From: Saccharomonospora azurea NA-128
GTDB lineage: Bacteria > Actinomycetota > Actinomycetes > Mycobacteriales > Pseudonocardiaceae
DNA length: 64,000 nt
Reading direction: 5' to 3'
Assembly: GCF_000231055.2 (NCBI RefSeq)
Contig: NZ_CM001466.1
Location: forward strand, 1,542,900 to 1,606,899
Part shown: positions 1 through 64,000 of the stretch, one piece after another
Layout of the letters: each line of letters starts with the position of its first letter
Numbering within the stretch: the first letter of the stretch is position 1
Position numbers and translations under genes: made by a program
Notes under the pieces: generated by a model
Databases searched by the model: none
Seen by the model: the letters and a program-made list of their open reading frames with translations, nothing else
What the model was told of the DNA's origin: nothing

Positions 1-519
1 ACCGATGTCGCCGAGCTGCAGCAGCCGGTCGTTCGGGATCACGATCAAGGTGTCGCACTCGTTGCGCAGCGCCTGGATGCCGTCCTCGGCCTGCCTCGCC
101 CGGCGCTTGCCCTCGAACGAGAACGGCCGCGTGACGACGCCGATGGTGAGCGCGCCGAGCTTGCGGGCGATCTGCGCCACGACAGGAGCCCCGCCGGTGC
201 CGGTACCACCGCCTTCGCCGGCGGTCACGAAGACCATGTCGGCCCCCTTGAGGACCTCTTCGATCTCCTCGCGATGGTCTTCGGCGGCCTTCTGGCCGAC
301 CTCGGGGGACGCGCCCGCACCGAGGCCCCGCGTGAGCTCGCGGCCGATGTCCAGCTTGACGTCAGCGTCGGACATCAGCAGGGCCTGCGCGTCGGTGTTC
401 ACCGCGATGAACTCCACGCCCTTCAGGCCGACCTCGATCATGCGATTCACGGCATTCACACCGCCGCCGCCGATTCCGACGACCTTGATCACCGCGAGGT
501 AATTGTGCGGGGGCGTCAT
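1..519 (-). CDS. ftsZ: Cell division GTPase FtsZ (N-terminal part)
   Basis: Tubulin-like GTPase that polymerises into the cytoplasmic Z-ring at the septum. The 173 visible residues begin [20 protein letters not shown] and contain the tubulin signature [12 protein letters not shown] (about residues 101-112) plus the NTDAQAL segment, all in canonical order. The rest, including the T7 loop and the C-terminal tail that binds partners, lies beyond the window edge. The ATG is preceded by a good ribosome binding site (AGGAAGG, 7 nt spacing). It is the last visible gene of the dcw cluster, with a 216-bp leader that probably carries its own promoter. Identity is certain; only the truncation by the window limits it. 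Confidence 0.98.
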
Positions 520-600
520 CGGGTTGCCTTCCTGATCGTGGTGGTGCTGTCGTGCATCGGCGCTGGATCGTCGACGAGCGCGGGCCGATCCGCGAGAACC

Positions 601-640
601 CTGAACCTGAAGTCGAGGTCGAGAGTTATGTCAACTACCA
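601..640 (-). promoter_or_regulatory. Putative ftsZ promoter region
   Basis: Reading the minus strand, TTGACA (634-629) is followed after 17 bp by TTCAGG (611-606), a consensus -35 with a poor -10. The AT-richer stretch around it stands out in the ftsZ leader and includes an imperfect dyad ACCT-N7-AGGT that could be an operator. Inferred from sequence only; the start site is unknown. Confidence 0.45.
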
Positions 641-735
641 ACGTTGCTGACGGACCGTAGGCACAGTGCAGCCAGGAATCCAGCAGCCACGCGGCGTGTC
701 GCAAACGTCTTTCGCCACAACGTGTTTCATCGTGG

Positions 736-1260
736 TCACTCCCCGGTCCGCCCGTCGATCAATTCGCGTAGCACGTCCAGGTGACCCGCGTGACGGCCCG
801 TCTCCTCGATGAGGTGAGTCAGGACGAACCGGACGCTCACCACACCCCCTCGGAACGGCACCTCGTCGTCCAGCTCCCTGTCCGCGGCGATCCGCCTGCT
901 GCGCTCGCACTGCGCCTCGTACCGGTCGAGCAGCGTCGCCAGGGGCAGGTCGAGCGCTCGGCGGAACTCCGCGTCCGGGTCGGAGGCGAGCGCCTCGGCC
1001 CACCGGTCCGGCTCCCCTGCCAGCACGACCTCGAACCAGTACTGCTCCACGTAGCCGAGATGGCCGACCAACCCCGCCACCGTGGTGAGCTCGCTCGGCA
1101 ACAGGGCCCGGCGTGCCTGCTCGTCGGTCAGGCCGTCGCACTTCCACCGGATCGTCCCGCGAAGGAAGTCGAGGAAGCCGTTCAGGGTCTCGCGCTCCGA
1201 GCCGTTGAGCGGCGGCTCGGGACGCGTGTCGATCTTGCTCACGGCCACACGGTGCCACAT
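736..1260 (-). CDS. DinB/DUF664 family protein (mycothiol-dependent type)
   Basis: About 174 residues of the DinB-like four-helix family, DUF664 branch. Recognised from the LNGFLDFLRGTIRWKCDGLTD opening and the LTHLIEETGRHAGHLDVLRE block; the His residues near the HLGYVEQYW segment and in HLIEETGRHAGH are the expected metal ligands. Members are metal-dependent, often mycothiol-linked, S-transferases or hydrolases of unknown substrate. The ATG used here is at 1260; an in-frame GTG at 1269 is possible, and neither has a clear ribosome binding site. It sits 3-12 bp after the ftsQ stop, so it is probably read with the dcw operon. A gene of this family between ftsQ and ftsZ is not part of the standard dcw order. 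Family call is good; substrate is unknown. Confidence 0.8.
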   Translation of the reverse strand: MWHRVAVSKIDTRPEPPLNGSERETLNGFLDFLRGTIRWKCDGLTDEQARRALLPSELTTVAGLVGHLGYVEQYWFEVVLAGEPDRWAEALASDPDAEFRRALDLPLATLLDRYEAQCERSRRIAADRELDDEVPFRGGVVSVRFVLTHLIEETGRHAGHLDVLRELIDGRTGE

Positions 1261-1272
1261 GAGCGACACGCG

Positions 1273-2139
1273 TCAGGACACGGTGGGCAGTTCCGGGCTC
1301 GACACGTCGTACACCGTGCCCTCACGGGTCAACAGGACCGCCAGCACCTGGGCCTTCTCCGTGTTCTGTTCCGCGTCGCCCCAGCGCACGATGCGGTCGT
1401 CGGTGAAGTCGAACTCGACCGCTCCCGGCGTGTCCGCCCGCGCGGCCACGACCTGGTCGGCCAGCTCGTCGGGCAACGACGCGAGCACACCCGTCACCGT
1501 GCGCGTCACGTCGTCGGCCGGCCCCGGGTCGAACAGTTCCAGGCGGGGCAGCCCGTCCGGCGGCTCCTCCACGCGCTTGTACGGCACACCCGTCGCGTCG
1601 ACGAGGCGGATCCCACGGTCGTCGTCGTGGTAGGCGACGGCCCTCCGTTCGGTGACGGTGATCGTCAGGGTCGACGGCAGGCTGCGCGTCACCTCCGCCG
1701 TCGCGATGTCGGGCAGCTCGCGGACCCGGGCGGCGACCTCGTCGGCGTCGACCCGCAGCAACGGTTGCTCCTCCGGCACCGCGGCGGCGGAGCGCACCGC
1801 CTGCGCCGCCACCGTGCGGGCGCCGACGACCTCGACCGTGCTCACACCGAGGAACGGCGTGAACCAGAGCAGGTAGCCCAGCGTCACCACCGTGAGGACA
1901 CCGAGCAGGAGGATGCGCCGACGCTGCACCACCTGGCGGCGCGAGCCGCCCCTCGCCCGCTGCGACGCCCTCGACGTCCCGGACTTTCCCGGCTTCCGCG
2001 CCTTCTGAGGCCTGCCGGGCTTCGACGTCGACGCGCGTCCGGTTCTCCTCCCCGGTTCCCGCGCGGCGCGAGCGGGCGAACCGGACGCGGTTCCCGTCGC
2101 CCTGGAGCGACGGGAACCGCGCTGGCTGGTCGTGGACAC
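1273..2139 (-). CDS. ftsQ: Cell division protein FtsQ
   Basis: Bitopic divisome protein, 288 residues, linking early and late division proteins with FtsB/FtsL outside the membrane. The sequence shows a long Arg/Lys/Ser-rich cytoplasmic head (1-75), one membrane span (about 76-92, ILLLGVLTVVTLGYLLWF), a POTRA-like domain (about 98-168, starting VSTVEVVGARTV) and the FtsQ beta domain after it. GTG start at 2139, 13 bp after the murC stop. The basic, disordered N-terminus is long, as is common in actinobacteria. Position between murC and ftsZ supports the call. Confidence 0.93.
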   Translation of the reverse strand: MSTTSQRGSRRSRATGTASGSPARAAREPGRRTGRASTSKPGRPQKARKPGKSGTSRASQRARGGSRRQVVQRRRILLLGVLTVVTLGYLLWFTPFLGVSTVEVVGARTVAAQAVRSAAAVPEEQPLLRVDADEVAARVRELPDIATAEVTRSLPSTLTITVTERRAVAYHDDDRGIRLVDATGVPYKRVEEPPDGLPRLELFDPGPADDVTRTVTGVLASLPDELADQVVAARADTPGAVEFDFTDDRIVRWGDAEQNTEKAQVLAVLLTREGTVYDVSSPELPTVS

Positions 2140-2152
2140 GACGGCGCCGTCC

Positions 2153-3577
2153 TCAGCGGTCGCGGCGGTCCAGCTCGGCGAGCACCTCGGGGCCGAGCTG
2201 GGTGACGTCGCCCGCCCCCATCGTCACCACGAGGTCACCGGGCTTGACCAGGTCGGCGACCAGGTGGACGACCCGGTCGAAGGCGGGTTCGTAGTGGACG
2301 CCCGCACCACTGATGCGGGAGGCGACGAGCTCGCCTGTGACGCCGGGCTCGGGCTCCTCCCGGGCTCCGTAGACGTCCAGCACCACGACCTCGTCGGCGA
2401 GCCCGAGGGCCTCGGCGAACTCGGTCGCGAACGCCTTGGTCCGCGAGTACAGGTGCGGCTGGAACACGACGACGACCCTGCCGTTGCCCGCCGTCTGGCG
2501 CACCGCCCTCAGCTGAGCCTCGACCTCGGTCGGGTGGTGGGCGTAGTCGTCGTAGACCCGGACGTCCGCGGACCGGCCCTTGTACTCGAAGCGGCGTCGC
2601 ACGCCACCGAAGGCGGCGAGCCCCTCGATCAGCACGGCCGGGTCGGCACCGAGCTCCAAGCCGGCCAGCAATGCTCCGACGGCGTTGAACGCCATGTGCT
2701 CGCCCGGCACCGCGACCCGCACCCGCAGCTCCTCGCCGCCGAGCACGACCCGCACGGTGCCGCCGTCCTCGCTCGGGCCGTAGTCGAGCACCCTGGCGTC
2801 CGCCTCGCCGGTGGCGGAGCGACCGTAGCGACGCACCCGGACACCGATGCCCTCGGCGTACGTGGCCAGCTCGGCCGCGGCCGCGTCGTCAGCACACACG
2901 ACCAGCACGCCGTCGGGATCGATGCGGCGCACGAACTCGGAGAACACCGCGTGGTAGGCGTCGGCCGTGCCGTGGTGGTCGAGGTGGTCGGGTTCGACGT
3001 TCGTGACGACGGCGACCGACGGCGTGTACGAGAGGAACGACCCGTCGCTCTCGTCGGCCTCCGCCACGAAGATCCCGCCCTCGCCGTGGTGGGCGTTGGC
3101 CCCGGACTCGTTCAGGTCACCGCCGATCGCGAACGACGGGTCCAGCCTGCAGTGCTGCAACGCCACGGTCAGCATCGACGTGGTCGACGTCTTGCCGTGC
3201 GTGCCCGCGATGCAGGCGACGCGGTGCCCCTCCATCAACGCCGCCAGCGCCTCCGCCCGGTGCAACACCGGAACGTCGCGCTCGCGGGCGGCGGCGAGCT
3301 CGGGATTGGTCTCCTTGATCGCGGTGGACACGATCACCGCGGACGGCCCGCCGTCGAACACGTCGAGGTTCTCCGCCCGCTGCCCCACCTCGATGCGCGC
3401 TCCCTGCGCCCGCAGCGTGAGGAACGCCCGCGAGTCCTTCGCGTCCGAACCCGACACCTGGGCACCTCGGGCGAGCAGGATGCGCGCGATCCCGCTCATC
3501 CCCGCCCCGCCGATGCCGATCAGATGCGGACGTCGCAGCACCTCGGGCAACTCCCGCACGGTGAGTGTCTCCGTCAT
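2153..3577 (-). CDS. murC: UDP-N-acetylmuramate--L-alanine ligase MurC
   Basis: Cytoplasmic ATP-dependent ligase that adds L-alanine to UDP-MurNAc, the first peptide step of peptidoglycan synthesis. The 474 residues carry the UDP-binding Rossmann loop GIGGAGMSG (21-29), the ATP loop AGTHGKTST (about 124-132), the ADESDGSF segment and the DDYAHHPTEV motif of the Mur ligase C-terminal domain. Length is usual for the family. ATG start with a G-rich ribosome binding site (GGGGG) close by. It follows murG by 55 bp and precedes ftsQ by 13 bp in the dcw operon. Confidence 0.97.
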   Translation of the reverse strand: MTETLTVRELPEVLRRPHLIGIGGAGMSGIARILLARGAQVSGSDAKDSRAFLTLRAQGARIEVGQRAENLDVFDGGPSAVIVSTAIKETNPELAAARERDVPVLHRAEALAALMEGHRVACIAGTHGKTSTTSMLTVALQHCRLDPSFAIGGDLNESGANAHHGEGGIFVAEADESDGSFLSYTPSVAVVTNVEPDHLDHHGTADAYHAVFSEFVRRIDPDGVLVVCADDAAAAELATYAEGIGVRVRRYGRSATGEADARVLDYGPSEDGGTVRVVLGGEELRVRVAVPGEHMAFNAVGALLAGLELGADPAVLIEGLAAFGGVRRRFEYKGRSADVRVYDDYAHHPTEVEAQLRAVRQTAGNGRVVVVFQPHLYSRTKAFATEFAEALGLADEVVVLDVYGAREEPEPGVTGELVASRISGAGVHYEPAFDRVVHLVADLVKPGDLVVTMGAGDVTQLGPEVLAELDRRDR

Positions 3578-3632
3578 GGCCCCCAGCCTTCCCCCTCGTC
3601 GGATGCAGTGCTCGTCCAGCTGCTCATCCAGC

Positions 3633-4844
3633 TCACCGACTCCTCCCCTCAGCGCCCACAGCCTGGTCCAACACCATCGCTGCGAGAACCTCGTCGGCCT
3701 CCCGGTGTCCCAGACCGACCGCCGCGGCGCTCATCCGCGCGAGCCGCTCCGGGTCGGTCACCAGAGGTATCACGAGTTCGGTCACCTTGTCGCTCGTGAG
3801 CTCCTCGTCGGGCACCAGCATCGCGGCTCCCGCGTCCACGGCGGGTTGCGCGTTGAGGGCCTGTTCGCCGTTGCCGTGCGGGAGCGGGACGAACACCGCG
3901 GGCAGCCCGACGGCCGAGACCTCGGCCACCGTCATCGCACCCGACCGGCACAGCACCAGGTCGGCGGCTGCGTAGGCGAGGTCCATGCGCTCCAGGTACG
4001 GCACGGGAACGTACGGCGGCTTGCCCGGGAACTCCTGCACCGCGACCGTGTTCTTGGGGCCGTGGGCGTGCAGCACGGACACCCCGGCGTCGGCGAAGTG
4101 GCGCGCCGCCTGAGACACCGCGCTGTTGAGCGACCGCGCCCCCTGCGAGCCACCGAACACCAGGAGCACGGGCGCGTCCGGATCGAGACCGAAGTGCCGG
4201 CGCGCCTCCGCCCGCAGCCCCGCCCGGTCGAGCGCGGTGATCGAACGGCGCAGCGGAATACCCACGACCTGCGCGCCCGGGAGCGACGTACCGGGCACCG
4301 CCGCGACGACCTTGGCGGCGAACCGGGCGCCCACCTTGTTCGCGAGACCCGCGTGCTTGTTGGCCTCGTGGACCACGATCGGCACACGGCCGCGCGCGGC
4401 GAGGTAGGCGGGCAGCGACACGTAACCGCCGAAGCCCACGACGACGTCCGCGCCGATCCGGTCGAGCACCTGCCGGGTCCGTCGCACGGAGTCGGCCACC
4501 TTCAGCGGCAGCTTCACCAGATCGAACGTCGGCTTCCGCGGCATCGGCACGGGAGGCACCAATTCCAGCGGATAGCCACGCGCGGGCACGAGCTGGTTTT
4601 CCAGCCCACGTTCGGTGCCGAGCGCGACGACGCGGGCGTCCGGACGCAACCGCATCACCGCGTCCGCGAGCGCCATCGCGGGTTCGATGTGCCCCGCGGT
4701 CCCACCGCCCGCCACCACGATGGTCGGCGCGGGCACCGTGGGTGCGGCCCCGTTCGGAGAGCCGACTGCGGAGTTCTCCATCATGTCGCCCTCCGGCGAC
4801 TGTGCACGCGGCGTGTCAGCGCCGCCGGGACTTGCCTCGGTCAC
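3633..4844 (-). CDS. murG: UDP-GlcNAc--lipid I transferase MurG
   Basis: Peripheral membrane glycosyltransferase (GT28) that adds GlcNAc to lipid I to make lipid II. Motifs: donor/acceptor loop [10 protein letters not shown] (about 46-55), [14 protein letters not shown], the lipid-I domain [11 protein letters not shown], and the UDP-GlcNAc site [10 protein letters not shown]...[13 protein letters not shown]. The GTG at 4844 was chosen because GGAGAAGG lies just upstream, giving 403 residues. An ATG at 4784 also has a ribosome binding site (GGAGGG) and would give 383 residues; the first 40 residues are low-complexity, so either is possible. The open frame extends upstream to 5120, but that stretch lies inside the ftsW 3' end. 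A 103-bp gap separates it from ftsW. Confidence 0.95.
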
Positions 4845-4947
4845 GTCCGTCCTTCTCCAGTGTCTTCCGCGCGCCACACCGCGGGCGGCGCGCCACGCCC
4901 CTCCGGCGCGGGGCCTGCGAACCGCAGCCGCCCTCGCCGGACACCGC

Positions 4948-6459
4948 TCACCGCCGCCCTCGCCGTGGCACGGTCGTCCGCCTCGCCGTGGTTCGGGAGC
5001 TCGTGCGCCGACCGTACTCGGGCGCCCCGCGACGACGTTCTCCCGCCACGGCGCGGCCCGTCCTGTCCGCGCGCCGGGCGGGACGGCCCGACCGCCCCGG
5101 CCCCACGCGGTTGCCGCCACGACGCCGCGCGGGCGGCCGGTAGGGCTCCGGCGCGGGCAGTCGCATCAGGCGTCCGAACTTACCGGGCCCCTGCGTGCGC
5201 AACGCCGCGACCGCCTCCGGCTCGTGCCGCGCGCAGTTGGCGAGGATTCCGAACAACAGCATCGTGACGACCAGCGACGTTCCTCCGTAGGAAATCATCG
5301 GCAGCGTCACGCCGGTGACGGGAAGCAGGCCCACCACGTAACCGATGTTGACGGCGGCCTGTGACACGACCCACGTCGTGAGGGTTCCCGCGACGATCCG
5401 GATCCACGGATCGAGGTTGCGCATCGCGATGCGCAGGCCGACGAACCCGAGCAGGCCGAAGAGCCCGAGCACGACCAGACAGCCGACGAACCCGAGCTCC
5501 TCGCCGATCAACGCGAAGATGAAGTCGTGCTGGACGTTCGGCAGGTACATCCACTTCGACTGGCCCTGCCCCAGTCCCTTGCCGAACAGCCCGCCGTCGG
5601 CGAGCGCGTACAGCGCCTGGCTCGCCTGCCAGCCTCCGCCCAGCGGGTCGGACTCCGGGTCGAGGAACGCGGTCACGCGCTCCAGCCGGTACGGCGCCAC
5701 GACCGCCAGCACCACCGCTCCGGCCACGGCACCGGCCAGGATGATGCCGAACAGGCGCTTCGGCGCCCCGGCGAACCACAGCAGAGCGAGCAGCACCACC
5801 GCGAGGGTGATCGTCCCGCCGAGGTCCGGCTGGGCCATGACCAGGGCGAACATGAGCAGCGCGGCGGGCACCACGGGCACCAGGAGGTGCCGCCACTGGT
5901 GCAGCACCTCGTACTTCACCACGAGGATGTGCGCGCCCCACAGCGCCAGCGCGACCTTGGCGAGCTCCACGGGTTGCAGCGACACCGGGCCGAGCACGAA
6001 CCAGCCCTGGGAGCCGTTGGAGTACGTGCCCAGCGGGGTCAGGACCAGCGCGAGCAACCCGAGACACACCACCATCGCGGTGGGCGAGAGCTTCCGGATC
6101 CGGCTCAGCGGCACGCGCACACCCAGCCAGAACGCCACCGTGCCGACCCCGATGAACATCAGGTGCTTCTGGAACAGCGCGTAGACGCTGCTGTCGCTGC
6201 CGCTGTAGGAGGACACGGACGAGGCCGACAGCACCATCACGACGCCGAGGGCACCCAACGTGCCGCACAGCGCGAGGATGAGGTGGAAGTCGGCGAGCGG
6301 GCGCGAGAGCCACGCGGTCAGCGGCGTCTTCGGCACCACGGGACGTCGGTCGGAGCGTGCTCTCGGCGATCGTTCCGCACCGCGCTGCCGGACCCGCCGA
6401 CTCCGCCGTGCCCGGCTCGTCGCCCGGGAGTCGTCGCGGTCGGCGCCCACCGCCGTCAC
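4948..6459 (-). CDS. ftsW: Lipid II polymerase FtsW (SEDS family)
   Basis: Polytopic SEDS glycosyltransferase that polymerises lipid II at the septum with its cognate class B PBP. The 503 residues have a basic cytoplasmic head (about 1-50), some ten hydrophobic segments (about 57-410) and an Arg-rich cytoplasmic tail of about 85 residues. SEDS hallmarks seen include the [15 protein letters not shown] loop, the [20 protein letters not shown] segment, [17 protein letters not shown] and the [11 protein letters not shown] signature near the end. GTG start overlaps the murD stop (GTGA). The basic tail is longer than in E. coli, as in other actinobacteria, where it can serve protein contacts. Its usual partner FtsI is not in this cluster. 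Confidence 0.96.
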
Positions 6460-7844
6460 CGCGATAGCTCGCCGACCGCCGCCGCGAACGCCTCGCCCCG
6501 CGCGGCGTAGTCGCGGAACATGTCCAGCGACGCCGCAGCGGGTGCGAGCAGCACCGAGTCTCCCGGGCGCGCCAGCTCACGCGCCGTCTTCACCGCCGCA
6601 GTCATGGGCTCATCGTCGCCCGGATCGACGCGCCGGACGGGGACATCCGGCGCGTGTCGCGCGAGAGCCTCGGCGAAGACGTCGGCGTCGGCGCCGAGCA
6701 GCACGACCCCGCGGAGCCGTCCCGCGACCGCCGCGACCAGCTCGTCCACGGAGGCACCCTTGAGCAGGCCGCCCGCGATCCACACGACACCGGGATGGGC
6801 CAGCAGCGAGCCCGCCGCCGCGTGCGGGTTGGTGGCCTTCGAGTCGTCGACGTACCGGACGCCGTCGACCTCGGCGACCTCCACCGCGCGGTGCGCGCCG
6901 GGAGTGAACCGCCGCAGCCCCTCGGCCACCGCGTCCGGGCTCACGCCGATCGACCGGACGAGCGCGGCCGCGGCCAGCGCGTTCGCCACGTTGTGCGGAC
7001 CACCGGGCCGGACGTCGGCCAGGGTGCCCAGCTCCTCGGCCGTGTGCACCGGATCGGCGACGAACGCGCGGTCGACCAGCAGGTCCTCCACCACACCGAG
7101 CTCGCCGGGCCGGGGCGAGTCCAGCGTGAACCCGACCCGGCGCGCGTCGGCCTGCGCGTGCCGGTCGGCCAGCGTGGCCGACCGGCGATCGTCCAGGTTG
7201 GCCACGACCGTGGCCGACCCGCCGTGGACACCGCCCTTCGCCTCGGCGTACTCGTCGAGCCCGCCGTGCCAGTCGAGGTGGTCCTCGGCGACGTTGAGGA
7301 CGACCGAGGCCGCGGGCGCCAGCGTGCTCGACCAGTGGAGCTGGAAACTCGACAGCTCCACCGCCAACGTCGAATGCCCGGCGAGCACGGCGTCGAGCAC
7401 CGCGAACCCGACGTTGCCGCACGCCACGGCGTCGACGTCGGCGGCGCGCAGCATCGACTCGACCATGCTCACGGTCGTCGTCTTGCCGTTGGTGCCCGTC
7501 ACCGCGAGCCACGTCGGCGGATTCGGCCGCTGCTGCGCGATCCGCCACGCCAGCTCCACGTCACCGATCACCTCGATGCCCGACGCGGCCGCCGCGGTGA
7601 GCAGCGGGGCCGTGGGCCGCCAGCCGGGGCTGGTGACCACGAGCCGCGTGCCCTCGGGCGGCGCGTCGAGCCCGGGGACGAGCCGGACGTCGAGGTCGTC
7701 GAGGCGGGCGAGCCGTGTGGCGTCGGCATCGGTGACCGTGACCCGCGCTCCCATGTCGGAGAGCGCTGCGGCCACCGAACGTCCGGTCACCCCGGCACCC
7801 GCGACGCACACGTCGACCCCGGCGAGTTGCATGGCTCGACTCAT
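6456..7844 (-). CDS. murD: UDP-MurNAc-L-alanine--D-glutamate ligase MurD
   Basis: Cytoplasmic ATP-dependent ligase adding D-glutamate to UDP-MurNAc-L-Ala. The 462 residues begin [20 protein letters not shown], with the Rossmann loop at about 14-22, the ATP-binding loop TGTNGKTT (116-123), the [12 protein letters not shown] segment and [12 protein letters not shown]. The start is set by an ATGA overlap with the mraY stop at 7841-7843; the longer open frame up to 8393 lies within mraY and is not coding. The gene ends in a GTGA overlap with ftsW. Confidence 0.97.
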
Positions 7845-8926
7845 CCCCCTCCGAGGCCGAGCTGTTCGCTGTAGAACAACCCGAGCCCGAACATGCAGCA
7901 GATCGCCGCCAACAACCAGAACCGGATGATGACGGTCGTCTCCGCCCAGCCTGCCAGCTCGAAGTGGTGGTGGAACGGCGCCATGCGGAACAGCCGTTTC
8001 CGCGTGGTGCGGAACACGGCGATCTGCAGCACCACCGAGATCATCTCGACCACGAACAGACCACCGATGACGATCGCCAGCAGTTCGGTGCGCGTCGTCA
8101 TCGACAGACCCGCCACCAGACCGCCGAGCGCGAGAGAGCCGGTGTCGCCCATGAAGATCTTCGCCGGAGCCGCGTTCCACCAGAGGAAGCCCACGCAGGC
8201 ACCCGTGGCCGCGGCCGCGACCACGGCGAGGTCCAGCGGGTCGCGCACGTTGTAGCACGCGGGCTGGAACGCCTCGACACAGCTGAGCCTCGCCTGCCAG
8301 AACGAGATCACCACGTAGGTCGCGAGCACCATCGCGCCCGCCCCGCCCGCGAGGCCGTCGAGCCCGTCGGTGAAGTTCACCGCGTTCGACCACGCCGAGA
8401 CGAGCAGGTAGCAGAACAGGACGAAGATGGGGATCGGGAAGAAGATGAGCTCGATGTCCCTGGCATAGGACAGGTGCTGGGACGCCGGGGTGAGCCCGTT
8501 CGCGTCGGGGAACTGCAGCACCAGGATCGCGAAGACCACCGCCACCACGAGCTGACCGACGAGCTTGGCGGTCTTGTTCAGCCCCAGGTTGCGCTGTTTA
8601 CGGATCTTGATGAAGTCGTCGAGGAAACCGACGAGACCCAGTCCCACGGACAGGAACAGGACGAGCAGCGCCGACGCTGTCGGGCCCTCGTTGCTCGACC
8701 CGCGCCAGTAGTCGACGAGGTGGGCGACGAAGTACCCGACCACCATCGCCACGATGATCGCGACGCCACCCATGGTGGGTGTGCCGCGCTTGGACTTGTG
8801 ACCCTCCGGGCCTTCCTCCCTGATCTCCTGCCCGAAGCCCTGCTTCGAGAAGAACCGGATCAGATACGGCGTGAGCAGGATGGAGACGGCCAGTCCCACG
8901 GAGGCCGCGATCAAAATACTGATCAC
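7841..8926 (-). CDS. mraY: Phospho-MurNAc-pentapeptide transferase MraY
   Basis: Integral membrane enzyme that transfers phospho-MurNAc-pentapeptide to undecaprenyl phosphate, giving lipid I. The 361 residues show about ten membrane spans, the FLDD motif (101-104), the catalytic [15 protein letters not shown] loop (181-195), [19 protein letters not shown] and the PFHHHFEL histidine cluster near the C-terminus. GTG start at 8926 ([11 protein letters not shown]). It lies 58 bp after murF and overlaps murD by 4 bp. Confidence 0.98.
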
Positions 8927-8984
8927 GCTTCAATCCTCCTGGTCGTGGAGCTCCGCTCGATGCCTCTCGGTGCGTCGTGTCGCC

Positions 8985-10448
8985 TCACGCGCGCCCGTCC
9001 TCCTCCAACAGCGCGTCGGCCACCTTCCAGAGCTGGGCGACCTTCGATGCCTTGACAAGAACAACGTCGTCGGGCCGCACTTCCTCGCGCAGTAGCGCGA
9101 TCGCGGCGTCCGTGTCCGGTACCAGGACCGACTCCTCTCCCCAAGAACCTTCGTGGCTCGCCCCGTGGTGCATGGGAGCTGCCTGCTCGCCCACCACGAC
9201 GAGCCGGTTGATGTTCAACCGGACGGCAAGCCGACCGATCTCGTCGTGCGCGGACACGCTATCGGCCCCCAATTCGCCCATGACACCGAGGACCGCCCAA
9301 GATCGTCTGGCCGAGGTCATGGACGCGAGAGTCTTCAGCGCGGCCCGCATCGACTCGGGGTTGGCGTTGTAGGAATCGTTGAGGACGGTGACGCCGTCGG
9401 CGCGGGTGGTGACCTCCATTCGACGGTCGGAACGGCGGGTCACGGCACTCAGCCGGGCGGCGACGTCGGGCAGCGGCGTGCCGAGTTCCAGGGCCACGGC
9501 GGCCGCCGCCAGGGCGTTGCCGACGTGGTGTTCACCGACGAGCTGCAGTGTCACCGGCGCCCGCTCGGAGCCGGAGACGAGATCGAACGCCGCGTGCGCG
9601 TGCTCGTCGAGGTGGACGTTCTCGGCGCGGACGTCGGCGTCGTCGGCCTCTCCGACGCGCACCACCCTGGCTCGCGTGCGCGACGCCATCGCCGCCACGA
9701 GCGGGTCGTCGGCGTTCAACACGGCGACGCCGTCGGCAGGCAACGCCTCGACGAGTTCGCCCTTGGTCTGCGCGATGCCCTCCTGCGAGCCGAACTCGCC
9801 GACGTGGGCACTGCCGACGTTCAACACCACGCCGATGCGCGGCGGAGCGACGGCGGCGAGCTCGGCGATGTGCCCGGGCCCGCGGGCCGACAGCTCCAGC
9901 ACGAGATGCCTCGTCTCCCGGTCGGCGCGCAAGGCCGTCCACGGGTGCCCGAGCTCGTTGTTGAACGACCCGGGCGGCGCCACGGTCGGACCGAGCGGTT
10001 CGAGCAGCTGGGCGATCACGTCCTTGGTGGAGGTCTTGCCGGACGACCCGGTGACGCCCACGACCGCGAGGCCGGACTCCGACAGGCGCGTCACGACGTG
10101 CCGGGCCAGAGCACCGAGCGCGGCGAGGACCGCGGCACCGGAACCGTCGGTGTCGCCGGTCAGCGCCACGGACCGCTCGTGCGCCCCGCCCGGGGGCAAC
10201 GGCGGAACGATCACGGCGGGGGCGTCCACCTCGCGGGCCGCGAGCACGCCGACCGCCCCGCACTCCACCGCCGACGCCGCGAAGTCGTGACCGTCGGCGC
10301 GCTCGCCGGGCAGGGCCACGAACAACCCGCCCTCGGTGAGCTTGCGCGAGTCGAACTCGACGGAGCCGGTGACCCGCTCGGAGCCGTCGGCGCGGTGCAA
10401 CCGCCCCCCGACGACCTCGGCGATCTCTGCGAGCGTGAGCTCGATCAT
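8985..10448 (-). CDS. murF: UDP-MurNAc-tripeptide--D-Ala-D-Ala ligase MurF
   Basis: ATP-dependent ligase adding D-Ala-D-Ala to UDP-MurNAc-tripeptide, completing the pentapeptide precursor. The 487 residues carry the N-terminal MurF domain (DSRKLTEGGLFVAL, about 33-46), the ATP loop TGSSGKTSTKD (about 133-143), LNVGSAHVGEFGS, and the DSYNANPESM motif specific to MurF. ATG start overlaps the murE stop as ATGA. Confidence 0.97.
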   Translation of the reverse strand: MIELTLAEIAEVVGGRLHRADGSERVTGSVEFDSRKLTEGGLFVALPGERADGHDFAASAVECGAVGVLAAREVDAPAVIVPPLPPGGAHERSVALTGDTDGSGAAVLAALGALARHVVTRLSESGLAVVGVTGSSGKTSTKDVIAQLLEPLGPTVAPPGSFNNELGHPWTALRADRETRHLVLELSARGPGHIAELAAVAPPRIGVVLNVGSAHVGEFGSQEGIAQTKGELVEALPADGVAVLNADDPLVAAMASRTRARVVRVGEADDADVRAENVHLDEHAHAAFDLVSGSERAPVTLQLVGEHHVGNALAAAAVALELGTPLPDVAARLSAVTRRSDRRMEVTTRADGVTVLNDSYNANPESMRAALKTLASMTSARRSWAVLGVMGELGADSVSAHDEIGRLAVRLNINRLVVVGEQAAPMHHGASHEGSWGEESVLVPDTDAAIALLREEVRPDDVVLVKASKVAQLWKVADALLEEDGRA

Positions 10449-12046
10449 TCCGTGACACCCAGCCTTTCGCGGATGGCCGCCTCCAGTTCGTCCCGGTCGG
10501 AGAAGGGATGCACCACGCCCTCGACCTCCTGACCGCTCTCGTGTCCCTTGCCGGCGATCAACACGACGTCGCCGGCCTCCGCGCGCTCCACCGCCGCGGA
10601 GATGGCCGAACGCCGGTCACCGATCTCGACGACCTCGCCGCCCTCCGCCGGGCCGACGGCGCGGGCACCCGCCAACATCGCCTCCCGGATGGCGGCCGGA
10701 TCCTCGCTGCGCGGGTTGTCGTCGGTGACGATCAGCACGTCGCTGCCGCGCGCGGCGGCCTCGCCCATCATGGGCCGCTTGGCGGTGTCCCGATCCCCGC
10801 CGCACCCGAGCACCGTGATGATGCGGCCATGGGTACGGGCGCGCAGAGCCTGCAGCGCCTGGGCCACCGCGGCCGGCTTGTGGGCGTAGTCGACGACGGC
10901 CGTGAACGGCTGACCGAGATACACGCGCTCCATCCGGCCGGGCACCTCCACGGCCCCCAGACCGGCGACGATGTGGTCGAGCTCGACACCCACGGTGTCG
11001 AGGACGGCAGCGGCCAGCACGGCGTTCGCGACGTTGAACGCGCCCGGCAACGGCAGCGTGGCCTTCGCGCTCCGCCCGTCCGGCGCGTGCAGGGTGAAGG
11101 ACTGCTCCCCGGTGGGAGTCGTGGCGACGTCGGTGGCGCGCCACACGGCGTCGCTGTCCGGCTCCGTGGACACCGTCACCGTCTGCGGGGTCACCAGCGC
11201 CTGCCCCCACGCGCTGTCGACCACCACGACCTCGTGCGTGGACCGGCCGTCGAACAACATCGACTTGGCCTCGAAGTAGTCCTCCATGTCGCGGTGGAAG
11301 TCCAGGTGGTCCTGCGACAGGTTCGTGAACGCACCGACGGCGAACCGCGTGCCGTTGACGCGGCCCAGGGAGAGCGCGTGGCTGGAGACCTCCATGGCGA
11401 CGTGGGTGACCCCGCGCTCCACCATCACGGCGAACAGCGCCTGCAGGTCGGGCGCCTCGGGAGTGGTGAACGCGCTGGCCAGCCGTTCGGTGCCGATGCG
11501 CGTCTCGACCGTGCCGACCAGGCCCGTGTGGTAGCCGGCGGCGCGCAGTCCCGCCTCCACCAGATAGCTGGTGGTGGTCTTGCCCGACGTGCCCGTGATC
11601 CCCAGCACCGACAGCGTCAGCGACGGCTCACCGTAGATCCACGCCGCGACGGCGCCGAGAACCCCACGCGGATCGGAGTGCACGATGACGGGCAGGCCCG
11701 ACTTCTGCACCGCGGGCCGCGCGGCGCCCTCCTCGTCGGTCAGGATCGCCACCGCCCCTCCCGCGACCGCATCGGCGGCGAAGTCCGCGCCGTGGACGCG
11801 GGCGCCGGGAAGCGCGGCGAACAGGTCGCCCGGGAGGACGTGCTGTGCCCGCAACGTCGCTCCGGTCACGGCGACGGTCTCGACGACGGCCGGATCGGCG
11901 ATGAGCCGGGCATCCGCCCTCGCCACCAGCGTGGTCAGCGGCACGGGTTCGATCAGCCTCGGGCGGGGCGGCGCCACCACGACCCCCGTCCGACTGTTCT
12001 GACGTGATCGGTCCCGAGAGTGCGCCTCGCCGTTGTTCACAGACAC
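10445..12046 (-). CDS. murE: UDP-MurNAc-tripeptide synthetase MurE (meso-DAP type)
   Basis: Cytoplasmic ligase that adds the third stem-peptide residue to UDP-MurNAc-L-Ala-D-Glu. The 533 residues contain the ATP loop TGTSGKTTT (151-159), the NLSQDHLDFH segment, the VDYAHKPAA motif and DNPRSED (443-449); a DNPR box indicates meso-diaminopimelate rather than lysine as substrate, which fits the adjacent-region dapF. GTG start at 12046 has only a weak ribosome binding site; a GTG two codons later is equally possible. It is the first gene of this dcw segment: the usual upstream ftsI/pbpB is missing and a divergent gene lies 215 bp away. Confidence 0.96.
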   Translation of the reverse strand: MSVNNGEAHSRDRSRQNSRTGVVVAPPRPRLIEPVPLTTLVARADARLIADPAVVETVAVTGATLRAQHVLPGDLFAALPGARVHGADFAADAVAGGAVAILTDEEGAARPAVQKSGLPVIVHSDPRGVLGAVAAWIYGEPSLTLSVLGITGTSGKTTTSYLVEAGLRAAGYHTGLVGTVETRIGTERLASAFTTPEAPDLQALFAVMVERGVTHVAMEVSSHALSLGRVNGTRFAVGAFTNLSQDHLDFHRDMEDYFEAKSMLFDGRSTHEVVVVDSAWGQALVTPQTVTVSTEPDSDAVWRATDVATTPTGEQSFTLHAPDGRSAKATLPLPGAFNVANAVLAAAVLDTVGVELDHIVAGLGAVEVPGRMERVYLGQPFTAVVDYAHKPAAVAQALQALRARTHGRIITVLGCGGDRDTAKRPMMGEAAARGSDVLIVTDDNPRSEDPAAIREAMLAGARAVGPAEGGEVVEIGDRRSAISAAVERAEAGDVVLIAGKGHESGQEVEGVVHPFSDRDELEAAIRERLGVTE

Positions 12047-12261
12047 GCCGGAAGGTTACCGGCGAGGTCGGTGAACCGCTGAGCCACCCGCACGGCCGTG
12101 TGCATGCCTTCACGCACTCCTCACACGCAGGCTCCCCGGTACGTCGACCTCGGCCTCCGGCGACGGCACGACTGGCCCGATCCGGTGACGTCCGGCGGGG
12201 ATCCGCGACGACTTCTCCCCGACCACACGTGCGGGCCGCCGACCGCCCCTACCGTGCTCGC

Positions 12262-13428
12262 ATGAGCCGTCGTGGAATCGCCACCGCACTGTTCACCGTC
12301 GCCGCCCTCACCGCCGTCACCGTCGTCGGCACACCGGTGTCGGCAGCCGATCCGACTGCCCTGCCCGCCGACCACTTCCGCCTCGCCGAGAGCCCGTACA
12401 ACCCGGTGATCGCCCGCCTCGACGACGTGCTCCCGGGCGCGTCGATGTCCGACGTCCTGGCGAGCGCCAACCGCTCCGCCACCGCCTGCTCCGCCGGCGC
12501 CACACACGAAGTGGCGGCGTTCTGCTGGAACTCCGGCGACAACGGCACCGCCGACTGGTACCCGCAGGGCGTCACCTCCACCGCCGACGCCTACGGCAAC
12601 GGAACCTACGAAGGCGAGACAGCCTTGTTCGTGAGCTGGTACTACCGCCACGACGATCCCGACAAGGGCGCCCGCATCTCGTTCGTCGACCTCTCGACCC
12701 CGAGCGCACCCGCCTACCGCCACGTGCTCCTGGTCGAGCCGTACCCGAACTCGGCGGGCCATCCCGACTTCCGTCCCGTGACCGTGCACGCGGGCGGCAT
12801 CTTCGCCTACGGGCACTTCCTGTACGTCGCCGACACCTGGGGCGGCTTCCGGGCGTTCGACCTACGCCACCTCTGGCAAGTCTCGACCGGTGACAAGAAC
12901 CGCATCGGACGCCAGTCGGACGGCACCTACCACGCCTTCGACTACCGCTACGTCCTGCCGCAGGCGCACACCTTCACCGCCTCCACCACCGACGGCACCG
13001 CACGGCTTCGCTACTCCGCCGCCTCGCTCGACCGCACGAGCACACCCGACAGCGTCGTGGTGCCCGAGTACAACGCCGACGGCACCGGCGCCCGCGTCGT
13101 GCGCTTCCCCATCGACTACACCGACCGCAAGTTCAAGGAATCCGCCGACGGCTACACCCACGCCACGGAGGCCTACCGCGTCGACATCGCCAGCATGCAG
13201 GGCGCCACCGCCATCGACGGCACGTTCTTCGTCTCGGCGAGCGCGGGGTCGAGCAGCCGGGGCTCGGTCTACACCTTCACCGCGACCGGCGGACCGACCC
13301 GGCACGCGGGCGCCGCGCCCGTGGGGCCCGAGGACCTGTCGTACTGGGGTCCACGCGGGCAGCTGTGGGGATTGAGCGAGTACCCGGACCGCCGCGCGGT
13401 CTACGCCGTCGACCCGTCGGCCTTCTGA
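12262..13428 (+). CDS. Secreted protein with repeat/propeller-like fold (LVIVD-type)
   Basis: Predicted exported protein of 388 residues. A Sec signal peptide is plain: MSRR, a hydrophobic core (IATALFTVAALTAVTVVGT) and an ASA-like cleavage site around PVSA-ADP. The mature part has repeated strand motifs such as GGIFAYGHFLYVADTWGGFRAFDL and repeated aromatic/Gly-Asp segments typical of secreted propeller-like proteins; no catalytic motif was recognised. A TACCGT hexamer (12250-12255) sits 6 nt before the ATG and there is no ribosome binding site, so the mRNA is probably leaderless. It diverges from murE, and its last 28 bases overlap the convergent acetyltransferase gene. Specific function unknown. 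Confidence 0.8.
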   Translation: MSRRGIATALFTVAALTAVTVVGTPVSAADPTALPADHFRLAESPYNPVIARLDDVLPGASMSDVLASANRSATACSAGATHEVAAFCWNSGDNGTADWYPQGVTSTADAYGNGTYEGETALFVSWYYRHDDPDKGARISFVDLSTPSAPAYRHVLLVEPYPNSAGHPDFRPVTVHAGGIFAYGHFLYVADTWGGFRAFDLRHLWQVSTGDKNRIGRQSDGTYHAFDYRYVLPQAHTFTASTTDGTARLRYSAASLDRTSTPDSVVVPEYNADGTGARVVRFPIDYTDRKFKESADGYTHATEAYRVDIASMQGATAIDGTFFVSASAGSSSRGSVYTFTATGGPTRHAGAAPVGPEDLSYWGPRGQLWGLSEYPDRRAVYAVDPSAF

Positions 13429-16187
13429 GCCGCGTCGTCCTGCTCGACCACGTCCTCCTCGGCCACTGTGGTGATCTGCCGAAGCCGTCGCGGTCCGCTG
13501 TCGGGTCGCGACGGCGGCGGACCCAACACGATGCGCGCGTTCGTGACGAACGCCCCCTCCGGGGAGGCCAGCACCGGGTCCAGCGACAACGCTCGCACCT
13601 CCGGATGGTCCTCCGCGAGCGCGGCCACGCGCAGCACGAGATCCTGCAGCGCGGAGAGATCGGCGGGTTCGTCACCGCGGTAGCCGGTGAGCAACGGCGC
13701 GGTCCGCGGTTCCCGCACCAACGTCTCGGCATCGGTGTCGGTCAACGGAACCGCGCGGAACGCCTGATCGCCCAGCAACGTGCTCACCACCCCGGACAAC
13801 CCGAACGACACCAGGGTGCCGAACGACGGGTCGTCCTGCAGCCCGATCGCACACGACACACCCTTGGGCGCCATACGCTGCACGTACACCTCGTCGCGGC
13901 CCGACACCTCGCGAAGATCCCGATACGCCAGCCGCACCGAGTCCGGTGTGGAGAGATCCAACCGCACACCCGCGAAGTCCGGCCGGTCGCGCAGTCGGTC
14001 GTCGAAGGCCTTCAACGTCACCGGATAACCGAGCTCGTCCGCCGCTGCCACCGCGTCGTCCACACCGGACACCACCCGGAACGACACGACGTCGATGCCG
14101 TAGCACCCGAGCAGCTGCACCATGTCGTCCACCGGCACCACGACGCTGCCGTCCTCGGCCGACCGGTCGGCGACCAAGTCCCGCACGAGAGCCTCCGCCC
14201 GCTGCACCTCCAGCCCCTCGGGCCGCACCACCGTGCCCTGCGGACGCCTGCGCCACTCCGCGTAGCGGACGACGCGCGCCAACGCGTTCACCGCCCGCTC
14301 CGGGCTCGGATACGACGGGATCGACCCGAACACCACGGTGCCGTCCTCGGCGGTGACCGCCAACTCGTCCGGAACGCCCTCGGCCGCGAGGAACGTCGAG
14401 ACGATGGGCTTCTCCGGGGTCGTCGGCGTGGCCAGCACCGTCTCCCGCAACGCGCGCGCGTACGCGGTGCCCGGGGTCGCGACCGGGGGCACGAACACGA
14501 CCACGAGCGCGTCCACGTCCGGGGACGCGAGCGCGCTGCCGACCGCGGCGGCGAACTTCTCCGGCGGCGCCTGCGAACCGACGTCCACCGGCTCGATCCC
14601 GATGCTCAGCCCCTGCGCCTTCGCCGTGTCCGCGGCGAGCAGCGCGATGGCCGACGAGTTGCCGACGATCCCGATCCGCGCCCCCGAGGGCAACGGCTGG
14701 TTCGCGAACACCAGCGCCGTGTCGAAGAGCTGCGCCAACGTGTCGACGCGCACCACACCGGCCTGCTCGAACAGCGCCTGCACACTGGACTCGTCGATCT
14801 CGGTGGACGTGGCCGCGAGCTGAGGCCGAACCGCGTGCCTGCCCGACTTCACCGCGACCACCGGTTTGGTCCGGGCGAGCCGCCGGGCCAGACGCGCGAA
14901 CTTGCGGGGGTTTCCGAACGACTCCAGGTACAGCAACACCACGTCGGTGTACGGATCGGTCTCCCAGTACTGCAGCAGATCGTTGCCGGAGACGTCCGCG
15001 CGGTTGCCCGCCGAGACGAACGTCGACAGCCCCAGCCCCCTCGCCTCGGCGTCGGCGAGGATCGCGATGCCCAACGCACCCGACTGGCAGAAGAACCCGG
15101 TGCGTCCCCGCCGCGGCAACCGCGGCGCGAGGGTGGCGTTGAGCCGCACCTTCGGATCGGTGTTGAGCACGCCGAGCGCGTTCGGTCCCACCACCCGCAT
15201 CCCGTGCGCCCGCGCGTCGCTCACCAGCCGCAACTCGGCGTGCAGCCCGTGCGGCCCCGACTCGGCGAACCCCGCCGACACGATCACCAGCGCCTGCACG
15301 CCCTTCTCCAGTGCCCCGTCGAGCACCGACTCCACCTGGTGCGCCGGCACCGCCACGACAGCGAGATCGACCGGGTCCGGGATCTCCAGCACCGACTTGT
15401 ACGCCCGTACACCGCGCACCGACACGTGCTCGGGGTTCACCGGATACACCGGCCCGGCGAAGTCGGCCGCGAGCAGATTCGACAGCACCGCGTAGCCGAT
15501 CTTCGTGGAGTCGGTGGAGGCACCGATCACGGCCACCGAACGCGGGTGCAGCAGGTTGTGCACGCTGCGGGCCTCCGCCGCCTGCTCCCGGGCGCGCGCC
15601 ACCGCCAGCGACTCCTCGGTGGGATCGATGTCGAACTCGAGGTGCAGCAGACCTTCCTCGAAGGCTCTGCTCACGTGGTAACCGGCATCGCGGAACACGC
15701 GCGTCATGGCCGCGTTCTCGGCCAGCACCTCCGCCACGAACCGGCGCAACCCGCACTCCGACGCCGCCGCGGCGAGGTGTTCCAGCAGGATCGACCCGAG
15801 CCCGCGCCCCTGGTGGGCGTCGTCCACCACGAACGCCACCTCGGCCGACGACTCGTTGATGCGCTCGTACCGGCCGACGGCCACGATGTCGTCCCCGAGC
15901 AACGCCACGAACGCGACCCGGTCGTGGTGATCGACCGTCGTGAAGCGCCTCAGATCCCGCGCGGGTATCCGCGGATACGCGCCGAAGTACCGCAGGTAGC
16001 GGGTCCGTTCCGACAGCCGCGCGTGCAGGGCGACGATGCGGTCGGCGTCCGTGGGCACGATCGGCCGCAGATGCACGGTGCGGCCGTCCGCCAGCACGAC
16101 GTCGGCCTCCCACCGCCGCGGATAGTCGAACGGGTCGCGGCCGCCGTCGCCGTCCACACCGTCGGGAGCGTGACCCATCGGAGCCAT
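13401..16187 (-). CDS. GNAT / acyl-CoA synthetase-like protein lysine acetyltransferase (Pat type)
   Basis: Large fusion of 928 residues. The N-terminus (about 28-185) is a GNAT acetyltransferase with the acetyl-CoA loop in DDAHQGRGLGSILLEHL. Then come the NDP-forming acyl-CoA synthetase modules: a CoA-binding domain (about 205-330, PRSVAVIGAST), succinyl-CoA-ligase-like domains (about 340-660, FFCQSGALGIAIL) and an ATP-grasp region (about 690-890). In actinobacteria such GNAT-first proteins acetylate and shut down acetyl-CoA synthetases; the synthetase part usually acts as a sensor rather than an enzyme. The start is supported by AGGTGG 5 nt upstream. The deacetylase acuC lies 9 bp upstream in the same operon, a strong functional link. 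Whether the synthetase half is catalytic cannot be settled here. Confidence 0.88.
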   Translation of the reverse strand: MAPMGHAPDGVDGDGGRDPFDYPRRWEADVVLADGRTVHLRPIVPTDADRIVALHARLSERTRYLRYFGAYPRIPARDLRRFTTVDHHDRVAFVALLGDDIVAVGRYERINESSAEVAFVVDDAHQGRGLGSILLEHLAAAASECGLRRFVAEVLAENAAMTRVFRDAGYHVSRAFEEGLLHLEFDIDPTEESLAVARAREQAAEARSVHNLLHPRSVAVIGASTDSTKIGYAVLSNLLAADFAGPVYPVNPEHVSVRGVRAYKSVLEIPDPVDLAVVAVPAHQVESVLDGALEKGVQALVIVSAGFAESGPHGLHAELRLVSDARAHGMRVVGPNALGVLNTDPKVRLNATLAPRLPRRGRTGFFCQSGALGIAILADAEARGLGLSTFVSAGNRADVSGNDLLQYWETDPYTDVVLLYLESFGNPRKFARLARRLARTKPVVAVKSGRHAVRPQLAATSTEIDESSVQALFEQAGVVRVDTLAQLFDTALVFANQPLPSGARIGIVGNSSAIALLAADTAKAQGLSIGIEPVDVGSQAPPEKFAAAVGSALASPDVDALVVVFVPPVATPGTAYARALRETVLATPTTPEKPIVSTFLAAEGVPDELAVTAEDGTVVFGSIPSYPSPERAVNALARVVRYAEWRRRPQGTVVRPEGLEVQRAEALVRDLVADRSAEDGSVVVPVDDMVQLLGCYGIDVVSFRVVSGVDDAVAAADELGYPVTLKAFDDRLRDRPDFAGVRLDLSTPDSVRLAYRDLREVSGRDEVYVQRMAPKGVSCAIGLQDDPSFGTLVSFGLSGVVSTLLGDQAFRAVPLTDTDAETLVREPRTAPLLTGYRGDEPADLSALQDLVLRVAALAEDHPEVRALSLDPVLASPEGAFVTNARIVLGPPPSRPDSGPRRLRQITTVAEEDVVEQDDAAQKADGSTA

Positions 16188-16196
16188 CAGTCCACC

Positions 16197-17378
16197 TCAG
16201 TCCCTCGGATCGTGGGGATCGAGCCCGTGCAGGGGGAAGACAGCGCGGCGGGTGTCGCGGATCGCGATGTCCACGGCGTCGTCCATACCGTCGCCCCACC
16301 GCGAGAACTCCGGCTCCCCACCCTCGGCGTCGTCGGTCATCCGGGCCGGGATCTCCGCCTTCGGCGCCAACGCGAGGACGTGCTCGGTCCAGTTCCTGGG
16401 CAGCGCAGTCGTCGGGGCCACGTCGCGATCCAACACCGTCGCCAGGAGGTGTGTCCACGACCGGGGCACGACCCTGATCAATTGGTAGCCGCCACCACCC
16501 ACGGCCAGCCACCGACCGTCCGCGTACGTGTCCGCGAGTCCACGCAGCGTGCGGTAGATGGTGCGGTGGCCGTCCACGGTCAGGGACAGGTCCGCCAGCG
16601 GATCCTCCTCGTGGGAGTCGACACCGCACTGTGTCACGAGGATCTGCGGGCGGAACGCCTCCAACACCGACGGTACGACCGCGTGGAAGGCACGAAGCCA
16701 CCCGGCGTCCTGCGTCGCGGGAGGCAGCGGAACGTTGACCGCGTACCCCTCGCCGTCGGCCACACCGATCTCCGCCGAGTACCCGGTGCCCGGGAACAGC
16801 GTGAACGGGTGCTGGTGCAGCGACACGGTCAACACCCGCGGGTCACCGTAGAACGCGGCCTGCACCCCGTCGCCGTGATGGACGTCGGTGTCGACGTAGG
16901 CGATGCGGTCGAAACCGTGGTCGAGCAGCCACGAGATCGCCACCGCACAGTCGTTGTAGACGCAGAACCCCGACGAGCGGCCGTGCATGGCGTGATGCAG
17001 GCCGCCCGCGATGTTCACCGCCCGCGCCGCCTTGCCCTCGGCGATGCAGCGGGCGCCCACCAACGTGGAACCGACCACGAGCGACGACGCCTCGTGCATG
17101 TCCGTGAACACCGGGTTGTCCGGAGTACCCAGGCCGTGTCCCACGTCCCAGCCCGCCATGGGCGCTTGCCTGACCGCTTCCACGTACTCGGCCGCGTGCG
17201 CCCGGTACAACTGGTCGACCTCGACCGGTTCCGGCACCACCAGCGGCACGTCGTCCAGGACACCGAGGGCGGTGGCGAGGCGGATGGTGAGATCGAGGCG
17301 GACCGGGTTGAACGGATGGTCGTCACCCAGCTTGTAGGCGAGCAGTGCGGGGTCCCAGACGACGGCCGAGCGCGACAT
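16197..17378 (-). CDS. acuC: AcuC-type lysine deacetylase
   Basis: Zinc-dependent class I-like deacetylase, 393 residues, expected to remove acetyl groups from lysines of proteins such as acetyl-CoA synthetase. Visible: the His pair in GGLHHAMHG (128-129), the zinc ligands in DTDVHHGDG (D165, H167), the conserved QCGVDSHEEDPLADL block and GGGGYQ. The catalytic set is complete. A TAAGCT hexamer sits 6 nt before the ATG (plus-strand 17385-17390), suggesting leaderless transcription. It is immediately followed by the Pat-like acetyltransferase, so writer and eraser are made together. Confidence 0.92.
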   Translation of the reverse strand: MSRSAVVWDPALLAYKLGDDHPFNPVRLDLTIRLATALGVLDDVPLVVPEPVEVDQLYRAHAAEYVEAVRQAPMAGWDVGHGLGTPDNPVFTDMHEASSLVVGSTLVGARCIAEGKAARAVNIAGGLHHAMHGRSSGFCVYNDCAVAISWLLDHGFDRIAYVDTDVHHGDGVQAAFYGDPRVLTVSLHQHPFTLFPGTGYSAEIGVADGEGYAVNVPLPPATQDAGWLRAFHAVVPSVLEAFRPQILVTQCGVDSHEEDPLADLSLTVDGHRTIYRTLRGLADTYADGRWLAVGGGGYQLIRVVPRSWTHLLATVLDRDVAPTTALPRNWTEHVLALAPKAEIPARMTDDAEGGEPEFSRWGDGMDDAVDIAIRDTRRAVFPLHGLDPHDPRD

Positions 17379-17516
17379 GGCCCGAGCTTAGGGTGTGAGC
17401 CGTCAGAGCGGGAGGACAGCGGGAGGACCCGACCGCCACCAGTCAGCGGTGACACCGTGCGCTCTCCCGGGACGGTGCCTCCTCGACCCACGCGGATCAG
17501 CTCGGCGTCCGAGACC

Positions 17517-18368
17517 TCACCCGGGGTCCGAACCGGTCGCCGCCGGCCGCGCCGGGTCGGCGACCCAGTTCGACCACGACCCCGCGTACAGCGCCGCGGG
17601 ACGCTCCGGATCGGCGAGTCCCGCCCATTCGAGCGCGAGCACCACCGAGCACGCGGTGACCCCGGAACCGCAATACGCGCCCACCGGCGTGTCGGGAGCG
17701 ACACCGAGCGCGGAGTAGTACCGAGCCAACTCCTCGGGCGAACGCCACCGTCCGTCGTCGCCGAGATGCCCGGCGGACGGCGCGTTGACGGCCCCGGGAA
17801 CGTGTCCGGGTCGCGGATCGACCGGTTCCGTCTCGCCCGTGTAGCGCTGCGGAGCGCGCGCGTCGAGCAACACGCCGTGGCGGGCCCGCTCCGCCGCGCC
17901 CTCGGCGTCGAGGACGGGAACGGAACCGGGCCGCACCACGAGGTCCCCCGGCACGGGCCGAGGCGTGTCCCGGCTGACCGGCCGTCCCTCCGACCGCCAC
18001 GCGGCGAAGCCGCCGTCGAGCACCGCGACCTGACGATGCCCGGCCCACCTGAGCAGCCACCACGCCCGGGCCGCGACGGAGCCGTCGGCGTCGTCGTAGG
18101 CGACCACCGGGCGGGCCTCGCTCACCCCGGCGGCGCGCAGGGTCCGTTGCAGGGCGTCGGCATCGGGCAGCGGATGCCTGCCCTGCGGGCCCGGGGCACC
18201 GGACAGGTCGGTGTCCACGTCGAGGAACACCGCGTCGGGCACATGCCCCTCGTCGTAGGAGTCTCGTCCGGGCGGGCCGGTGAGCCTCCATCGCACGTCG
18301 AGCACGGTCGGCCGGTTCTCGGACGCCAACCGGTCCGCGAGTTCGGAGGTCGAGATCACGGGTCGCAT
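17517..18368 (-). CDS. Thiosulfate/3-mercaptopyruvate sulfurtransferase
   Basis: Tandem rhodanese-domain enzyme of 283 residues that moves sulfane sulfur from thiosulfate or 3-mercaptopyruvate to an acceptor. The first domain (about 1-130) is the inactive copy; the second (about 150-275) bears the active-site loop CGSGVTAC starting at Cys233. The GSG-T loop resembles mercaptopyruvate sulfurtransferases more than classical rhodaneses, but the donor cannot be assigned firmly. The ATG is only 6 nt after a CAGGAT hexamer, so it may be leaderless. It diverges from the IdeR gene. Confidence 0.9.
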   Translation of the reverse strand: MRPVISTSELADRLASENRPTVLDVRWRLTGPPGRDSYDEGHVPDAVFLDVDTDLSGAPGPQGRHPLPDADALQRTLRAAGVSEARPVVAYDDADGSVAARAWWLLRWAGHRQVAVLDGGFAAWRSEGRPVSRDTPRPVPGDLVVRPGSVPVLDAEGAAERARHGVLLDARAPQRYTGETEPVDPRPGHVPGAVNAPSAGHLGDDGRWRSPEELARYYSALGVAPDTPVGAYCGSGVTACSVVLALEWAGLADPERPAALYAGSWSNWVADPARPAATGSDPG

Positions 18369-18462
18369 AACCCCATCCTGCCCGCAGTGAGCATCGACGA
18401 CGCATGGCCTCAGCGTCAGGACCAGCCACTACCATGAGTAGGGGCGAACAAAGGGGACAGGC

Positions 18463-19161
18463 GTGAACGATCTCATCGATACCACCGAGATGTACTTGCG
18501 CACCATCTACGAGCTCGAGGAGGAGGGCGTGGTGCCGCTGCGTGCCCGCATCGCGGAGCGGCTGCACCAGAGCGGGCCCACAGTGAGTCAGACCGTGGCG
18601 CGCATGGAGCGCGACGGTCTGGTGGTCGTCGCCGACGACCGACACCTCAAGCTCACCGACCACGGGCGTGAGCTCGCGGTCGCGGTGATGCGGAAGCACC
18701 GGCTCGCCGAACGGTTGCTCGTCGACGTCATCGGGCTGGAATGGGAGCACGTTCACAACGAGGCGTGCCGGTGGGAACACGTCATGAGCGAGGCGGTGGA
18801 ACGCAAGCTCATCACGTTGCTGAACAATCCCACCACCTCCCCGTACGGCAACCCGATCCCGGGGCTCGACAAGCTCGACGCCGGGAGCGAGCCAGCTCCG
18901 CCCGCCGAAGCCGGTCTCGTCCGCCTGGACGAGGTGGCCAAGACGGGCGGCGGCAAGGTCGAGATCCGGCGGATCGCCGAACACGTGCAGCTCGACGAGA
19001 GCCTCATGGGCCAGCTGCGCGCTGTCGGCGTCGTACCGGGTGGGACCGTCACGATCGGCAGCATCGCGAACGGCGAATCGACGGTCGAGGTGTCCGACGG
19101 CACCACGACGGATCGAATCCCGACCTCCGCACTGCATGCGGTGCTCGCACAGGCACGCTGA
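18463..19161 (+). CDS. ideR: Iron-dependent repressor IdeR/DtxR
   Basis: Metal-sensing transcription factor that represses iron uptake and siderophore genes when Fe(II) is bound. The 232 residues show an N-terminal winged helix (1-73), the dimerisation/metal domain (74-140) and a C-terminal SH3-like FeoA domain (about 155-230). All DtxR metal ligands are in register: H79, E83 and H98 for the ancillary site, and M10, C102, E105 and H106 for the primary site. GTG start preceded by AAAGGGGAC. The order matches the DtxR/IdeR subfamily, not MntR. A hairpin follows the gene at 19229-19260. Confidence 0.95.
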
Positions 19162-19592
19162 CCGCTGCCACCGGAGACGGCCGCACAGCCGAACCACGGC
19201 TGAGCGCGGCCGGATCTCGGCGGACCCGAACGACGCCGCGTGCCTCGCCGCGGCGTCGTTCCACTCCGCGCTTCCGGACGCCCTGTCCCCTCCATCCATG
19301 CCCACGTCCACGCCGCCGGGCGAGTCACGCCCCGGGCACGGTCGTCGGCGTGCAGGGCGTCGTTCGAGTGGCTTCCCACGCCCACGCACGTCCATTGCTC
19401 CCCTCCTGCCACGCCGTAGCCCGCGCGTACGCGGTTCGGTTCCACACCTGTTCGCCACCACACCGTCACCGACGGTGAACCGGGGCGCCCCGCGGTTGCC
19501 GACCCCCCTCTCCGGAGCACCCCGCGCTGGGTGCACACTGTCGCCTCGTACCGGTTTCACACCTCTTCCCGTCCGAGAAAGGGCCCGCACGT
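19162..19592. other. Intergenic region between ideR and galE
   Basis: 431 bp without a convincing gene: open frames here are high-GC shadows lacking start context. It holds the ideR terminator hairpin and presumably the galE promoter near 19530-19580. No other repeat or RNA structure was recognised. Confidence 0.5.
19229..19260 (+). terminator. Hairpin terminator after ideR
   Basis: Perfect 12-bp inverted repeat (AACGACGCCGCG / CGCGGCGTCGTT) around an 8-nt loop, 68 bp after the ideR stop. There is no long U tract, as is usual for actinobacterial hairpin terminators. Confidence 0.7.
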
Positions 19593-20591
19593 ATGCCCAC
19601 CGACACCACGACGTCGAGCACGCCCATGAAACTCGTTGTCACGGGCGGCGCAGGCTATATCGGTAGCGTGTGCACGGCCCGGCTACTCGAGGCGGGGCAC
19701 GAGGTCACCGTCGTCGACGACCTCTCCACGGGTCACGCGGACGCCGTCCCCGAGGGAGCGCGGTTCGTACAGGGCGACGCCGCCGAGGTCGCGGGAACCC
19801 TGCTCGCGGAAGGCTTCGACGGTGTGCTGCACTTCGCCGCCAAGAGCCTGGTGGGTGAGTCCATGCAGGACCCCAGCACCTATTGGCGCGGCAACGTTCT
19901 CACCTCCCTGCGCCTGCTCGACGCGATGCGCACACACGGCGTACCGCGGCTGGTGTTCTCCTCGACCGCGGCGACCTACGGCGAGCCCGAGGTGACGCCG
20001 ATTCCGGAGACCGCGCCGACGGACCCCACCAACACCTACGGCGCCACCAAGCTCGCCATCGACCACGCCATCACCAGCTACGCACGCGCCCACGGCCTCG
20101 CGGCCGCCAGCCTGCGCTACTTCAACGTGGCCGGTGCCTACGGCCAGTTCGGTGAGCGGCACACCACCGAGACCCACCTCATCCCGCTGATCCTGCAGGT
20201 GGCGACCGGCAACCGTGACCAGGTGCAGATCTACGGCGACGACTACCCGACCGAAGACGGGACGGCCATCCGCGACTACATCCACGTGGTCGACCTCGCC
20301 GACGCGCACCTGCTGGCGCTCGCGCACGTGACGCCGGGCAAGCACGAGATCTTCAACCTGGGCAACGGCACCGGTTTCTCGGTGCGTCAGGTGATCGAGG
20401 CCTGCCGCGAGGTCACCGGCCACGAGATCCCCGCCGCGGTGGCACAGCGACGCGCCGGCGACCCCGCCGTCCTCGTCGCCGCGAGCGACAAGGCGCAGGC
20501 CAAGCTCGGTTGGAAGCCGCAGCACACCGACCTTGCCGGCATCGTGGCCGACGCGTGGGAGTTCACCCGTCGCCGGCAGGAGGCCCAGTAG
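19593..20591 (+). CDS. galE: UDP-glucose 4-epimerase GalE
   Basis: Extended short-chain dehydrogenase interconverting UDP-glucose and UDP-galactose, supplying galactose for the cell-wall arabinogalactan. The 332 residues contain the NAD loop GGAGYIG (18-24), the VDDLSTGH segment, catalytic S124 and the Y149-xxx-K153 pair (NTYGATK), and the [13 protein letters not shown] block. The ATG at 19593 has a GAAAGGG ribosome binding site about 9 nt upstream; a start at the internal Met12 (19626) lacks one. The last 29 bases overlap the convergent DUF4192 gene. Confidence 0.93.
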
Positions 20592-21693
20592 ACGGTCGAG
20601 CCGAGTCGTGCGGCGAACACGGGCTGGGCGGTGTGCGGTCTTCCGGCGCCGTCCAGATCGGCTCTTCGTCGCACGACGTGGCGAGCCCCACGAGCTTTTC
20701 CGGCGGCAACCCGTGTCCGAGTGCCTGTCTGAGCAACTTGGACAGCAGGTGATTCGGATCCGCGGCCTGAGCAGCGTCGAGGGCCATACCCGCCAGAGCT
20801 CCTTCGCCCCGCACGTAGGCGGAGTACGCCAGCAGGGTCGCGGGCTGGGCCCGCTCGGGTGTCGGCGTGTGTTTGGTCAGCAGAAGCCACAGGCGCTCGG
20901 CCGTGACCGCGCCCGCGCTGTCGGCGGGAAGAGCGGTGGCCAGGCACGCGTCACGAATCCTCGGCTGCGCGAGGGCGACGGCCAGCTCGACGACTTCGGT
21001 GTCGGACAGAAGCAGCGTTCCCTTCCACGCCCGCGCCAACACTGTGCGCACCGCCGCCCGACCTCGCCGCAGTGAGGCCACGTCGTCGCGCGATGCGGCG
21101 GAAAGCCGCCGACGCAACATCGCCGCGCGTCGCTCCAGCACGTCCGACGCGACAGGCTGAAGCTGTCTCTCCATGGCCGCCCTGCTGCTGTGCGTGACCA
21201 ACCCGGCGTGGGCACTCACGGCGGCCATCACGGTGCTGGCCGGATCCGGCAGATGCCCTGCACAGCACGATTGCTCGTAACAGCGCCACGGTGCGCCCGC
21301 CCGGATCTTCGGTACCCACAGGGCGTGCGACACGGGTAGCCCCGCCTGCCCGAAGACCTCGCGCACCGCCGTGACGACCGTCCGGGCGGGCGGTCCCGTG
21401 GCATCTCCACGGCGGCCACCCACGACGACCGCGGTCACCGCGACCGAGTCGTGGGCCAGGGGCCCCAGGAGCTGTCTGGCCAGTGCGGCTTCGTCTCCGG
21501 GCTGAGGAAGGTCGGCACGCACGATGTTGCCGATGCGCGCGCCCGTCGTCCCTCGATGACCGACCAACACCAGGGAGTCGACCGGGTCGAAACCGAGGAG
21601 ATGCGGGGTGGCCGCCAGTAGCTCTCCCGGGTCGCGCAGATCGATCGGCGAGCGGTCGGCGGTCTGGGAGTCCGTCGTGGATGAAGGTGTCAT
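20563..21693 (-). CDS. DUF4192 domain protein
   Basis: Protein of 376 residues of an actinobacterial family of unknown function. Typical opening: [27 protein letters not shown], followed by the RADLPQPG segment and an Ala/Arg-rich helical C-terminal half with the [22 protein letters not shown] block. No membrane segment or catalytic motif is visible. The ATG at 21693 was preferred over a far-upstream start because the upstream residues are Arg/Pro-rich and do not resemble the family. It converges with galE with a 29-bp overlap. Confidence 0.8.
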
Positions 21694-21819
21694 GCGTCCA
21701 CGATGAAGCGCATCGGGGGCGCCGGGTGAGCGTGAGCGACATCTGTGGACAACCGGCGCCGATGTGGACAACCCCGGGCCCACCCGGGCCCGGGGTCGGG
21801 GAAATGTCGGTGCGGCCTG

Positions 21820-23598
21820 CTAGCGCTTCCCGCCCGGGGAGAACGCGTCGCGCAGCGACTCCTCGCCACCCACGACCGGCACGGTCACCGTCGACCGCGT
21901 CACTTCGAGCCCCACCGTCGCACCGGGCGACGGGCGCAGCGTGAAGTCGTGATCACTCGACAACAGGACGAACTCCAGGCGGTGTCCCTCGCCCAGCACG
22001 TAGTCCTGTGGCTGCAGCTCGAAGGAGATCCAGTACGGCTGCCCGGGCCGCAGCGCCTTCGTCCGCGAGAGCCCGTTCCGGTTCTGCGGGTCCGCCCACC
22101 CGCGCGTGATCACGTGGGCGCTTCCGTCCGGAGCGCGGTCGACCAGCACGGCCGTCAGATTGGCAGCCGGCTGCCCGAATTCCGTCCGCAGTCGCACCGC
22201 GGGCGTCCCGCTCAGCCGGACGGGTTCGCTCGCGGCCTCGGTGGTGTAGGACAACCTGTGTTCCGACGCCGGCGCGTCCACCAGGTCCTCGACCGTCCTG
22301 GTGGCGTCGTCCGTGAGCCACTCGGTGACGGGCTTGCCGCGGCCACGCTGCACGCCGAGCTCGCCGCGTTCCTCACCACCGGGGCCCAGCCGCAACGTGG
22401 CGTCCTCCGTGCCCGGAGCGGGCCAGTCGGCCTCCTGGGTCCACGAGCCGTCCTCCCGCTGGATAGTGGCTCTCGGCTCGTCCTCGACACCGTTGTCCAC
22501 GTCGTAGAGGTAGTGGCTGAACCAGCGGTTCAGAGTCGCCAACCACTCCTCCTGGCGCAGCGAGTACGGGTCGGCGTGTCCGGACTGGTGCAGCCAGAGG
22601 GCGCGCTCGACACCGTGTTCGGCCAACGCGTCCCACCACTCGACGACCTGGCTGACCGTCACGTTCCAGTCGGAGAGACCGTGCACGGCCAGCACGGAGG
22701 CCTCGATCCTGTGGACGTCGTCGAGGTAGTTGCGTTCGTGCCAGAAGTCGTTGTAGTCGCCGGTGAGCCGGTCCTGCTCCCGTGCCAGCTCCTCGATCAC
22801 CGGACGGCAGATGTCCTGGTCGGCGCGCGTGTAGACGTACTCGGCGAGCACGTCGGCGTCCTCGCCCTGGAAGCCGCCGGGTGCGACGACGGCACCGTTC
22901 TCGCGGTAGTAGTCGTACCAGTTCGAGATCGCCGCGATGGGCACGATCGTCTCGAGTCCCTCGACACCGGTCGTGGCGACGGCGTTGGGCAGGGTCCCGT
23001 TGTACGAGACACCCATCATCGCGGTGCGTCCGGTCGTCCAGTGGGCGTCCACCTCGGCGCCGCCCGCGTCCCGCGCCTGCGCACGCCCGTTCAGCCAGTC
23101 GACGACCGACGTCGCCCCACGGGTCTCGTTCTCGCCACCCGTCGTGGGACACCCCGTGGACCGGCCCGTGCCGAGCGACTCGGCGTAGACGACGGCGAAC
23201 CCGCGAGCCAGGAAGTAGTCCTGGTAGCGCCAGCTGATCTCGGCCGACGGCTTGCCCGGCACGTACAGCTCGCGGTCGACGTTGTGGTTCGCGACGTCGT
23301 TGCCGCCGGCGAAGTACGGGCTCGCCTGGTACACCACCGGCACCCGCAGACCCTGTTCGGTGGCCCGGGGACGCACGACTTCGACGTGCACCACGTCACC
23401 GACTCCGTCGTGATCGGAGTCGACGCCGGCCTCGACCCAGACGTGCTCCCGCAGGACGTCGTCCGGGTCGTACACCGGCTGTGCCTGACCGTCGGTGAAC
23501 ACCGGCTGCTGGACCTCCTCCGCTGTGGCGTGTACCGCGACGAGCGGCAGCGACACGGCAGCGGCGGCCAGGAGCCCCCACACACGTTTGACTCTCAC
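21820..23598 (-). CDS. Secreted Xaa-Pro dipeptidyl-peptidase (S15 family)
   Basis: Exported alpha/beta hydrolase of 592 residues that would release X-Pro dipeptides from peptide N-termini. A signal peptide (GLLAAAAVSLPLVAVHATA, 1-26) is followed by the catalytic domain with the nucleophile loop MMGVSYNG (S198), acid D310 (HGLSDWN) and H341 (QSGHADPY), then the C-terminal jelly-roll domain (from about 400) typical of S15 enzymes. GTG start. It is divergent from the prolyl oligopeptidase gene across a 262-bp spacer, a natural pairing in proline-peptide use. Confidence 0.9.
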   Translation of the reverse strand: MRVKRVWGLLAAAAVSLPLVAVHATAEEVQQPVFTDGQAQPVYDPDDVLREHVWVEAGVDSDHDGVGDVVHVEVVRPRATEQGLRVPVVYQASPYFAGGNDVANHNVDRELYVPGKPSAEISWRYQDYFLARGFAVVYAESLGTGRSTGCPTTGGENETRGATSVVDWLNGRAQARDAGGAEVDAHWTTGRTAMMGVSYNGTLPNAVATTGVEGLETIVPIAAISNWYDYYRENGAVVAPGGFQGEDADVLAEYVYTRADQDICRPVIEELAREQDRLTGDYNDFWHERNYLDDVHRIEASVLAVHGLSDWNVTVSQVVEWWDALAEHGVERALWLHQSGHADPYSLRQEEWLATLNRWFSHYLYDVDNGVEDEPRATIQREDGSWTQEADWPAPGTEDATLRLGPGGEERGELGVQRGRGKPVTEWLTDDATRTVEDLVDAPASEHRLSYTTEAASEPVRLSGTPAVRLRTEFGQPAANLTAVLVDRAPDGSAHVITRGWADPQNRNGLSRTKALRPGQPYWISFELQPQDYVLGEGHRLEFVLLSSDHDFTLRPSPGATVGLEVTRSTVTVPVVGGEESLRDAFSPGGKR

Positions 23599-23629
23599 GA
23601 AGCCCCCAGATCGGACGGCGGCGAAAAAG

Positions 23630-23645
23630 AATGGTGTTGACCATT
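23630..23645. promoter_or_regulatory. Inverted repeat between divergent peptidase genes
   Basis: AATGGT-GTTG-ACCATT, a perfect 6-bp-arm dyad with a 4-nt spacer, 32 bp upstream of the S15 gene start. Candidate operator for one or both peptidases; no regulator gene is adjacent. Confidence 0.35.
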
Positions 23646-23860
23646 GCGGCGGCGCCCCCGGCTGTCAAGCGCGGACCGGCACGATCCGACGAACGGCGGA
23701 CACTCCCTGTACCGGGCACAGCAACGCCGCCACCGCTTCGTGGGCGCTTCGCCACCCCGCCGGGACAGCTCGACGTCCTGTGCGAGCACAGGCGGTGACA
23801 ACCCGATGACCAGCCTGTCGCCGACCCGGTGTCCTTCGTCCTGCTGGCAGACTGGCGGGC

Positions 23861-25939
23861 ATGGACGAGCTTGATCCGACCGTGGAGCACGACCCGCACC
23901 TCTGGCTCGAGGACGTCACCGGTGAGGACGTGCTCGACTGGGTGCGAGGACACAACGCAGCGACCGTCGACCGCTACGCCTCGGGTGAGCGGTTCGCGAC
24001 GCTGCGGGACGAACTGCGCGAGGTCCTCGACGCCGACACCCGCATCCCCTACGTACGGCGCCGAGGCGACCACCTCTACAACTTCTGGCGCGACGCCGGA
24101 CACCCGCGAGGACTGTGGCGCCGGACCACGCTCGAGTCGTACCGCACGGCCGAACCCGAGTGGGACGTCCTCATCGACGTGGACGCGCTCGCCGAGCGGG
24201 AGTCGGAGAACTGGGTGTGGCAGGGCGCGACGGTGCTGCGGCCCGGTTTCCAGCGGTGTCTGGTCGAGTTGTCGCGCGGTGGTGCGGACGCCACGGTGGT
24301 CCGCGAGTTCGACCTCGAACGCCGGGAGTTCGTCGAGGACGGTTTCGTGCTGCCCGAGGCGAAGAGCTCGGTGGCCTGGATCGACGAGGACCGGATCTTC
24401 GTCGGCACCGACTTCGGCGAAGGATCACTCACCACGTCGGGCTACCCGAGGCTGGTCAAGGAGTGGAAGCGCGGCACACCGCTGGAGGACGCCACCCTCG
24501 TGTTCGAGGGCCAACCCGGCGACGTGGTCGTGCGGGCAGTGCACGACCCGACCCAGGGCTGGGAGCGCGACGTCATCCGCAGGGCGATCGACTTCTACCA
24601 CTCCGAGGTGCATCTGCGGACCGACTCCGGCCTCGTCCGGATCGACGTCCCCGACGACGCCGAGGCGACACTGCACCGCGAATGGCTGCTCGTTCGCACG
24701 CGGAGCCCGTGGACCGTGCGGAACGAGGGCGCCGGCGACGCCCACTACCCCGCCGGCGCACTGCTGGGCATCGAGCTGGAGAGGTTCCTGGCCGGCGACC
24801 GCGACTTCACCGTCCTGTTCGAGCCCGACGCGCACACGTCGCTGGACTACTACGCGTGGACCCGCAACCACCTGCTGCTCGGCACCCTCGTCGACGTCAA
24901 GACCCGGTTGCGGGTGCTCACGCCCGCAGCGGACGGCTGGCGCGACGAACCGCTCACCGGCTTCGCCGAGGTCGGAGCGGTCGATCTGGTCGCGACCGAC
25001 TCCCACGACAGCGACGAGTTCTTCGTGGAGACCAGCGGCTACACCGAACCACCGGCTCTGCTGCGTGGGGAGGTCGGTGGACCGCTCGACACGGTGAAGA
25101 GCGCCCCGGCGTTCTTCGACGCCACCTCGATGACCGCCACACAGCACTTCGCCACCTCCGACGACGGCACCCGCATCCCGTACTTCGTCGTCGGGCCGCG
25201 CGAACGCACCGAGCCCTCGCCGACCCTGCTCGCCGGCTACGGCGGGTTCGAGATCTCGTTGACGCCCTCCTACAGCGGGGTGATCGGACGGGGTTGGCTC
25301 GCCCGCGGCGGCACGTACGTGGTCGCGAACCTGCGCGGTGGAGGCGAGTACGGACCCGACTGGCACAACCAGGTCGTGAAGACCAACCGGCTGCGCGTCT
25401 ACGAGGACTTCGCCGCCGTGGCACGTGATCTGGTGGCCCGGGGAATCACGACGCCGCAGCTGCTCGGAGTGCAGGGTGGCAGCAACGGCGGGCTGCTCAC
25501 CGGAGTGATGCTCACGCGCTACCCGGAGTTGGTGGGTGCGGTCGTGAGCCAGGTGCCGCTGCTGGACATGCGGCGTTACCACAAGCTCCTGGCGGGGGCG
25601 TCGTGGATGGCGGAGTACGGCGACCCGGACGTTGCCGAGGAGTGGGCGTACCTGAAGCAGTACTCGCCGTACCACAACGTCCACAGTGACCGGGCGTATC
25701 CGCCGACGCTGTTCGTGACGTCCACTCGGGACGATCGAGTGCATCCGGCGCACGCACGCAAGATGATGGCGACGATGCACGCCGACGGCCACGACGTCGC
25801 CTACTACGAGAACATCGAGGGCGGGCACGGCGCGGCCGCCGACAACGCTCAGCTCGCCTTCAAGTGGGCGCTGGTGTTCGAGTTCCTCTGGCAGCGGCTC
25901 AGCGACGGAACCGGTCGGCCAGGTACTGCTGGAACGTGA
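23861..25939 (+). CDS. Prolyl oligopeptidase family serine peptidase (S9A)
   Basis: Cytoplasmic serine peptidase of 692 residues cleaving short peptides after proline. The N-terminal part (about 70-420) is the seven-bladed propeller that gates the active site; the C-terminal alpha/beta hydrolase (about 430-690) holds GGSNGG with S541, the acid in STRDDRVHP (D624/D625) and H656 in EGGHG. No signal peptide. The LRGGGEYG oxyanion-side motif is present. ATG start with only a weak ribosome binding site and a CAGACT hexamer 7 nt upstream, so leaderless expression is possible. Its 3' end overlaps the convergent SDR gene by 41 bp. Confidence 0.92.
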   Translation: MDELDPTVEHDPHLWLEDVTGEDVLDWVRGHNAATVDRYASGERFATLRDELREVLDADTRIPYVRRRGDHLYNFWRDAGHPRGLWRRTTLESYRTAEPEWDVLIDVDALAERESENWVWQGATVLRPGFQRCLVELSRGGADATVVREFDLERREFVEDGFVLPEAKSSVAWIDEDRIFVGTDFGEGSLTTSGYPRLVKEWKRGTPLEDATLVFEGQPGDVVVRAVHDPTQGWERDVIRRAIDFYHSEVHLRTDSGLVRIDVPDDAEATLHREWLLVRTRSPWTVRNEGAGDAHYPAGALLGIELERFLAGDRDFTVLFEPDAHTSLDYYAWTRNHLLLGTLVDVKTRLRVLTPAADGWRDEPLTGFAEVGAVDLVATDSHDSDEFFVETSGYTEPPALLRGEVGGPLDTVKSAPAFFDATSMTATQHFATSDDGTRIPYFVVGPRERTEPSPTLLAGYGGFEISLTPSYSGVIGRGWLARGGTYVVANLRGGGEYGPDWHNQVVKTNRLRVYEDFAAVARDLVARGITTPQLLGVQGGSNGGLLTGVMLTRYPELVGAVVSQVPLLDMRRYHKLLAGASWMAEYGDPDVAEEWAYLKQYSPYHNVHSDRAYPPTLFVTSTRDDRVHPAHARKMMATMHADGHDVAYYENIEGGHGAAADNAQLAFKWALVFEFLWQRLSDGTGRPGTAGT

Positions 25940-26678
25940 TCGTCCCGGTGTCGCCGTCCGGCGCCAGATGGTGCCCCGCGCGGTAACCCGCGTACACCGA
26001 GCCGAACAGGGTGATCGGCCGGACCGGGCGGCTCCGGCCGGCGGCGGCCTGGAACTGCCGGACGAGGTCGGGCCAGTCCGCGATCTCGGGCCCGCCGAGG
26101 TCGCGGACCCGGCCCGCCGGGCTTCCCCTTGCCAGGTCGGCCAGGCGCGCGCCCACCTCCGTGACGGACACCGGCTGGAACCGGATGTCCGGCACGAGCA
26201 CGAGAGGCGACCGCGTCAGCGCCGACGACAGTCGCGCGACGAGCTCGTGGAACTGCGTGGCACGCAGGATCGTCCACGGAACACCGCCGTCCTCGACGAG
26301 GCGTTCCGTGGACGTCTTGGCTTTGTAGTACGGCAGCGGGATCCGATCCGCTCCGACGATCGAGATGTACACCAGGTGCCCGCACCCGGCGTCGCGGGCA
26401 GCGGCCAGCACCCGCTTCCCCAGCTCCGCTTCCCCGCCGCGGAGGCCGGTGACGTTGGTGGCACAGTGCACGACCGCGTCGGCCCTCTCGAAAGCCGCTC
26501 GCAGCTCGACCGGACGGCCGTAGTCGACCCGCACCGTTCGCACACCGTCCCGCAGCGAGGACGACGAACAGCTCGTGACGACGACATCGTGGCCCGCAGC
26601 GACGAGCGCACCCACGACCTCACGGCCGAGAGTGCCGGTACCTCCCGTGACGGCCACTGTGCTCATCGGTCGACTCAC
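25899..26678 (-). CDS. NAD(P)-binding SDR / NmrA-like protein
   Basis: Atypical short-chain dehydrogenase of 259 residues with an N-terminal dinucleotide loop TGGTGTLGREVV (about 11-22), VVHCATNVTG, the VYISIVGADR strand and YYKAKTSTE (a YxxxK-like pair). Such proteins are often NAD(P)H sensors or epimerase-like reductases; the substrate cannot be deduced. GTG start at 26678 fits GGAGGAC just upstream; the ATG at 26666 is too far from it. It lies downstream of nrdJ but is separated by a strong hairpin, so probably has its own promoter. Confidence 0.82.
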   Translation of the reverse strand: MSRPMSTVAVTGGTGTLGREVVGALVAAGHDVVVTSCSSSSLRDGVRTVRVDYGRPVELRAAFERADAVVHCATNVTGLRGGEAELGKRVLAAARDAGCGHLVYISIVGADRIPLPYYKAKTSTERLVEDGGVPWTILRATQFHELVARLSSALTRSPLVLVPDIRFQPVSVTEVGARLADLARGSPAGRVRDLGGPEIADWPDLVRQFQAAAGRSRPVRPITLFGSVYAGYRAGHHLAPDGDTGTITFQQYLADRFRR

Positions 26679-26727
26679 CCGTCCTCCACTGTGGCACGAC
26701 GAGGAGGGCGGCGCCGAAGTCGTACAA

Positions 26728-26772
26728 CGCAGGCGGGGGAGCCGACCGCCCTGGCCGACTCCCCCGCCTGCG
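26728..26772 (-). terminator. Hairpin terminator after nrdJ
   Basis: A 14-bp perfect stem (CGCAGGCGGGGGAG paired with CTCCCCCGCCTGCG) around a 17-nt loop, starting 10 bp past the nrdJ stop and followed on the minus strand by TTGT. Confidence 0.8.
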
Positions 26773-26781
26773 TGTCGTCCG

Positions 26782-29643
26782 TCAGCTGCAGCCGGACGTC
26801 GCGCCGCAGCCCTCGCACGCGTAGCACGACCCGGCGGGACGCATCTTCGTGCCGCACGTCATGCACAACGGCGCGTCGGCCGCCTTACCGAGCTGCAACT
26901 CGACCAGCTCGGTCGTCGTCTGCGCCTCGCGCGCCGGCTGCTCCGACGTCGCGGAGTCGGCCGCGGCCGCACGCTCACCCGCGTCGACGCTGCTGCGCAG
27001 CTCGTCCAGGTCCACGTTCTCCGGTTCGGCGTTCCCGCCGCCGTACTCCGCCTCGACCTGTGCCGAGCGCTCGTCGGCGGTGAAGATGCCGAGCTGAGCC
27101 CGCTTCTCGTACGGCAGGTAGTCGAGCGCCAGCCTGCGGAACAGGTAGTCCAGCACGCTGGTGGCCATCCGCACGTCCGGGTCGTCGGTCATGCCCGCAG
27201 GCTCGAAGCGCAGGTTCTGGAACTTCTGCACGTAGAACTCGAGCGGGATGCCGTACTGGAGACCCACCGAGATCGACATCGAGAAGGCGTCCATCACACC
27301 GGCCAGCGTCGAACCCTGCTTGCCGAGCTTGACGAAGATCTCGCCGAGCCCGTCGTCCGGGTAGGAACCGGCGGTCAGGTACCCCTCGGCACCGCCCACG
27401 GTGAAGGACACCGTCTGGCTCGGGCGCTTCTTCGGCAGGCGCTTGCGCACCGGCCGGTACTCCACGACCTTCTCCTCGGCCTTCTGCGGCGCCTCGGCCT
27501 TCTCCTTCTTGGCCGTCGAGAGGGGCTGCCCGACCTTGCAGTTGTCGCGGTAGATCGCCAACGCCTTGAGGCCGAGCTTCCAGCCCTGGAAGTAGATCTC
27601 CTCGACCTCCTCGACCGTCGCCGCCTCCGGCATGTTCACCGTCTTGGAGATGGCACCGGACAGGAACGGCTGCACCGCGGCCATCATCCGCACGTGGCCC
27701 ATGGGCGCGATCGAACGCTCACCGACGGCGCAGTCGAACACCTCGTAGTGCTCGGGGCGCAGCCCGGGAGCGTCGACGACATGACCGTGCTCGGCGATGT
27801 AGTCGACGATCGCCTCGACCTGCTCCTCCTGGTAGCCCAGCGAGCGCAGCGCACGCGGCACGGCGTTGTTGACGATCTGCATGGAGCCGCCACCGACGAG
27901 CTTCTTGAACTTCACCAGCGAGAAGTCCGGCTCGATCCCGGTGGTGTCGCAGTCCATCATGAAGCCGATGGTGCCGGTGGGTGCGAGCACGCTGGCCTGC
28001 GCGTTGCGCCAGCCGTTGGTCGTCCCGATGTCGATGCCGCGCTCCCACTCCCGCGTCGCCAGCGACCGCACGGCGGCGTCGTTGCGGTGGTAGGTGCGCA
28101 CGAGCTCGTTGGCCGCGGCGTGCTTGCGCATCACGCGCTGGTGCGGCTCGGCGTTGCGGGCGTAGCCCTCGTAGGGCCCGACGACCCCGGCGAGCTCCGC
28201 CGAACGGCGGTACGAGACGGCCGTCATCAGTGAGGTGATCGACGCGGCGAGCGCCCGACCGCCCTCGGAGTCGTACGCGTGCCCCGTGGCCATGAGCAGC
28301 GCGCCGAGGTTGGCGTACCCGATGCCGAGCTGGCGGAACTTCCGCGTCGTCTCCGCGATCGGCTCGGTGGGGAAATCCGCGAAGCAGATCGAGATGTCCA
28401 TCGCCGTGATGACCAGCTCGACGGCCTTCGCGAACAGCTCGGCGTCGAACGTGCCGTCCTCACGCAGGAACTTCAGCAGGTTCAGCGAGGCGAGGTTGCA
28501 GCTCGAGTTGTCGAGGTGCATGTACTCCGAGCACGGGTTCGACGCGGTGATGCGGCCCGACTCGGGGCACGTGTGCCAGTCGTTGATCGTGTCGTCGTAC
28601 TGCAGCCCCGGGTCGGCGCACTCCCAGGCGGCCTGCGCCATCTTGCGGAACAGCCCCTTGGCGTCGACGCTCTCCAGCACCTCGCCGGTGGTGCGCGACC
28701 GGAGACCGAACTTGCCGCCTGTCTCGACCGCCTGCATGAAGTCGTCGGAGACGCGCACGGAGTTGTTCGCGTTCTGGTACTGCACCGACGAGATGTCGCT
28801 GCCGCCGAGGTCCATGTCGAAACCGGCGTCGCGGAGCACGCGGATCTTGTGCTCCTCCTTCGCCTTGGTCTCGATGAACTCCTCGACGTCGGGGTGGTCC
28901 ACGTCGAGCACGACCATCTTCGCCGCGCGACGCGTCGCACCACCCGACTTGATGGTGCCCGCGGACGCGTCGGCGCCGCGCATGAACGACACCGGTCCCG
29001 ACGCCGTTCCACCCGACGACAGCAGCTCGCGCGAGGAACGGATGCGGGAGAGGTTGAGCCCCGCGCCCGAGCCGCCCTTGAAGATCAGACCCTCTTCCCG
29101 GTACCAGTTGAGGATCGAGTCCATGTTGTCGTCGACCGACAGGATGAAGCACGCACTGACCTGCTGCTTCGAGCTCGTGCCGACGTTGAACCACACCGGC
29201 GAGTTAAAGCTGAACACCTGGTGCAGCAGCATCCAGGTCAGCTCGTGCTCGAAGATCTCGGCGTCCGCAGCACCGGCGAAGTAGCCGTGCTCCAGCCCCG
29301 CCTTGACGTAGGTCTTCACGACCCGGTCGATCAGCTGCTTGAGGCTGTTCTCCCGCTCCGGGCTGCCCACCGCACCGCGGAAGTACTTGCTGGTCACGAT
29401 GTTGGTGGCGTTGACCGACCAGAACTCGGGGAACTCCACACCACGCTGCTCGAAGTTCACCGTGCCGTCACGCCAGTTCGTCATGACGACGTCGCGACGC
29501 TCCCACCGCACCTCGTCGTAGGGGTGCACGCCTTCGGTGGTGTAGACCCGCTTGATGCGAAGGCCCTTGCGCGAATTCGAGCCGCCCCGCTTCTTGCTCG
29601 ACTTCGGTGAGGCTTCTGCGCCGACCCCCACGGTTTCTGTCAT
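26782..29643 (-). CDS. nrdJ: Vitamin B12-dependent ribonucleotide reductase NrdJ
   Basis: Class II (adenosylcobalamin) ribonucleotide reductase making deoxynucleotides independently of oxygen. About 953 residues. Features: the N-terminal segment with FNSPVWFNVG, the Cys-bearing SACFILSVDD loop, GGSGAGLNLSRIRSS, the radical-site SNPCSEYMHLD motif, TGTIGFMMDCDTTGIEPD, and a zinc-ribbon-like Cys-rich tail (CMTCG...CYACEGCG). The ATG at 29643 (MTETVGVG) is favoured because GGGAG lies 7 nt upstream; a GTG three codons earlier (29652) would sit on that ribosome binding site. It follows nrdR by 54 bp and shares its NrdR-box promoter. No class I genes are in the window. Confidence 0.97.
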   Translation of the reverse strand: MTETVGVGAEASPKSSKKRGGSNSRKGLRIKRVYTTEGVHPYDEVRWERRDVVMTNWRDGTVNFEQRGVEFPEFWSVNATNIVTSKYFRGAVGSPERENSLKQLIDRVVKTYVKAGLEHGYFAGAADAEIFEHELTWMLLHQVFSFNSPVWFNVGTSSKQQVSACFILSVDDNMDSILNWYREEGLIFKGGSGAGLNLSRIRSSRELLSSGGTASGPVSFMRGADASAGTIKSGGATRRAAKMVVLDVDHPDVEEFIETKAKEEHKIRVLRDAGFDMDLGGSDISSVQYQNANNSVRVSDDFMQAVETGGKFGLRSRTTGEVLESVDAKGLFRKMAQAAWECADPGLQYDDTINDWHTCPESGRITASNPCSEYMHLDNSSCNLASLNLLKFLREDGTFDAELFAKAVELVITAMDISICFADFPTEPIAETTRKFRQLGIGYANLGALLMATGHAYDSEGGRALAASITSLMTAVSYRRSAELAGVVGPYEGYARNAEPHQRVMRKHAAANELVRTYHRNDAAVRSLATREWERGIDIGTTNGWRNAQASVLAPTGTIGFMMDCDTTGIEPDFSLVKFKKLVGGGSMQIVNNAVPRALRSLGYQEEQVEAIVDYIAEHGHVVDAPGLRPEHYEVFDCAVGERSIAPMGHVRMMAAVQPFLSGAISKTVNMPEAATVEEVEEIYFQGWKLGLKALAIYRDNCKVGQPLSTAKKEKAEAPQKAEEKVVEYRPVRKRLPKKRPSQTVSFTVGGAEGYLTAGSYPDDGLGEIFVKLGKQGSTLAGVMDAFSMSISVGLQYGIPLEFYVQKFQNLRFEPAGMTDDPDVRMATSVLDYLFRRLALDYLPYEKRAQLGIFTADERSAQVEAEYGGGNAEPENVDLDELRSSVDAGERAAAADSATSEQPAREAQTTTELVELQLGKAADAPLCMTCGTKMRPAGSCYACEGCGATSGCS

Positions 29644-29697
29644 GACTCCCACTCCCGCGTTCGAAACTGACGGCGACGTGACTCGTCGCCCGCGTCC

Positions 29698-30177
29698 TCA
29701 CTCGCTGCGGTCCTGCGGGGCCGCCCCTTCGGCGATCGCCTCACGCAGGTTCTTGATCTCGGACTCGAAGTCCTCGATCGACGAGAAGGATCGGTAGACG
29801 CTCGCGAACCTCAGGTACGCGACGGCGTCGAGCTCCCGCAGCGGCCCGAGGATGGCGAGACCCACCTCGTGACTCGGGATCTCCGCGACCCCGGTGGCCC
29901 TGATCGACTCCTCGACCTTCTGGGCCAGCTGCTTCAGAGCGTCGTCGTCGACGGGACGACCCTGACACGCGCGGCGAACGCCTCGGACCACCTTGTCGCG
30001 GCTGAACTGCTCGGTCACGCCCGACCGCTTGACGACGGCGAGCACCATCGTCTCCGACGTGGTGAACCGGCGACCACAGGCCGAGCACGATCGACGCCGT
30101 CGGATCGCCTGCCCCTCGTCCACCTCGCGGGAATCGACGACCCGGGAGTCCGCGTGCCGACAGAACGGACACCGCAC
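29698..30177 (-). CDS. nrdR: Transcriptional repressor NrdR
   Basis: ATP/dATP-sensing repressor of ribonucleotide reductase genes, 159 residues. The N-terminal zinc ribbon has C3, C6, C31 and C34 in order, followed by the ATP-cone domain (about 46-136, beginning [18 protein letters not shown]). Length and domain order are standard. GTG start. It is co-directional with nrdJ, its target, and two NrdR boxes lie over the shared promoter at 30312-30359, so the operon is probably autoregulated. Confidence 0.97.
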
Positions 30178-30311
30178 GGCCGAACACCTCCCGAAAACCG
30201 CCCCGCCACAGCGGGAACGTCACCAACAACCGCACACCACGGCGTACCACGCGTGAGTGTCGTCCACGCTCCGACCGGACACCGCCGATACCGAGCGACG
30301 ACTCGATCCTA

Positions 30312-30327
30312 CCCCAACTTGTAGACC
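30312..30327. promoter_or_regulatory. NrdR box 1
   Basis: CCCCAACTTGTAGACC; the core CAACTTGTAG matches the CWATATATWG-type NrdR core at 7 of 10 positions. It abuts the TAGGAT -10 hexamer of nrdR. Confidence 0.65.
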
Positions 30328-30343
30328 AATTACAGCGATGCAA

Positions 30344-30359
30344 CTACTAGATGTAGGGG
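30344..30359. promoter_or_regulatory. NrdR box 2
   Basis: CTACTAGATGTAGGGG; the core CTAGATGTAG matches the NrdR core at 8 of 10 positions. It is exactly 32 bp from box 1 (three helical turns), the usual spacing of paired NrdR boxes. Confidence 0.75.
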
Positions 30360-30517
30360 TTGACCATAAGCCGCACCCCGAGGCGCCGCAACCGGACCCC
30401 CTCACTCACAGGGGCGGGAATCCGACCTAGGATGCCACGCCCCGCCGAGGAGGCGGACGCCCGCCGGTACGCCGCCGTCGCCCCGGCCACACCCTCGGCA
30501 CGACCCGACCCGACACC

Positions 30518-30814
30518 CTACGGCGCGACCCGAACGACCTCGCCGGAACCTCCGCCGTCGGGATACGACTCCGCGACCACGCTCAGTCCCGCCGCGACCA
30601 CCGTGGCGGCGACCACGAGCGCCACCACCGACAGCCACAGCCAGCCACCCCCGCCGGCCGATCGACGGGGCGCGACACGCACGGTCCGACCGCGCCACAA
30701 TCGGGGAGCGCTCCGAGGCCGCGTCGGCGGGCGGCGCTCGCAACGCGCCCCCGACTCCACGGGCGGACGGTCCGGAATCCGGCGGGCGACCGATCTCCTG
30801 GCCACCAGCACCAT
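30518..30814 (-). CDS. Small SOS-type membrane protein divergent from lexA
   Basis: Predicted single-pass protein of 98 residues: a basic Arg/Pro-rich cytoplasmic head (1-53), one membrane span (about 57-81, WLWLSVVALVVAATVVAAGLS) and a short external tail ending GEVVRVAP. It occupies the place of the SOS-induced division inhibitors or cell-wall proteins next to lexA (Rv2719c/ChiZ in mycobacteria, DivS in Corynebacterium, YneA in Bacillus), which carry a LysM domain after the span. Here the stop comes where LysM would begin, and neither of the other two frames encodes one. The ATG at 30814 has GAGGTGG upstream and lies 52 bp from an SOS box. Role as a damage-induced division regulator is inference from position. 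Confidence 0.6.
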   Translation of the reverse strand: MVLVARRSVARRIPDRPPVESGARCERRPPTRPRSAPRLWRGRTVRVAPRRSAGGGGWLWLSVVALVVAATVVAAGLSVVAESYPDGGGSGEVVRVAP

Positions 30815-30866
30815 GCCAACCACCTCTTCACCACGAACGGCGGGCACGAACGACACGCTCGCGGGG

Positions 30867-30882
30867 TCGAACACCAGTTCTA
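30867..30882. promoter_or_regulatory. LexA binding site (SOS box) of the small membrane gene
   Basis: TCGAACACCAGTTCTA, one mismatch from the actinobacterial TCGAAC-N4-GTTCGA consensus. Confidence 0.8.
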
Positions 30883-30946
30883 TCGAACGCCCGTGCGAAT
30901 GTGTACCACCAACTCGTGCGAAAATCGAGTGCGTGCGGCGTGTTGC

Positions 30947-30962
30947 TCGAACAAATGTTTGA
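30947..30962. promoter_or_regulatory. LexA binding site (SOS box) of lexA
   Basis: TCGAACAAATGTTTGA, one mismatch from TCGAAC-N4-GTTCGA, 88 bp before the chosen lexA start. Consistent with LexA autoregulation. Confidence 0.85.
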
Positions 30963-31050
30963 AATCCCCGACGAAGCGGACTAGCGTCGCAACCGGATGT
31001 GTACACGAGCGCCACATCGGGCGGTGCTCATGACTGGGAGGCAAATCGCG

Positions 31051-31794
31051 GTGGCACGCAAGACAACGGGCAACGACGTGAGCAGCGGCGAGGTTTCCGG
31101 TCTTCCGCGCCCGGTCGAGAACCCGGACGAAAGCCTGACACCGCGCCAGCGGAAAGTCCTCGACGTGATCCGCACGTGGGTGGACCGGTACGGATATCCG
31201 CCGAGCGTCCGAGAAATCGGCGAGGCGGTCGGTCTCACCTCCACCTCGTCTGTTTCCCATCAGCTGAAGGCATTGCAGCGCAAGGGATATCTCCGGCGCG
31301 ACGCGAATCGTCCCCGAGCGGTCGGCGTACTCGCGATCGACCGCGCCGGTGGCTCCGCATCCGGTGCCGAATCCACGACGTCCCGAGCGGCGTCCGAGGA
31401 GAACTCCGCGATCCCCCAGCCCGCCCTCGTCCCGCTCGTCGGCCGCATCGCCGCTGGTGGCCCGGTCCTGGCCGAGGAGTCGATCGAGGACGTCTTCCCG
31501 CTGCCGAAGGACATCGTCGGTGAGGGCGAGGTCTTTCTGCTGAGCGTCACCGGGGATTCGATGATCGGCGCCGCGATCACCGACGGGGACTGGGTCGTGG
31601 TGCGTCAACAGCCCACGGCCGAGAACGGCGACATCGTGGCCGCGATGATCGAGGGCGAGGCGACGGTGAAAACGTTCAAGCGCCGAGACGACGGGCATGT
31701 CTGGCTCATGCCGCACAATGAGGCGTACGAACCGATTCCCGGCGACGAGGCCACGATCCTCGGCAAGGTCGTCGCCGTTCTGCGTCGGCTCTGA
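31051..31794 (+). CDS. lexA: SOS repressor LexA
   Basis: Self-cleaving repressor of the DNA-damage response, 247 residues from the GTG at 31051. An N-terminal winged helix (about 30-95, [20 protein letters not shown]) is followed by a linker of low complexity and the S24 peptidase domain with the cleavage site A135-G136 (RIAAGG), Ser170 (GDSMIG) and Lys207 (ATVKTFK). GGGAGG lies 9 nt before the GTG; an upstream ATG at 31030 lacks such a site. It is divergent from a small SOS-type membrane gene, with one LexA box for each side. Confidence 0.96.
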
Positions 31795-31872
31795 ACAACG
31801 GCTCGCACCGAAAGCAGTCGGCACGCATCGTCGACGGTTCCCCCTGATTTCTCCGGAGTGAGCATTCCCGGT

Positions 31873-32946
31873 TCAGGTGCGACGACGCCGGCTGCCCCAG
31901 AAGACGAGGAGCGCAGCGCCCACCGCGGCGACCGCGATCGCGGGAACGGAGCCAAGGCCGGTCTCACTGTCGTCAGGAACCTCGGATGCCGACGACTCGC
32001 CGTCGGCGCTGTGCCGTCGTTCGGCGGCCTCGGTGTCCTCGGTGTCCTCGGTGGACTCGGCGGGCGGTACGAGCGACACAGCATCCGGAACGGCTCTCAG
32101 CGGCTCACCACTGCCCTCACTGGCGGACAGCAACGTGCCCTCGGGTGTGAACGCGATCGCCTCGCCCTGCGGTTCGTCCGGGAGAGGCACCCGCACGGGG
32201 TCGCGCGTGAACGCCTCGGCGATGTCGCCGTCGGTCACCGGATACAGGTAGGCGTCGGTGTACGTGCGCAGCGCGACCACGCTGCCGTCGGCCGACAACG
32301 CGGCTCCGGTGACCGTCACGCTGCCCACCGGCCCCACTGGCCCGCCCGGCGTGTCGGTCGGACGGAACGGCACCGTGCCGACTTCCTCGAGGGGCGTCGG
32401 TCCCGGGCTCGCGAGCGGCTCCGCCGGGCGGTAGACCCGGGCGACACCGAGCGCGCTCTTGGTGATGATGTACGGCGTTCCGGAGTCGTCCACCACGAGA
32501 GCTTCGGCGTCCCGGGGCCCGTCCGGATAGGTGAGCCGGTACAGCTCCGAGGTGCCGTCGCGGGACAGCGCGTGCACGGCGACCGTTTCGCGCCGGGCGC
32601 GGTTGTCACCGGTGTCGCCGAGCCACAGTGTCCCGTCCGCCGCGAGCGCGAGGTCCTCGACGTCGTACGGATCGGTCGGCGCCGTCAGAACGTCGCGCAC
32701 CCGGCACTCGTCGTCGAGCACCGCGACTTCGAGCCGCTCACCGCCGTCCGCCACGGCGTACACGTGGTCGGCGTCGGCGGCGAGCCCGGAGAGTTCCACG
32801 AGTCGCGGGTCGTCGACGTGACACAGCACCTCGGGGGAGGGCACCGTCGTCTCGGCGTGTACGACGTGCCCGCCCGCGGACGACAGAGCCAGCACCGCCG
32901 TCGCGAGTGCGGTCGTCGTCGCCGCCGAGCCGAATCGTCGGGTCAC
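31873..32946 (-). CDS. Exported, C-terminally anchored propeller-like protein
   Basis: 357 residues: a signal peptide (ATTTALATAVLALSSAGGHVVHA, about 8-31), a domain rich in short beta-strand repeats (GLAADADHVYAVADGG, DVEDLALAADGTLWLGDTGDNR, GAALSADGSVVALRTYTDAYLY) resembling six- or seven-bladed propellers, an acidic linker (TEDTEDTEAAE), and a C-terminal span plus RRRR stop-transfer (about 335-357). No enzyme motif seen. GTG start with TACCGT (plus-strand complement 32953-32958) 6 nt upstream, hence probably leaderless. It is 15 bp downstream of hflX and converges with lexA. Confidence 0.8.
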   Translation of the reverse strand: MTRRFGSAATTTALATAVLALSSAGGHVVHAETTVPSPEVLCHVDDPRLVELSGLAADADHVYAVADGGERLEVAVLDDECRVRDVLTAPTDPYDVEDLALAADGTLWLGDTGDNRARRETVAVHALSRDGTSELYRLTYPDGPRDAEALVVDDSGTPYIITKSALGVARVYRPAEPLASPGPTPLEEVGTVPFRPTDTPGGPVGPVGSVTVTGAALSADGSVVALRTYTDAYLYPVTDGDIAEAFTRDPVRVPLPDEPQGEAIAFTPEGTLLSASEGSGEPLRAVPDAVSLVPPAESTEDTEDTEAAERRHSADGESSASEVPDDSETGLGSVPAIAVAAVGAALLVFWGSRRRRT

Positions 32947-32961
32947 ACGGCTACGGTAGCG

Positions 32962-34431
32962 TCACGCGCGAGAGCCGTCTGTGACGTAGGCCGACAGAGT
33001 GGCGGCGAGCTCGGGATGCACCCTCGCCTTCAGCAGAGTGCCCTCGGGCCGGTGCTCCTCGGCGAGGACCTCGCCCTCGGAGTGAGCCCGCGCCACCAAC
33101 TCACCGTGCGTGTAGGGCACGAGCACCTCCACGAACGTCTCCGGTCGCGGCAGCCGGACCGCGATCTCGGCGACCAACGTCGTGATGCCCTGCCCGCTGT
33201 GCGCCGACACCACCACGGCGTCCGGCAGCATGTTGCGCAGCCGCGCGAGCGTCACCTCGTCGGCCACGTCCGCCTTGTTGATCACCACGAGCTCCGGCGG
33301 CAACGGCTCGGACCGCTTCTCGGCGATCTCGCCCAGGACGTCGCGCACGGCGCTGACCTGGTCCTCGGGCGCGGGCGCCGCGCCGTCGACCACGTGCAGC
33401 AGCAGATCCGCGTCGGCCGCTTCGTCGAGCGTCGAACGGAACGCGTCGACCAGCTGGTGTGGGAGGTGCCGCACGAAGCCCACCGTGTCGGTGAGGGTGT
33501 ACTCGAGCCCGTCCGGCGTCGTCGACCTCCGGGTGGTCGGGTCGAGCGTCGCGAACAACGCGTCCTCCACCAGCACACCCGCGCCGGTGATGGCGTTGAG
33601 CAGACTGGACTTGCCCGCGTTGGTGTAGCCGACCAGGGCCACGCTCGGAACGGCGTTGGCGACCCGGCGTCCCCGCTTGGTGGCCCGGATGGTGTCCATC
33701 GCCGCGATGTCCTTGCGGAGCTTGGCGATGCGCTTGTTGATGCGCCTGCGGTCGGTCTCCAGCTTGGTTTCACCGGGACCACGCAGACCCACACCACCGT
33801 TGGCGCCACCGGCGCGGCCACCGGCCTGCCGCGACAGCGACAGACCCCACCCGCGCAGTCGCGGGATCAAATACTGCAGCTGCGCCAACTCGACCTGGGC
33901 CTTGCCTTCACGCGAACGCGCGTGCTGGGCGAAGATGTCGAGGATCAGCGCGGTGCGGTCGATGACCTTCACCCGCAGCTTCTCCTCCAGGTTCCGCAGC
34001 TGGCCGGGCGAGAGCTCACCGTCGCAGATGACGGTGTCGGCCCCGGTCGCCACGACGATGTCGGAGAGCTCGCGCACCTTGCCCGAGCCGATGTAGGTGG
34101 AGGGGTCCGGCCGCATCCGGCGCTGGACGACGCCCTCCAGCACCTCGGAACCCGCGGTCTCGGCCAGCCGCGCGAGTTCGGCCAGGGACTCCTCGGACTG
34201 CTCCGCCGTCCCCTCGGTCCACACGCCGACGAGGACGACGCGCTCCAGCCGCAGCTGCCGGTACTCGACCTCGGTGACGTCGCTGAGCTCGGTCGACAGC
34301 CCCGCGACCCTGCGCAGCGAGGCGCGGTCGGAAAGTTCCAGTTCGCCCTGCGACACGTCGTCGTCGAACGGGTCGACGGTGCCGACGGCATCGACGGCGT
34401 CATGGGAAGCCTTGTGTGTCAGTTCTGTCAT
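32962..34431 (-). CDS. hflX: Ribosome-associated GTPase HflX
   Basis: GTPase that splits or rescues stalled ribosomes. The 489 residues show the N-terminal HflX domain with the glycine-rich linker [26 protein letters not shown], a G domain with P-loop GYTNAGKSS (G1), the DTVGFV segment (G3) and NKAD (G4), and a C-terminal domain. ATG start with AGGGAG upstream. In mycobacterial genomes it lies next to dapF and miaA, as here. A 6-bp hairpin (CCCACG-GTT-CGTGGG, 34446-34460) lies in the leader. Confidence 0.95.
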
Positions 34432-34835
34432 CGTCTCCCTATCGTCCCACGGTTCGTGGGAAAGAACGAGCCAATTGGCTGCTCGGAAGCAGTGCCACCC
34501 GCCTGGCGGTGTGGCGGCCCACCCGAGGGCAGGCGAGCGTGAGCAGGGTGAGCACTGTCACCTGTTCCAACGGGGTGGGCCGACGACCTATTCCTCACCC
34601 TCGCCGTGCGCCGTCGCCTCCGAGGTCGATCAGGAGCCGGTCAGTCGGCCGGATCCGGGGCGACATACACCGCGGAGCGATCACCGCCGTCCTCCATCGG
34701 CTGGGCGGCGAACTCCCCCAGCAGAGCCAGCGACCGTCGATGGAACTGCGCGCGCCGGTCGCTCGACACCTGCATGACCAGCCGCCATTGCCGGACATTG
34801 TGAGGCCCAGGAGGGCTCAGTCGTTGCCGACCCGA
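34432..34835. other. Intergenic region between dapF and hflX
   Basis: 404 bp between co-directional genes. Apart from a possible 44-codon ORF (34641-34775) and the hflX leader hairpin, nothing definite was recognised. Confidence 0.45.
34641..34775 (-). CDS. Possible 44-residue small protein upstream of hflX
   Basis: Short frame starting MQVSSDRRAQFHRRSLALLG and ending YVAPDPAD. It is hydrophilic, with no membrane segment. Roughly 80% of its third codon positions are G or C, as in true genes of this genome, and the first positions are purine-rich; the overlapping frames do not show this. The ribosome binding site is weak (GGCGG). Located in line with dapF and hflX, it may belong to that transcription unit. 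Not recognised as any known family; could be non-coding. Confidence 0.4.
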   Translation of the reverse strand: MQVSSDRRAQFHRRSLALLGEFAAQPMEDGGDRSAVYVAPDPAD

Positions 34836-35684
34836 CTAGTGACCCGACCAGTCCAGAGCGTTCCACCACGCCGCGTCCAGCTCGCCCTTCGCGACGAACA
34901 CCGCGGGGCCGGTGAGCGTCGACGCGCCCTGCCGCACGGTGACGGCCACGCGGCCGCCCGGAACGTCCACTGTGGCCTCACCGCTGTCGTCGCCACGCAG
35001 GTGCAACGTCGCCGCGACCGCCGCCACGGTGCCGGTACCGCACGCGCGAGTCTCGCCCACGCCGCGCTCGTGCACGCGCATCCGGAGCGCGTCGGGGCCG
35101 AGCACGTTGACGAACTCCAGATTGACCCCCTGCGGGAACACCTCGGCGTCGTACCGCGGGGCGCGCGTCAGATCGAGCGCACTCACATCGTCGTCGAGCA
35201 CCGACACGAGATGCGGGTTGCCGACGTCCACCGCGACTCCCGAGACCTGCCGTCCGTCGACGACGGCCACCGAGGTGCCGGTCACGGCGACCGGTCCCAT
35301 GTGCACGGTCACGGCGAGCTCACCGGAGGCGTCGGGCCGCACCCGCACCGGCCGGTCGCCCGCGCGCGTGCCCACGACGAACTCCGGACCCGTCTCCAAC
35401 CCCGCCTCGACGAGGTACCGGGCGAAGACCCGCACGCCGTTGCCGCACATCTCCGCGATCGATCCGTCGGCGTTGCGGTAGTCCATGAACCACTCGCCCT
35501 TGGACTCCAGTCCGAGGGCCTCGGACCGCACCACTCGCAGCACGCCGTCGGCACCGAGCCCCTGCTGCCGGTCACAGAGTGCGGCCACCCGCCGCTCGGT
35601 CAGCTCCAGCGACGCGTCGGAGTCGGGCAGGAGCACGAAGTCGTTCTGGGTGCCGTGCCCCTTGAGGAACTCGATGCCAGCCAT
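34836..35684 (-). CDS. dapF: Diaminopimelate epimerase DapF
   Basis: Cofactor-free epimerase converting LL- to meso-diaminopimelate, used for lysine and for the peptidoglycan stem peptide. The 282 residues carry both catalytic cysteines: C80 in EMCGNGVR and C215 in RACGTGTVA, and the N-terminal FLKGHGTQNDFVLLPD signature. The ATG at 35684 (MAGIEF) matches family length; the longer frame upstream lies in miaA. It is 10 bp after miaA. The product feeds the meso-DAP-type MurE found at the other end of the window. Confidence 0.96.
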   Translation of the reverse strand: MAGIEFLKGHGTQNDFVLLPDSDASLELTERRVAALCDRQQGLGADGVLRVVRSEALGLESKGEWFMDYRNADGSIAEMCGNGVRVFARYLVEAGLETGPEFVVGTRAGDRPVRVRPDASGELAVTVHMGPVAVTGTSVAVVDGRQVSGVAVDVGNPHLVSVLDDDVSALDLTRAPRYDAEVFPQGVNLEFVNVLGPDALRMRVHERGVGETRACGTGTVAAVAATLHLRGDDSGEATVDVPGGRVAVTVRQGASTLTGPAVFVAKGELDAAWWNALDWSGH

Positions 35685-35694
35685 GCCACCAAGG

Positions 35695-36609
35695 TTACGG
35701 GTCGAGGTGTGCCAACACGGCGCCGACCGGATCCTCCGCGCCGCCGTCGAACCACGTGATGCGGTCGTCACGCCGGAACCACGACCGTTGCCTGCGCACG
35801 AAGCGTCGTGTGGCCACGACGGTCTCCCGCGCGGCGGCCTTGAGGTCGCCGTCACCGGCGAGCGCGTCCAGCACCTGCCGGTACCCGAGCGCCCGGGACG
35901 CCGTCCTGCCGTGTCGCAGACCGTGTCGTTCGAGCCTGCGCACCTCGTCCACGAGCCCCGCGTCGAACATGTGCTCCACGCGGCGTTCCACCCGCTCGTC
36001 GAGCTCGGCCACCGCGCGGTCGACACCGACCATGACCGTGCCGTACCGGGGCGGCCCCGGAGTGGGGAGATTCGCGGAGAACGGCTCGCCGGTGACCGCG
36101 ATGACCTCCAGAGCCCGCACGATGCGCCGGGTGTCGGTGGGCAGGATGGTGTCGGCCGCCTTCGGGTCGAGCATCGCGAGCCTGCGGTGCAGTGCCGCCG
36201 CGCCCTGGACTCGCGCCTGTTCCTCGAGGTCGCTCCGCACGACCGGGTCCGTCCCGGGGAAGCGGAGGTCGTCGACGATCGCCTGCACGTAGAGACCGGA
36301 ACCGCCCACGATCACCGGGACCCGGCCCGCGTCCAGGATCGCCTCGATCGTCGCGCGCGCCTGCTTCTGATACGCGGCCACCGACGCCGTCTCGGTGACG
36401 TCGAGAACGTCGAGGAGGTGATGCGGTACTCCGCGGCGTTCCTCGACGGTGGCCTTCGCCGTGCCGATGTCCATGCCGCGGTACAGCTGCATGGCGTCGG
36501 CGTTGACCACCTCGCCGCCCAGCGCGAGTGCCAGCTCGACGCCGAGGGCCGTCTTCCCGGTGGCGGTGGGGCCGACGACGGCGACCGGCGCGATCACCGG
36601 CGGTCCCAT
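35695..36609 (-). CDS. miaA: tRNA dimethylallyltransferase MiaA
   Basis: Transfers a dimethylallyl group to N6 of A37 in tRNAs reading UNN codons. The 304 residues begin with P-loop [10 protein letters not shown] (13-22), then [17 protein letters not shown], the PHHLLDVLD block and the [14 protein letters not shown]-terminal motif. The ATG at 36609 lies 16 bp inside the upstream extradiol-dioxygenase-like gene, a typical coupling. The second-step enzyme MiaB is coded 3 kb away. Confidence 0.96.
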
Positions 36610-37295
36610 GTCGCCACGTGGTAGGCCACGCCGAACGGAGCGTCGGAGTACAGCAGCTCGCCACCCCAGTCGCCCGAGGAGCGGGCGAGCCCGGCCAGCA
36701 CCTGCCAGGCCGGACGGCCCTCGGCCTGGAGGTCGGCGGCGAGCGCGGGGTCGATCGCCAGCAGTGCCTCGGCGTCCGCCTCGGCCAGCGCGGCACCCAC
36801 GGTCGCGTCGAAAGCCTCGGCGCGTGGATCCGGCCATCCGGGAGGAGCCGTGGGGTGCCGGGTCGACCCGTCGCCGAGCACGAGCAACGCCGCCTCGTCC
36901 GCCCCGGCGAGTCGTTCACCGAGAGCGACGCAGTCGGCGACATCGGCATGGGCGCTCACGAGCTCCACCCGCACGGACTCCGCCCCGGCCTGGTCCCGGA
37001 GCCAGCCCGCGAGGAGCGCGGGGAGGGGCAGCGTGGTCTCCGCGCCGTCGGCGGTGCCGGACAGGGCCACGGGGACGTCCACCCCGAAACCGCGGAAGCT
37101 GCCGCGCGTACTCGGGTGCACCGTGTGGCGACCGGACGCCACCCCCACCGCGACCCAGTGGCGGTTGACCTGCGCCAACGCGCGGACAGCCGTCAGCGTG
37201 GCGTCGCGCACGGCGGCACTGCGCTCCACCGCGCCCGGCACGAGAGCGGGCACGAGCAGGGGAGGCGAGGGCACCACGACGGCACACGTGATCAC
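36594..37295 (-). CDS. Class III extradiol dioxygenase-like protein (Rv2728c type)
   Basis: 233 residues with the LigB-like fold outline: [18 protein letters not shown] at the start, [31 protein letters not shown], and [25 protein letters not shown] at the end. Members of this family sit upstream of miaA across actinobacteria. The usual iron-binding His pair of true extradiol dioxygenases is not clearly present, so enzymatic activity is doubtful. ATG start; 16-bp overlap with miaA. Confidence 0.75.
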
Positions 37296-37468
37296 GCGTA
37301 ACGAGGTTACCGGCAGCGTCCCGAGAGGTACCTATCGAGGCATGGAGTACCCATCAGCGGTGTTACCTGTTTGAATGCGGCCTACAGACCCGTACACGCA
37401 CCACCCGGCCCCGCAACACCGCGGGGCGCCCGCACCCACGCGGGCCGGACAGCGAGAAGGAGCCGGCC

Positions 37469-38896
37469 ATGGCCGAGCAGAACACCCCCCGCGGCAGTGA
37501 CGTTCCCGACGTCCCCGACGTTGCCGACGTTGCCGACGTCCCCGAGGGCGCCGAGGCCGCCCCGGTTCCCGGCACTCCCGCCGATGTCGCCGACACCGCC
37601 GCCCCGGCGGACGTCCCCGCGCCGCACAAGGTGCCCCACTCCCCCGGAGGCGCGCAGGCACCCGCTGTGCCGGTTGCCGAGACACACCCGTCGCGGTGGG
37701 GCCGTGTCGCCGACGACGGCACCGTCTACGTGCGCACGGCCGACGGTGAACGCGCCGTGGGCGTGTGGCAGGCCGGCTCGCCCGAGGAAGGGCTGATGCA
37801 CTACGCCCGAAGGTTCGACGACCTCCGCACCGAGGTCGAGTTGCTGGAGTCGCGGCTCGCCTCGGGAGCGGGTGACCCGAAGCAGGCCCTGTCCAGCGCC
37901 ACTCACCTGCGCGACGGCCTTGCCGAGGCGGCCGTGGTCGGCGACCTCGACGCTCTCCGCGCGCGGCTCGACCAGGTGGTGACCCACGCCGAGAAGGCCC
38001 TCGAACACAGCCGCCAGGAACGCGAGCGGGCCCGGGCCGAGGCCATCGCGCGCAAGCAGGCGCTCGTGGAGGAGGCCGAGGAGATCGCCGCGACGTCGAC
38101 CCAGTGGAAGGCCGCGGGCGACCGGCTCAAGGCCATCCTCGAGGAGTGGAAGACGATCAAGGGCGTCGACCGCAAGACCGACGACGAGCTGTGGAAGCGG
38201 TTCTCCAAGGCACGCGAGTCCTTCAGCCGCCGCCGGGGCTCCCACTTCGCCGAGCTCGACAAGCAGCGGGCCGCGGCCAAGCGCCGCAAGGAAGAGCTGA
38301 TCGAGCAGGCCGAGGCGCTGTCCGACTCCACGGACTGGGGCCCCACCGCGAGCCGGTACAAGGAACTCATGGCCGAGTGGAAGGCCGCGGGACGGGCTCC
38401 CAAGGACGCCGACGACGCGCTGTGGCAGCGGTTCCGGGCGGCTCAGGACGCCTTCTTCTCCCGCAGGGCCGCGGCCTTCTCCGAGCGGGACGCGGAGTTC
38501 GCGGAGAACGCGACGCGCAAGGAGGAGCTGCTGGTCGAGGCCGAGAAGATCGACCCGTCCTCGAACCTGGACGCCGCGAAGGCCCAGTTCCGACGCATCC
38601 AGGAGATGTGGGACGAGATCGGCAAGGTGCCGCGCGACCGCATCCGGGAGCTCGACGGGCGGCTGAAGGCCGTCGCCGACCGCATCCGCTCGGCCGAGGA
38701 CGCGCGGTGGCGTCGCACCGACCCGGAGGCCGAGGCGCGCGCGGCGCAGTTCCGCGAGCGCGTCGAACAGTTCGAGGCACAGGCCGCGAAGGCGCGGGCC
38801 GCGGGAGACGAGCGGCGCGCGAAGCAGGCCGAGGCGCAGGCCGCGCAGTGGCGCGAGTGGCTGCGCACGGCCGAGCAGGCCGTCGCCAACCGCTGA
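37469..38896 (+). CDS. DUF349 repeat protein
   Basis: 475 residues. After an acidic low-complexity head (1-70) encoded partly by five 9-bp tandem repeats (37499-37543, DVP/DVA units), the protein has a small folded part (about 72-110, WGRVADDGTVYVRTADGERAVG) and then long coiled coils with three DUF349 repeats recognisable by W-x2-A/TGDRLKAILEEWKTI, ASRYKELMAEWKAAG and AKAQFRRIQEMWDEIG spaced about 75 residues apart. Cytoplasmic; function of the family is unsettled. It has the position of Rv2731 relative to miaA/miaB. ATG start with AGAAGGAG upstream. A strong bidirectional hairpin follows. Confidence 0.88.
   Translation: MAEQNTPRGSDVPDVPDVADVADVPEGAEAAPVPGTPADVADTAAPADVPAPHKVPHSPGGAQAPAVPVAETHPSRWGRVADDGTVYVRTADGERAVGVWQAGSPEEGLMHYARRFDDLRTEVELLESRLASGAGDPKQALSSATHLRDGLAEAAVVGDLDALRARLDQVVTHAEKALEHSRQERERARAEAIARKQALVEEAEEIAATSTQWKAAGDRLKAILEEWKTIKGVDRKTDDELWKRFSKARESFSRRRGSHFAELDKQRAAAKRRKEELIEQAEALSDSTDWGPTASRYKELMAEWKAAGRAPKDADDALWQRFRAAQDAFFSRRAAAFSERDAEFAENATRKEELLVEAEKIDPSSNLDAAKAQFRRIQEMWDEIGKVPRDRIRELDGRLKAVADRIRSAEDARWRRTDPEAEARAAQFRERVEQFEAQAAKARAAGDERRAKQAEAQAAQWREWLRTAEQAVANR
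37499..37543 (+). repeat. 9-bp tandem repeat in the DUF349 gene
   Basis: Five in-frame units of the GACGTTGCC/GACGTCCCC type coding DVP/DVA triplets. Such in-frame runs can change copy number without breaking the gene. Confidence 0.8.
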
Positions 38897-38911
38897 CCCA
38901 GGCAGGAGACG

Positions 38912-38951
38912 AACGAAGGGGTGGGGAGCCGCGGCTCCTCACCCCTTCGTT
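38912..38951. terminator. Bidirectional hairpin terminator
   Basis: About 18 bp of nearly perfect stem (AACGAAGGGGTGGGGAGC with its complement, one G-T pair) and a 4-nt loop, between the DUF349 gene and the convergent membrane-protein gene. Confidence 0.88.
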
Positions 38952-38978
38952 GTCGTACGCACCGTCATCGTGGCCGGG

Positions 38979-39473
38979 TCAGTGCCGCGACCACGCGACC
39001 CTCATCCACTGGAACGCCAGCACGATCATCGCTCCGGCGGCGATCACCAGCCCGATACCGGGGCCGGCTCCCGACACACCGCTGATGCCCGACGACTGCT
39101 GCGACCACACGGCCAGGATCCCGTCCACCGACGCGAACCAGCCGCCGATCGCGCACACCCACGCCAGCCACCACCGTCGTGTGGTCAGCGCGAGCGCCGA
39201 GCCGAACACACCGAAACCGGCGGCCGTCGCGGCGAACAACTGCGGGATCGCGCCCGCCTCGCCGATCAACGCCTGCCACCCGGGACGACCGTCGACCCAC
39301 GGCAGCACGAAGCCGATCAGCAACAGGAACACGAACACCGCGATGGTGAAACCACGGCGGCCGAACTCGACGGTGCGTGCCGCGCGGCCGAGAGTCTCCT
39401 CGAGTGCGGCGGCGGTGCGTGCGTCGAGCTGGTCGTTCGAGGCCGGGAACTCGGCCTTCGACTCGTCACTCAC
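38979..39473 (-). CDS. Rv2732c-like membrane protein
   Basis: 164 residues with a hydrophilic N-terminal 40 residues ([25 protein letters not shown]...) and four predicted spans: [62 protein letters not shown] and [19 protein letters not shown]. Unknown function; always next to miaB in actinobacteria. The GTG at 39473 was chosen because it overlaps the miaB stop (GTGA) and has GGAAGG 9 nt upstream; a GTG three codons earlier would abut that site. Confidence 0.82.
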
Positions 39474-40960
39474 AGTGAACACCCTTCCACATCGGCACCG
39501 GACGCCACCGATGCCACGGAGGCAGCACCGAACGACGGCAGCCCGAGGCTGACTCCCTTCGTCTTCGGACGCAACCCTGCCTCCACGTTGTCCCCGGCCC
39601 TGGTGCGCCGGTGCGACAGCACGTCACCGTCGGCGACCAGGTGGTGCGGAGCCGCGTAGGTGATCGTCGTCTCGACGACGTCGCCCGGCCGGATCTCGCG
39701 GTCGACGGCCTCGCCCACGGGGGCGAAGTGCACGAGCCTGCCGTCGCGGGCGCGGCCGCTCATCCGGTGGGTCTCGGCGTCCTTGCGCCCCTCCCCCGAG
39801 GCGACCAGCAGCTCGACCGTCCTGCCGACGAGCTTCTTGTTCTCCTGCCAGGCGATCTCGTTCTGCAGTTCGACCAACCGGTCGTAGCGTTCCTGCACGA
39901 CCGCCTTCGGGACCTGGTCCTCCATCTCGGCGGCCGGGGTTCCGGGTCGCGGCGAGTACTGGAACGTGAAGGCGCTGGAGAACCGGGCCTGCCGCACCAC
40001 CTCGAGGGTCTGCTCGAAGTCCTCCTCCGTCTCGCCGGGGAACCCGACGATGATGTCCGTGGTGATCGCCGCGTCCGGCATCGCCTCGCGCACCCGGTCG
40101 AGGATGGACAGGAAGCGGGTCGAGCGGTAGGAGCGGCGCATCGCCTTCAGGACGCGGTCGGAGCCGGACTGCAGCGGCATGTGCAGCTGGTGGCACACGT
40201 TGGGCGTCTCGGCCATCGCGTCGATCACGTCGTCGGTGAAGGCCGCGGGGTGCGGCGACGTGAACCGCACGCGCTCCAGCCCGTCCACGGAACCGCAGGC
40301 ACGCAACAGTTTCCCGAACGCGTAGCGGTCGCCGAACTCGACACCGTAGGAGTTGACGTTCTGCCCGAGCAGCGTCACCTCCAGCACACCCTCCGCCACG
40401 AGCGCCTCGACCTCGGCGAGGATCTCGCCCGGGCGCCGGTCGCGTTCTTTGCCCCGCAACGACGGGACGATGCAGAAGGTGCACGTGTTGTTGCAGCCGA
40501 CGGAGATCGACACCCAACCGGAGTAGGCGGACTCCCTGCGCGCCGGCAGTGTCGACGGGAAGGTCTCGAGGGCCTCCAGGATCTCGACCTGGGCCTCGGC
40601 GTTGTGCCGCGCGCGTTCCAGAAGGACGGGCAGCGACGAGATGTTGTGGGTACCGAAGACGACGTCCACCCACGGTGCCCGCTGCACGATCTCGCCACGG
40701 TCCTTCTGCGCGAGGCAGCCGCCGACGGCGATCTGCATACCGGGTTTCGCCGTCTTGGCGGCACGGAGATGACCGAGGTGACCGTAGAGCTTGTTGTCGG
40801 CGTTCTCACGCACCGCGCAGGTGTTCAGCACGACCACGTCGGGGTCCTCGCCGTCGGCGGCGTGCGCATAGCCGGCGTCCTCCAACTGCCCGGCGAGACG
40901 CTCCGAATCGTGCACGTTCATCTGGCACCCGAAGGTGCGGATCGCGTAGGTGCGGGTCAC
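39470..40960 (-). CDS. miaB: tRNA-2-methylthio-N6-dimethylallyladenosine synthase MiaB
   Basis: Radical-SAM methylthiotransferase that adds a methylthio group to i6A37 of tRNA. The 496 residues contain the UPF0004 cluster ligands C12, C48 and C82, the radical-SAM triad C156-xxx-C160-xx-C163 (CNNTCTFC), and a TRAM domain (about 385-450). The C-terminal 40 residues are an extra, low-conservation tail. GTG start, with TACCCT (complement at 40968-40973) 7 nt upstream: a likely leaderless mRNA. Divergent from the glutamate transporter. Confidence 0.96.
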
Positions 40961-41187
40961 GTCTGTCAGGGTAGGTCAACGCCCTCGAACCACCTCACCG
41001 CGTCCGGCCTGGACATCGCGGTTAGGGTTCCGGGAACGCTCGAGCGGACCCGACCCGGCGCCATCGAATTGACCACTTAAGGTTGCTTTTTGATTGAGGA
41101 CACACGCCGGATTGCCCCAAAGGTGTTAGATCCGGATGTTGCCAGTGACAACCCGCGACCCGCGGCTTGCCGAGTGATGGAGGTCAG

Positions 41188-41943
41188 ATGAGCACCGCGA
41201 CGTCAGCACCGCCGATGATCAAGGCGGCGGCGGTGAACAAGCACTTCGGCGACCTGCACGTGCTCAAGGACATCGACTTCGAGGTGCCCACGGGCCAGGT
41301 TGTCGTGATCCTCGGACCGTCGGGTTCCGGCAAGTCCACGCTCTGCCGTGCCATCAACCGGCTCGAGCCGATCGACAGCGGCGAGATCAGCATCGACGGC
41401 AAGCCGTTGCCCGCCGAGGGGAAGGCGCTCGCCGCTCTCCGCGCGGACGTGGGCATGGTCTTCCAGCAGTTCAACCTGTTCGCGCACAAGACGATCGTCG
41501 AGAACGTCACCCTCGGCCCGATCAAGGTGCGTAAGCAGAACGCCGACGAGGCCCGCAAGACGGCCATGGAGCTGCTCGACCGCGTCGGGATCGCCAACCA
41601 GGCGCAGAAGTACCCTGCACAGCTGTCCGGTGGACAGCAGCAGCGCGCCGCGATCGCCCGGGCACTCGCGATGCGGCCCAAGGTGATGCTGTTCGACGAA
41701 CCGACCTCCGCGCTGGACCCCGAGATGGTCCAGGAGGTGCTCGACACGATGACCGAGCTCGCCGACGACGGCATGACGATGCTCGTGGTCACGCACGAGA
41801 TGGGCTTCGCCCGCCGGGCCGCGCACCGTGTGGTGTTCATGGCCGACGGCGAGATCGTCGAGGACTCCACGCCCGACACGTTCTTCACCGCTCCGCAGTC
41901 GGCGCGGGCGAGGGACTTCCTCGGCAAGATCCTTACTCACTGA
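41188..41943 (+). CDS. gluA: Glutamate ABC transporter ATPase GluA
   Basis: Polar amino-acid ABC ATPase of 251 residues. Walker A GPSGSGKST (43-51), Q-loop FQQFNLF, signature LSGGQQQR, Walker B VMLFDEP and switch VTHEMGFA are all intact. ATG with GGAGG 4 nt upstream. First gene of a four-gene gluABCD-type operon that in Corynebacterium also sits beside recX-recA, which supports the glutamate assignment; related amino acids are possible. An AT-rich stretch (41061-41131) with TTGACC and TTAGAT is the likely promoter region. Confidence 0.92.
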   Translation: MSTATSAPPMIKAAAVNKHFGDLHVLKDIDFEVPTGQVVVILGPSGSGKSTLCRAINRLEPIDSGEISIDGKPLPAEGKALAALRADVGMVFQQFNLFAHKTIVENVTLGPIKVRKQNADEARKTAMELLDRVGIANQAQKYPAQLSGGQQQRAAIARALAMRPKVMLFDEPTSALDPEMVQEVLDTMTELADDGMTMLVVTHEMGFARRAAHRVVFMADGEIVEDSTPDTFFTAPQSARARDFLGKILTH

Positions 41944-41992
41944 CACATGTCGTGGCGGCACGGGCCGCCTCAACCGAAACAGGAGAGGTGCC

Positions 41993-42910
41993 ATGAAGAT
42001 TCGCACCCTGACGGTGGGACTGCTGGCCGCGAGCCTCGCCCTCACCGCATGTGGCAAGGAAGGGTCGCCGTCCGACTCCGAAGGCGGAAACGGCGACGGC
42101 AGCGGCTCGGCGGCTCTGAGCTACGAGGTGGCGAAGGACGTCACCGTCGAGGACTCCCCGACCTTCGACCGCATGAAGAAGGCCGGTCACGTCGTCGTCG
42201 GCGTCAAGGAGGACCAGCCGAACCTGGGTTACAAGGACCCGACCACGGGTGAGTACGAGGGCTTCGACGTCGAGATCGCACGCCTCGTCTCGGCGAAGCT
42301 CGGGTTCGACCCGAAGTCGATCGAGTACAAGGCCGTCGCGTCCGCCGGACGTGAGCAGGCCATCGTGAACGGCGACGTCGACTACTACGTCGGCACCTAC
42401 ACGATCAACGACAAGCGCAAGCAGCAAATCAGCTTCGCCGGCCCGTACTTCGTCGCCGGTCAGGGCCTGCTGGTCGCCAAGGACAACAACGACATCAACG
42501 GCAAGGACGACCTCAAGGGCAAGAAGGTCTGCTCGGTGAGCGGCTCCACGCCGATCCAGAACGTGCGTGACGAGGGTCTGCACGAGCCCGGCGGCGAGAT
42601 CGTCGAGCTCCAGACCTACTCCCAGTGCGTCAACGAGCTGCTCAACGGCAAGATCGACGCCGTCACCACGGACGACGCCATCCTGCTCGGCTACGCCGCC
42701 CAGCAGCCCGACGAGCTCAAGGTCGTCGGCGAGTCCTTCACCGAGGAGCCCTACGGCATCGGGCTGCCCAAGGAGGACGACGCCCTCCGGGACAAGGTGA
42801 ACGACATCCTGGAAGAGGCCATGGAAGACGGCACGTGGCAGGAAATTTACGACGCCACGCTCGGCAAGTCCGGCAACAAGGCCGAGATGCCCGAGATCGA
42901 ACGCTACTGA
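41993..42910 (+). CDS. gluB: Glutamate-binding lipoprotein GluB
   Basis: Periplasmic-type binding protein, 305 residues, tethered as a lipoprotein: signal peptide with lipobox LTAC-G (Cys20), Ser/Gly-rich linker (24-40), then the SBP-bac-3 domain with GVKEDQPNLGYKDPTTGEYEGFDVEIA and KKVCSVSGSTPIQNV. The two Cys residues in the domain could form a disulfide. ATG with AGGAGAGG upstream, 49 bp after gluA. Confidence 0.92.
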   Translation: MKIRTLTVGLLAASLALTACGKEGSPSDSEGGNGDGSGSAALSYEVAKDVTVEDSPTFDRMKKAGHVVVGVKEDQPNLGYKDPTTGEYEGFDVEIARLVSAKLGFDPKSIEYKAVASAGREQAIVNGDVDYYVGTYTINDKRKQQISFAGPYFVAGQGLLVAKDNNDINGKDDLKGKKVCSVSGSTPIQNVRDEGLHEPGGEIVELQTYSQCVNELLNGKIDAVTTDDAILLGYAAQQPDELKVVGESFTEEPYGIGLPKEDDALRDKVNDILEEAMEDGTWQEIYDATLGKSGNKAEMPEIERY

Positions 42911-43013
42911 CGCCGACACCGGCCCTCGGTGGTGACCACCCGCACGGGTGAGGCCGCCGAGGGCCGCGCACGTCGGCAGCCGCCCCATCTGTCCCCGCAC
43001 CTCCGAGGGAAAC

Positions 43014-43661
43014 ATGGACGTACTGCTGGACAACCTCGACCTGTACGGGCCGGGTTTTCTCAACACCATCAAACTGTTCGTCTTGTCGGCGATCGGCTCG
43101 TTGGTGCTGGGCACGATCCTGGCGATGCTGCGGGTGAGCCCGGTCCCGATTCTGCGCGCCGCGGGTGCCGCGTACGTGACGCTGTTCCGGAACACGCCGC
43201 TGACCCTGCTTTTCTTCTTCTTCGTCTTCGCCTACCCGCTGCTCGACATCATCGACCTGTCGTACTTCTGGGCCGCCGTCGTGGCGTTGATCGTGTACAC
43301 GTCGGCGTTCGTCTGTGAGGTCGTGCGCGCGGGCATCAACACGGTTCCCGTCGGCCAGGCGGAGGCCGCCCGCGCCATCGGCCTCACGTTCGGCCAGTCG
43401 CTGGGCCAGATCATCCTTCCGCAGGCGACACGCTCCGTGGTGCCGCCGATGGTCAGCACCATGATCGCGTTGCTGAAGAACACCACGATCGCGGCCGGGT
43501 TCTCGGTCTTCGAGGCGGGAGCGATCCAGAACTACCTGTCCGAGCGCGGGTACAGCGTGATGGTCGGCCTGCTGTGGGTGGCGCTGGGCTTCGTCGTCCT
43601 GATCACTCCGCTGACCCTGCTGCAACGTAGCCTCGAGAAGCGCTGGAGCGTGGCCCGATGA
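43014..43661 (+). CDS. gluC: Glutamate ABC transporter permease GluC
   Basis: Inner-membrane permease of 215 residues with about five spans and the EAA-like loop EAARAIGLTFGQSLGQIILPQA that contacts the ATPase. N-terminal block FLNTIKLFVLSAIGSLVLGTIL is typical of the HisM/GlnP family. ATG with GAGGGA upstream; its stop overlaps gluD as ATGA. Confidence 0.92.
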   Translation: MDVLLDNLDLYGPGFLNTIKLFVLSAIGSLVLGTILAMLRVSPVPILRAAGAAYVTLFRNTPLTLLFFFFVFAYPLLDIIDLSYFWAAVVALIVYTSAFVCEVVRAGINTVPVGQAEAARAIGLTFGQSLGQIILPQATRSVVPPMVSTMIALLKNTTIAAGFSVFEAGAIQNYLSERGYSVMVGLLWVALGFVVLITPLTLLQRSLEKRWSVAR

Positions 43662-44518
43662 GCGCTGTCCTGTTCGACGTCCCGGGACCGAAGGCACGGG
43701 TACGGCACCGCGGCTACGCGGTCGCCGGGGTGCTCGCCGTGGTGGCGGTCATCGGATACATCGTGTACAAGTTCGCCGAAGCCGGTCAGTTCGACGCCGA
43801 CATCTGGGAGTGGACCCTCTACGAGCAGATCCAGCTGGAGGTCGCCGAGGCGCTGCTCAACACGCTGCGGGCGTTCGCGGCGGCGGCGGTACTGGCACTC
43901 GCCTTCGGTGCGGTCTTCGCGGCGGCCAGGCTGTCCGACCACGCGATCCTGCGCGTTCCGGCGACGCTGATCGTGGAGTTCTTCCGCGCCGTGCCGCTCG
44001 TGGTGATGATCTTCTTCTTCCACTACGGGCTCGCGCTGGGCGCCCCGTTCTACTCGGTGGTGCTCGGCCTGACGCTGTACAACGGCTCGGTGCTCGCCGA
44101 GGTGTTCCGTGCGGGCATCCTGTCGCTGCCCAAGGGACAGAGCGAGGCGGCGTACGCGATCGGCATGCGCAAGACCCAGGTGATGCGCATGGTGCTGCTG
44201 CCACAGGCACTGCGCGCGATGCTGCCCGCGATCATCAGCCAGCTCGTGGTGTTGCTCAAGGACACCGCGCTCGGCTTCCTCATCACCTACGAGGAGCTGC
44301 TGCGCTACGCCCGCTACCTCGGCGGCCAGTTCGAGTTCGACCGGCCGCTGATCCCGATCACGATCGTGGTCGGCGCCATGTACATCCTGATGTGCCTGGC
44401 GTTGACCGGCCTGGCGAAGTGGCTGGAGTCGCGCAACCGCCGTAGCAAGAAGGCGCTGCCCGTGGACGTCACGGCCGAGACCGAGGAGGCCACCCTCACC
44501 GACGGCAAGCCGGCCTGA
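43658..44518 (+). CDS. gluD: Glutamate ABC transporter permease GluD
   Basis: Second permease, 286 residues, with an extra N-terminal span (about 21-38) and basic C-terminal tail compared with GluC. EAA-loop: EAAYAIGMRKTQVMRMVLLPQA. ATGA overlap with gluC shows translational coupling. A terminator hairpin follows 27 bp after the stop. Confidence 0.92.
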   Translation: MSAVLFDVPGPKARVRHRGYAVAGVLAVVAVIGYIVYKFAEAGQFDADIWEWTLYEQIQLEVAEALLNTLRAFAAAAVLALAFGAVFAAARLSDHAILRVPATLIVEFFRAVPLVVMIFFFHYGLALGAPFYSVVLGLTLYNGSVLAEVFRAGILSLPKGQSEAAYAIGMRKTQVMRMVLLPQALRAMLPAIISQLVVLLKDTALGFLITYEELLRYARYLGGQFEFDRPLIPITIVVGAMYILMCLALTGLAKWLESRNRRSKKALPVDVTAETEEATLTDGKPA

Positions 44519-44545
44519 CCTCCGCGTCGGCTCACACACGAGACA

Positions 44546-44580
44546 GGGCCGCCGTCACCCGACAACGGTGACGGCGGCCC
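44546..44580. terminator. Bidirectional hairpin terminator
   Basis: 14-bp perfect stem (GGGCCGCCGTCACC / GGTGACGGCGGCCC), 7-nt loop, followed by TTGTTCGTC, between gluD and the convergent sdhB. Confidence 0.9.
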
Positions 44581-44587
44581 TTGTTCG

Positions 44588-45343
44588 TCAGCTCTTGTTG
44601 CGGCGGAAGAGCTTGTTGCCCAACCACACCACCGGGTCGTAGCGACGGTCCACGACCCGCTCCTTCATCGGGATCAACGCGTTGTCGGTGATGTGGATGT
44701 TCTCCGGGCACACCTCGCTACAGCACTTGGTGATGTTGCAGTATCCGAGGCCGTGTTCGTCCTGCGCCGCATCCTTGCGGTCGGCCACGTCGAGCGGATG
44801 CATGTCCAGCTCCGCGATCCGCATCAGGAACCGCGGCCCCGCGAACGCGGGCTTGTTCTCCTCGTGGTCCCGGATCACGTGGCAGACGTCCTGACACAGG
44901 AAGCACTCGATGCACTTGCGGAACTCCTGCGACCGTTCCACGTCGACCTGCTGCATGCGGTACTCGCCCGGCTCCAGCTCCGGGGGCGGCGCGAACGCCG
45001 GGATCTCCCGCGCCTTCGTGTAGTTGTAGGAGACGTCGGTGACCAGGTCACGGACCACCGGGAACGTCCGCATCGGAGTCACGGTGATGACCTCGTCGGG
45101 ACGGAACACCGACATGCGGGTCATACAGAGCAGTCGCGGCCTGCCGTTGACCTCGGCGGAGCAGGATCCGCACTTGCCCGCCTTGCAGTTCCACCGCACC
45201 GCCAGGTCGGGAGCCTGCGTGGCCTGCAGGCGGTGGATCAGGTCGAGCACGACCTCGCCCTCGTTGGCCTCGACGGTGTAGTCGCGCAGCTCCCCGTCAC
45301 CGTCGTCGCCACGCCAGATCCGCAGTGTCGCTTCGTACCCCAT
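44588..45343 (-). CDS. sdhB: Succinate dehydrogenase iron-sulfur subunit
   Basis: Electron-transfer subunit of succinate dehydrogenase, 251 residues. [2Fe-2S] ligands C53, C58, C61, C73; [4Fe-4S]/[3Fe-4S] ligands in CIECFLCQDVC (C144, C147, C150, C154) and CNITKCCSEVC (C202, C207/C208, C212). Equivalent to the Rv0247c-type (Sdh1) subunit. ATG start right after sdhA. Order sdhC-sdhA-sdhB. Confidence 0.94.
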   Translation of the reverse strand: MGYEATLRIWRGDDGDGELRDYTVEANEGEVVLDLIHRLQATQAPDLAVRWNCKAGKCGSCSAEVNGRPRLLCMTRMSVFRPDEVITVTPMRTFPVVRDLVTDVSYNYTKAREIPAFAPPPELEPGEYRMQQVDVERSQEFRKCIECFLCQDVCHVIRDHEENKPAFAGPRFLMRIAELDMHPLDVADRKDAAQDEHGLGYCNITKCCSEVCPENIHITDNALIPMKERVVDRRYDPVVWLGNKLFRRNKS

Positions 45344-45344
45344 G

Positions 45345-47261
45345 TCAGGCCGTCCTTTCCGGATGGTCGGCCAGTTCCTCGTCGGTGTAGTACTTCTCGA
45401 GTTCCGCCAGCTCGAACAACCCGAGCAGGTCGGTCCGCATCGGCTCCTGCTCCTTGGTGGTCACCTCGACGCGAGGCACCGGAGCCTCGTCGCCGGTGGT
45501 GTGGCACACGAGCAGCGTGTTGCGCCACCGCGCGTCCAACTGCGGGTAGTCGTCCCGCGTGTGTCCGCCCCGGCTCTCGGTGCGACGCAACGCCGCACGG
45601 GCCACGCACTCGCTCACGAGCAGCATGTTGCGAAGATCCAGCGCCAGGTGCCACCCGGGGTTGTACTGGCGGTGCCCCTCGACCGTGACTCCACGCAACC
45701 GGCCGCGGATCTCCTCGAGCGTCTCCAACGCCTTCTCCATCTCGTCGGCGGTGCGGATGATGCCCACGAGGTCGTTCATGCACTGCTGCAGTTCGGTCTG
45801 CAGGGTGTAGGGATTCTGGGCGTCCTGACCGTCGCGAGGCGGGTCGAACGGGGCGAGCGCGGTCCGCGCCGCAACGGCGACGTCGACCTCCGACACCGCC
45901 GGGCGCTCGGTGAGCGACTCGACATAGTCCGCGGCGCCGAGGCCTGCCCTCCGGCCGAACACCAACAGGTCGGACAACGAGTTGCCACCGAGCCTGTTCG
46001 ACCCGTGCATTCCGCCGGAACACTCCCCCGCCGCGAACAGCCCCGGCACGCTCGACGACGCCGTGTCCGGGTCCACCTCGATACCGCCCATCACGTAGTG
46101 GCAGGTGGGACCGACCTCCATCGGCTCCGCCGTGATGTCGACGTCGGCGAGTTCCTTGAACTGGTGGTACATCGACGGCAGCCGGCGTTTGATCTCCTCC
46201 GCCGACATCCTGCTCGAGATGTCGAGGTAGACCCCGCCGTGCGGCGAACCCCGCCCTTCCTTGACCTCGGTGTTGATCGCGCGGGCCACCTCGTCGCGCG
46301 GCAGGAGATCGGGTGTCCTCCGGTTGTTGTCGGGGTCGGTGTACCAGCGGTCCGCCTCCTCCTCCGTCTCCGCGTACTGTCCTTTGAAGACGTCGGGCAC
46401 GTAGCGGAACATGAACCGCTCGCCCTCGGAGTTGCGCAACACGCCGCCGTCGCCCCGGACCCCCTCCGTGACGAGGATGCCCTTCACGCTGGGCGGCCAG
46501 ACCATGCCCGTGGGATGGAACTGGACGAACTCCATGTTGATGAGCGACGCGCCCGCTCGCAGAGCCAGCGCGTGCCCGTCGCCCGTGTACTCCCACGAGT
46601 TCGACGTGACCTTGAACGACTTGCCGATCCCGCCGGTGGCGAGCACCACGGCGGGCGCCTCGAACAACACGAAGCGCCCGGACTCGCGCCAGTACCCGAA
46701 CGCTCCGGCGATGGCGCCGTCCTGAGTGAGCAGCTCGGTGATCGTGCACTCGGCGAACACCTTGAGCTTGGACTCGTAGTCGCCGTCGGTGGCGTGGTCC
46801 TGCTGCTGCAGCGACACGATCTTCTGCTGCATCGTGCGAATCAGCTCCAGCCCGGTGCGGTCGCCGACGTGCGCCAGGCGCGGGTAGGTGTGCCCGCCGA
46901 AGTTGCGCTGACTGATCCTGCCGTCCCCCGTGCGATCGAACAGGGCGCCGTACGTCTCCAGCTCCCACACGCGATCGGGCGCTTCCTTGGCGTGCAGCTC
47001 GGCCATGCGCCAGTTGTTGAGGAACTTCCCGCCCCGCATCGTGTCGCGGAAGTGCACCTGCCAGCCGTCGTTCGGGTTGACGTTGCCCATCGACGCCGCA
47101 CAGCCGCCCTCGGCCATGACGGTGTGGGCCTTGCCGAACAGTGACTTGCATACCACCGCGACGGAGAGTCCGCGCTGCCGCGCCTCGATCACGGCCCGCA
47201 GGCCCGCCCCACCGGCACCGATCACCACCACGTCGTAGCTGTGCCGTTCGACCTCGGTCAT
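45345..47261 (-). CDS. sdhA: Succinate dehydrogenase flavoprotein subunit
   Basis: Catalytic FAD subunit, 638 residues. FAD-binding GAGGAGLRAVIEA (about 16-28), the His-linked flavin segment KSLFGKAHTVMAEGG, the substrate region FHPTGM and RGDGGVLRNSEGERFM, TCHYVMGGIEV and GLFAAGECSGGMHGSNRLGGNSL. Length and motifs match the mycobacterial Sdh1 type (Rv0248c). It transfers electrons to SdhB and the membrane anchor. 1-bp gap to sdhB. Confidence 0.95.
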   Translation of the reverse strand: MTEVERHSYDVVVIGAGGAGLRAVIEARQRGLSVAVVCKSLFGKAHTVMAEGGCAASMGNVNPNDGWQVHFRDTMRGGKFLNNWRMAELHAKEAPDRVWELETYGALFDRTGDGRISQRNFGGHTYPRLAHVGDRTGLELIRTMQQKIVSLQQQDHATDGDYESKLKVFAECTITELLTQDGAIAGAFGYWRESGRFVLFEAPAVVLATGGIGKSFKVTSNSWEYTGDGHALALRAGASLINMEFVQFHPTGMVWPPSVKGILVTEGVRGDGGVLRNSEGERFMFRYVPDVFKGQYAETEEEADRWYTDPDNNRRTPDLLPRDEVARAINTEVKEGRGSPHGGVYLDISSRMSAEEIKRRLPSMYHQFKELADVDITAEPMEVGPTCHYVMGGIEVDPDTASSSVPGLFAAGECSGGMHGSNRLGGNSLSDLLVFGRRAGLGAADYVESLTERPAVSEVDVAVAARTALAPFDPPRDGQDAQNPYTLQTELQQCMNDLVGIIRTADEMEKALETLEEIRGRLRGVTVEGHRQYNPGWHLALDLRNMLLVSECVARAALRRTESRGGHTRDDYPQLDARWRNTLLVCHTTGDEAPVPRVEVTTKEQEPMRTDLLGLFELAELEKYYTDEELADHPERTA

Positions 47262-47328
47262 GAAAAGTCAGGCCACCTTCTGTTGTCCGCCGTGCCCGCC
47301 CGCGCGCGCCACACGGCTGGTCGGGATG

Positions 47329-48168
47329 TCAGTTGATGAAGCGCAGGTCGGGGATGGTGTCCGTCGACACCAGCCACACGTAGAGGTCGGTGACGACCAG
47401 CGTGCCCAGCGTGATCCAGGCGAACTGCATGTGCCGCACGTTGAGCCGGCTGACCTGCGTCCAGATCCAGTAGCGGACCGGATTCTTCGAAAAGTGCTTG
47501 AGTCTGCCTCCGGTCACGTGCCTGCACGAGTGGCAGGACAGCGTGTAGCACCAGAGCAACGAGACGTTGACCAGCAGGATGATGTTGCCGAGACCGAAAC
47601 CGCCGGCGAACGCCGCGATGGCGTCGTAGGTGTTGATCACGGTGATGAGGAGGGCTGCGTAGAAGAAGTACCGGTGCGCGTTCTGCACGATCAACGGCAA
47701 CCGCGTCTCACCCGTGTACCGCGCGTGCGGCTCCGTCACCGCGCACGCGGGCGGCGCGAACCACACCGAGCGGTAGTAGGCCTTGCGGTAGTAGTAGCAG
47801 GTGAGCCGGAACCCCAGCAGGAACGGCAGCGACAGGAACGCCAGCGGGATGAACTCCGGCAGCTCACCGATCGGTGTGCCGAAGTGACTCGACCCGGGCA
47901 CGCACGACTCGCTCAGGCACGGCGAGTAGAACGGCGTGAGGTAGTGGTACTCCGCGGCCCAGTAGCCCTCGCGCATGAACGACCGGATCGTCGCGTAGAC
48001 GACGAACGCGGCGAGCCCGAGGGCCGTGAACAGGGGAGCCGCCCACCACCGGTCGGTGCGCAGGGTGCGCTCGGTGATCGCGACCCGCGTCCGAGCGGCG
48101 GGGGCGGTGTCCATGGCTGCTCCAGGATCCGTGGCGCCGTCCTTCTTCGAGTGATCAGTGCTGGTCAC
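47329..48168 (-). CDS. sdhC: Succinate dehydrogenase membrane anchor (Rv0249c type)
   Basis: Membrane anchor of about 279 residues with five or more spans: PLFTALGLAAFVVYATI, IPLAFLSLPFLLGF, FFYAALLITVINTYDAI, GNIILLVNVSLLW and WITLGTLVVTDLYVWLV. Several His residues facing the spans (for example NAHRYFFYA, CHSCRHVTGG) are plausible haem/quinone ligands. The GTG at 48168 is used here, giving a 14-bp overlap with the upstream small ORF; a GTG at 48180 is also possible. It has the same place as Rv0249c in the mycobacterial sdh1 operon. Confidence 0.85.
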   Translation of the reverse strand: MTSTDHSKKDGATDPGAAMDTAPAARTRVAITERTLRTDRWWAAPLFTALGLAAFVVYATIRSFMREGYWAAEYHYLTPFYSPCLSESCVPGSSHFGTPIGELPEFIPLAFLSLPFLLGFRLTCYYYRKAYYRSVWFAPPACAVTEPHARYTGETRLPLIVQNAHRYFFYAALLITVINTYDAIAAFAGGFGLGNIILLVNVSLLWCYTLSCHSCRHVTGGRLKHFSKNPVRYWIWTQVSRLNVRHMQFAWITLGTLVVTDLYVWLVSTDTIPDLRFIN

Positions 48169-48442
48169 GTTGGTAACCACCCACGCCTTCGTCGTCGGCG
48201 CCCTTCCAGAACGCCGGGTCGTACGGGGTGTCCGGGATCTTCACGACGTCCGGTGGTCCTGATGCCTGTGTGGGCACGGGCGGAAGATGTGCGAGGTCCG
48301 CGACGTCGATGTCGAGCCGGTCGACGTCGTTCACGATCCGGCGAACGGCGGGCGATTCGCCGTACCGCGACCGCAACGCGCCCACGCACTGTCTGAGTCG
48401 CCCGATGGCCCGGCGTAGCTCTGTCATCTCGGCACTGGACAT
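48155..48442 (-). CDS. Rv0250c-like small protein of the sdh operon
   Basis: 95-residue soluble protein, mostly helical at its N-terminus (MSSAEMTELRRAIGRLRQCV) and ending with DPAFWKGADDEGVGGYQRDQH. No domain of known activity. The ATG at 48442 has a strong GGAGGG site upstream. Genes of this kind start the mycobacterial sdh1 operon, so it may help assembly or regulation of the complex; this is inference from position. Confidence 0.8.
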   Translation of the reverse strand: MSSAEMTELRRAIGRLRQCVGALRSRYGESPAVRRIVNDVDRLDIDVADLAHLPPVPTQASGPPDVVKIPDTPYDPAFWKGADDEGVGGYQRDQH

Positions 48443-48510
48443 GCTCACCCTCCGAATTCGTTGCTCGCATCCGAGACCGGTACGGCCGACTCTGCACCCC
48501 CACCGGTCAA

Positions 48511-48526
48511 TGTGACAAGTAGCACA
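48511..48526. promoter_or_regulatory. CRP/GlxR-type binding site
   Basis: TGTGACAAGTAGCACA fits TGTGA-N6-TCACA with a single mismatch. It lies 69 bp before the sdh operon start and between sdh and the divergent edd gene. Confidence 0.7.
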
Positions 48527-48580
48527 CCACCAACGGTTTGGCGTGACCGACATCACCAGAACTTCTTCACTGAATCGATA

Positions 48581-48608
48581 TTGTCGCGCTGACCTCGAGC
48601 TGTATCGT
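48581..48608 (+). promoter_or_regulatory. Putative edd promoter
   Basis: TTGTCG and TATCGT hexamers spaced by 16 bp, in the least GC-rich part of the intergenic region, giving a 5' leader of roughly 105 nt before edd. Confidence 0.4.
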
Positions 48609-48718
48609 GTCAGTTGCCCACAGGACGCGACGTCAACGCTGCCGTCCCACACCCTCAGTCGGTCACTCTGCGTAAGCAGAACGTGTGCCGTTCACCCGCC
48701 GTGAAGCGACCGGAGACC

Positions 48719-50650
48719 ATGCCGTTGAGCCTTCATCCCGTCATCGCCGACGTCACCCACCGCATTGCCGAACGCAGCGCCGCCACGCGGCAGGCCTACC
48801 TCGCGCGCGTCGAGAATGCCGCCGCCGAAGGTCCTGTACGCGCCGGGCTCGGCTGCAGCAACCTGGCCCACGGCTTCGCCGCGTGCTCGGGTCCCGACCT
48901 CCTCGCCGTGCGCGAGGCCCGCAAGCCCGGCATCGCGATCGTCTCGGCCTACAACGACCTCCTGTCGGCGCACCAACCGCTCGACGAGTTCCCCGCGTGG
49001 ATCAAGGACGCGGCACGGGAGGCCGGCGGGGTGGCGCAGTTCGCGGGCGGCGTGCCCGCGATGTGCGACGGCATCACGCAGGGCCGCTCCGGTATGGAGC
49101 TCTCGCTGTTCAGCAGGGACGTCATCGCGATGGCCACCGGTATCGCGCTGTCGCACGAGATGTTCGACGGCACGCTCCTGCTCGGCGTCTGCGACAAGAT
49201 CGTGCCCGGCCTCCTCATCGGCGCCCTCGCTTTCGGACACCTGCCCGCGATGCTGGTGCCGGCCGGTCCCATGGCCTCGGGACTGCCCAACAAGGAGAAG
49301 GCGCGCATCCGCCAGCTCTACGCCGAGGGCAAGGCGACGCGGGAGGACCTCCTCGACGCCGAGGCCGCGGCCTACCACTCACCCGGCACCTGCACCTTCT
49401 ACGGCACCGCGAACTCCAACCAGCTCGTGGTCGAGGTGATGGGCCTGCACCTACCCGGGGCGACCTTCGTCCAGCCCGGCACGCCGCTGCGCAAGGCACT
49501 CACGGAACAGGCCGCGCGCCGCATCGTGGAGATCACCAAGGGCGACGAGTACACGCCGATCGCCCATGTGATCGACGAGCGCAGCATCGTCAACGGGATC
49601 GTCGCGTTGCTCGCCACCGGCGGCTCGCAGAACCACACGCTGCACCTCGTCGCCATCGCCGCCGCGGCAGGCATCCAGCTCACCTGGGACGACTTCGCCG
49701 ACCTGTCGGCGGCCGTGCCGTTGCTCGCGAACGTCTACCCCAACGGCAGCGCCGACATCAACCACTTCCACGCCGCCGGAGGCGTCCAGGTACTCGTCGG
49801 GACCCTCCTGGACGCGGGCCTGCTGCACCCCGACGTGCAGACCGTCGCAGGCCCCGGACTGGACCGCTACCGCCAGGAACCGATCCTGGACGGCGACACG
49901 GTGACCTGGCGCGACGTGCCCACGGCCACGCTCGACGACACCGTGCTCCGCACCGCCGACAACCCCTTCGCCACCGAGGGCGGGCTTCGCATGGTCGACG
50001 GAAACCTCGGCCGCGCGGTCATCAAGGTCTCGGCCGTCGCACCGGAGAACCGTGCCGTGCGTGCCCCCGCGCGCGTCTTCTCCTCCCAGGCCGACTTCAC
50101 CCAGGCCTTCCGCGCGGGTGAGCTGAACCGCGACGTCGTCGTGGTGCTGCGCGACCAGGGCCCACGGGCGAAGGGGATGCCGGAACTGCACGCCCTGATC
50201 CCCGCACTCGGCGTGCTCATGGACCGTGGCCACCAGGTCGCTCTCATCACCGACGGGCGCATGTCCGGCGCCTCGGGCAAGGTTCCCGCCGCCATCCACG
50301 TCACCCCGGAATCCGCCGTGGGCGGTCCGCTGTCCAAGGTGGAGGACGGCGACGTCGTACACCTCGACGCCGACGCCGGCGTCCTCGAGGTGCTGGTGGA
50401 TGCGGCCACGCTGGCCGAACGGCGTCCGGCCACCCGGGCGACCGAGGACGAGTGGCTCGGCAACGGCCGCGAGCTCTTCGCCGCCCTGCGCAACACCGTG
50501 GGCCCCGCCGAACTCGGTGCGAGCGTCTTCGGAAGACTCTCCAATGGGATGGTCGGTGGAGCTCCCGGCGTCGCCGAGCCGACCGCATCGACGCCCACCG
50601 CGGCTCCCACGGACTCTTCGGACCTGGTCGACGTGAAAGGACGCGCATGA
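48719..50650 (+). CDS. edd: 6-phosphogluconate dehydratase Edd
   Basis: Entner-Doudoroff enzyme dehydrating 6-phosphogluconate to KDPG, with an Fe-S cluster. The 643 residues include [74 protein letters not shown]. The last about 35 residues (Ala/Thr/Pro-rich) extend beyond the usual length. ATG with GGAGACC upstream; ATGA overlap with eda. It is divergent from the sdh operon. No zwf or pgl gene is in the window. Confidence 0.95.
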
Positions 50651-51288
50651 ACGCCGATGACCTGCTCGCCCTGTCCCCCGTGCTGCCCGTCGTGGTCCTG
50701 CACGATGCCGACCAGGCCGTCCCCACCGCGCGAGCCCTGCTCGCCGGTGGAGTGCGCGTGATCGAGCTGACGCTGCGCACCGACGCGGCGCTGGACGCCA
50801 TCCGGCGCGTCGCCTCCGAGGTTCCGGACGTGGTGGTGGGAGCGGGCACCGTGGTCACTCCGGACCAGGCACGGGCGGCGAAGGACGCGGGTGCGGCGTT
50901 CCTCGTGACCCCCGGCACCACCGACACGCTGCTCAGCGCCGCCGTCGACACCGGCCTGCCGGTGCTGCCCGGCGCCTCCACCGTGTCCGAAGCCATGCGG
51001 TTGGCCGAACACGGCTTCGATCGACTGAAGTTCTTCCCCGCCGAAGCCAGTGGTGGGGCCGCCGCGTTGTCCGCCATCGGAGGCCCGCTGCCGCAATTGC
51101 GCTTCTGCCCCACCGGAGGCATCACCCCGGCCGGCGCCCCGCGCTACCTGGCTCTTCCGAACGTGGCCTGTGTCGGAGGATCCTGGTTGACGCCGAAGGA
51201 CGCTCTCGCGGCGCGGGACTACGCGCGCATTGAGACACTGGCCAAGGAGGCCTCCACGCTCGGGTCGGAGGCCACGACGGCGACGTAG
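50647..51288 (+). CDS. eda: KDPG aldolase Eda
   Basis: Class I aldolase cleaving 2-keto-3-deoxy-6-phosphogluconate to pyruvate and glyceraldehyde-3-phosphate. The 213 residues carry the general acid/base E40 (VIELTLR), R44, the GAGTV and TPG loops, the Schiff-base Lys128 ([10 protein letters not shown]) and the phosphate loop PTGGIT. Coupled to edd by ATGA, completing the pathway pair. Confidence 0.95.
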
Positions 51289-51332
51289 CGCACGCGGCGG
51301 GCACCCGTCGTGGAGGGAGGCCCGCCGAGAGC

Positions 51333-52775
51333 ATGTCGTGGGGCTGGTTCACCGCCGACGAGTACTGGCTCTCGCGGCTGGTCTTCCAGAAGATGCTGGC
51401 CGCGCTGTATCTGGTCGCGTTCGTCTGCGCGGTGAACCAGTTCCGCGCCCTGCTCGGTGAGCGGGGACTGCTCCCCATCCCGCGATTCCTGGAGCGCGTC
51501 GACTTCCGGCGCGCGCCGAGTCTGTTCCACCTGCACTACTCCGACCGGTTCTTCGCCGTGCTGGCCGGGTCCGGTGCCGTCGTGTCGGCCGCGTTGCTGG
51601 GCGGCGTCGCCGATCTTCTCCCGGTGTGGGGCTGCCTGCTGCTGTGGGCGGTGCCGTGGGTGCTGTACCTGTCGATCGTCAACGTCGGTCAGACCTGGTA
51701 CGCGTTCGGCTGGGAGTCGTTGCTGCTCGAAACCGGCTTCCTGGCGATCTTTCTGGGCCCCGCGCACACGAGCGTGCCGACGCTCGTGCTGTGGCTCCTG
51801 CTCTGGTTGCTGTTCCGCCTGGAGTTCGGTGCAGGGCTGATCAAGATGCGGGGCGACCGCTGTTGGCGCGATCTGACCTGCCTGTACTTCCACCACGAGA
51901 CCCAACCCATGCCGGGGCCGTTGAGCTGGCACTTCCACCACCTGCCGCGCTGGATGCACCGAGTCGAGGCCCTGGCCAACCACGGCGCCCAGCTGGTGGT
52001 GCCGTTCGTCCTCTTCGCTCCCCAACCCGCGGCCGGAGTGGCGGCGGGCATCGTGATCGTCACCCAGGGCTGGTTGATGATCAGCGGCAACTTCTCGTGG
52101 TTGAACGCCCTCACCATCACGTTGGCCGTCTCCGCGGTCAGCGGCACGGCTGTGGGTGTGTCGGCGCCGGACGATCTCACCGCGCCACCGCTCTGGTACG
52201 GCACCCTGATCATCGCCGTGACGGCCGGGATCGCGGTCCTGAGCTACTGGCCGGTGCGGAACCTGCTCGGGCGCGGGCAGGTGATGAACTACAGCTTCAA
52301 CCAGTTCCACCTCGTCAACACCTACGGCGCGTTCGGCAGCGTCACCCGCGACCGGTACGAAGTGATCGTCGAAGGCACCGACGCGGACGCCCTCAGTGCC
52401 GACACCGTGTGGCGCGAGTACGAGTTCAAGGGCAAGCCGGGAAATCCGTACCGGCGCCCGCCACAGGTGGCGCCGTATCACCTGCGGCTCGACTGGCAGC
52501 TGTGGTTCCTGTCGCTGTCACCTCGTTACGGAGGTCGATGGCTGCCCGTGTTCGTCCGGAAGCTCCTCGACGGCGACCCGGACGTGCGTCGCCTGCTACG
52601 CCACGACCCCTTCGACGGCCGCCCTCCGACATTCCTGCGCGCACGCCTGTTCCACTACCGGTTCACCACGCCCGCCGAGAAGGCCGAGACACGTGCGTGG
52701 TGGGTCAGGGAGCCCGTGGGCACGGTCGTCCGCACCTGTCGCCTCGGCACCGACGGCACTCCTGTGGTCGTGTGA
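51333..52775 (+). CDS. Lipase maturation factor (LMF1) family membrane protein
   Basis: 480 residues with about seven spans in the first 300 and a C-terminal soluble domain (about 318-480) typical of LMF1: [54 protein letters not shown]. In animals LMF1 helps secreted lipases fold; bacterial members are uncharacterised but frequent in actinobacteria. GGGAGG lies 12 nt upstream of the ATG, a long spacing. It follows eda but is probably functionally unrelated. Confidence 0.88.
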
Positions 52776-52827
52776 CCGCCGCGACGGTGGCGTGCCACGA
52801 CCACAGGCCCGCAACCGTCCCTGCACC

Positions 52828-52920
52828 GCGGATACGCGTACGGGAAGTGCGGAGACGCGTATGCAGGTCGCGGACACGCGTACGGGAAGTGCGGACACGC
52901 GTGCGCAGGACGCGGACACG
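52828..52920. repeat. 21-bp tandem minisatellite between converging genes
   Basis: Four full units of 21 bp (52828, 52849, 52870, 52891) and a partial fifth running toward the recX stop. Each begins GCGGA(C/T/G)ACGCGT; units 1 and 3 end ACGGGAAGT, units 2 and 4 end GCAGGTC/GCAGGAC, so a 42-bp higher-order pattern exists. Each has an ACGCGT palindrome. Read on the minus strand it gives an apparent CPHFPYACPRPAYA-like peptide, an artefact. It lies between the LMF1-family gene and recX. Confidence 0.85.
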
Positions 52921-52923
52921 GTG

Positions 52924-53445
52924 TCAGGTGTCGACGTCGTCGAGCAGGGTCGATTCCGCTCCCGCGTCGCGGAGCTCGTCGCGGACGACACGGTAGGACA
53001 GGCCCTGGGGATAGCCCTTGCGCGCCAGCATGCCGATCAGGCGGCGGGTCGCCTTCTGCTCGTCGACGTCGCCCATCGTCCGGAGTTTCTTCCGCACCAG
53101 TTCCCGAGCGCGTTGCTCCTCGGCCTCGGCGTCGATCTCCCCCGCCGCCTCGGCCGCGATCTCCGGGTCGACGCCCTTGCGGCGCAGCTCGGCCACCAAC
53201 GCCCGGCGAGCGAGACCCCGGTAGGTGTGCCGGGATCGCACCCACATCTCCGCGAACGCGGCGTCGTCGACCAACCCCGCGTCGTCGAGCTTGCCGAGAA
53301 GCTTCTCACCGATGTCGTCGGCGAAGCCCTTCCGACGCAGAGCCTGACGCAACTCGTCCTTGGTCCGCGGACGCGCGGCCAGGAGGTCGAAACACACCTC
53401 CTTGGCCTTGCGCCACGCCTCGTCAGGCGGCAGTTCGCGCGTCAA
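52924..53445 (-). CDS. recX: RecA regulator RecX
   Basis: Protein of 173 residues that limits RecA filament growth. Consists of three-helix repeats with LLAARPRTKDELRQALRRKGF, AFAEMWVRSRHTYRGLARRALVAELRRKGV and LIGMLARKGYPQGLSYRVVRDEL. A TTG start 11 bp after the recA stop is used; no strong ribosome binding site is visible, which fits translation coupled to recA. Its stop codon is in the first part of the 21-bp repeat array. Confidence 0.92.
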   Translation of the reverse strand: MTRELPPDEAWRKAKEVCFDLLAARPRTKDELRQALRRKGFADDIGEKLLGKLDDAGLVDDAAFAEMWVRSRHTYRGLARRALVAELRRKGVDPEIAAEAAGEIDAEAEEQRARELVRKKLRTMGDVDEQKATRRLIGMLARKGYPQGLSYRVVRDELRDAGAESTLLDDVDT

Positions 53446-53456
53446 CGCGATCGCCG

Positions 53457-54494
53457 TCAGAAGTCGACGGGAGCGGGCGCGCCGTCCTCGCCCTCCTGGG
53501 CTCCGATGCCGAGTTTCTCCTTGATCTTCTTCTCGATCTCGTTGGCCACGTCCGGGTTCTCCCGCAGAAACCGGCGCGCGTTCTCCTTGCCCTGACCGAG
53601 CTGGTCGCCCTCGTACGTGTACCAGGCACCGGACTTGCGCACGATGGCCTGGTCGACCCCCATGTCGATCAACGAGCCCTCACGGGACACGCCGACGCCG
53701 TACAGGATGTCGAACTCGGCCTGCTTGAACGGCGGCGCGACCTTGTTCTTGACGACCTTGACCCGGGTGCGGTTGCCGACCGGCTCACCGCCGTCCTTCA
53801 GCGTCTCGATCCGGCGCACGTCGAGCCGGACGGAGGAGTAGAACTTCAGCGCCTTACCACCGGTGGTGGTCTCCGGGCTACCGAACATGACGCCGACCTT
53901 CTCGCGGAGCTGGTTGATGAAGATCGCCGTGGTGCCCGAGTTGTGCAACGCACCGGTGATCTTCCGCAGCGCCTGGCTCATCAACCGCGCCTGGAGACCC
54001 ACGTGGGAGTCGCCCATCTCGCCCTCGATCTCGGCACGCGGCACGAGAGCGGCGACGGAGTCGATGACCAGGATGTCGAGCGCACCGGACCGGATCAGCA
54101 TGTCGGCGATCTCCAACGCCTGCTCACCGGTGTCGGGCTGGGACACCAGCAGAGCGTCGGTGTCGACGCCCAGCGCCTTGGCGTACTCGGGATCGAGCGC
54201 GTGTTCGGCGTCGATGAAGGCCGCGACGCCCCCGGCCTTCTGTGCGTTGGCCACCGCGTGCAGCGCGACCGTCGTCTTACCCGACGACTCCGGGCCGTAG
54301 ATCTCCACGATGCGCCCCCGCGGCAGGCCGCCGATACCCAGCGCGATGTCCAGCGCGATGGCTCCCGTGGGAATGACCTCGACCGGCGGCCTGGTGTCCT
54401 CACCGAGCCGCATCACCGATCCCTTGCCGAACTGCTTGTCGATCTGGGCAAGGGCCAGGTCGAGCGCTTTGCCCTTGTCCGGTGCTGCTGCCAT
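53457..54494 (-). CDS. recA: Recombinase RecA
   Basis: DNA strand-exchange ATPase and co-protease for LexA cleavage; 345 residues. Walker [10 protein letters not shown] (67-75), the [19 protein letters not shown]1 region, the [36 protein letters not shown] block and the acidic end [12 protein letters not shown]. No intein. ATG at 54494 has AGGTGG 5 nt upstream; the GTG at 54503 would leave no spacing. Upstream lie a LexA box and a PafBC-type promoter. Confidence 0.98.
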
Positions 54495-54597
54495 GGAATC
54501 CACCTCATCGGCTGCTCATCGGGCCCGAGTACGCGCAGTCGTGCATCGTGCAGACCTGCTGTCGGAGTCCGAGGGATGTCTGTGTTGTTCGGGTCCG

Positions 54598-54619
54598 ACG
54601 TTACGGGCGGGGTCGGACA
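54598..54619 (-). promoter_or_regulatory. PafBC (RecA-NDp)-type recA promoter
   Basis: On the minus strand TGTCCGAC-N8-TAACGT, resembling TGTCRGTG-N8-TANNNT, which drives LexA-independent DNA-damage induction in mycobacteria. About 105 bp before recA. Confidence 0.55.
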
Positions 54620-54678
54620 GTTCGCGGCCGGACCGGGCAGTTGTCCACAGCCTGACCGGATTGTGGACACCACGATAG

Positions 54679-54694
54679 CCGAACAGGTGTTCGA
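54679..54694. promoter_or_regulatory. LexA binding site (SOS box) of recA
   Basis: CCGAACAGGTGTTCGA, one mismatch from TCGAAC-N4-GTTCGA, 185 bp upstream of recA and just upstream of the PafBC-type motif. Confidence 0.82.
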
Positions 54695-54746
54695 CGTCGA
54701 CGCGACACTCCCCCACGGTGGTGAGCCACCGGCCCGACGGTCGCCG

Positions 54747-54941
54747 TCACCGCCGCTCGCGCGGCACGTCGAACTCCGCGCACACCTCGTGCCAGACCTC
54801 CTTGGCCGGAACACCCTCCCGGAGCGCCTGGTCGGCCGTCCGGCCCCCGAGACCGCTGAGCACGTGGTCGGACGCCAGGGTCTCGGCACGCATCGCGCCG
54901 AACTCCTCCGCCATGAGTCGCCGGAACACCGTGATTCGCAT
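54747..54941 (-). CDS. DUF3046 family protein
   Basis: Small protein of 64 residues: MRITVFRRLMAEEFG at the start, DHVLSGLGGRTADQALREG and VWHEVCAEFDVPRERR at the end. The family accompanies recA in many actinobacteria (Rv2738c). Function unknown; no membrane segment. ATG at 54941 with a weak ribosome binding site. It lies 252 bp upstream of recA, and the recA SOS box is between them. Confidence 0.85.
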   Translation of the reverse strand: MRITVFRRLMAEEFGAMRAETLASDHVLSGLGGRTADQALREGVPAKEVWHEVCAEFDVPRERR

Positions 54942-55004
54942 CGGCACCAGCGTAGTCATTCCCGCCGTCCCCACGGTGCACCCGGCAGGCCGTAGGGTTG
55001 TCAC

Positions 55005-55127
55005 ATGGTGTTGTCGCAGGCCTTCTCCGAGCTCCAGTCGACCGCGCTCACGCTGGCGTCGATCGCGGTGGTCGGCAGCGCGCTGGTCGTCCTGATCATC
55101 ACCGCACGCCGCAACCGGAGGAAGTGA
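55005..55127 (+). CDS. Small single-span membrane protein (40 residues)
   Basis: MVLSQAFSELQSTALTLASI followed by AVVGSALVVLIITARRNRRK: a short external N-terminus, one membrane span (about 17-33) and a positively charged RRNRRK end, predicted N-out/C-in. It was too short for routine gene calling but has GC-rich third positions throughout. A TAGGGT hexamer (54993-54998) sits 6 nt before the ATG with no ribosome binding site, indicating a leaderless mRNA. It converges with the Hsp70-like gene, 7 bp apart. Function unknown. Confidence 0.65.
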   Translation: MVLSQAFSELQSTALTLASIAVVGSALVVLIITARRNRRK

Positions 55128-55128
55128 A

Positions 55129-55146
55129 CCGGGCTCACTCGCCCGG
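55129..55146. terminator. Short hairpin between converging genes
   Basis: CCGGGC / GCCCGG stem with a 6-nt loop covering the Hsp70-like stop codon and the end of the small membrane gene. No U tract; weak. Confidence 0.4.
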
Positions 55147-57081
55147 CTGCACCGTCTTCTCGAAGTAGTCCGCCATGTCGTCCGGCGGAGTCGCCTCTCC
55201 GTCACCGGTGACGTTGACCTGGTAGACGAAGCCGGCGAGCGGGCGATCGTCCACGGTGAACACCAGGACCGACGAGTTGCGGCCCGCCGAGGCGGCGTAG
55301 CGGCCGGACAGGCCGTTGCCCTTCCACTCCGCCTGCACCTGGTCACCACCGCCCGTGCGGCTCAACAGACCGTCGGTGTACTGCTCGATGGTCTCGGTGG
55401 AGCCCGAGTGGATGTACGTGACCTGCGCGCCGGGCAGGCCCGGGGCCGCGCACGTCACCGTGACACCGAGCTCCTGCTCGTCGGGAGGCGCCGCCGCACC
55501 CTGCCCCATCCCCGGGGAGCAGTTGTTGTCCTTCGACACGCCGCCCGCGAGCTGGCGCAGGCACCCGGTGAAGCCCTCCTCGTCGGGGTCGCCGGGCTTC
55601 CGGCACTCCTGCGCCGTGTAGGTCGCGGCCGACGACGACGGCCAGAACACGAACGCGGCCACACCCCCGAGCACGGCCACGGCGGTGACGGCGGCGGCCA
55701 CGAGCCAGCCCGTGCGGCGCTTGCCCTTCGCGCCGTCACCGCCGGAGTTCGGCACCGACGGAAAGTGGGCGGGCTGGGTGCTCAGCGGACCGGAGGGCGG
55801 CCCGGAAGGAGGCCCGGAGACGGGGGCCGGGGAGTGCTGGCCGCCCGGGGCGCCGGGATAGGGCCCGGTGGGCCCGGAGTGGTACTGCGGTGTGGCCTGC
55901 TGGGGCGGCACCATCCCGGCCGGGGGCGAGTACGGGGCGGTGGTGGCCGCGACGGCCGGGCCCTGCGCACCGACCACGTCGCCGTCGACCTGCTGCGTGC
56001 GCATGCTGAGGCCGTCGGGGCCGACGTGGTGGGCGCCGAACGCCACCGCCGTCTCGGGCTGGTCGAGGCTGGAGGGCACGACGCCGAGCTTCTCCGCGAG
56101 CAGGCTGCCCACGAGCGGCAGGCGACTCGACCCGCCGACGAGGTAGATTCCGGCGAGCTGGTCGGGGGACAGACCGGCCGAGCGCACCGTGCGCGCGAGC
56201 AGCTCGACGCTGCGCAGCATCGTGGGCCGCACCAGCGCCTCGAGTTCCGCCCTCGTCACCAGCACGTCGGAGAACGGCTCCGGCATCGGAACCTCGGTCT
56301 GCGGGAGCCGGGAGAGGGCTTCCTTGGCGGCTTTCACGTCCTCCTGCAACGCCCTGCGGGCGCGGCGGTCGGCCGTCGACTCGGGGCGCAGGAGGCGCTG
56401 CCAACGCTGCGGGTCGCTGTGCGAGACCTCGCGGCCGACGTGCACCAGCAGGGCCTGGTCGACGTCGAGCCCGCCGAGGTCGGGCAGCCCGTCCTCGGCC
56501 AGCACCGTGAAACCGTTCGGCGTGGCACCGAGCACGGCGACGTCGAACGTGCCCGCACCCAGGTCGTAGACGGCGAGCGTCTGCCCGGGCGCGAGCCCCT
56601 TGCCCGGGAACGACGCGAAGTGTGCGGCGGCGGCGACCGGCTCGGGCACCAGCGTGATCGCGTTGCCCATGCCCGCGAGGCGGGCGGCGGAGAGCAGCAC
56701 GTTGCGGCGCACCGGCCCCCACTGGGCGGGGTGCGACAGGCGGACCTCCTCGGGCGGTTCCCCGCCGAGTTGCCGCACGGTCTCCTCCAGCACCCGGCGC
56801 AGCACGGCGGCCAGGGCCTCGTTGACCGGCACCACGTCGGTCCCGAGCAGGAGGGTCTGCTCGTCCACCCGTCGCTTGGGGTTGGGTTCGAAGCGGGTGG
56901 GATCGAGCCGGGCGCGGCGCTCGGCGTCCCGGCCCACCACGAGGCCTCCCTGCTCCTCGGCGAACACGGCCGACGGCATCGTGGCCGAACCGTCGACGTC
57001 GATGACCCTGGGTTGTCGCCCGTGTGCCGAGAGCACGGCTACAGTGTTCGACGTACCGAGATCGACGGACAGAATCCCCAC
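55135..57081 (-). CDS. Membrane-anchored Hsp70-like protein with external domain
   Basis: 648 residues. The N-terminal half (1-355) is an Hsp70 ATPase: phosphate-1 loop VDLGTSNT (6-13), DLGAGTFDVAVLG (173-185), VGGSSRLPLV (315-324). No substrate-binding domain follows. Instead there is a Pro/Gly/Gln-rich linker (375-450), a single span (about 459-480, GWLVAAAVTAVAVLGGVAAFVFW) and an external domain (485-648) with four Cys (493, 507, 521, 544) that could form two disulfides. The GTG at 57081 has GGGAG upstream. An open frame continues antisense through the Lhr gene but is an artefact. Divergent from lhr. Could couple cytoplasmic ATP state to an outside-facing domain; inference. Confidence 0.87.
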   Translation of the reverse strand: MGILSVDLGTSNTVAVLSAHGRQPRVIDVDGSATMPSAVFAEEQGGLVVGRDAERRARLDPTRFEPNPKRRVDEQTLLLGTDVVPVNEALAAVLRRVLEETVRQLGGEPPEEVRLSHPAQWGPVRRNVLLSAARLAGMGNAITLVPEPVAAAAHFASFPGKGLAPGQTLAVYDLGAGTFDVAVLGATPNGFTVLAEDGLPDLGGLDVDQALLVHVGREVSHSDPQRWQRLLRPESTADRRARRALQEDVKAAKEALSRLPQTEVPMPEPFSDVLVTRAELEALVRPTMLRSVELLARTVRSAGLSPDQLAGIYLVGGSSRLPLVGSLLAEKLGVVPSSLDQPETAVAFGAHHVGPDGLSMRTQQVDGDVVGAQGPAVAATTAPYSPPAGMVPPQQATPQYHSGPTGPYPGAPGGQHSPAPVSGPPSGPPSGPLSTQPAHFPSVPNSGGDGAKGKRRTGWLVAAAVTAVAVLGGVAAFVFWPSSSAATYTAQECRKPGDPDEEGFTGCLRQLAGGVSKDNNCSPGMGQGAAAPPDEQELGVTVTCAAPGLPGAQVTYIHSGSTETIEQYTDGLLSRTGGGDQVQAEWKGNGLSGRYAASAGRNSSVLVFTVDDRPLAGFVYQVNVTGDGEATPPDDMADYFEKTVQPGE

Positions 57082-57126
57082 CAGTTCTCCCTTGCCGAGG
57101 TTTGCGAGAAACCGCGGTGATGCTTT

Positions 57127-57145
57127 CACGTCGAGCCTCGACGTG
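57127..57145. promoter_or_regulatory. Perfect 19-bp palindrome between the Hsp70-like gene and lhr
   Basis: CACGTCGAGCCTCGACGTG: 9-bp arms around one central base, in the 141-bp divergent promoter region, 46 bp from the Hsp70-like start and 77 bp from lhr. Likely operator of an unknown regulator. Confidence 0.55.
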
Positions 57146-57222
57146 GCGACGCACCCGCCGCATTCCGCCGTGCCGATTCGCGTCCCGGGACGAAATGTCG
57201 GTGCGGCACGCATGATGGAGGC

Positions 57223-60200
57223 GTGCCTGACGACGTCCGCCCCGATCCGCTCGAATCGTTCTCGCCCGCCACGCGGGACTGGTTCACGAGCGCGTTCGAG
57301 GCTCCCACGGCCGCGCAGCTGGGCGCGTGGCGAGCGGCGCAGGACGGCGAGCACGCGCTCGTCATCGCCCCCACCGGGTCCGGCAAGACGCTGGCCGCGT
57401 TCCTGTGGGCTCTCGACCGGTTGGCCACGGTGTCCCCACCCGCGGAACGGCGACGGCGCTGCCGGGTGCTGTACGTGTCGCCGCTCAAGGCACTCGCCGT
57501 GGACGTCCAGCGCAACCTCCGGGCGCCGCTGACCGGAATCTCGCAGGCCTCGCGCAGGCGGGGTCTGGAGCCCCCGGACATCACCGTGGGTACGCGCACG
57601 GGCGACACCACGCCCGCCGAACGGCGCGCGTTCGCGCGCACCCCGCCCGACATCCTGGTGACCACGCCGGAGTCGCTGTTCCTCCTCCTGACGTCCGCGG
57701 CGCGGGAGTCGCTGCGCGGCGTCGACACGGTGATCGTCGACGAGGTCCACGCGGTGGCCGGCAGCAAGCGCGGCGCACACCTCGCGCTGTCGCTGGAACG
57801 GCTCGACGACCTGCTCGACCGGCCCGCCCAGCGCATCGGACTCTCGGCCACGGTCCGGCCCGTCGACGAGGTGGGGGCGTTCCTCACCGGCGGCCGACCC
57901 GTGCGCGTCGTGCAACCCCCGCTCGCGAAGACGATCGAGGTCCGGGTGGAGGTCCCCGTCGAGGACATGGGCGCGCTCGACGCCCGGCCCGCGCGCACGG
58001 AACCCGCGCCGCTGCCCACAGAGGCCGACCCGGACGCCGGCCTCGACTTCCCGGAACCGGTCCCACGGCCGTCGATCTGGCCCGCCGTCGAGGAACGGGT
58101 GCTCGACCTGGTCCGCGCCCATCGCTCCACGATCGTGTTCGCCAACTCGCGCCGCCTCGCCGAACGCCTCACCGCGCGGCTCAACGAACTGGCCGCGGAG
58201 CGCGAGGAACTGGCCGCCGACCTCGACGACCCGGCCACGACCGCGTTCCCCGCCGAGGCGGTCGGTCAGTCGGGCACCACCCGCCCGCAGGCGGAGACGG
58301 CGCCCGTGGTGGCCCGAGCGCACCACGGCTCGATGTCGCGGGAACAACGCAGCCGGGTCGAGGAGGACCTCAAGTCGGGGACGCTGCCGTGCGTCGTGGC
58401 GACCTCGTCGCTGGAGCTCGGCATCGACATGGGGGCCGTGGACCTCGTGATCCAGGTGGAGGCCCCGCCCACGGTGGCGTCGGGCCTGCAGCGCGTCGGC
58501 CGCGCCGGGCACCAAGTCGGAGCGGTGTCGACGGGCGTGATCTTCCCGAAGTTCCGGGGCGACCTCGTCTCGTGCGCCGTCGTGGCCGAGCGCATGGCCG
58601 AGGGCGCGATCGAGGCCGTGCGCTATCCCCGCAACCCGCTGGACGTGCTGGCACAGCACGTCGTGGCCATGGTGGCCGTGGAGCCGCGGACGGTGGAGGA
58701 GGTGGCGGCGACCGTCCGTCGGGCCGCGCCGTTCGCGGCTCTGCCCGACGACGCGTTGCACGCCGTCCTCGACATGCTCGCGGGGCGGTACCCGAGCGAG
58801 GAGTTCGGCGAGCTCCGCGCCCGCATCACCTGGGACCGCGTCACGGGCGTGCTGGAGGGCCGGCCCGGTGCGCAACGGCTGGCGGTCACCTCCGGAGGCA
58901 CGATCCCCGACCGCGGTCTGTTCACCGTGATGACGCCGGGCGACGGCGAACGGCCGGGGTCCCGCGTGGGCGAGCTCGACGAGGAGATGGTGTACGAGTC
59001 GCGGGTCGGCGACACCATCCTGCTGGGCACGTCGTCGTGGCGGATCACCGACATCACCCACGACCGCGTCCTCGTGGTACCCGCGCCCGGCCACCCCGCG
59101 CGCATGCCGTTCTGGCGAGGTGACGCCCAGGGCAGGCCGCTGGAGTTGGGCCGGGCGCTGGGGCGGCTGCTGCGTTTTCTGTCCACGTCGGAGCGTGCCA
59201 AGGCGCTTCGACGTGCCGAGGACGCCGGTCTCGACGAGTGGGCGGCCGCGAACCTGGTGTCCTACGTGGACGAACAGCGTGAGGCCACTCGGCACGTGCC
59301 GAGCGACCGGACGGTGCTGTTGGAGCGGTTCCGCGACGAGCTGGGCGACTGGCGCGTGGTCGTGCACTCCCCGTTCGGCGCCCAGGTCAACGCGCCGTGG
59401 GCACTCGCCGTGGCCGCCCGGCTGCGCGAACGGCGCGGGGTGGACGCGCAGGTCGCCCACTCCGACGACGGGATCGTGCTGAGGCTGCCGGACGCACTCG
59501 ACGACGAGGGCCGGGAGGTGACGATCGGCGCCGAGGACGTCGTCCTCGATCCGGACGAGGTGGAGTCGCTGATCACCGCGGAGGTCGGCGGGTCGGCGTT
59601 GTTCGCGGCCCGGTTCCGCGAGTGCGCGGCCCGGTCGCTCCTGCTCCCTCGACGAGATCCGCGACGGCGCACTCCCCTGTGGCAGCAGCGGCAACGGGCG
59701 TCGCAGCTGCTCGGCGTCGCGGCGAAGTACGAGCGCTTCCCCGTGGTGCTGGAGGCCATGCGGGAGTGCCTCCAGGACGTCTACGACGTCGGCGGGTTGC
59801 GAGAGCTGATGGCCGACATCGCGGGGCGTTCCGTGCGGGTCGTGGAGGTCGAGACCCCGTCGGCCTCGCCGTTCGCGCGCAGCCTGCTGTTCGGGTACGT
59901 GGGCATGTTCCTGTACGAGACCGACGCGCCGCTGGCCGAGCGGCGGGCGGCGGCGCTGTCGCTCGACTCGGCGCTGCTCGCGGAACTCCTGGGCACCGAG
60001 GCGATCCGCGAACTGCTCGACGCCGACGTCGTGGCGGAGGTCGAGCGGTCGCTGCAACGGCTCGACCAGGACCGGCACGCGCGCGGGCCCGAGGACACGG
60101 CGGATCTGTTGCGGTTCCTCGGCGACCTCACGCGCGACGAGGCAGCGGCCCGCGGTGTGCGGCCCGCTTGGTTGGACGAGCTGGTGGCGCAGCGGCGGGC

Positions 60201-61869
60201 GATCGTCGTACGCATCGCGGGCGAGGAACGCCACCTGGCGATCGAGGACGCGGGCCGGGTCCGCGACGCCCTCGGGGTGGCACTCCCGGTCGGGGTGCCC
60301 GAGGCGTTCACCGAGCCCGTCGCCGACCCGTTGGGCGACCTGCTCCGCCGCTACGCGCGGACGCGAGGGCCGTTCTCGGCGCACGACGCCGCGGCGCGGT
60401 TCGGGCTCGGGCTCGCGGTGGTGACCGGCGTGCTCGACCGGTTGACCGCCGAGGGCACCCTCGTCCGAGGCGAGCTGCGCCCGCAGGGCCACGAGGCGGG
60501 TACGGAGTACTGCGACGCCGCCGTGCTGCGCCGGTTGCGGCGCGCGTCGCTGGCACGGCTGCGTGCCGAGGTCGAACCCGTCGAGCCCCCTGCGCTGGGC
60601 CGGTTCCTGCCGAGCTGGCACGGCATCGGCGCCCACCGGTCCGCCCGGTGGACACCCACGGCCGACGACGTGCTCGCCGTGGTCGAGCAGCTGGCCGGCG
60701 CGCCACTGCCCGCGAGCGCCGTGGAGTCGCTGATCCTGCCGAACAGACTGCCCGGCTACTATCCCGCGCTGCTCGACGAGCTCATGGTCGCCGGGGAGGT
60801 GACGTGGTGCGGCTGCGGCGCACTGTCGGGTGGCGACGGGTGGATCGCGCTGGCTCCCGCGGACGTCGCCGAGGCGCTGCTTCCGGACGTGGAGGACACC
60901 TCGACGCACGGCCCCGTGCACGAGGCCGTGGTGTCGGCGCTGGAAGGGGGCGGACTGTTCTTCCGCCAGATCGTCGACCGGGTGACCGTGGCGCTCGACC
61001 AACCGGTCAACGACGCGGACGTGGTGGCCGCGCTGTGGGACCTCGTGTGGGCGGGACTGGTCTCGGGGGACACCCTGGCCCCGCTGCGCGCCCAGGTCTC
61101 GGGCAAGGGAGCCGCGCACAAACCGCGCCGGTCGACGCCCCGGGGCCGGTACGCACGCCTGCGCGCGGCCCGGCCCGCGATGCCCAGCCGCACCGGTCCG
61201 CCCACCGTCGCCGGACGGTGGGGCCTGACCCCACCTCGCGAGACCGACCCCACGCGACGCGCCCACGCGCGGACGGAGTCGTTCCTCGAACGGCACGGCG
61301 TGCTGACGCGCGGAGCACTGGACACCGAGCGCGTCAGCGGCGGCTTCTCCGCCGTCTACCGGGTGTTGCGGGGCATGGAGGACTCGGGCCAGGTCATTCG
61401 CGGCTACGTCGTGGAGGGTCTGGGTGCGGCTCAGTTCGCCGTGCGCGGCGCTGTCGACCGGCTGCGCGCGGTCGCGGACGCCGGAGGCTGGCGGCCGGAA
61501 CACCGGGCGGTCGTCCTCGCCGCCGCGGACCCCGCGCAACCGTACGGCGCGGCTCTCGACTGGCCCGCCGTCGTGGGCGACACGAAGCACCGCCCCGCTC
61601 GCAAGGCCGGGGCGCTCACCGTGCTCGTCGACGGCACACCCGCGATGTACGTCGAGCGAGGCGGTCGGTCGCTGCTGTCGTTCACCGACGATCCGGTCAC
61701 CCTGCGTACCGCCGCCGAGGCCCTGTCGAACGCGGTGCGCGAGGGCTGGCTCGGGCAGTTGCAGGTGCAGCGGGCCGACGGAGAACAGGTGTTGACCTCG
61801 GAGCTCGCCGTCGTGCTGCGTGAGGCCGGTTTCCGTGCGACCCCGAAGGGGTTGCGGCTGCGGGCGTAG
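57223..61869 (+). CDS. lhr: ATP-dependent helicase Lhr
   Basis: Large superfamily-2 DNA repair helicase, 1548 residues. Motif I APTGSGKT (49-56), TTPESL (motif Ib), DEVHAVAG (motif II), LSATVRP (motif III), then helicase-C with GIDMGAVDLVIQ and QRVGRAGH; the long C-terminal half (about 700-1548) is the Lhr-specific winged-helix and beta-barrel region. GTG start has CATGAT 6 nt before it and an overly close GGAGG, so the mRNA is probably leaderless. In mycobacteria this protein is damage-induced; no LexA box was seen here. Confidence 0.96.
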   Translation: MPDDVRPDPLESFSPATRDWFTSAFEAPTAAQLGAWRAAQDGEHALVIAPTGSGKTLAAFLWALDRLATVSPPAERRRRCRVLYVSPLKALAVDVQRNLRAPLTGISQASRRRGLEPPDITVGTRTGDTTPAERRAFARTPPDILVTTPESLFLLLTSAARESLRGVDTVIVDEVHAVAGSKRGAHLALSLERLDDLLDRPAQRIGLSATVRPVDEVGAFLTGGRPVRVVQPPLAKTIEVRVEVPVEDMGALDARPARTEPAPLPTEADPDAGLDFPEPVPRPSIWPAVEERVLDLVRAHRSTIVFANSRRLAERLTARLNELAAEREELAADLDDPATTAFPAEAVGQSGTTRPQAETAPVVARAHHGSMSREQRSRVEEDLKSGTLPCVVATSSLELGIDMGAVDLVIQVEAPPTVASGLQRVGRAGHQVGAVSTGVIFPKFRGDLVSCAVVAERMAEGAIEAVRYPRNPLDVLAQHVVAMVAVEPRTVEEVAATVRRAAPFAALPDDALHAVLDMLAGRYPSEEFGELRARITWDRVTGVLEGRPGAQRLAVTSGGTIPDRGLFTVMTPGDGERPGSRVGELDEEMVYESRVGDTILLGTSSWRITDITHDRVLVVPAPGHPARMPFWRGDAQGRPLELGRALGRLLRFLSTSERAKALRRAEDAGLDEWAAANLVSYVDEQREATRHVPSDRTVLLERFRDELGDWRVVVHSPFGAQVNAPWALAVAARLRERRGVDAQVAHSDDGIVLRLPDALDDEGREVTIGAEDVVLDPDEVESLITAEVGGSALFAARFRECAARSLLLPRRDPRRRTPLWQQRQRASQLLGVAAKYERFPVVLEAMRECLQDVYDVGGLRELMADIAGRSVRVVEVETPSASPFARSLLFGYVGMFLYETDAPLAERRAAALSLDSALLAELLGTEAIRELLDADVVAEVERSLQRLDQDRHARGPEDTADLLRFLGDLTRDEAAARGVRPAWLDELVAQRRAIVVRIAGEERHLAIEDAGRVRDALGVALPVGVPEAFTEPVADPLGDLLRRYARTRGPFSAHDAAARFGLGLAVVTGVLDRLTAEGTLVRGELRPQGHEAGTEYCDAAVLRRLRRASLARLRAEVEPVEPPALGRFLPSWHGIGAHRSARWTPTADDVLAVVEQLAGAPLPASAVESLILPNRLPGYYPALLDELMVAGEVTWCGCGALSGGDGWIALAPADVAEALLPDVEDTSTHGPVHEAVVSALEGGGLFFRQIVDRVTVALDQPVNDADVVAALWDLVWAGLVSGDTLAPLRAQVSGKGAAHKPRRSTPRGRYARLRAARPAMPSRTGPPTVAGRWGLTPPRETDPTRRAHARTESFLERHGVLTRGALDTERVSGGFSAVYRVLRGMEDSGQVIRGYVVEGLGAAQFAVRGAVDRLRAVADAGGWRPEHRAVVLAAADPAQPYGAALDWPAVVGDTKHRPARKAGALTVLVDGTPAMYVERGGRSLLSFTDDPVTLRTAAEALSNAVREGWLGQLQVQRADGEQVLTSELAVVLREAGFRATPKGLRLRA

Positions 61870-61940
61870 CGGAGCGTGATCGCGGCGCGGTCTCTCGTCG
61901 CTAAGCTCGGCCGCGGCACTCTCCAGGAAGGACCACGACC

Positions 61941-62441
61941 ATGGCCAAGCGCGACATCCGCTACTTCGGTGACCCGGTGCTGAAGTCCCCCGCCGATCCG
62001 ATCACCACGTTCGACGACTCCACTCGCGCGCTGGTGGACGACCTCCTCGACACGGTGCAGGCGCCGGGTCGCGCGGGTCTGGCCGCGCCCCAGATCGGTG
62101 TGGGCGCGCGGGCGTTCAGTTACAACGTGGACGGCGATCTCGGCTACGTGCTGAACCCGGAGATCGTGGAGGTCTCCGACGAGAAGCACGAGGTCATGGA
62201 GGGTTGCCTGTCCCTGCCCGGGTTGAGTTTCCCGACGGTCCGTGCGGTGCGCGCGACGGTCAAGGGTGTGGACCTGCGCAACGAGCCGGTGATCGTCTCC
62301 GGGGAGGGCCTCATGGCCCAGTGCCTGCAGCACGAGGTGGACCACCTCGACGGATACCTGTACATCGACCGCCTGGATTCGGAACACCGCAGGCAGGCGC
62401 TGCGCCAGGCACGCAGCCAGGATTGGTTTTGGTCTCGTTAG
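61941..62441 (+). CDS. def: Peptide deformylase
   Basis: Metalloenzyme removing the formyl group from nascent N-termini. 166 residues with motif 1 GLAAPQIG (46-53), motif 2 EGCLSLPG (87-94, metal ligand C89) and motif 3 QHEVDH (130-135, H131 and H135 ligands, E132 catalytic). ATG with GGAAGGA upstream. A TAAGCT hexamer at 61902-61907 may be its -10. 71 bp after lhr. Confidence 0.96.
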   Translation: MAKRDIRYFGDPVLKSPADPITTFDDSTRALVDDLLDTVQAPGRAGLAAPQIGVGARAFSYNVDGDLGYVLNPEIVEVSDEKHEVMEGCLSLPGLSFPTVRAVRATVKGVDLRNEPVIVSGEGLMAQCLQHEVDHLDGYLYIDRLDSEHRRQALRQARSQDWFWSR

Positions 62442-62571
62442 GACAGTCACCGGAACGACACACGTGATCACATAGATCGTTATCTTTCTGTGTCCATTCC
62501 CACTCTCTCGTGACTTCCCCGTTGCCGGTTCTTAATCTCACCGGCGCTGGGATCACGGGAGTAAAGGGACA

Positions 62572-63306
62572 ATGAGAAGACAACGGGCCCCACGCGGCCG
62601 GCACCGCAAGCCCACGCCACCTCGCACCTGGGTTCGCCCGACCGCACTGGGCGTCGTCGCCGCCGCGGCTCTGGCCGTGACGGTGTACACCGCGAACGGT
62701 CTGGTCCAACACGACGACGCAGCGTCCGCCGCACTCGTCATGTCGGCGAATCCGGCCTCGACGTCCTCGCCGTCGAGCACCACGTCGCCGCCCACCACGC
62801 AGAGCCCGAGTTCGACGACCTCGACCACGACGTCCGAACCATCCGAGACCACCGAGCCGGAACCCGAGCCGGAGCCGACGGAACCACCCGACACGACCGA
62901 GGCGACCGAGGAACCGCCTCCGCCCGAGCCCGTCACACCCGAACCGCAGGCGTGCCCGACGGACCTGGAGAACACCGAACCCCACGTGGCACAGGTCGGC
63001 CATCACGTGCTCACCCGGTTCGCGGTGGACTCGGTGGGCGGTCGCGCCGGTCGTGCCAATGCCAGCGACCATCCTGCGGGCCTGGCCCTCGACTTCATGG
63101 TCAGCCCGGAGGTGGGCGACGCCCTCGCGGACTACCTGGTGGCCCACCGGGCCGAGTTCGGCATCACCTACGTGATCTGGGCGCAGCGGATCAACAGCGG
63201 GTCGGGCTGGTCGACGATGGAGGACCGCGGCAGCCCCACGGCGAACCACATGGACCACGTGCACGTCTCGTTCGCCGCAGGCGCCGACGTCGCGGTCACC
63301 TGCTGA
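62572..63306 (+). CDS. Exported M15-like cell-wall hydrolase
   Basis: 244 residues: a basic N-terminus, one signal-anchor span (about 24-41, TALGVVAAAALAVTVYTA), a Thr/Ser/Pro/Glu-rich linker (55-125) and a C-terminal globular domain (about 127-244) containing ASDHPAGLALDF and HMDHVHVSF. The H-x6-D and H-x-H spacing is that of the D-Ala-D-Ala-carboxypeptidase/ARB_07466-like zinc fold, so a peptidoglycan peptidase is likely. ATG with AAAGGGA upstream. The leader (62442-62571) has a 6-bp stem (62524-62545) but no recognisable riboswitch. Confidence 0.8.
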   Translation: MRRQRAPRGRHRKPTPPRTWVRPTALGVVAAAALAVTVYTANGLVQHDDAASAALVMSANPASTSSPSSTTSPPTTQSPSSTTSTTTSEPSETTEPEPEPEPTEPPDTTEATEEPPPPEPVTPEPQACPTDLENTEPHVAQVGHHVLTRFAVDSVGGRAGRANASDHPAGLALDFMVSPEVGDALADYLVAHRAEFGITYVIWAQRINSGSGWSTMEDRGSPTANHMDHVHVSFAAGADVAVTC

Positions 63307-63318
63307 CCCACCTCAGCG

Positions 63319-64000
63319 CTAGCGGGTGGCCAACCGCAGCAACGCCCACAGCTGCCCGACGGCGTCGTGATCGCCCTCGACGGTCACGGCGCCGGGGCCC
63401 TGGCGACCCCACAACCACAGGTAGACCTGATCGGGCTCGCCCGACACCACGGCGTCGACCTCGTGGGCGTCGTCCGGCGAACTGCGCCGCACGACGGTGC
63501 ACTCCGGCGTCATCCGGGCGAGCCACCGGCATCCGGCCGCCCTGACGGCCACCGTCGCGGTCCGGGTGCCGGTGACACCGAGCCTCGGCAGGCGGTGACC
63601 GAACCACAGCAGCAACGCTTCGTCGATACCGTCGAGCGCCACGTCGTGTGCGATCTCAGCGCTCTCGACTCCCAGGGCCTGCTCGGCATCGACCCGGTGC
63701 ACCGTGGTCTCGTGCGCCATGCGGCGGTACCAGAACCCGGCCGTGGGATCGCCGTCCCACCACGTGGCCGCCCGCGCGGACGGCGTGCGGGTGACGAGGA
63801 CGTCGCAGAGCCCTTCCGCTCCCTCGCGCAGGTAACTCTGCACCGTCTGCCCGACGACCGGGTCACGCTGCCAGTTCTGCGGCGCCTCACCGCGCAGCAC
63901 CCAGTGCGACGCGGCCCGGTGGACACTGCCCACGTGTCGCACCACCTCGCTCAGTGTCCACCCTGGACACGTGGGCACGGCGGTCTCCGGAGCGCCCGTC
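63319..64000 (-). CDS. Maleylpyruvate isomerase-like, mycothiol-dependent family enzyme (partial)
   Basis: Member of the MDMPI family of the DinB superfamily. Visible from TCPGWTLSEVVRHVGSVHR through the metal-site segment RMAHETTVHRVDAEQALG to the C-terminal domain ending GQLWALLRLATR (about 227 residues). Residues before VPTCPGW continue beyond the window edge, so the true start is outside; the GTG at 63978 is probably internal. Metal ligands H in RHVGSVH and ETTVHRVDAE are in place. Substrate unknown. Convergent with the M15-like gene, 12 bp apart. Confidence 0.85.
   Translation of the reverse strand, partial: TGAPETAVPTCPGWTLSEVVRHVGSVHRAASHWVLRGEAPQNWQRDPVVGQTVQSYLREGAEGLCDVLVTRTPSARAATWWDGDPTAGFWYRRMAHETTVHRVDAEQALGVESAEIAHDVALDGIDEALLLWFGHRLPRLGVTGTRTATVAVRAAGCRWLARMTPECTVVRRSSPDDAHEVDAVVSGEPDQVYLWLWGRQGPGAVTVEGDHDAVGQLWALLRLATR

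Follow-up and report, generated by a model that had tools for sequence, protein, structure and literature searches.

Introduction

Hsp70 is usually seen as a soluble two-domain folding machine, and HSP70B of Chlamydomonas is a full-length Hsp70. Chloroplast HSP70B/CDJ2/CGE1, in which the Hsp70 works with a J-protein and GrpE, is described as assembling and disassembling VIPP1, a relative of PspA (PMC10602608). Hsp70 domains that stand alone, without a peptide-binding domain, are reported from GAP1-N2 GTPase conflict systems, where GrpE is found nearby (PMC7159879). The mycobacterial PSP system consists of ClgR-PspA-PspM-PspN; its main-text description makes no mention of Hsp70 and identifies the C-terminal part of M. 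tuberculosis PspN as DUF3046, a part judged to be a duplicate limited to mycobacteria (PMC11237479). A further point of reference is the Rv3446c family of type VII secretion (TIGR03931), in which an Hsp70 ATPase is joined through a linker to a membrane span.

The gene considered here, hsp70TM, lies in a 64,000-nucleotide stretch of DNA from Saccharomonospora azurea NA-128 (the window). A search of the open-access literature on membrane and actinobacterial Hsp70 and on type VII, dynamin, DUF3046 and PspA contexts returned no description of it. The ATPase fold and catalytic residues are common to hsp70TM and DnaK/HscA, but a membrane span and an external domain take the place of the substrate-binding domain and lid, and hsp70TM is about 25 residues shorter than DnaK between two aligned blocks (query 63–90, DnaK 64–116). 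A paralogue in the same genome, L004, has the same ATPase-linker-span chassis and carries a TIGR03931 C-terminal domain (74.2 bits, cut-off 47.6), whereas TIGR03931 is not among the 13 families found for the window protein at E ≤ 1. L004 also belongs to a separate ATPase clade and adjoins an FtsK/SpoIIIE gene, EccC-type by eye, whereas hsp70TM lies outside any type VII secretion cluster, with lhr, a small open reading frame (ORF), DUF3046 and recA as neighbors. Compared with the GAP1-N2 systems as described (PMC7159879), hsp70TM has in addition a span and an external domain, and its nearest genes are lhr, DUF3046, recA and recX. DUF3046 occurs both at this locus and in the PSP system, and relatives of hsp70TM sit directly downstream of pspA/pspM; however, in the window genome pspA and pspM are about 285 kb away, while hsp70TM stays with DUF3046-recA. 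The likeness to the VIPP1 system, an Hsp70 ATPase acting on a PspA-family protein, is a functional analogy only, and no J-protein or GrpE gene lies beside window-type copies in the gene set of the window and of an 81-locus comparison.

Anatomy of hsp70TM

hsp70TM occupies 55135..57081 on the minus strand and encodes 648 amino acids plus a stop, as supported by its translation, a conserved start region and Pfam; the GTG start is preceded by AAGGGAGA, a ribosome site by eye. The original prediction had given the feature a wider extent (55005..57222), of which 57222 is the last base before the divergent lhr frame. The architecture it had proposed was upheld: an Hsp70 ATPase without a substrate-binding domain, joined by a Pro-rich linker and one span to a four-Cys external domain.

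Residues 1–355 (56017..57081, minus strand) form the nucleotide-binding (ATPase) domain, which aligns to DnaK with phmmer and has a median identity of 85.6% to 94 homologues. Its PF00012 (HSP70) score of 114 bits (cut-off 20.6; best stretch residues 88–350, model positions 112–368 of 599) and its conserved residues place the protein in the Hsp70 superfamily. D7, K69, E147, D173 and T178 are the same in all 95 homologues aligned, so that none of the five ATPase residues checked is missing. From a phmmer pairwise alignment and the DnaK numbering, we take them to be DnaK D8, K70, E171, D194 and T199; K69 was placed by eye because the alignment leaves out residues 64–89. The J-domain contacts of DnaK, R167 and N170, are not kept in the family: in the one pairwise alignment to DnaK used to place them, they correspond to T143 (V in 51, L in 16, T in 10 and S in 10 of 95 proteins) and to P146 (95 of 95). 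Beyond residue 352 there is no Pfam match, HSP70 model positions above 368 are unmatched, and the substrate-binding domain and lid of canonical DnaK are absent from the predicted protein. MreB_Mbl is a secondary Pfam match barely above its cut-off (28.7 vs. 27 bits), as expected from the fold common to Hsp70 and MreB, and an MreB-like identity was rejected given the far higher Hsp70 score.

The ATPase domain is followed by a poorly conserved linker (residues 356–455, 55717..56016, minus strand), recognized by composition and identity, with 21 Pro and 17 Gly, and by a single span (residues 460–478, 55648..55704, minus strand) seen both in hydropathy of the window protein (L088) and as a helix in the AlphaFold2 (AF2) model. 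Since basic residues (KGKRR) precede the span, we infer an N-in, C-out topology; hsp70TM would thus be a single-pass membrane protein with a cytosolic ATPase and the four-Cys domain outside. This external domain (residues 489–648, 55138..55617, minus strand) was delimited by alignments and by AF2 (pLDDT 94.3). Its cysteines, at 493, 507, 521 and 544 and all past the span, probably form disulfide bonds. They are kept in 94, 94, 91 and 95 of 95 proteins in one alignment; the misses come from the copy L083:4162-5970, whose exodomain is a different one, joined at Cys 521 by L051, L053 and L054. L051 and L054 do have Cys 521 in a better alignment of 38 sequences (39 representatives below 80% identity, with the L083:4162-5970 copy deliberately left out), in which all four cysteines are invariant. 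The exodomain as a whole is retained in 94 of 95 homologues.

Identity with a known domain was rejected. The window exodomain has no Pfam match at E ≤ 0.1, including the known Pfam extracellular sensor domains of kinase-type receptors, and a Pfam scan of the 38 members hit three families, each once and weakly (best E 0.0056). NCBIfam yielded a weak match to Rv0361 in the region of the span (E 0.0082, 16.3 bits vs. a cut-off of 37), PHROGs matches were confined to residues 50–350, with none in the exodomain, and Foldseek returned no exodomain match at E ≤ 0.001 against PDB and viral models. PsbP, DcrB, Eag chaperones and TiME recur among its weak PDB matches, with TM-scores of about 0.2–0.4; these hint at a Mog1/PsbP-like fold, which we do not claim.

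Conservation of the locus and the small membrane protein

The neighborhood of hsp70TM, whose conservation the original prediction had proposed as a check, is well kept across 81 hsp70TM loci, and some of the misses are contig ends. Divergently oriented lhr (57223..61869, plus strand; Lhr winged-helix and DEAD domains) is a neighbor in 77. On the other side, and on the minus strand, lie a 64-aa DUF3046 protein (54747..54941; PF11248, 102.7 bits, cut-off 25; 77 loci), recA (53457..54503; PF00154, 475.8 bits; 76 loci) and recX (52924..53445; three RecX domains; 75 loci). Where hsp70TM is missing, genomes of the same family still have DUF3046 and recA, and lhr too in most loci read.

Between DUF3046 and hsp70TM, a 40-aa single-span membrane protein is encoded at 55005..55127 (plus strand), its end 7 nt from the hsp70TM stop. 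As predicted from the window, this is a real conserved gene: a similar ORF occurs in 42 of 77 hsp70TM loci, against 0.0 expected from simple shuffles, and when only the 50 loci with enough space (110 nt or more) are counted, 42 have it. In six close pairs, most of the differences fall at third codon positions. The gene is probably leaderless, which fits the TAGGGT/TACCGT-like box seen by eye in many loci 6 nt ahead of the start codon (TAGGGT at 54993–54998 here). The original prediction also paired the two proteins in one system, as their adjoining, converging genes and the 42 loci might suggest. Presence and absence gave this no support: the small gene or a positional look-alike occurs in eight of nine genomes without this Hsp70 (four recognized by sequence, four by position and hydropathy only) and was not found in 35 of the 77 loci with it. 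It is therefore independent of hsp70TM and not an obligate partner, and a two-protein system, largely refuted by these counts, has next to no credibility.

Relatives in other genomic contexts

Seven of the 17 loci fetched from a second family (f4) of the same order show the arrangement pspA-(pspM)-hsp70TM-DUF3046-recA-recX, with Rv2743c/PspM present in L164–L167 and pspA directly before hsp70TM in L196–L198. The other ten have psp and recA without hsp70TM, and two f8 loci (L213, L214) have psp near recA without an Hsp70, so a single positional event may account for the psp link. DUF3046 itself is weak evidence for such a link because the DUF3046 part of PspN is described as a duplicate limited to mycobacteria (PMC11237479).

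By hhalign, the window exodomain matches those of ClpC-linked paralogues (99.8%, E 2.3e-29) and of recA-linked f4 copies (97.3%, E 1.6e-11); on these profile comparisons, it is related across three branches. The recA-linked copies of f1 and f4 also fall, with some paralogues, into one 29-row group of the ATPase tree (SH-aLRT 84, not starred). A ClpC-like unfoldase gene lies ahead of the hsp70TM-type gene in all four paralogues, and other branches adjoin pairs of dynamin-like GTPases and a GrpE-like gene, dynamin pairs also accompanying tail-anchored relatives. The match to the dynamin-linked exodomain (89%) covers just 46 columns, and hhalign detects no relation to the type VII exodomain of L004. 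The exodomain varies or is absent while the ATPase chassis stays, and the predicted proteins make up a modular family with differing or no external domains, beside dynamin/GrpE-like, ClpC-like or EccC-type genes.

Possible functions

With no protein-gripping half, and with an external four-Cys domain linked to its ATPase across the membrane, hsp70TM looks more like a receptor or membrane-stress device than an ordinary chaperone. The envelope signaling or chaperone role first suggested for it fits the neighbors of its relatives (pspA/pspM, ClpC-like, dynamins with GrpE-like), although such company does not establish function. Its sensing, ATP cycle and target we infer from what is directly established, i.e., anatomy, conservation, intact ATPase residues and neighbor genes. 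Our best reading, still short of an even chance, is an envelope-sensing Hsp70 ATPase working on membrane-maintenance or proteostasis machinery. The external domain would read the state of the envelope (its redox state, a ligand or an exported protein that has misfolded) and thereby bias the ATPase domains in their nucleotide state or clustering. Kept at the membrane by the Pro-rich tether and span, these domains, devoid of a substrate-binding domain, would act on assemblies at the inner face, with PspA-type (ESCRT-III-like) polymers as the leading candidate target. The conserved catalytic residues, the kinship of the exodomains, the f4 pspA order, the shared ATPase-tree group of the f1 and f4 copies and the membrane or proteostasis neighbors of other branches point this way, as do the chassis kept under changing exodomains and the action of HSP70B on VIPP1. 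The distant psp genes of the window genome, the psp-recA loci without hsp70TM, the lack of a J-protein or GrpE neighbor, the lost J-contacts and the empty Foldseek search count against it, and ATPase activity is itself a prediction.

A membrane-tethered quality-control chaperone is a less probable account. The ATPase would be a partner, Hsp110- or exchange-factor-like or together with DnaK, for exported or inserted proteins, and the exodomain an anchor at translocons or secretion sites. In favor of this are related branches with a ClpC-like unfoldase gene ahead of them, with a GrpE-like gene beside them or, with TIGR03931, by an EccC-type gene. No chaperone or secretion gene was recognized among the neighbors of the window copy, however, and a substrate-binding domain is missing. 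The MreB_Mbl match and the tail-anchored relatives with dynamin pairs could instead indicate a cytoskeleton-like role, in which an actin-fold ATPase would assemble at the membrane in the manner of MreB or FtsA and position machinery of the envelope or of membrane remodeling; with a weak match expected from the shared fold and the Hsp70 score far higher, we regard this as unlikely. A DNA-damage role at the membrane, reflected by the recA and lhr neighbors, would agree with the conserved neighborhood and with recA linkage in two families, but it is very improbable, as genomes without hsp70TM keep DUF3046, recA and mostly lhr and other branches neighbor membrane or proteostasis genes.

Extending the envelope-sensing reading to the whole family is speculative. 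Actinomycetes might use membrane-anchored Hsp70 ATPases as a class of transmembrane receptors or remodelers, with a conserved ATPase-tether-span chassis, interchangeable or no exodomains, and each branch serving one machine for membrane shaping or proteostasis, be it PspA/ESCRT-III-like polymers, dynamin pairs that have a GrpE-like exchange factor to themselves, a ClpC-like unfoldase or type VII secretion. The window gene would then be the member that senses the envelope and is ancestral to the psp-recA locus. If so, a bacterial branch of Hsp70 would have dropped its client-binding half and coupled its ATPase across the membrane to an external domain to become an envelope signaling or membrane-remodeling device, and bacteria would offer a setting in which to test Hsp70 ATPases on PspA/ESCRT-III-like and dynamin-like membrane proteins.

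Upstream region

A putative promoter lies upstream of hsp70TM at 57119..57158 (minus strand; GGGT.CGTC, about 20 nt, GCATC), and comparison of 22 loci by eye showed a similar block in most of them. Within it is a perfect 19-nt inverted repeat (57127..57145; 9-bp arms, 1-nt spacer), which had been noticed in the window and taken for a control element. The repeat exists, but none of the three near relatives with which it was compared (L006, L009 and, from the same genus, L099) has it, and with up to two mismatches allowed it recurs at one other place in the genome, with two; we thus rejected it as an operator. In nine further loci an inverted repeat of at least 8 bp occurs within 260 nt upstream, and its sequence differs each time.

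Architecture of the membrane-anchored Hsp70

The gene hsp70TM (55135-57081, minus strand) encodes 648 residues, and its Hsp70 ATPase domain is recognised by Pfam (PF00012) with 114 bits against a cut-off of 20.6. MreB is a secondary match (28.7 vs. 27), an FGGY_C match stays below threshold, and no Pfam match lies beyond residue 352; NCBIfam matches are mostly to Hsp70-type families, every one under its own cut-off. DnaK of known structure aligns with residues 3-63 and 90-351. The putative catalytic set is identical in all 95 aligned proteins, the equivalents of the DnaK residues being in part presumed and K69 placed by eye. The ATPase domain is followed by ~100 Pro/Gly-rich residues, a single hydrophobic span at 460-478 preceded by KGKRR, and ~160 C-terminal residues with four cysteines. 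Together with the conservation of these cysteines, this bears out the core of the original prediction, an Hsp70 ATPase with linker, span and four-Cys external part. Hsp70TM is a well-conserved Hsp70 variant, of which we found no description in the literature searched. A 2151-codon open frame (55135-61590) extends across hsp70TM and on, antisense to lhr; of this frame, just the 648-codon end is the gene.

In one alignment the four cysteines of the external domain (exodomain) are present in 94, 94, 91 and 95 of 95 proteins. L083:4162-5970, whose exodomain is of another type, is the protein missing from the count at three of these positions; the remaining three misses at Cys 521 come from L051, L053 and L054, of which L051 and L054 do align with Cys 521 in a second alignment. 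Because the cysteines are even in number, near-invariant and located outside, we infer that they form disulfides. Median identity to the window copy is 56.1% for the exodomain vs. 85.6% for the ATPase (94 proteins), so that hsp70TM appears to combine a fixed motor with a diverging outside part. An AlphaFold2 model of the exodomain (38 sequences) reached a pLDDT of 94.3 and a pTM of 0.90, with seven strands and several helices (pLDDT 91.3 with the span included). The window exodomain has no Pfam family, three isolated weak Pfam matches occur among the 38 members, and Foldseek returned no match at E <= 0.001 in PDB or viral models, its weak matches clustering on PsbP, DcrB, Eag chaperones and TiME. 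We regard the exodomain as an unassigned domain. The L083 protein, encoded by one of three tandem hsp70TM genes, carries its four cysteines elsewhere, in a different exodomain that likewise has no Pfam match.

Relatives and their gene neighbourhoods

With a 39-protein profile, matches were obtained in 92 of 200 genomes from the order at E <= 1e-20 and in 17 of 246 from the class at 1e-60, two counts that are not comparable owing to the different cut-offs; three of the 17 belong to the window's order, its own genome included. Across a set of 77 reading frames, some of them redundant or cut, the ATPase-linker-span plan recurs with external parts of ~150 to 430 residues, none at all (tail-anchored, e.g., L140-L142, L117-L121 and L123), or several spans instead. 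Ten of the 77 showed no span in a simple hydropathy scan: soluble DnaK (L001), L005, the large or short forms L128, L130, L134 and L149, the cut frames L144 and L150, and L124 and L137, whose matched end lies past the span region. A quick tree was built from 67 ATPase domains, with SH-aLRT as the sole support measure and long branches leading to DnaK and L005. In it, the lhr-linked copies group in 19 rows (SH-aLRT 96), joined with same-family paralogues in 23 rows (99); recA-linked copies from a different family (f4), plus two others, join at the next node (29 rows, 84). Type VII, dynamin-linked and large forms fall separately.

We selected the stretches used for these branch neighbourhoods from among the matches and did not sample them randomly. 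Where the four-Cys exodomain is clearly homologous (99.8%; L136-L139, e.g., L172:5279-9842), the paralogues lie behind a ClpC-like AAA+ gene on the same strand in four of four cases, the assignment coming from a Pfam run on one copy. A pair of dynamin-like genes flanking a GrpE-like match occurs in 11 of 20 longer stretches, and one more (L170) has dynamin matches without GrpE; Pfam confirmed Dynamin_N in the four dynamins scanned and GrpE in both genes scanned. At L156:7962-13561, for instance, the gene for a membrane-anchored Hsp70 ATPase comes first, then one for a dynamin-like GTPase, a GrpE-like gene and another for a dynamin-like GTPase. In seven stretches (L156-L159, L168, L173, L175) the first dynamin starts <100 nt from the Hsp70 gene, in the same orientation; in the others it lies opposite or further away, up to ~4.6 kb (L174). 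L156-L159 have a tail-anchored form of the dynamin-linked Hsp70, and an external domain is present in other stretches. In the window's own genome, a paralogous Hsp70 ATPase-span protein (L004:1231-3207) carries a TIGR03931 (Rv3446c) external domain and is preceded by an FtsK/SpoIIIE (EccC-type) gene; rv3446c is an ESX-4 gene, described without mention of Hsp70 in the portion of the source drawn on here (PMC4791881). The same genome also encodes a divergent Hsp70-like protein of 474 aa with no span found (L005:1114-2538), and the frame after it resembles, by eye, a P-loop ATPase.

Conservation of the locus

A scan of genome contigs gave 99 relatives, the best 80 of which were kept and, with the window, make 81 loci. 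By record titles the best 80 include Amycolatopsis, Prauserella, Actinokineospora, Actinophytocola, Saccharomonospora and others, genera that we take to be Pseudonocardiaceae. Pfam identifies the window neighbours as DUF3046, RecA, RecX and Lhr, and tblastn detected lhr in 77, DUF3046 in 77, recA in 76 and recX in 75 of the 81 loci, counts affected by stretches that stop at contig ends. Two hsp70TM copies occur in 13 loci and three in L083.

The small ORF beside hsp70TM (55005-55127, plus strand) was detected by tblastn in 19 of 81 loci. Judged by its position, its hydropathy and a basic tail, it is present in 42 of 77 loci, every one of them within the group of 50 that offer 110 nt or more of space. 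Since simple shuffles gave an expected count of 0.0 and differences within six close pairs fall mostly at third codon positions, the ORF is a gene. Nine same-family genomes match the full-length hsp70TM profile once or at most twice at E <= 1e-20; eight have just one match each (1e-116 to 1e-126), resembling the type VII paralogue, as inspected in two (L125, L148). A similar ORF nonetheless lies beside DUF3046 in eight of the nine, by sequence in L178, L179, L180 and L182 and by position and hydropathy only in L185, L186, L187 and L189; the ninth, L184, has no such ORF there. The small membrane protein thus does not depend on hsp70TM, and its proposed role as a partner did not hold. Probably leaderless, its gene (54993-55127) is placed between DUF3046 and either lhr or hsp70TM, occurs with or without hsp70TM, and encodes a conserved product of 40 aa.

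Upstream of hsp70TM, the palindrome CACGTCGAG-C-CTCGACGTG (57127-57145) is indeed an exact inverted repeat. The control role assigned to it was not corroborated, as it is missing from a same-genus genome (L099) and two near relatives (L006, L009). That L006 retains the six outermost bases in both arms is the one hint in the palindrome's favour; no second exact copy exists in the window's genome. Because the palindrome sits between GGGT.CGTC and GCATC blocks apparently conserved across several genera (compared by eye in 22 loci, not present in all), it probably overlaps an ordinary promoter.

Linkage to psp genes and possible function

Four f4 genomes carry, in one direction, pspA (PF04012, 142.7 bits in one copy scanned), Rv2743c/PspM (PF25587, 131.9, 148.5 and 133.1 bits in three copies), hsp70TM, DUF3046, recA and recX, and three others show the same order with pspM not detectable. 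Ten f4 genomes have this locus and no Hsp70 match, hsp70TM thus being present in 7 of the 17 fetched. Exodomains of f4 and the window's family (f1) are related (97.3%, E 1.6e-11). In the window's genome pspM and pspA, accompanied by a ClgR-like gene (by eye), lie at 1.311-1.313 Mb, ~285 kb from hsp70TM, and two loci of a further family (f8; L213, L214) have psp near recA and no Hsp70. The simplest history would begin, in an ancestor, with a single insertion between psp and recA, followed by losses and, within the window's family, a later parting from psp; statistically, the linkage counts as about one event. Within an operon, Rv2743c lies downstream of the gene for the PspA homologue (PMC3062566), and DUF3046 in PspN has been inferred to be a translocated duplicate in mycobacteria (PMC11237479).

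From the basic residues before the span, hsp70TM would be oriented N-in/C-out; its putatively disulfide-bonded exodomain would sense the outside, and the protein would act, ATP-driven, on membrane or proteostasis assemblies. PspA may be proposed as a target because of the f4 neighbourhood and by analogy to HSP70B-CDJ2-CGE1, which acts on VIPP1 with participation of a J-protein and GrpE (PMC10602608), PspA and VIPP1 both belonging to the ESCRT-III superfamily (PMC8281802). Against this target speak the lack of a substrate-binding domain, the altered residues where DnaK contacts the J-domain, the ten f4 loci that lack hsp70TM, and the finding that no J or GrpE genes were recognised beside the window gene. 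Among the closest known systems are GAP1-N2 GTPase systems, in which an Hsp70 without peptide-binding domain occurs with GrpE (PMC7159879); the other closest literature is a PSP survey, which does not mention Hsp70 in the portion drawn on here (PMC11237479). Two genomes of a further family (f12), L209 and L210, have an lhr match at a distance of ~5 to 7 kb from pspA, which would fit a former common neighbourhood of lhr, psp and recA.
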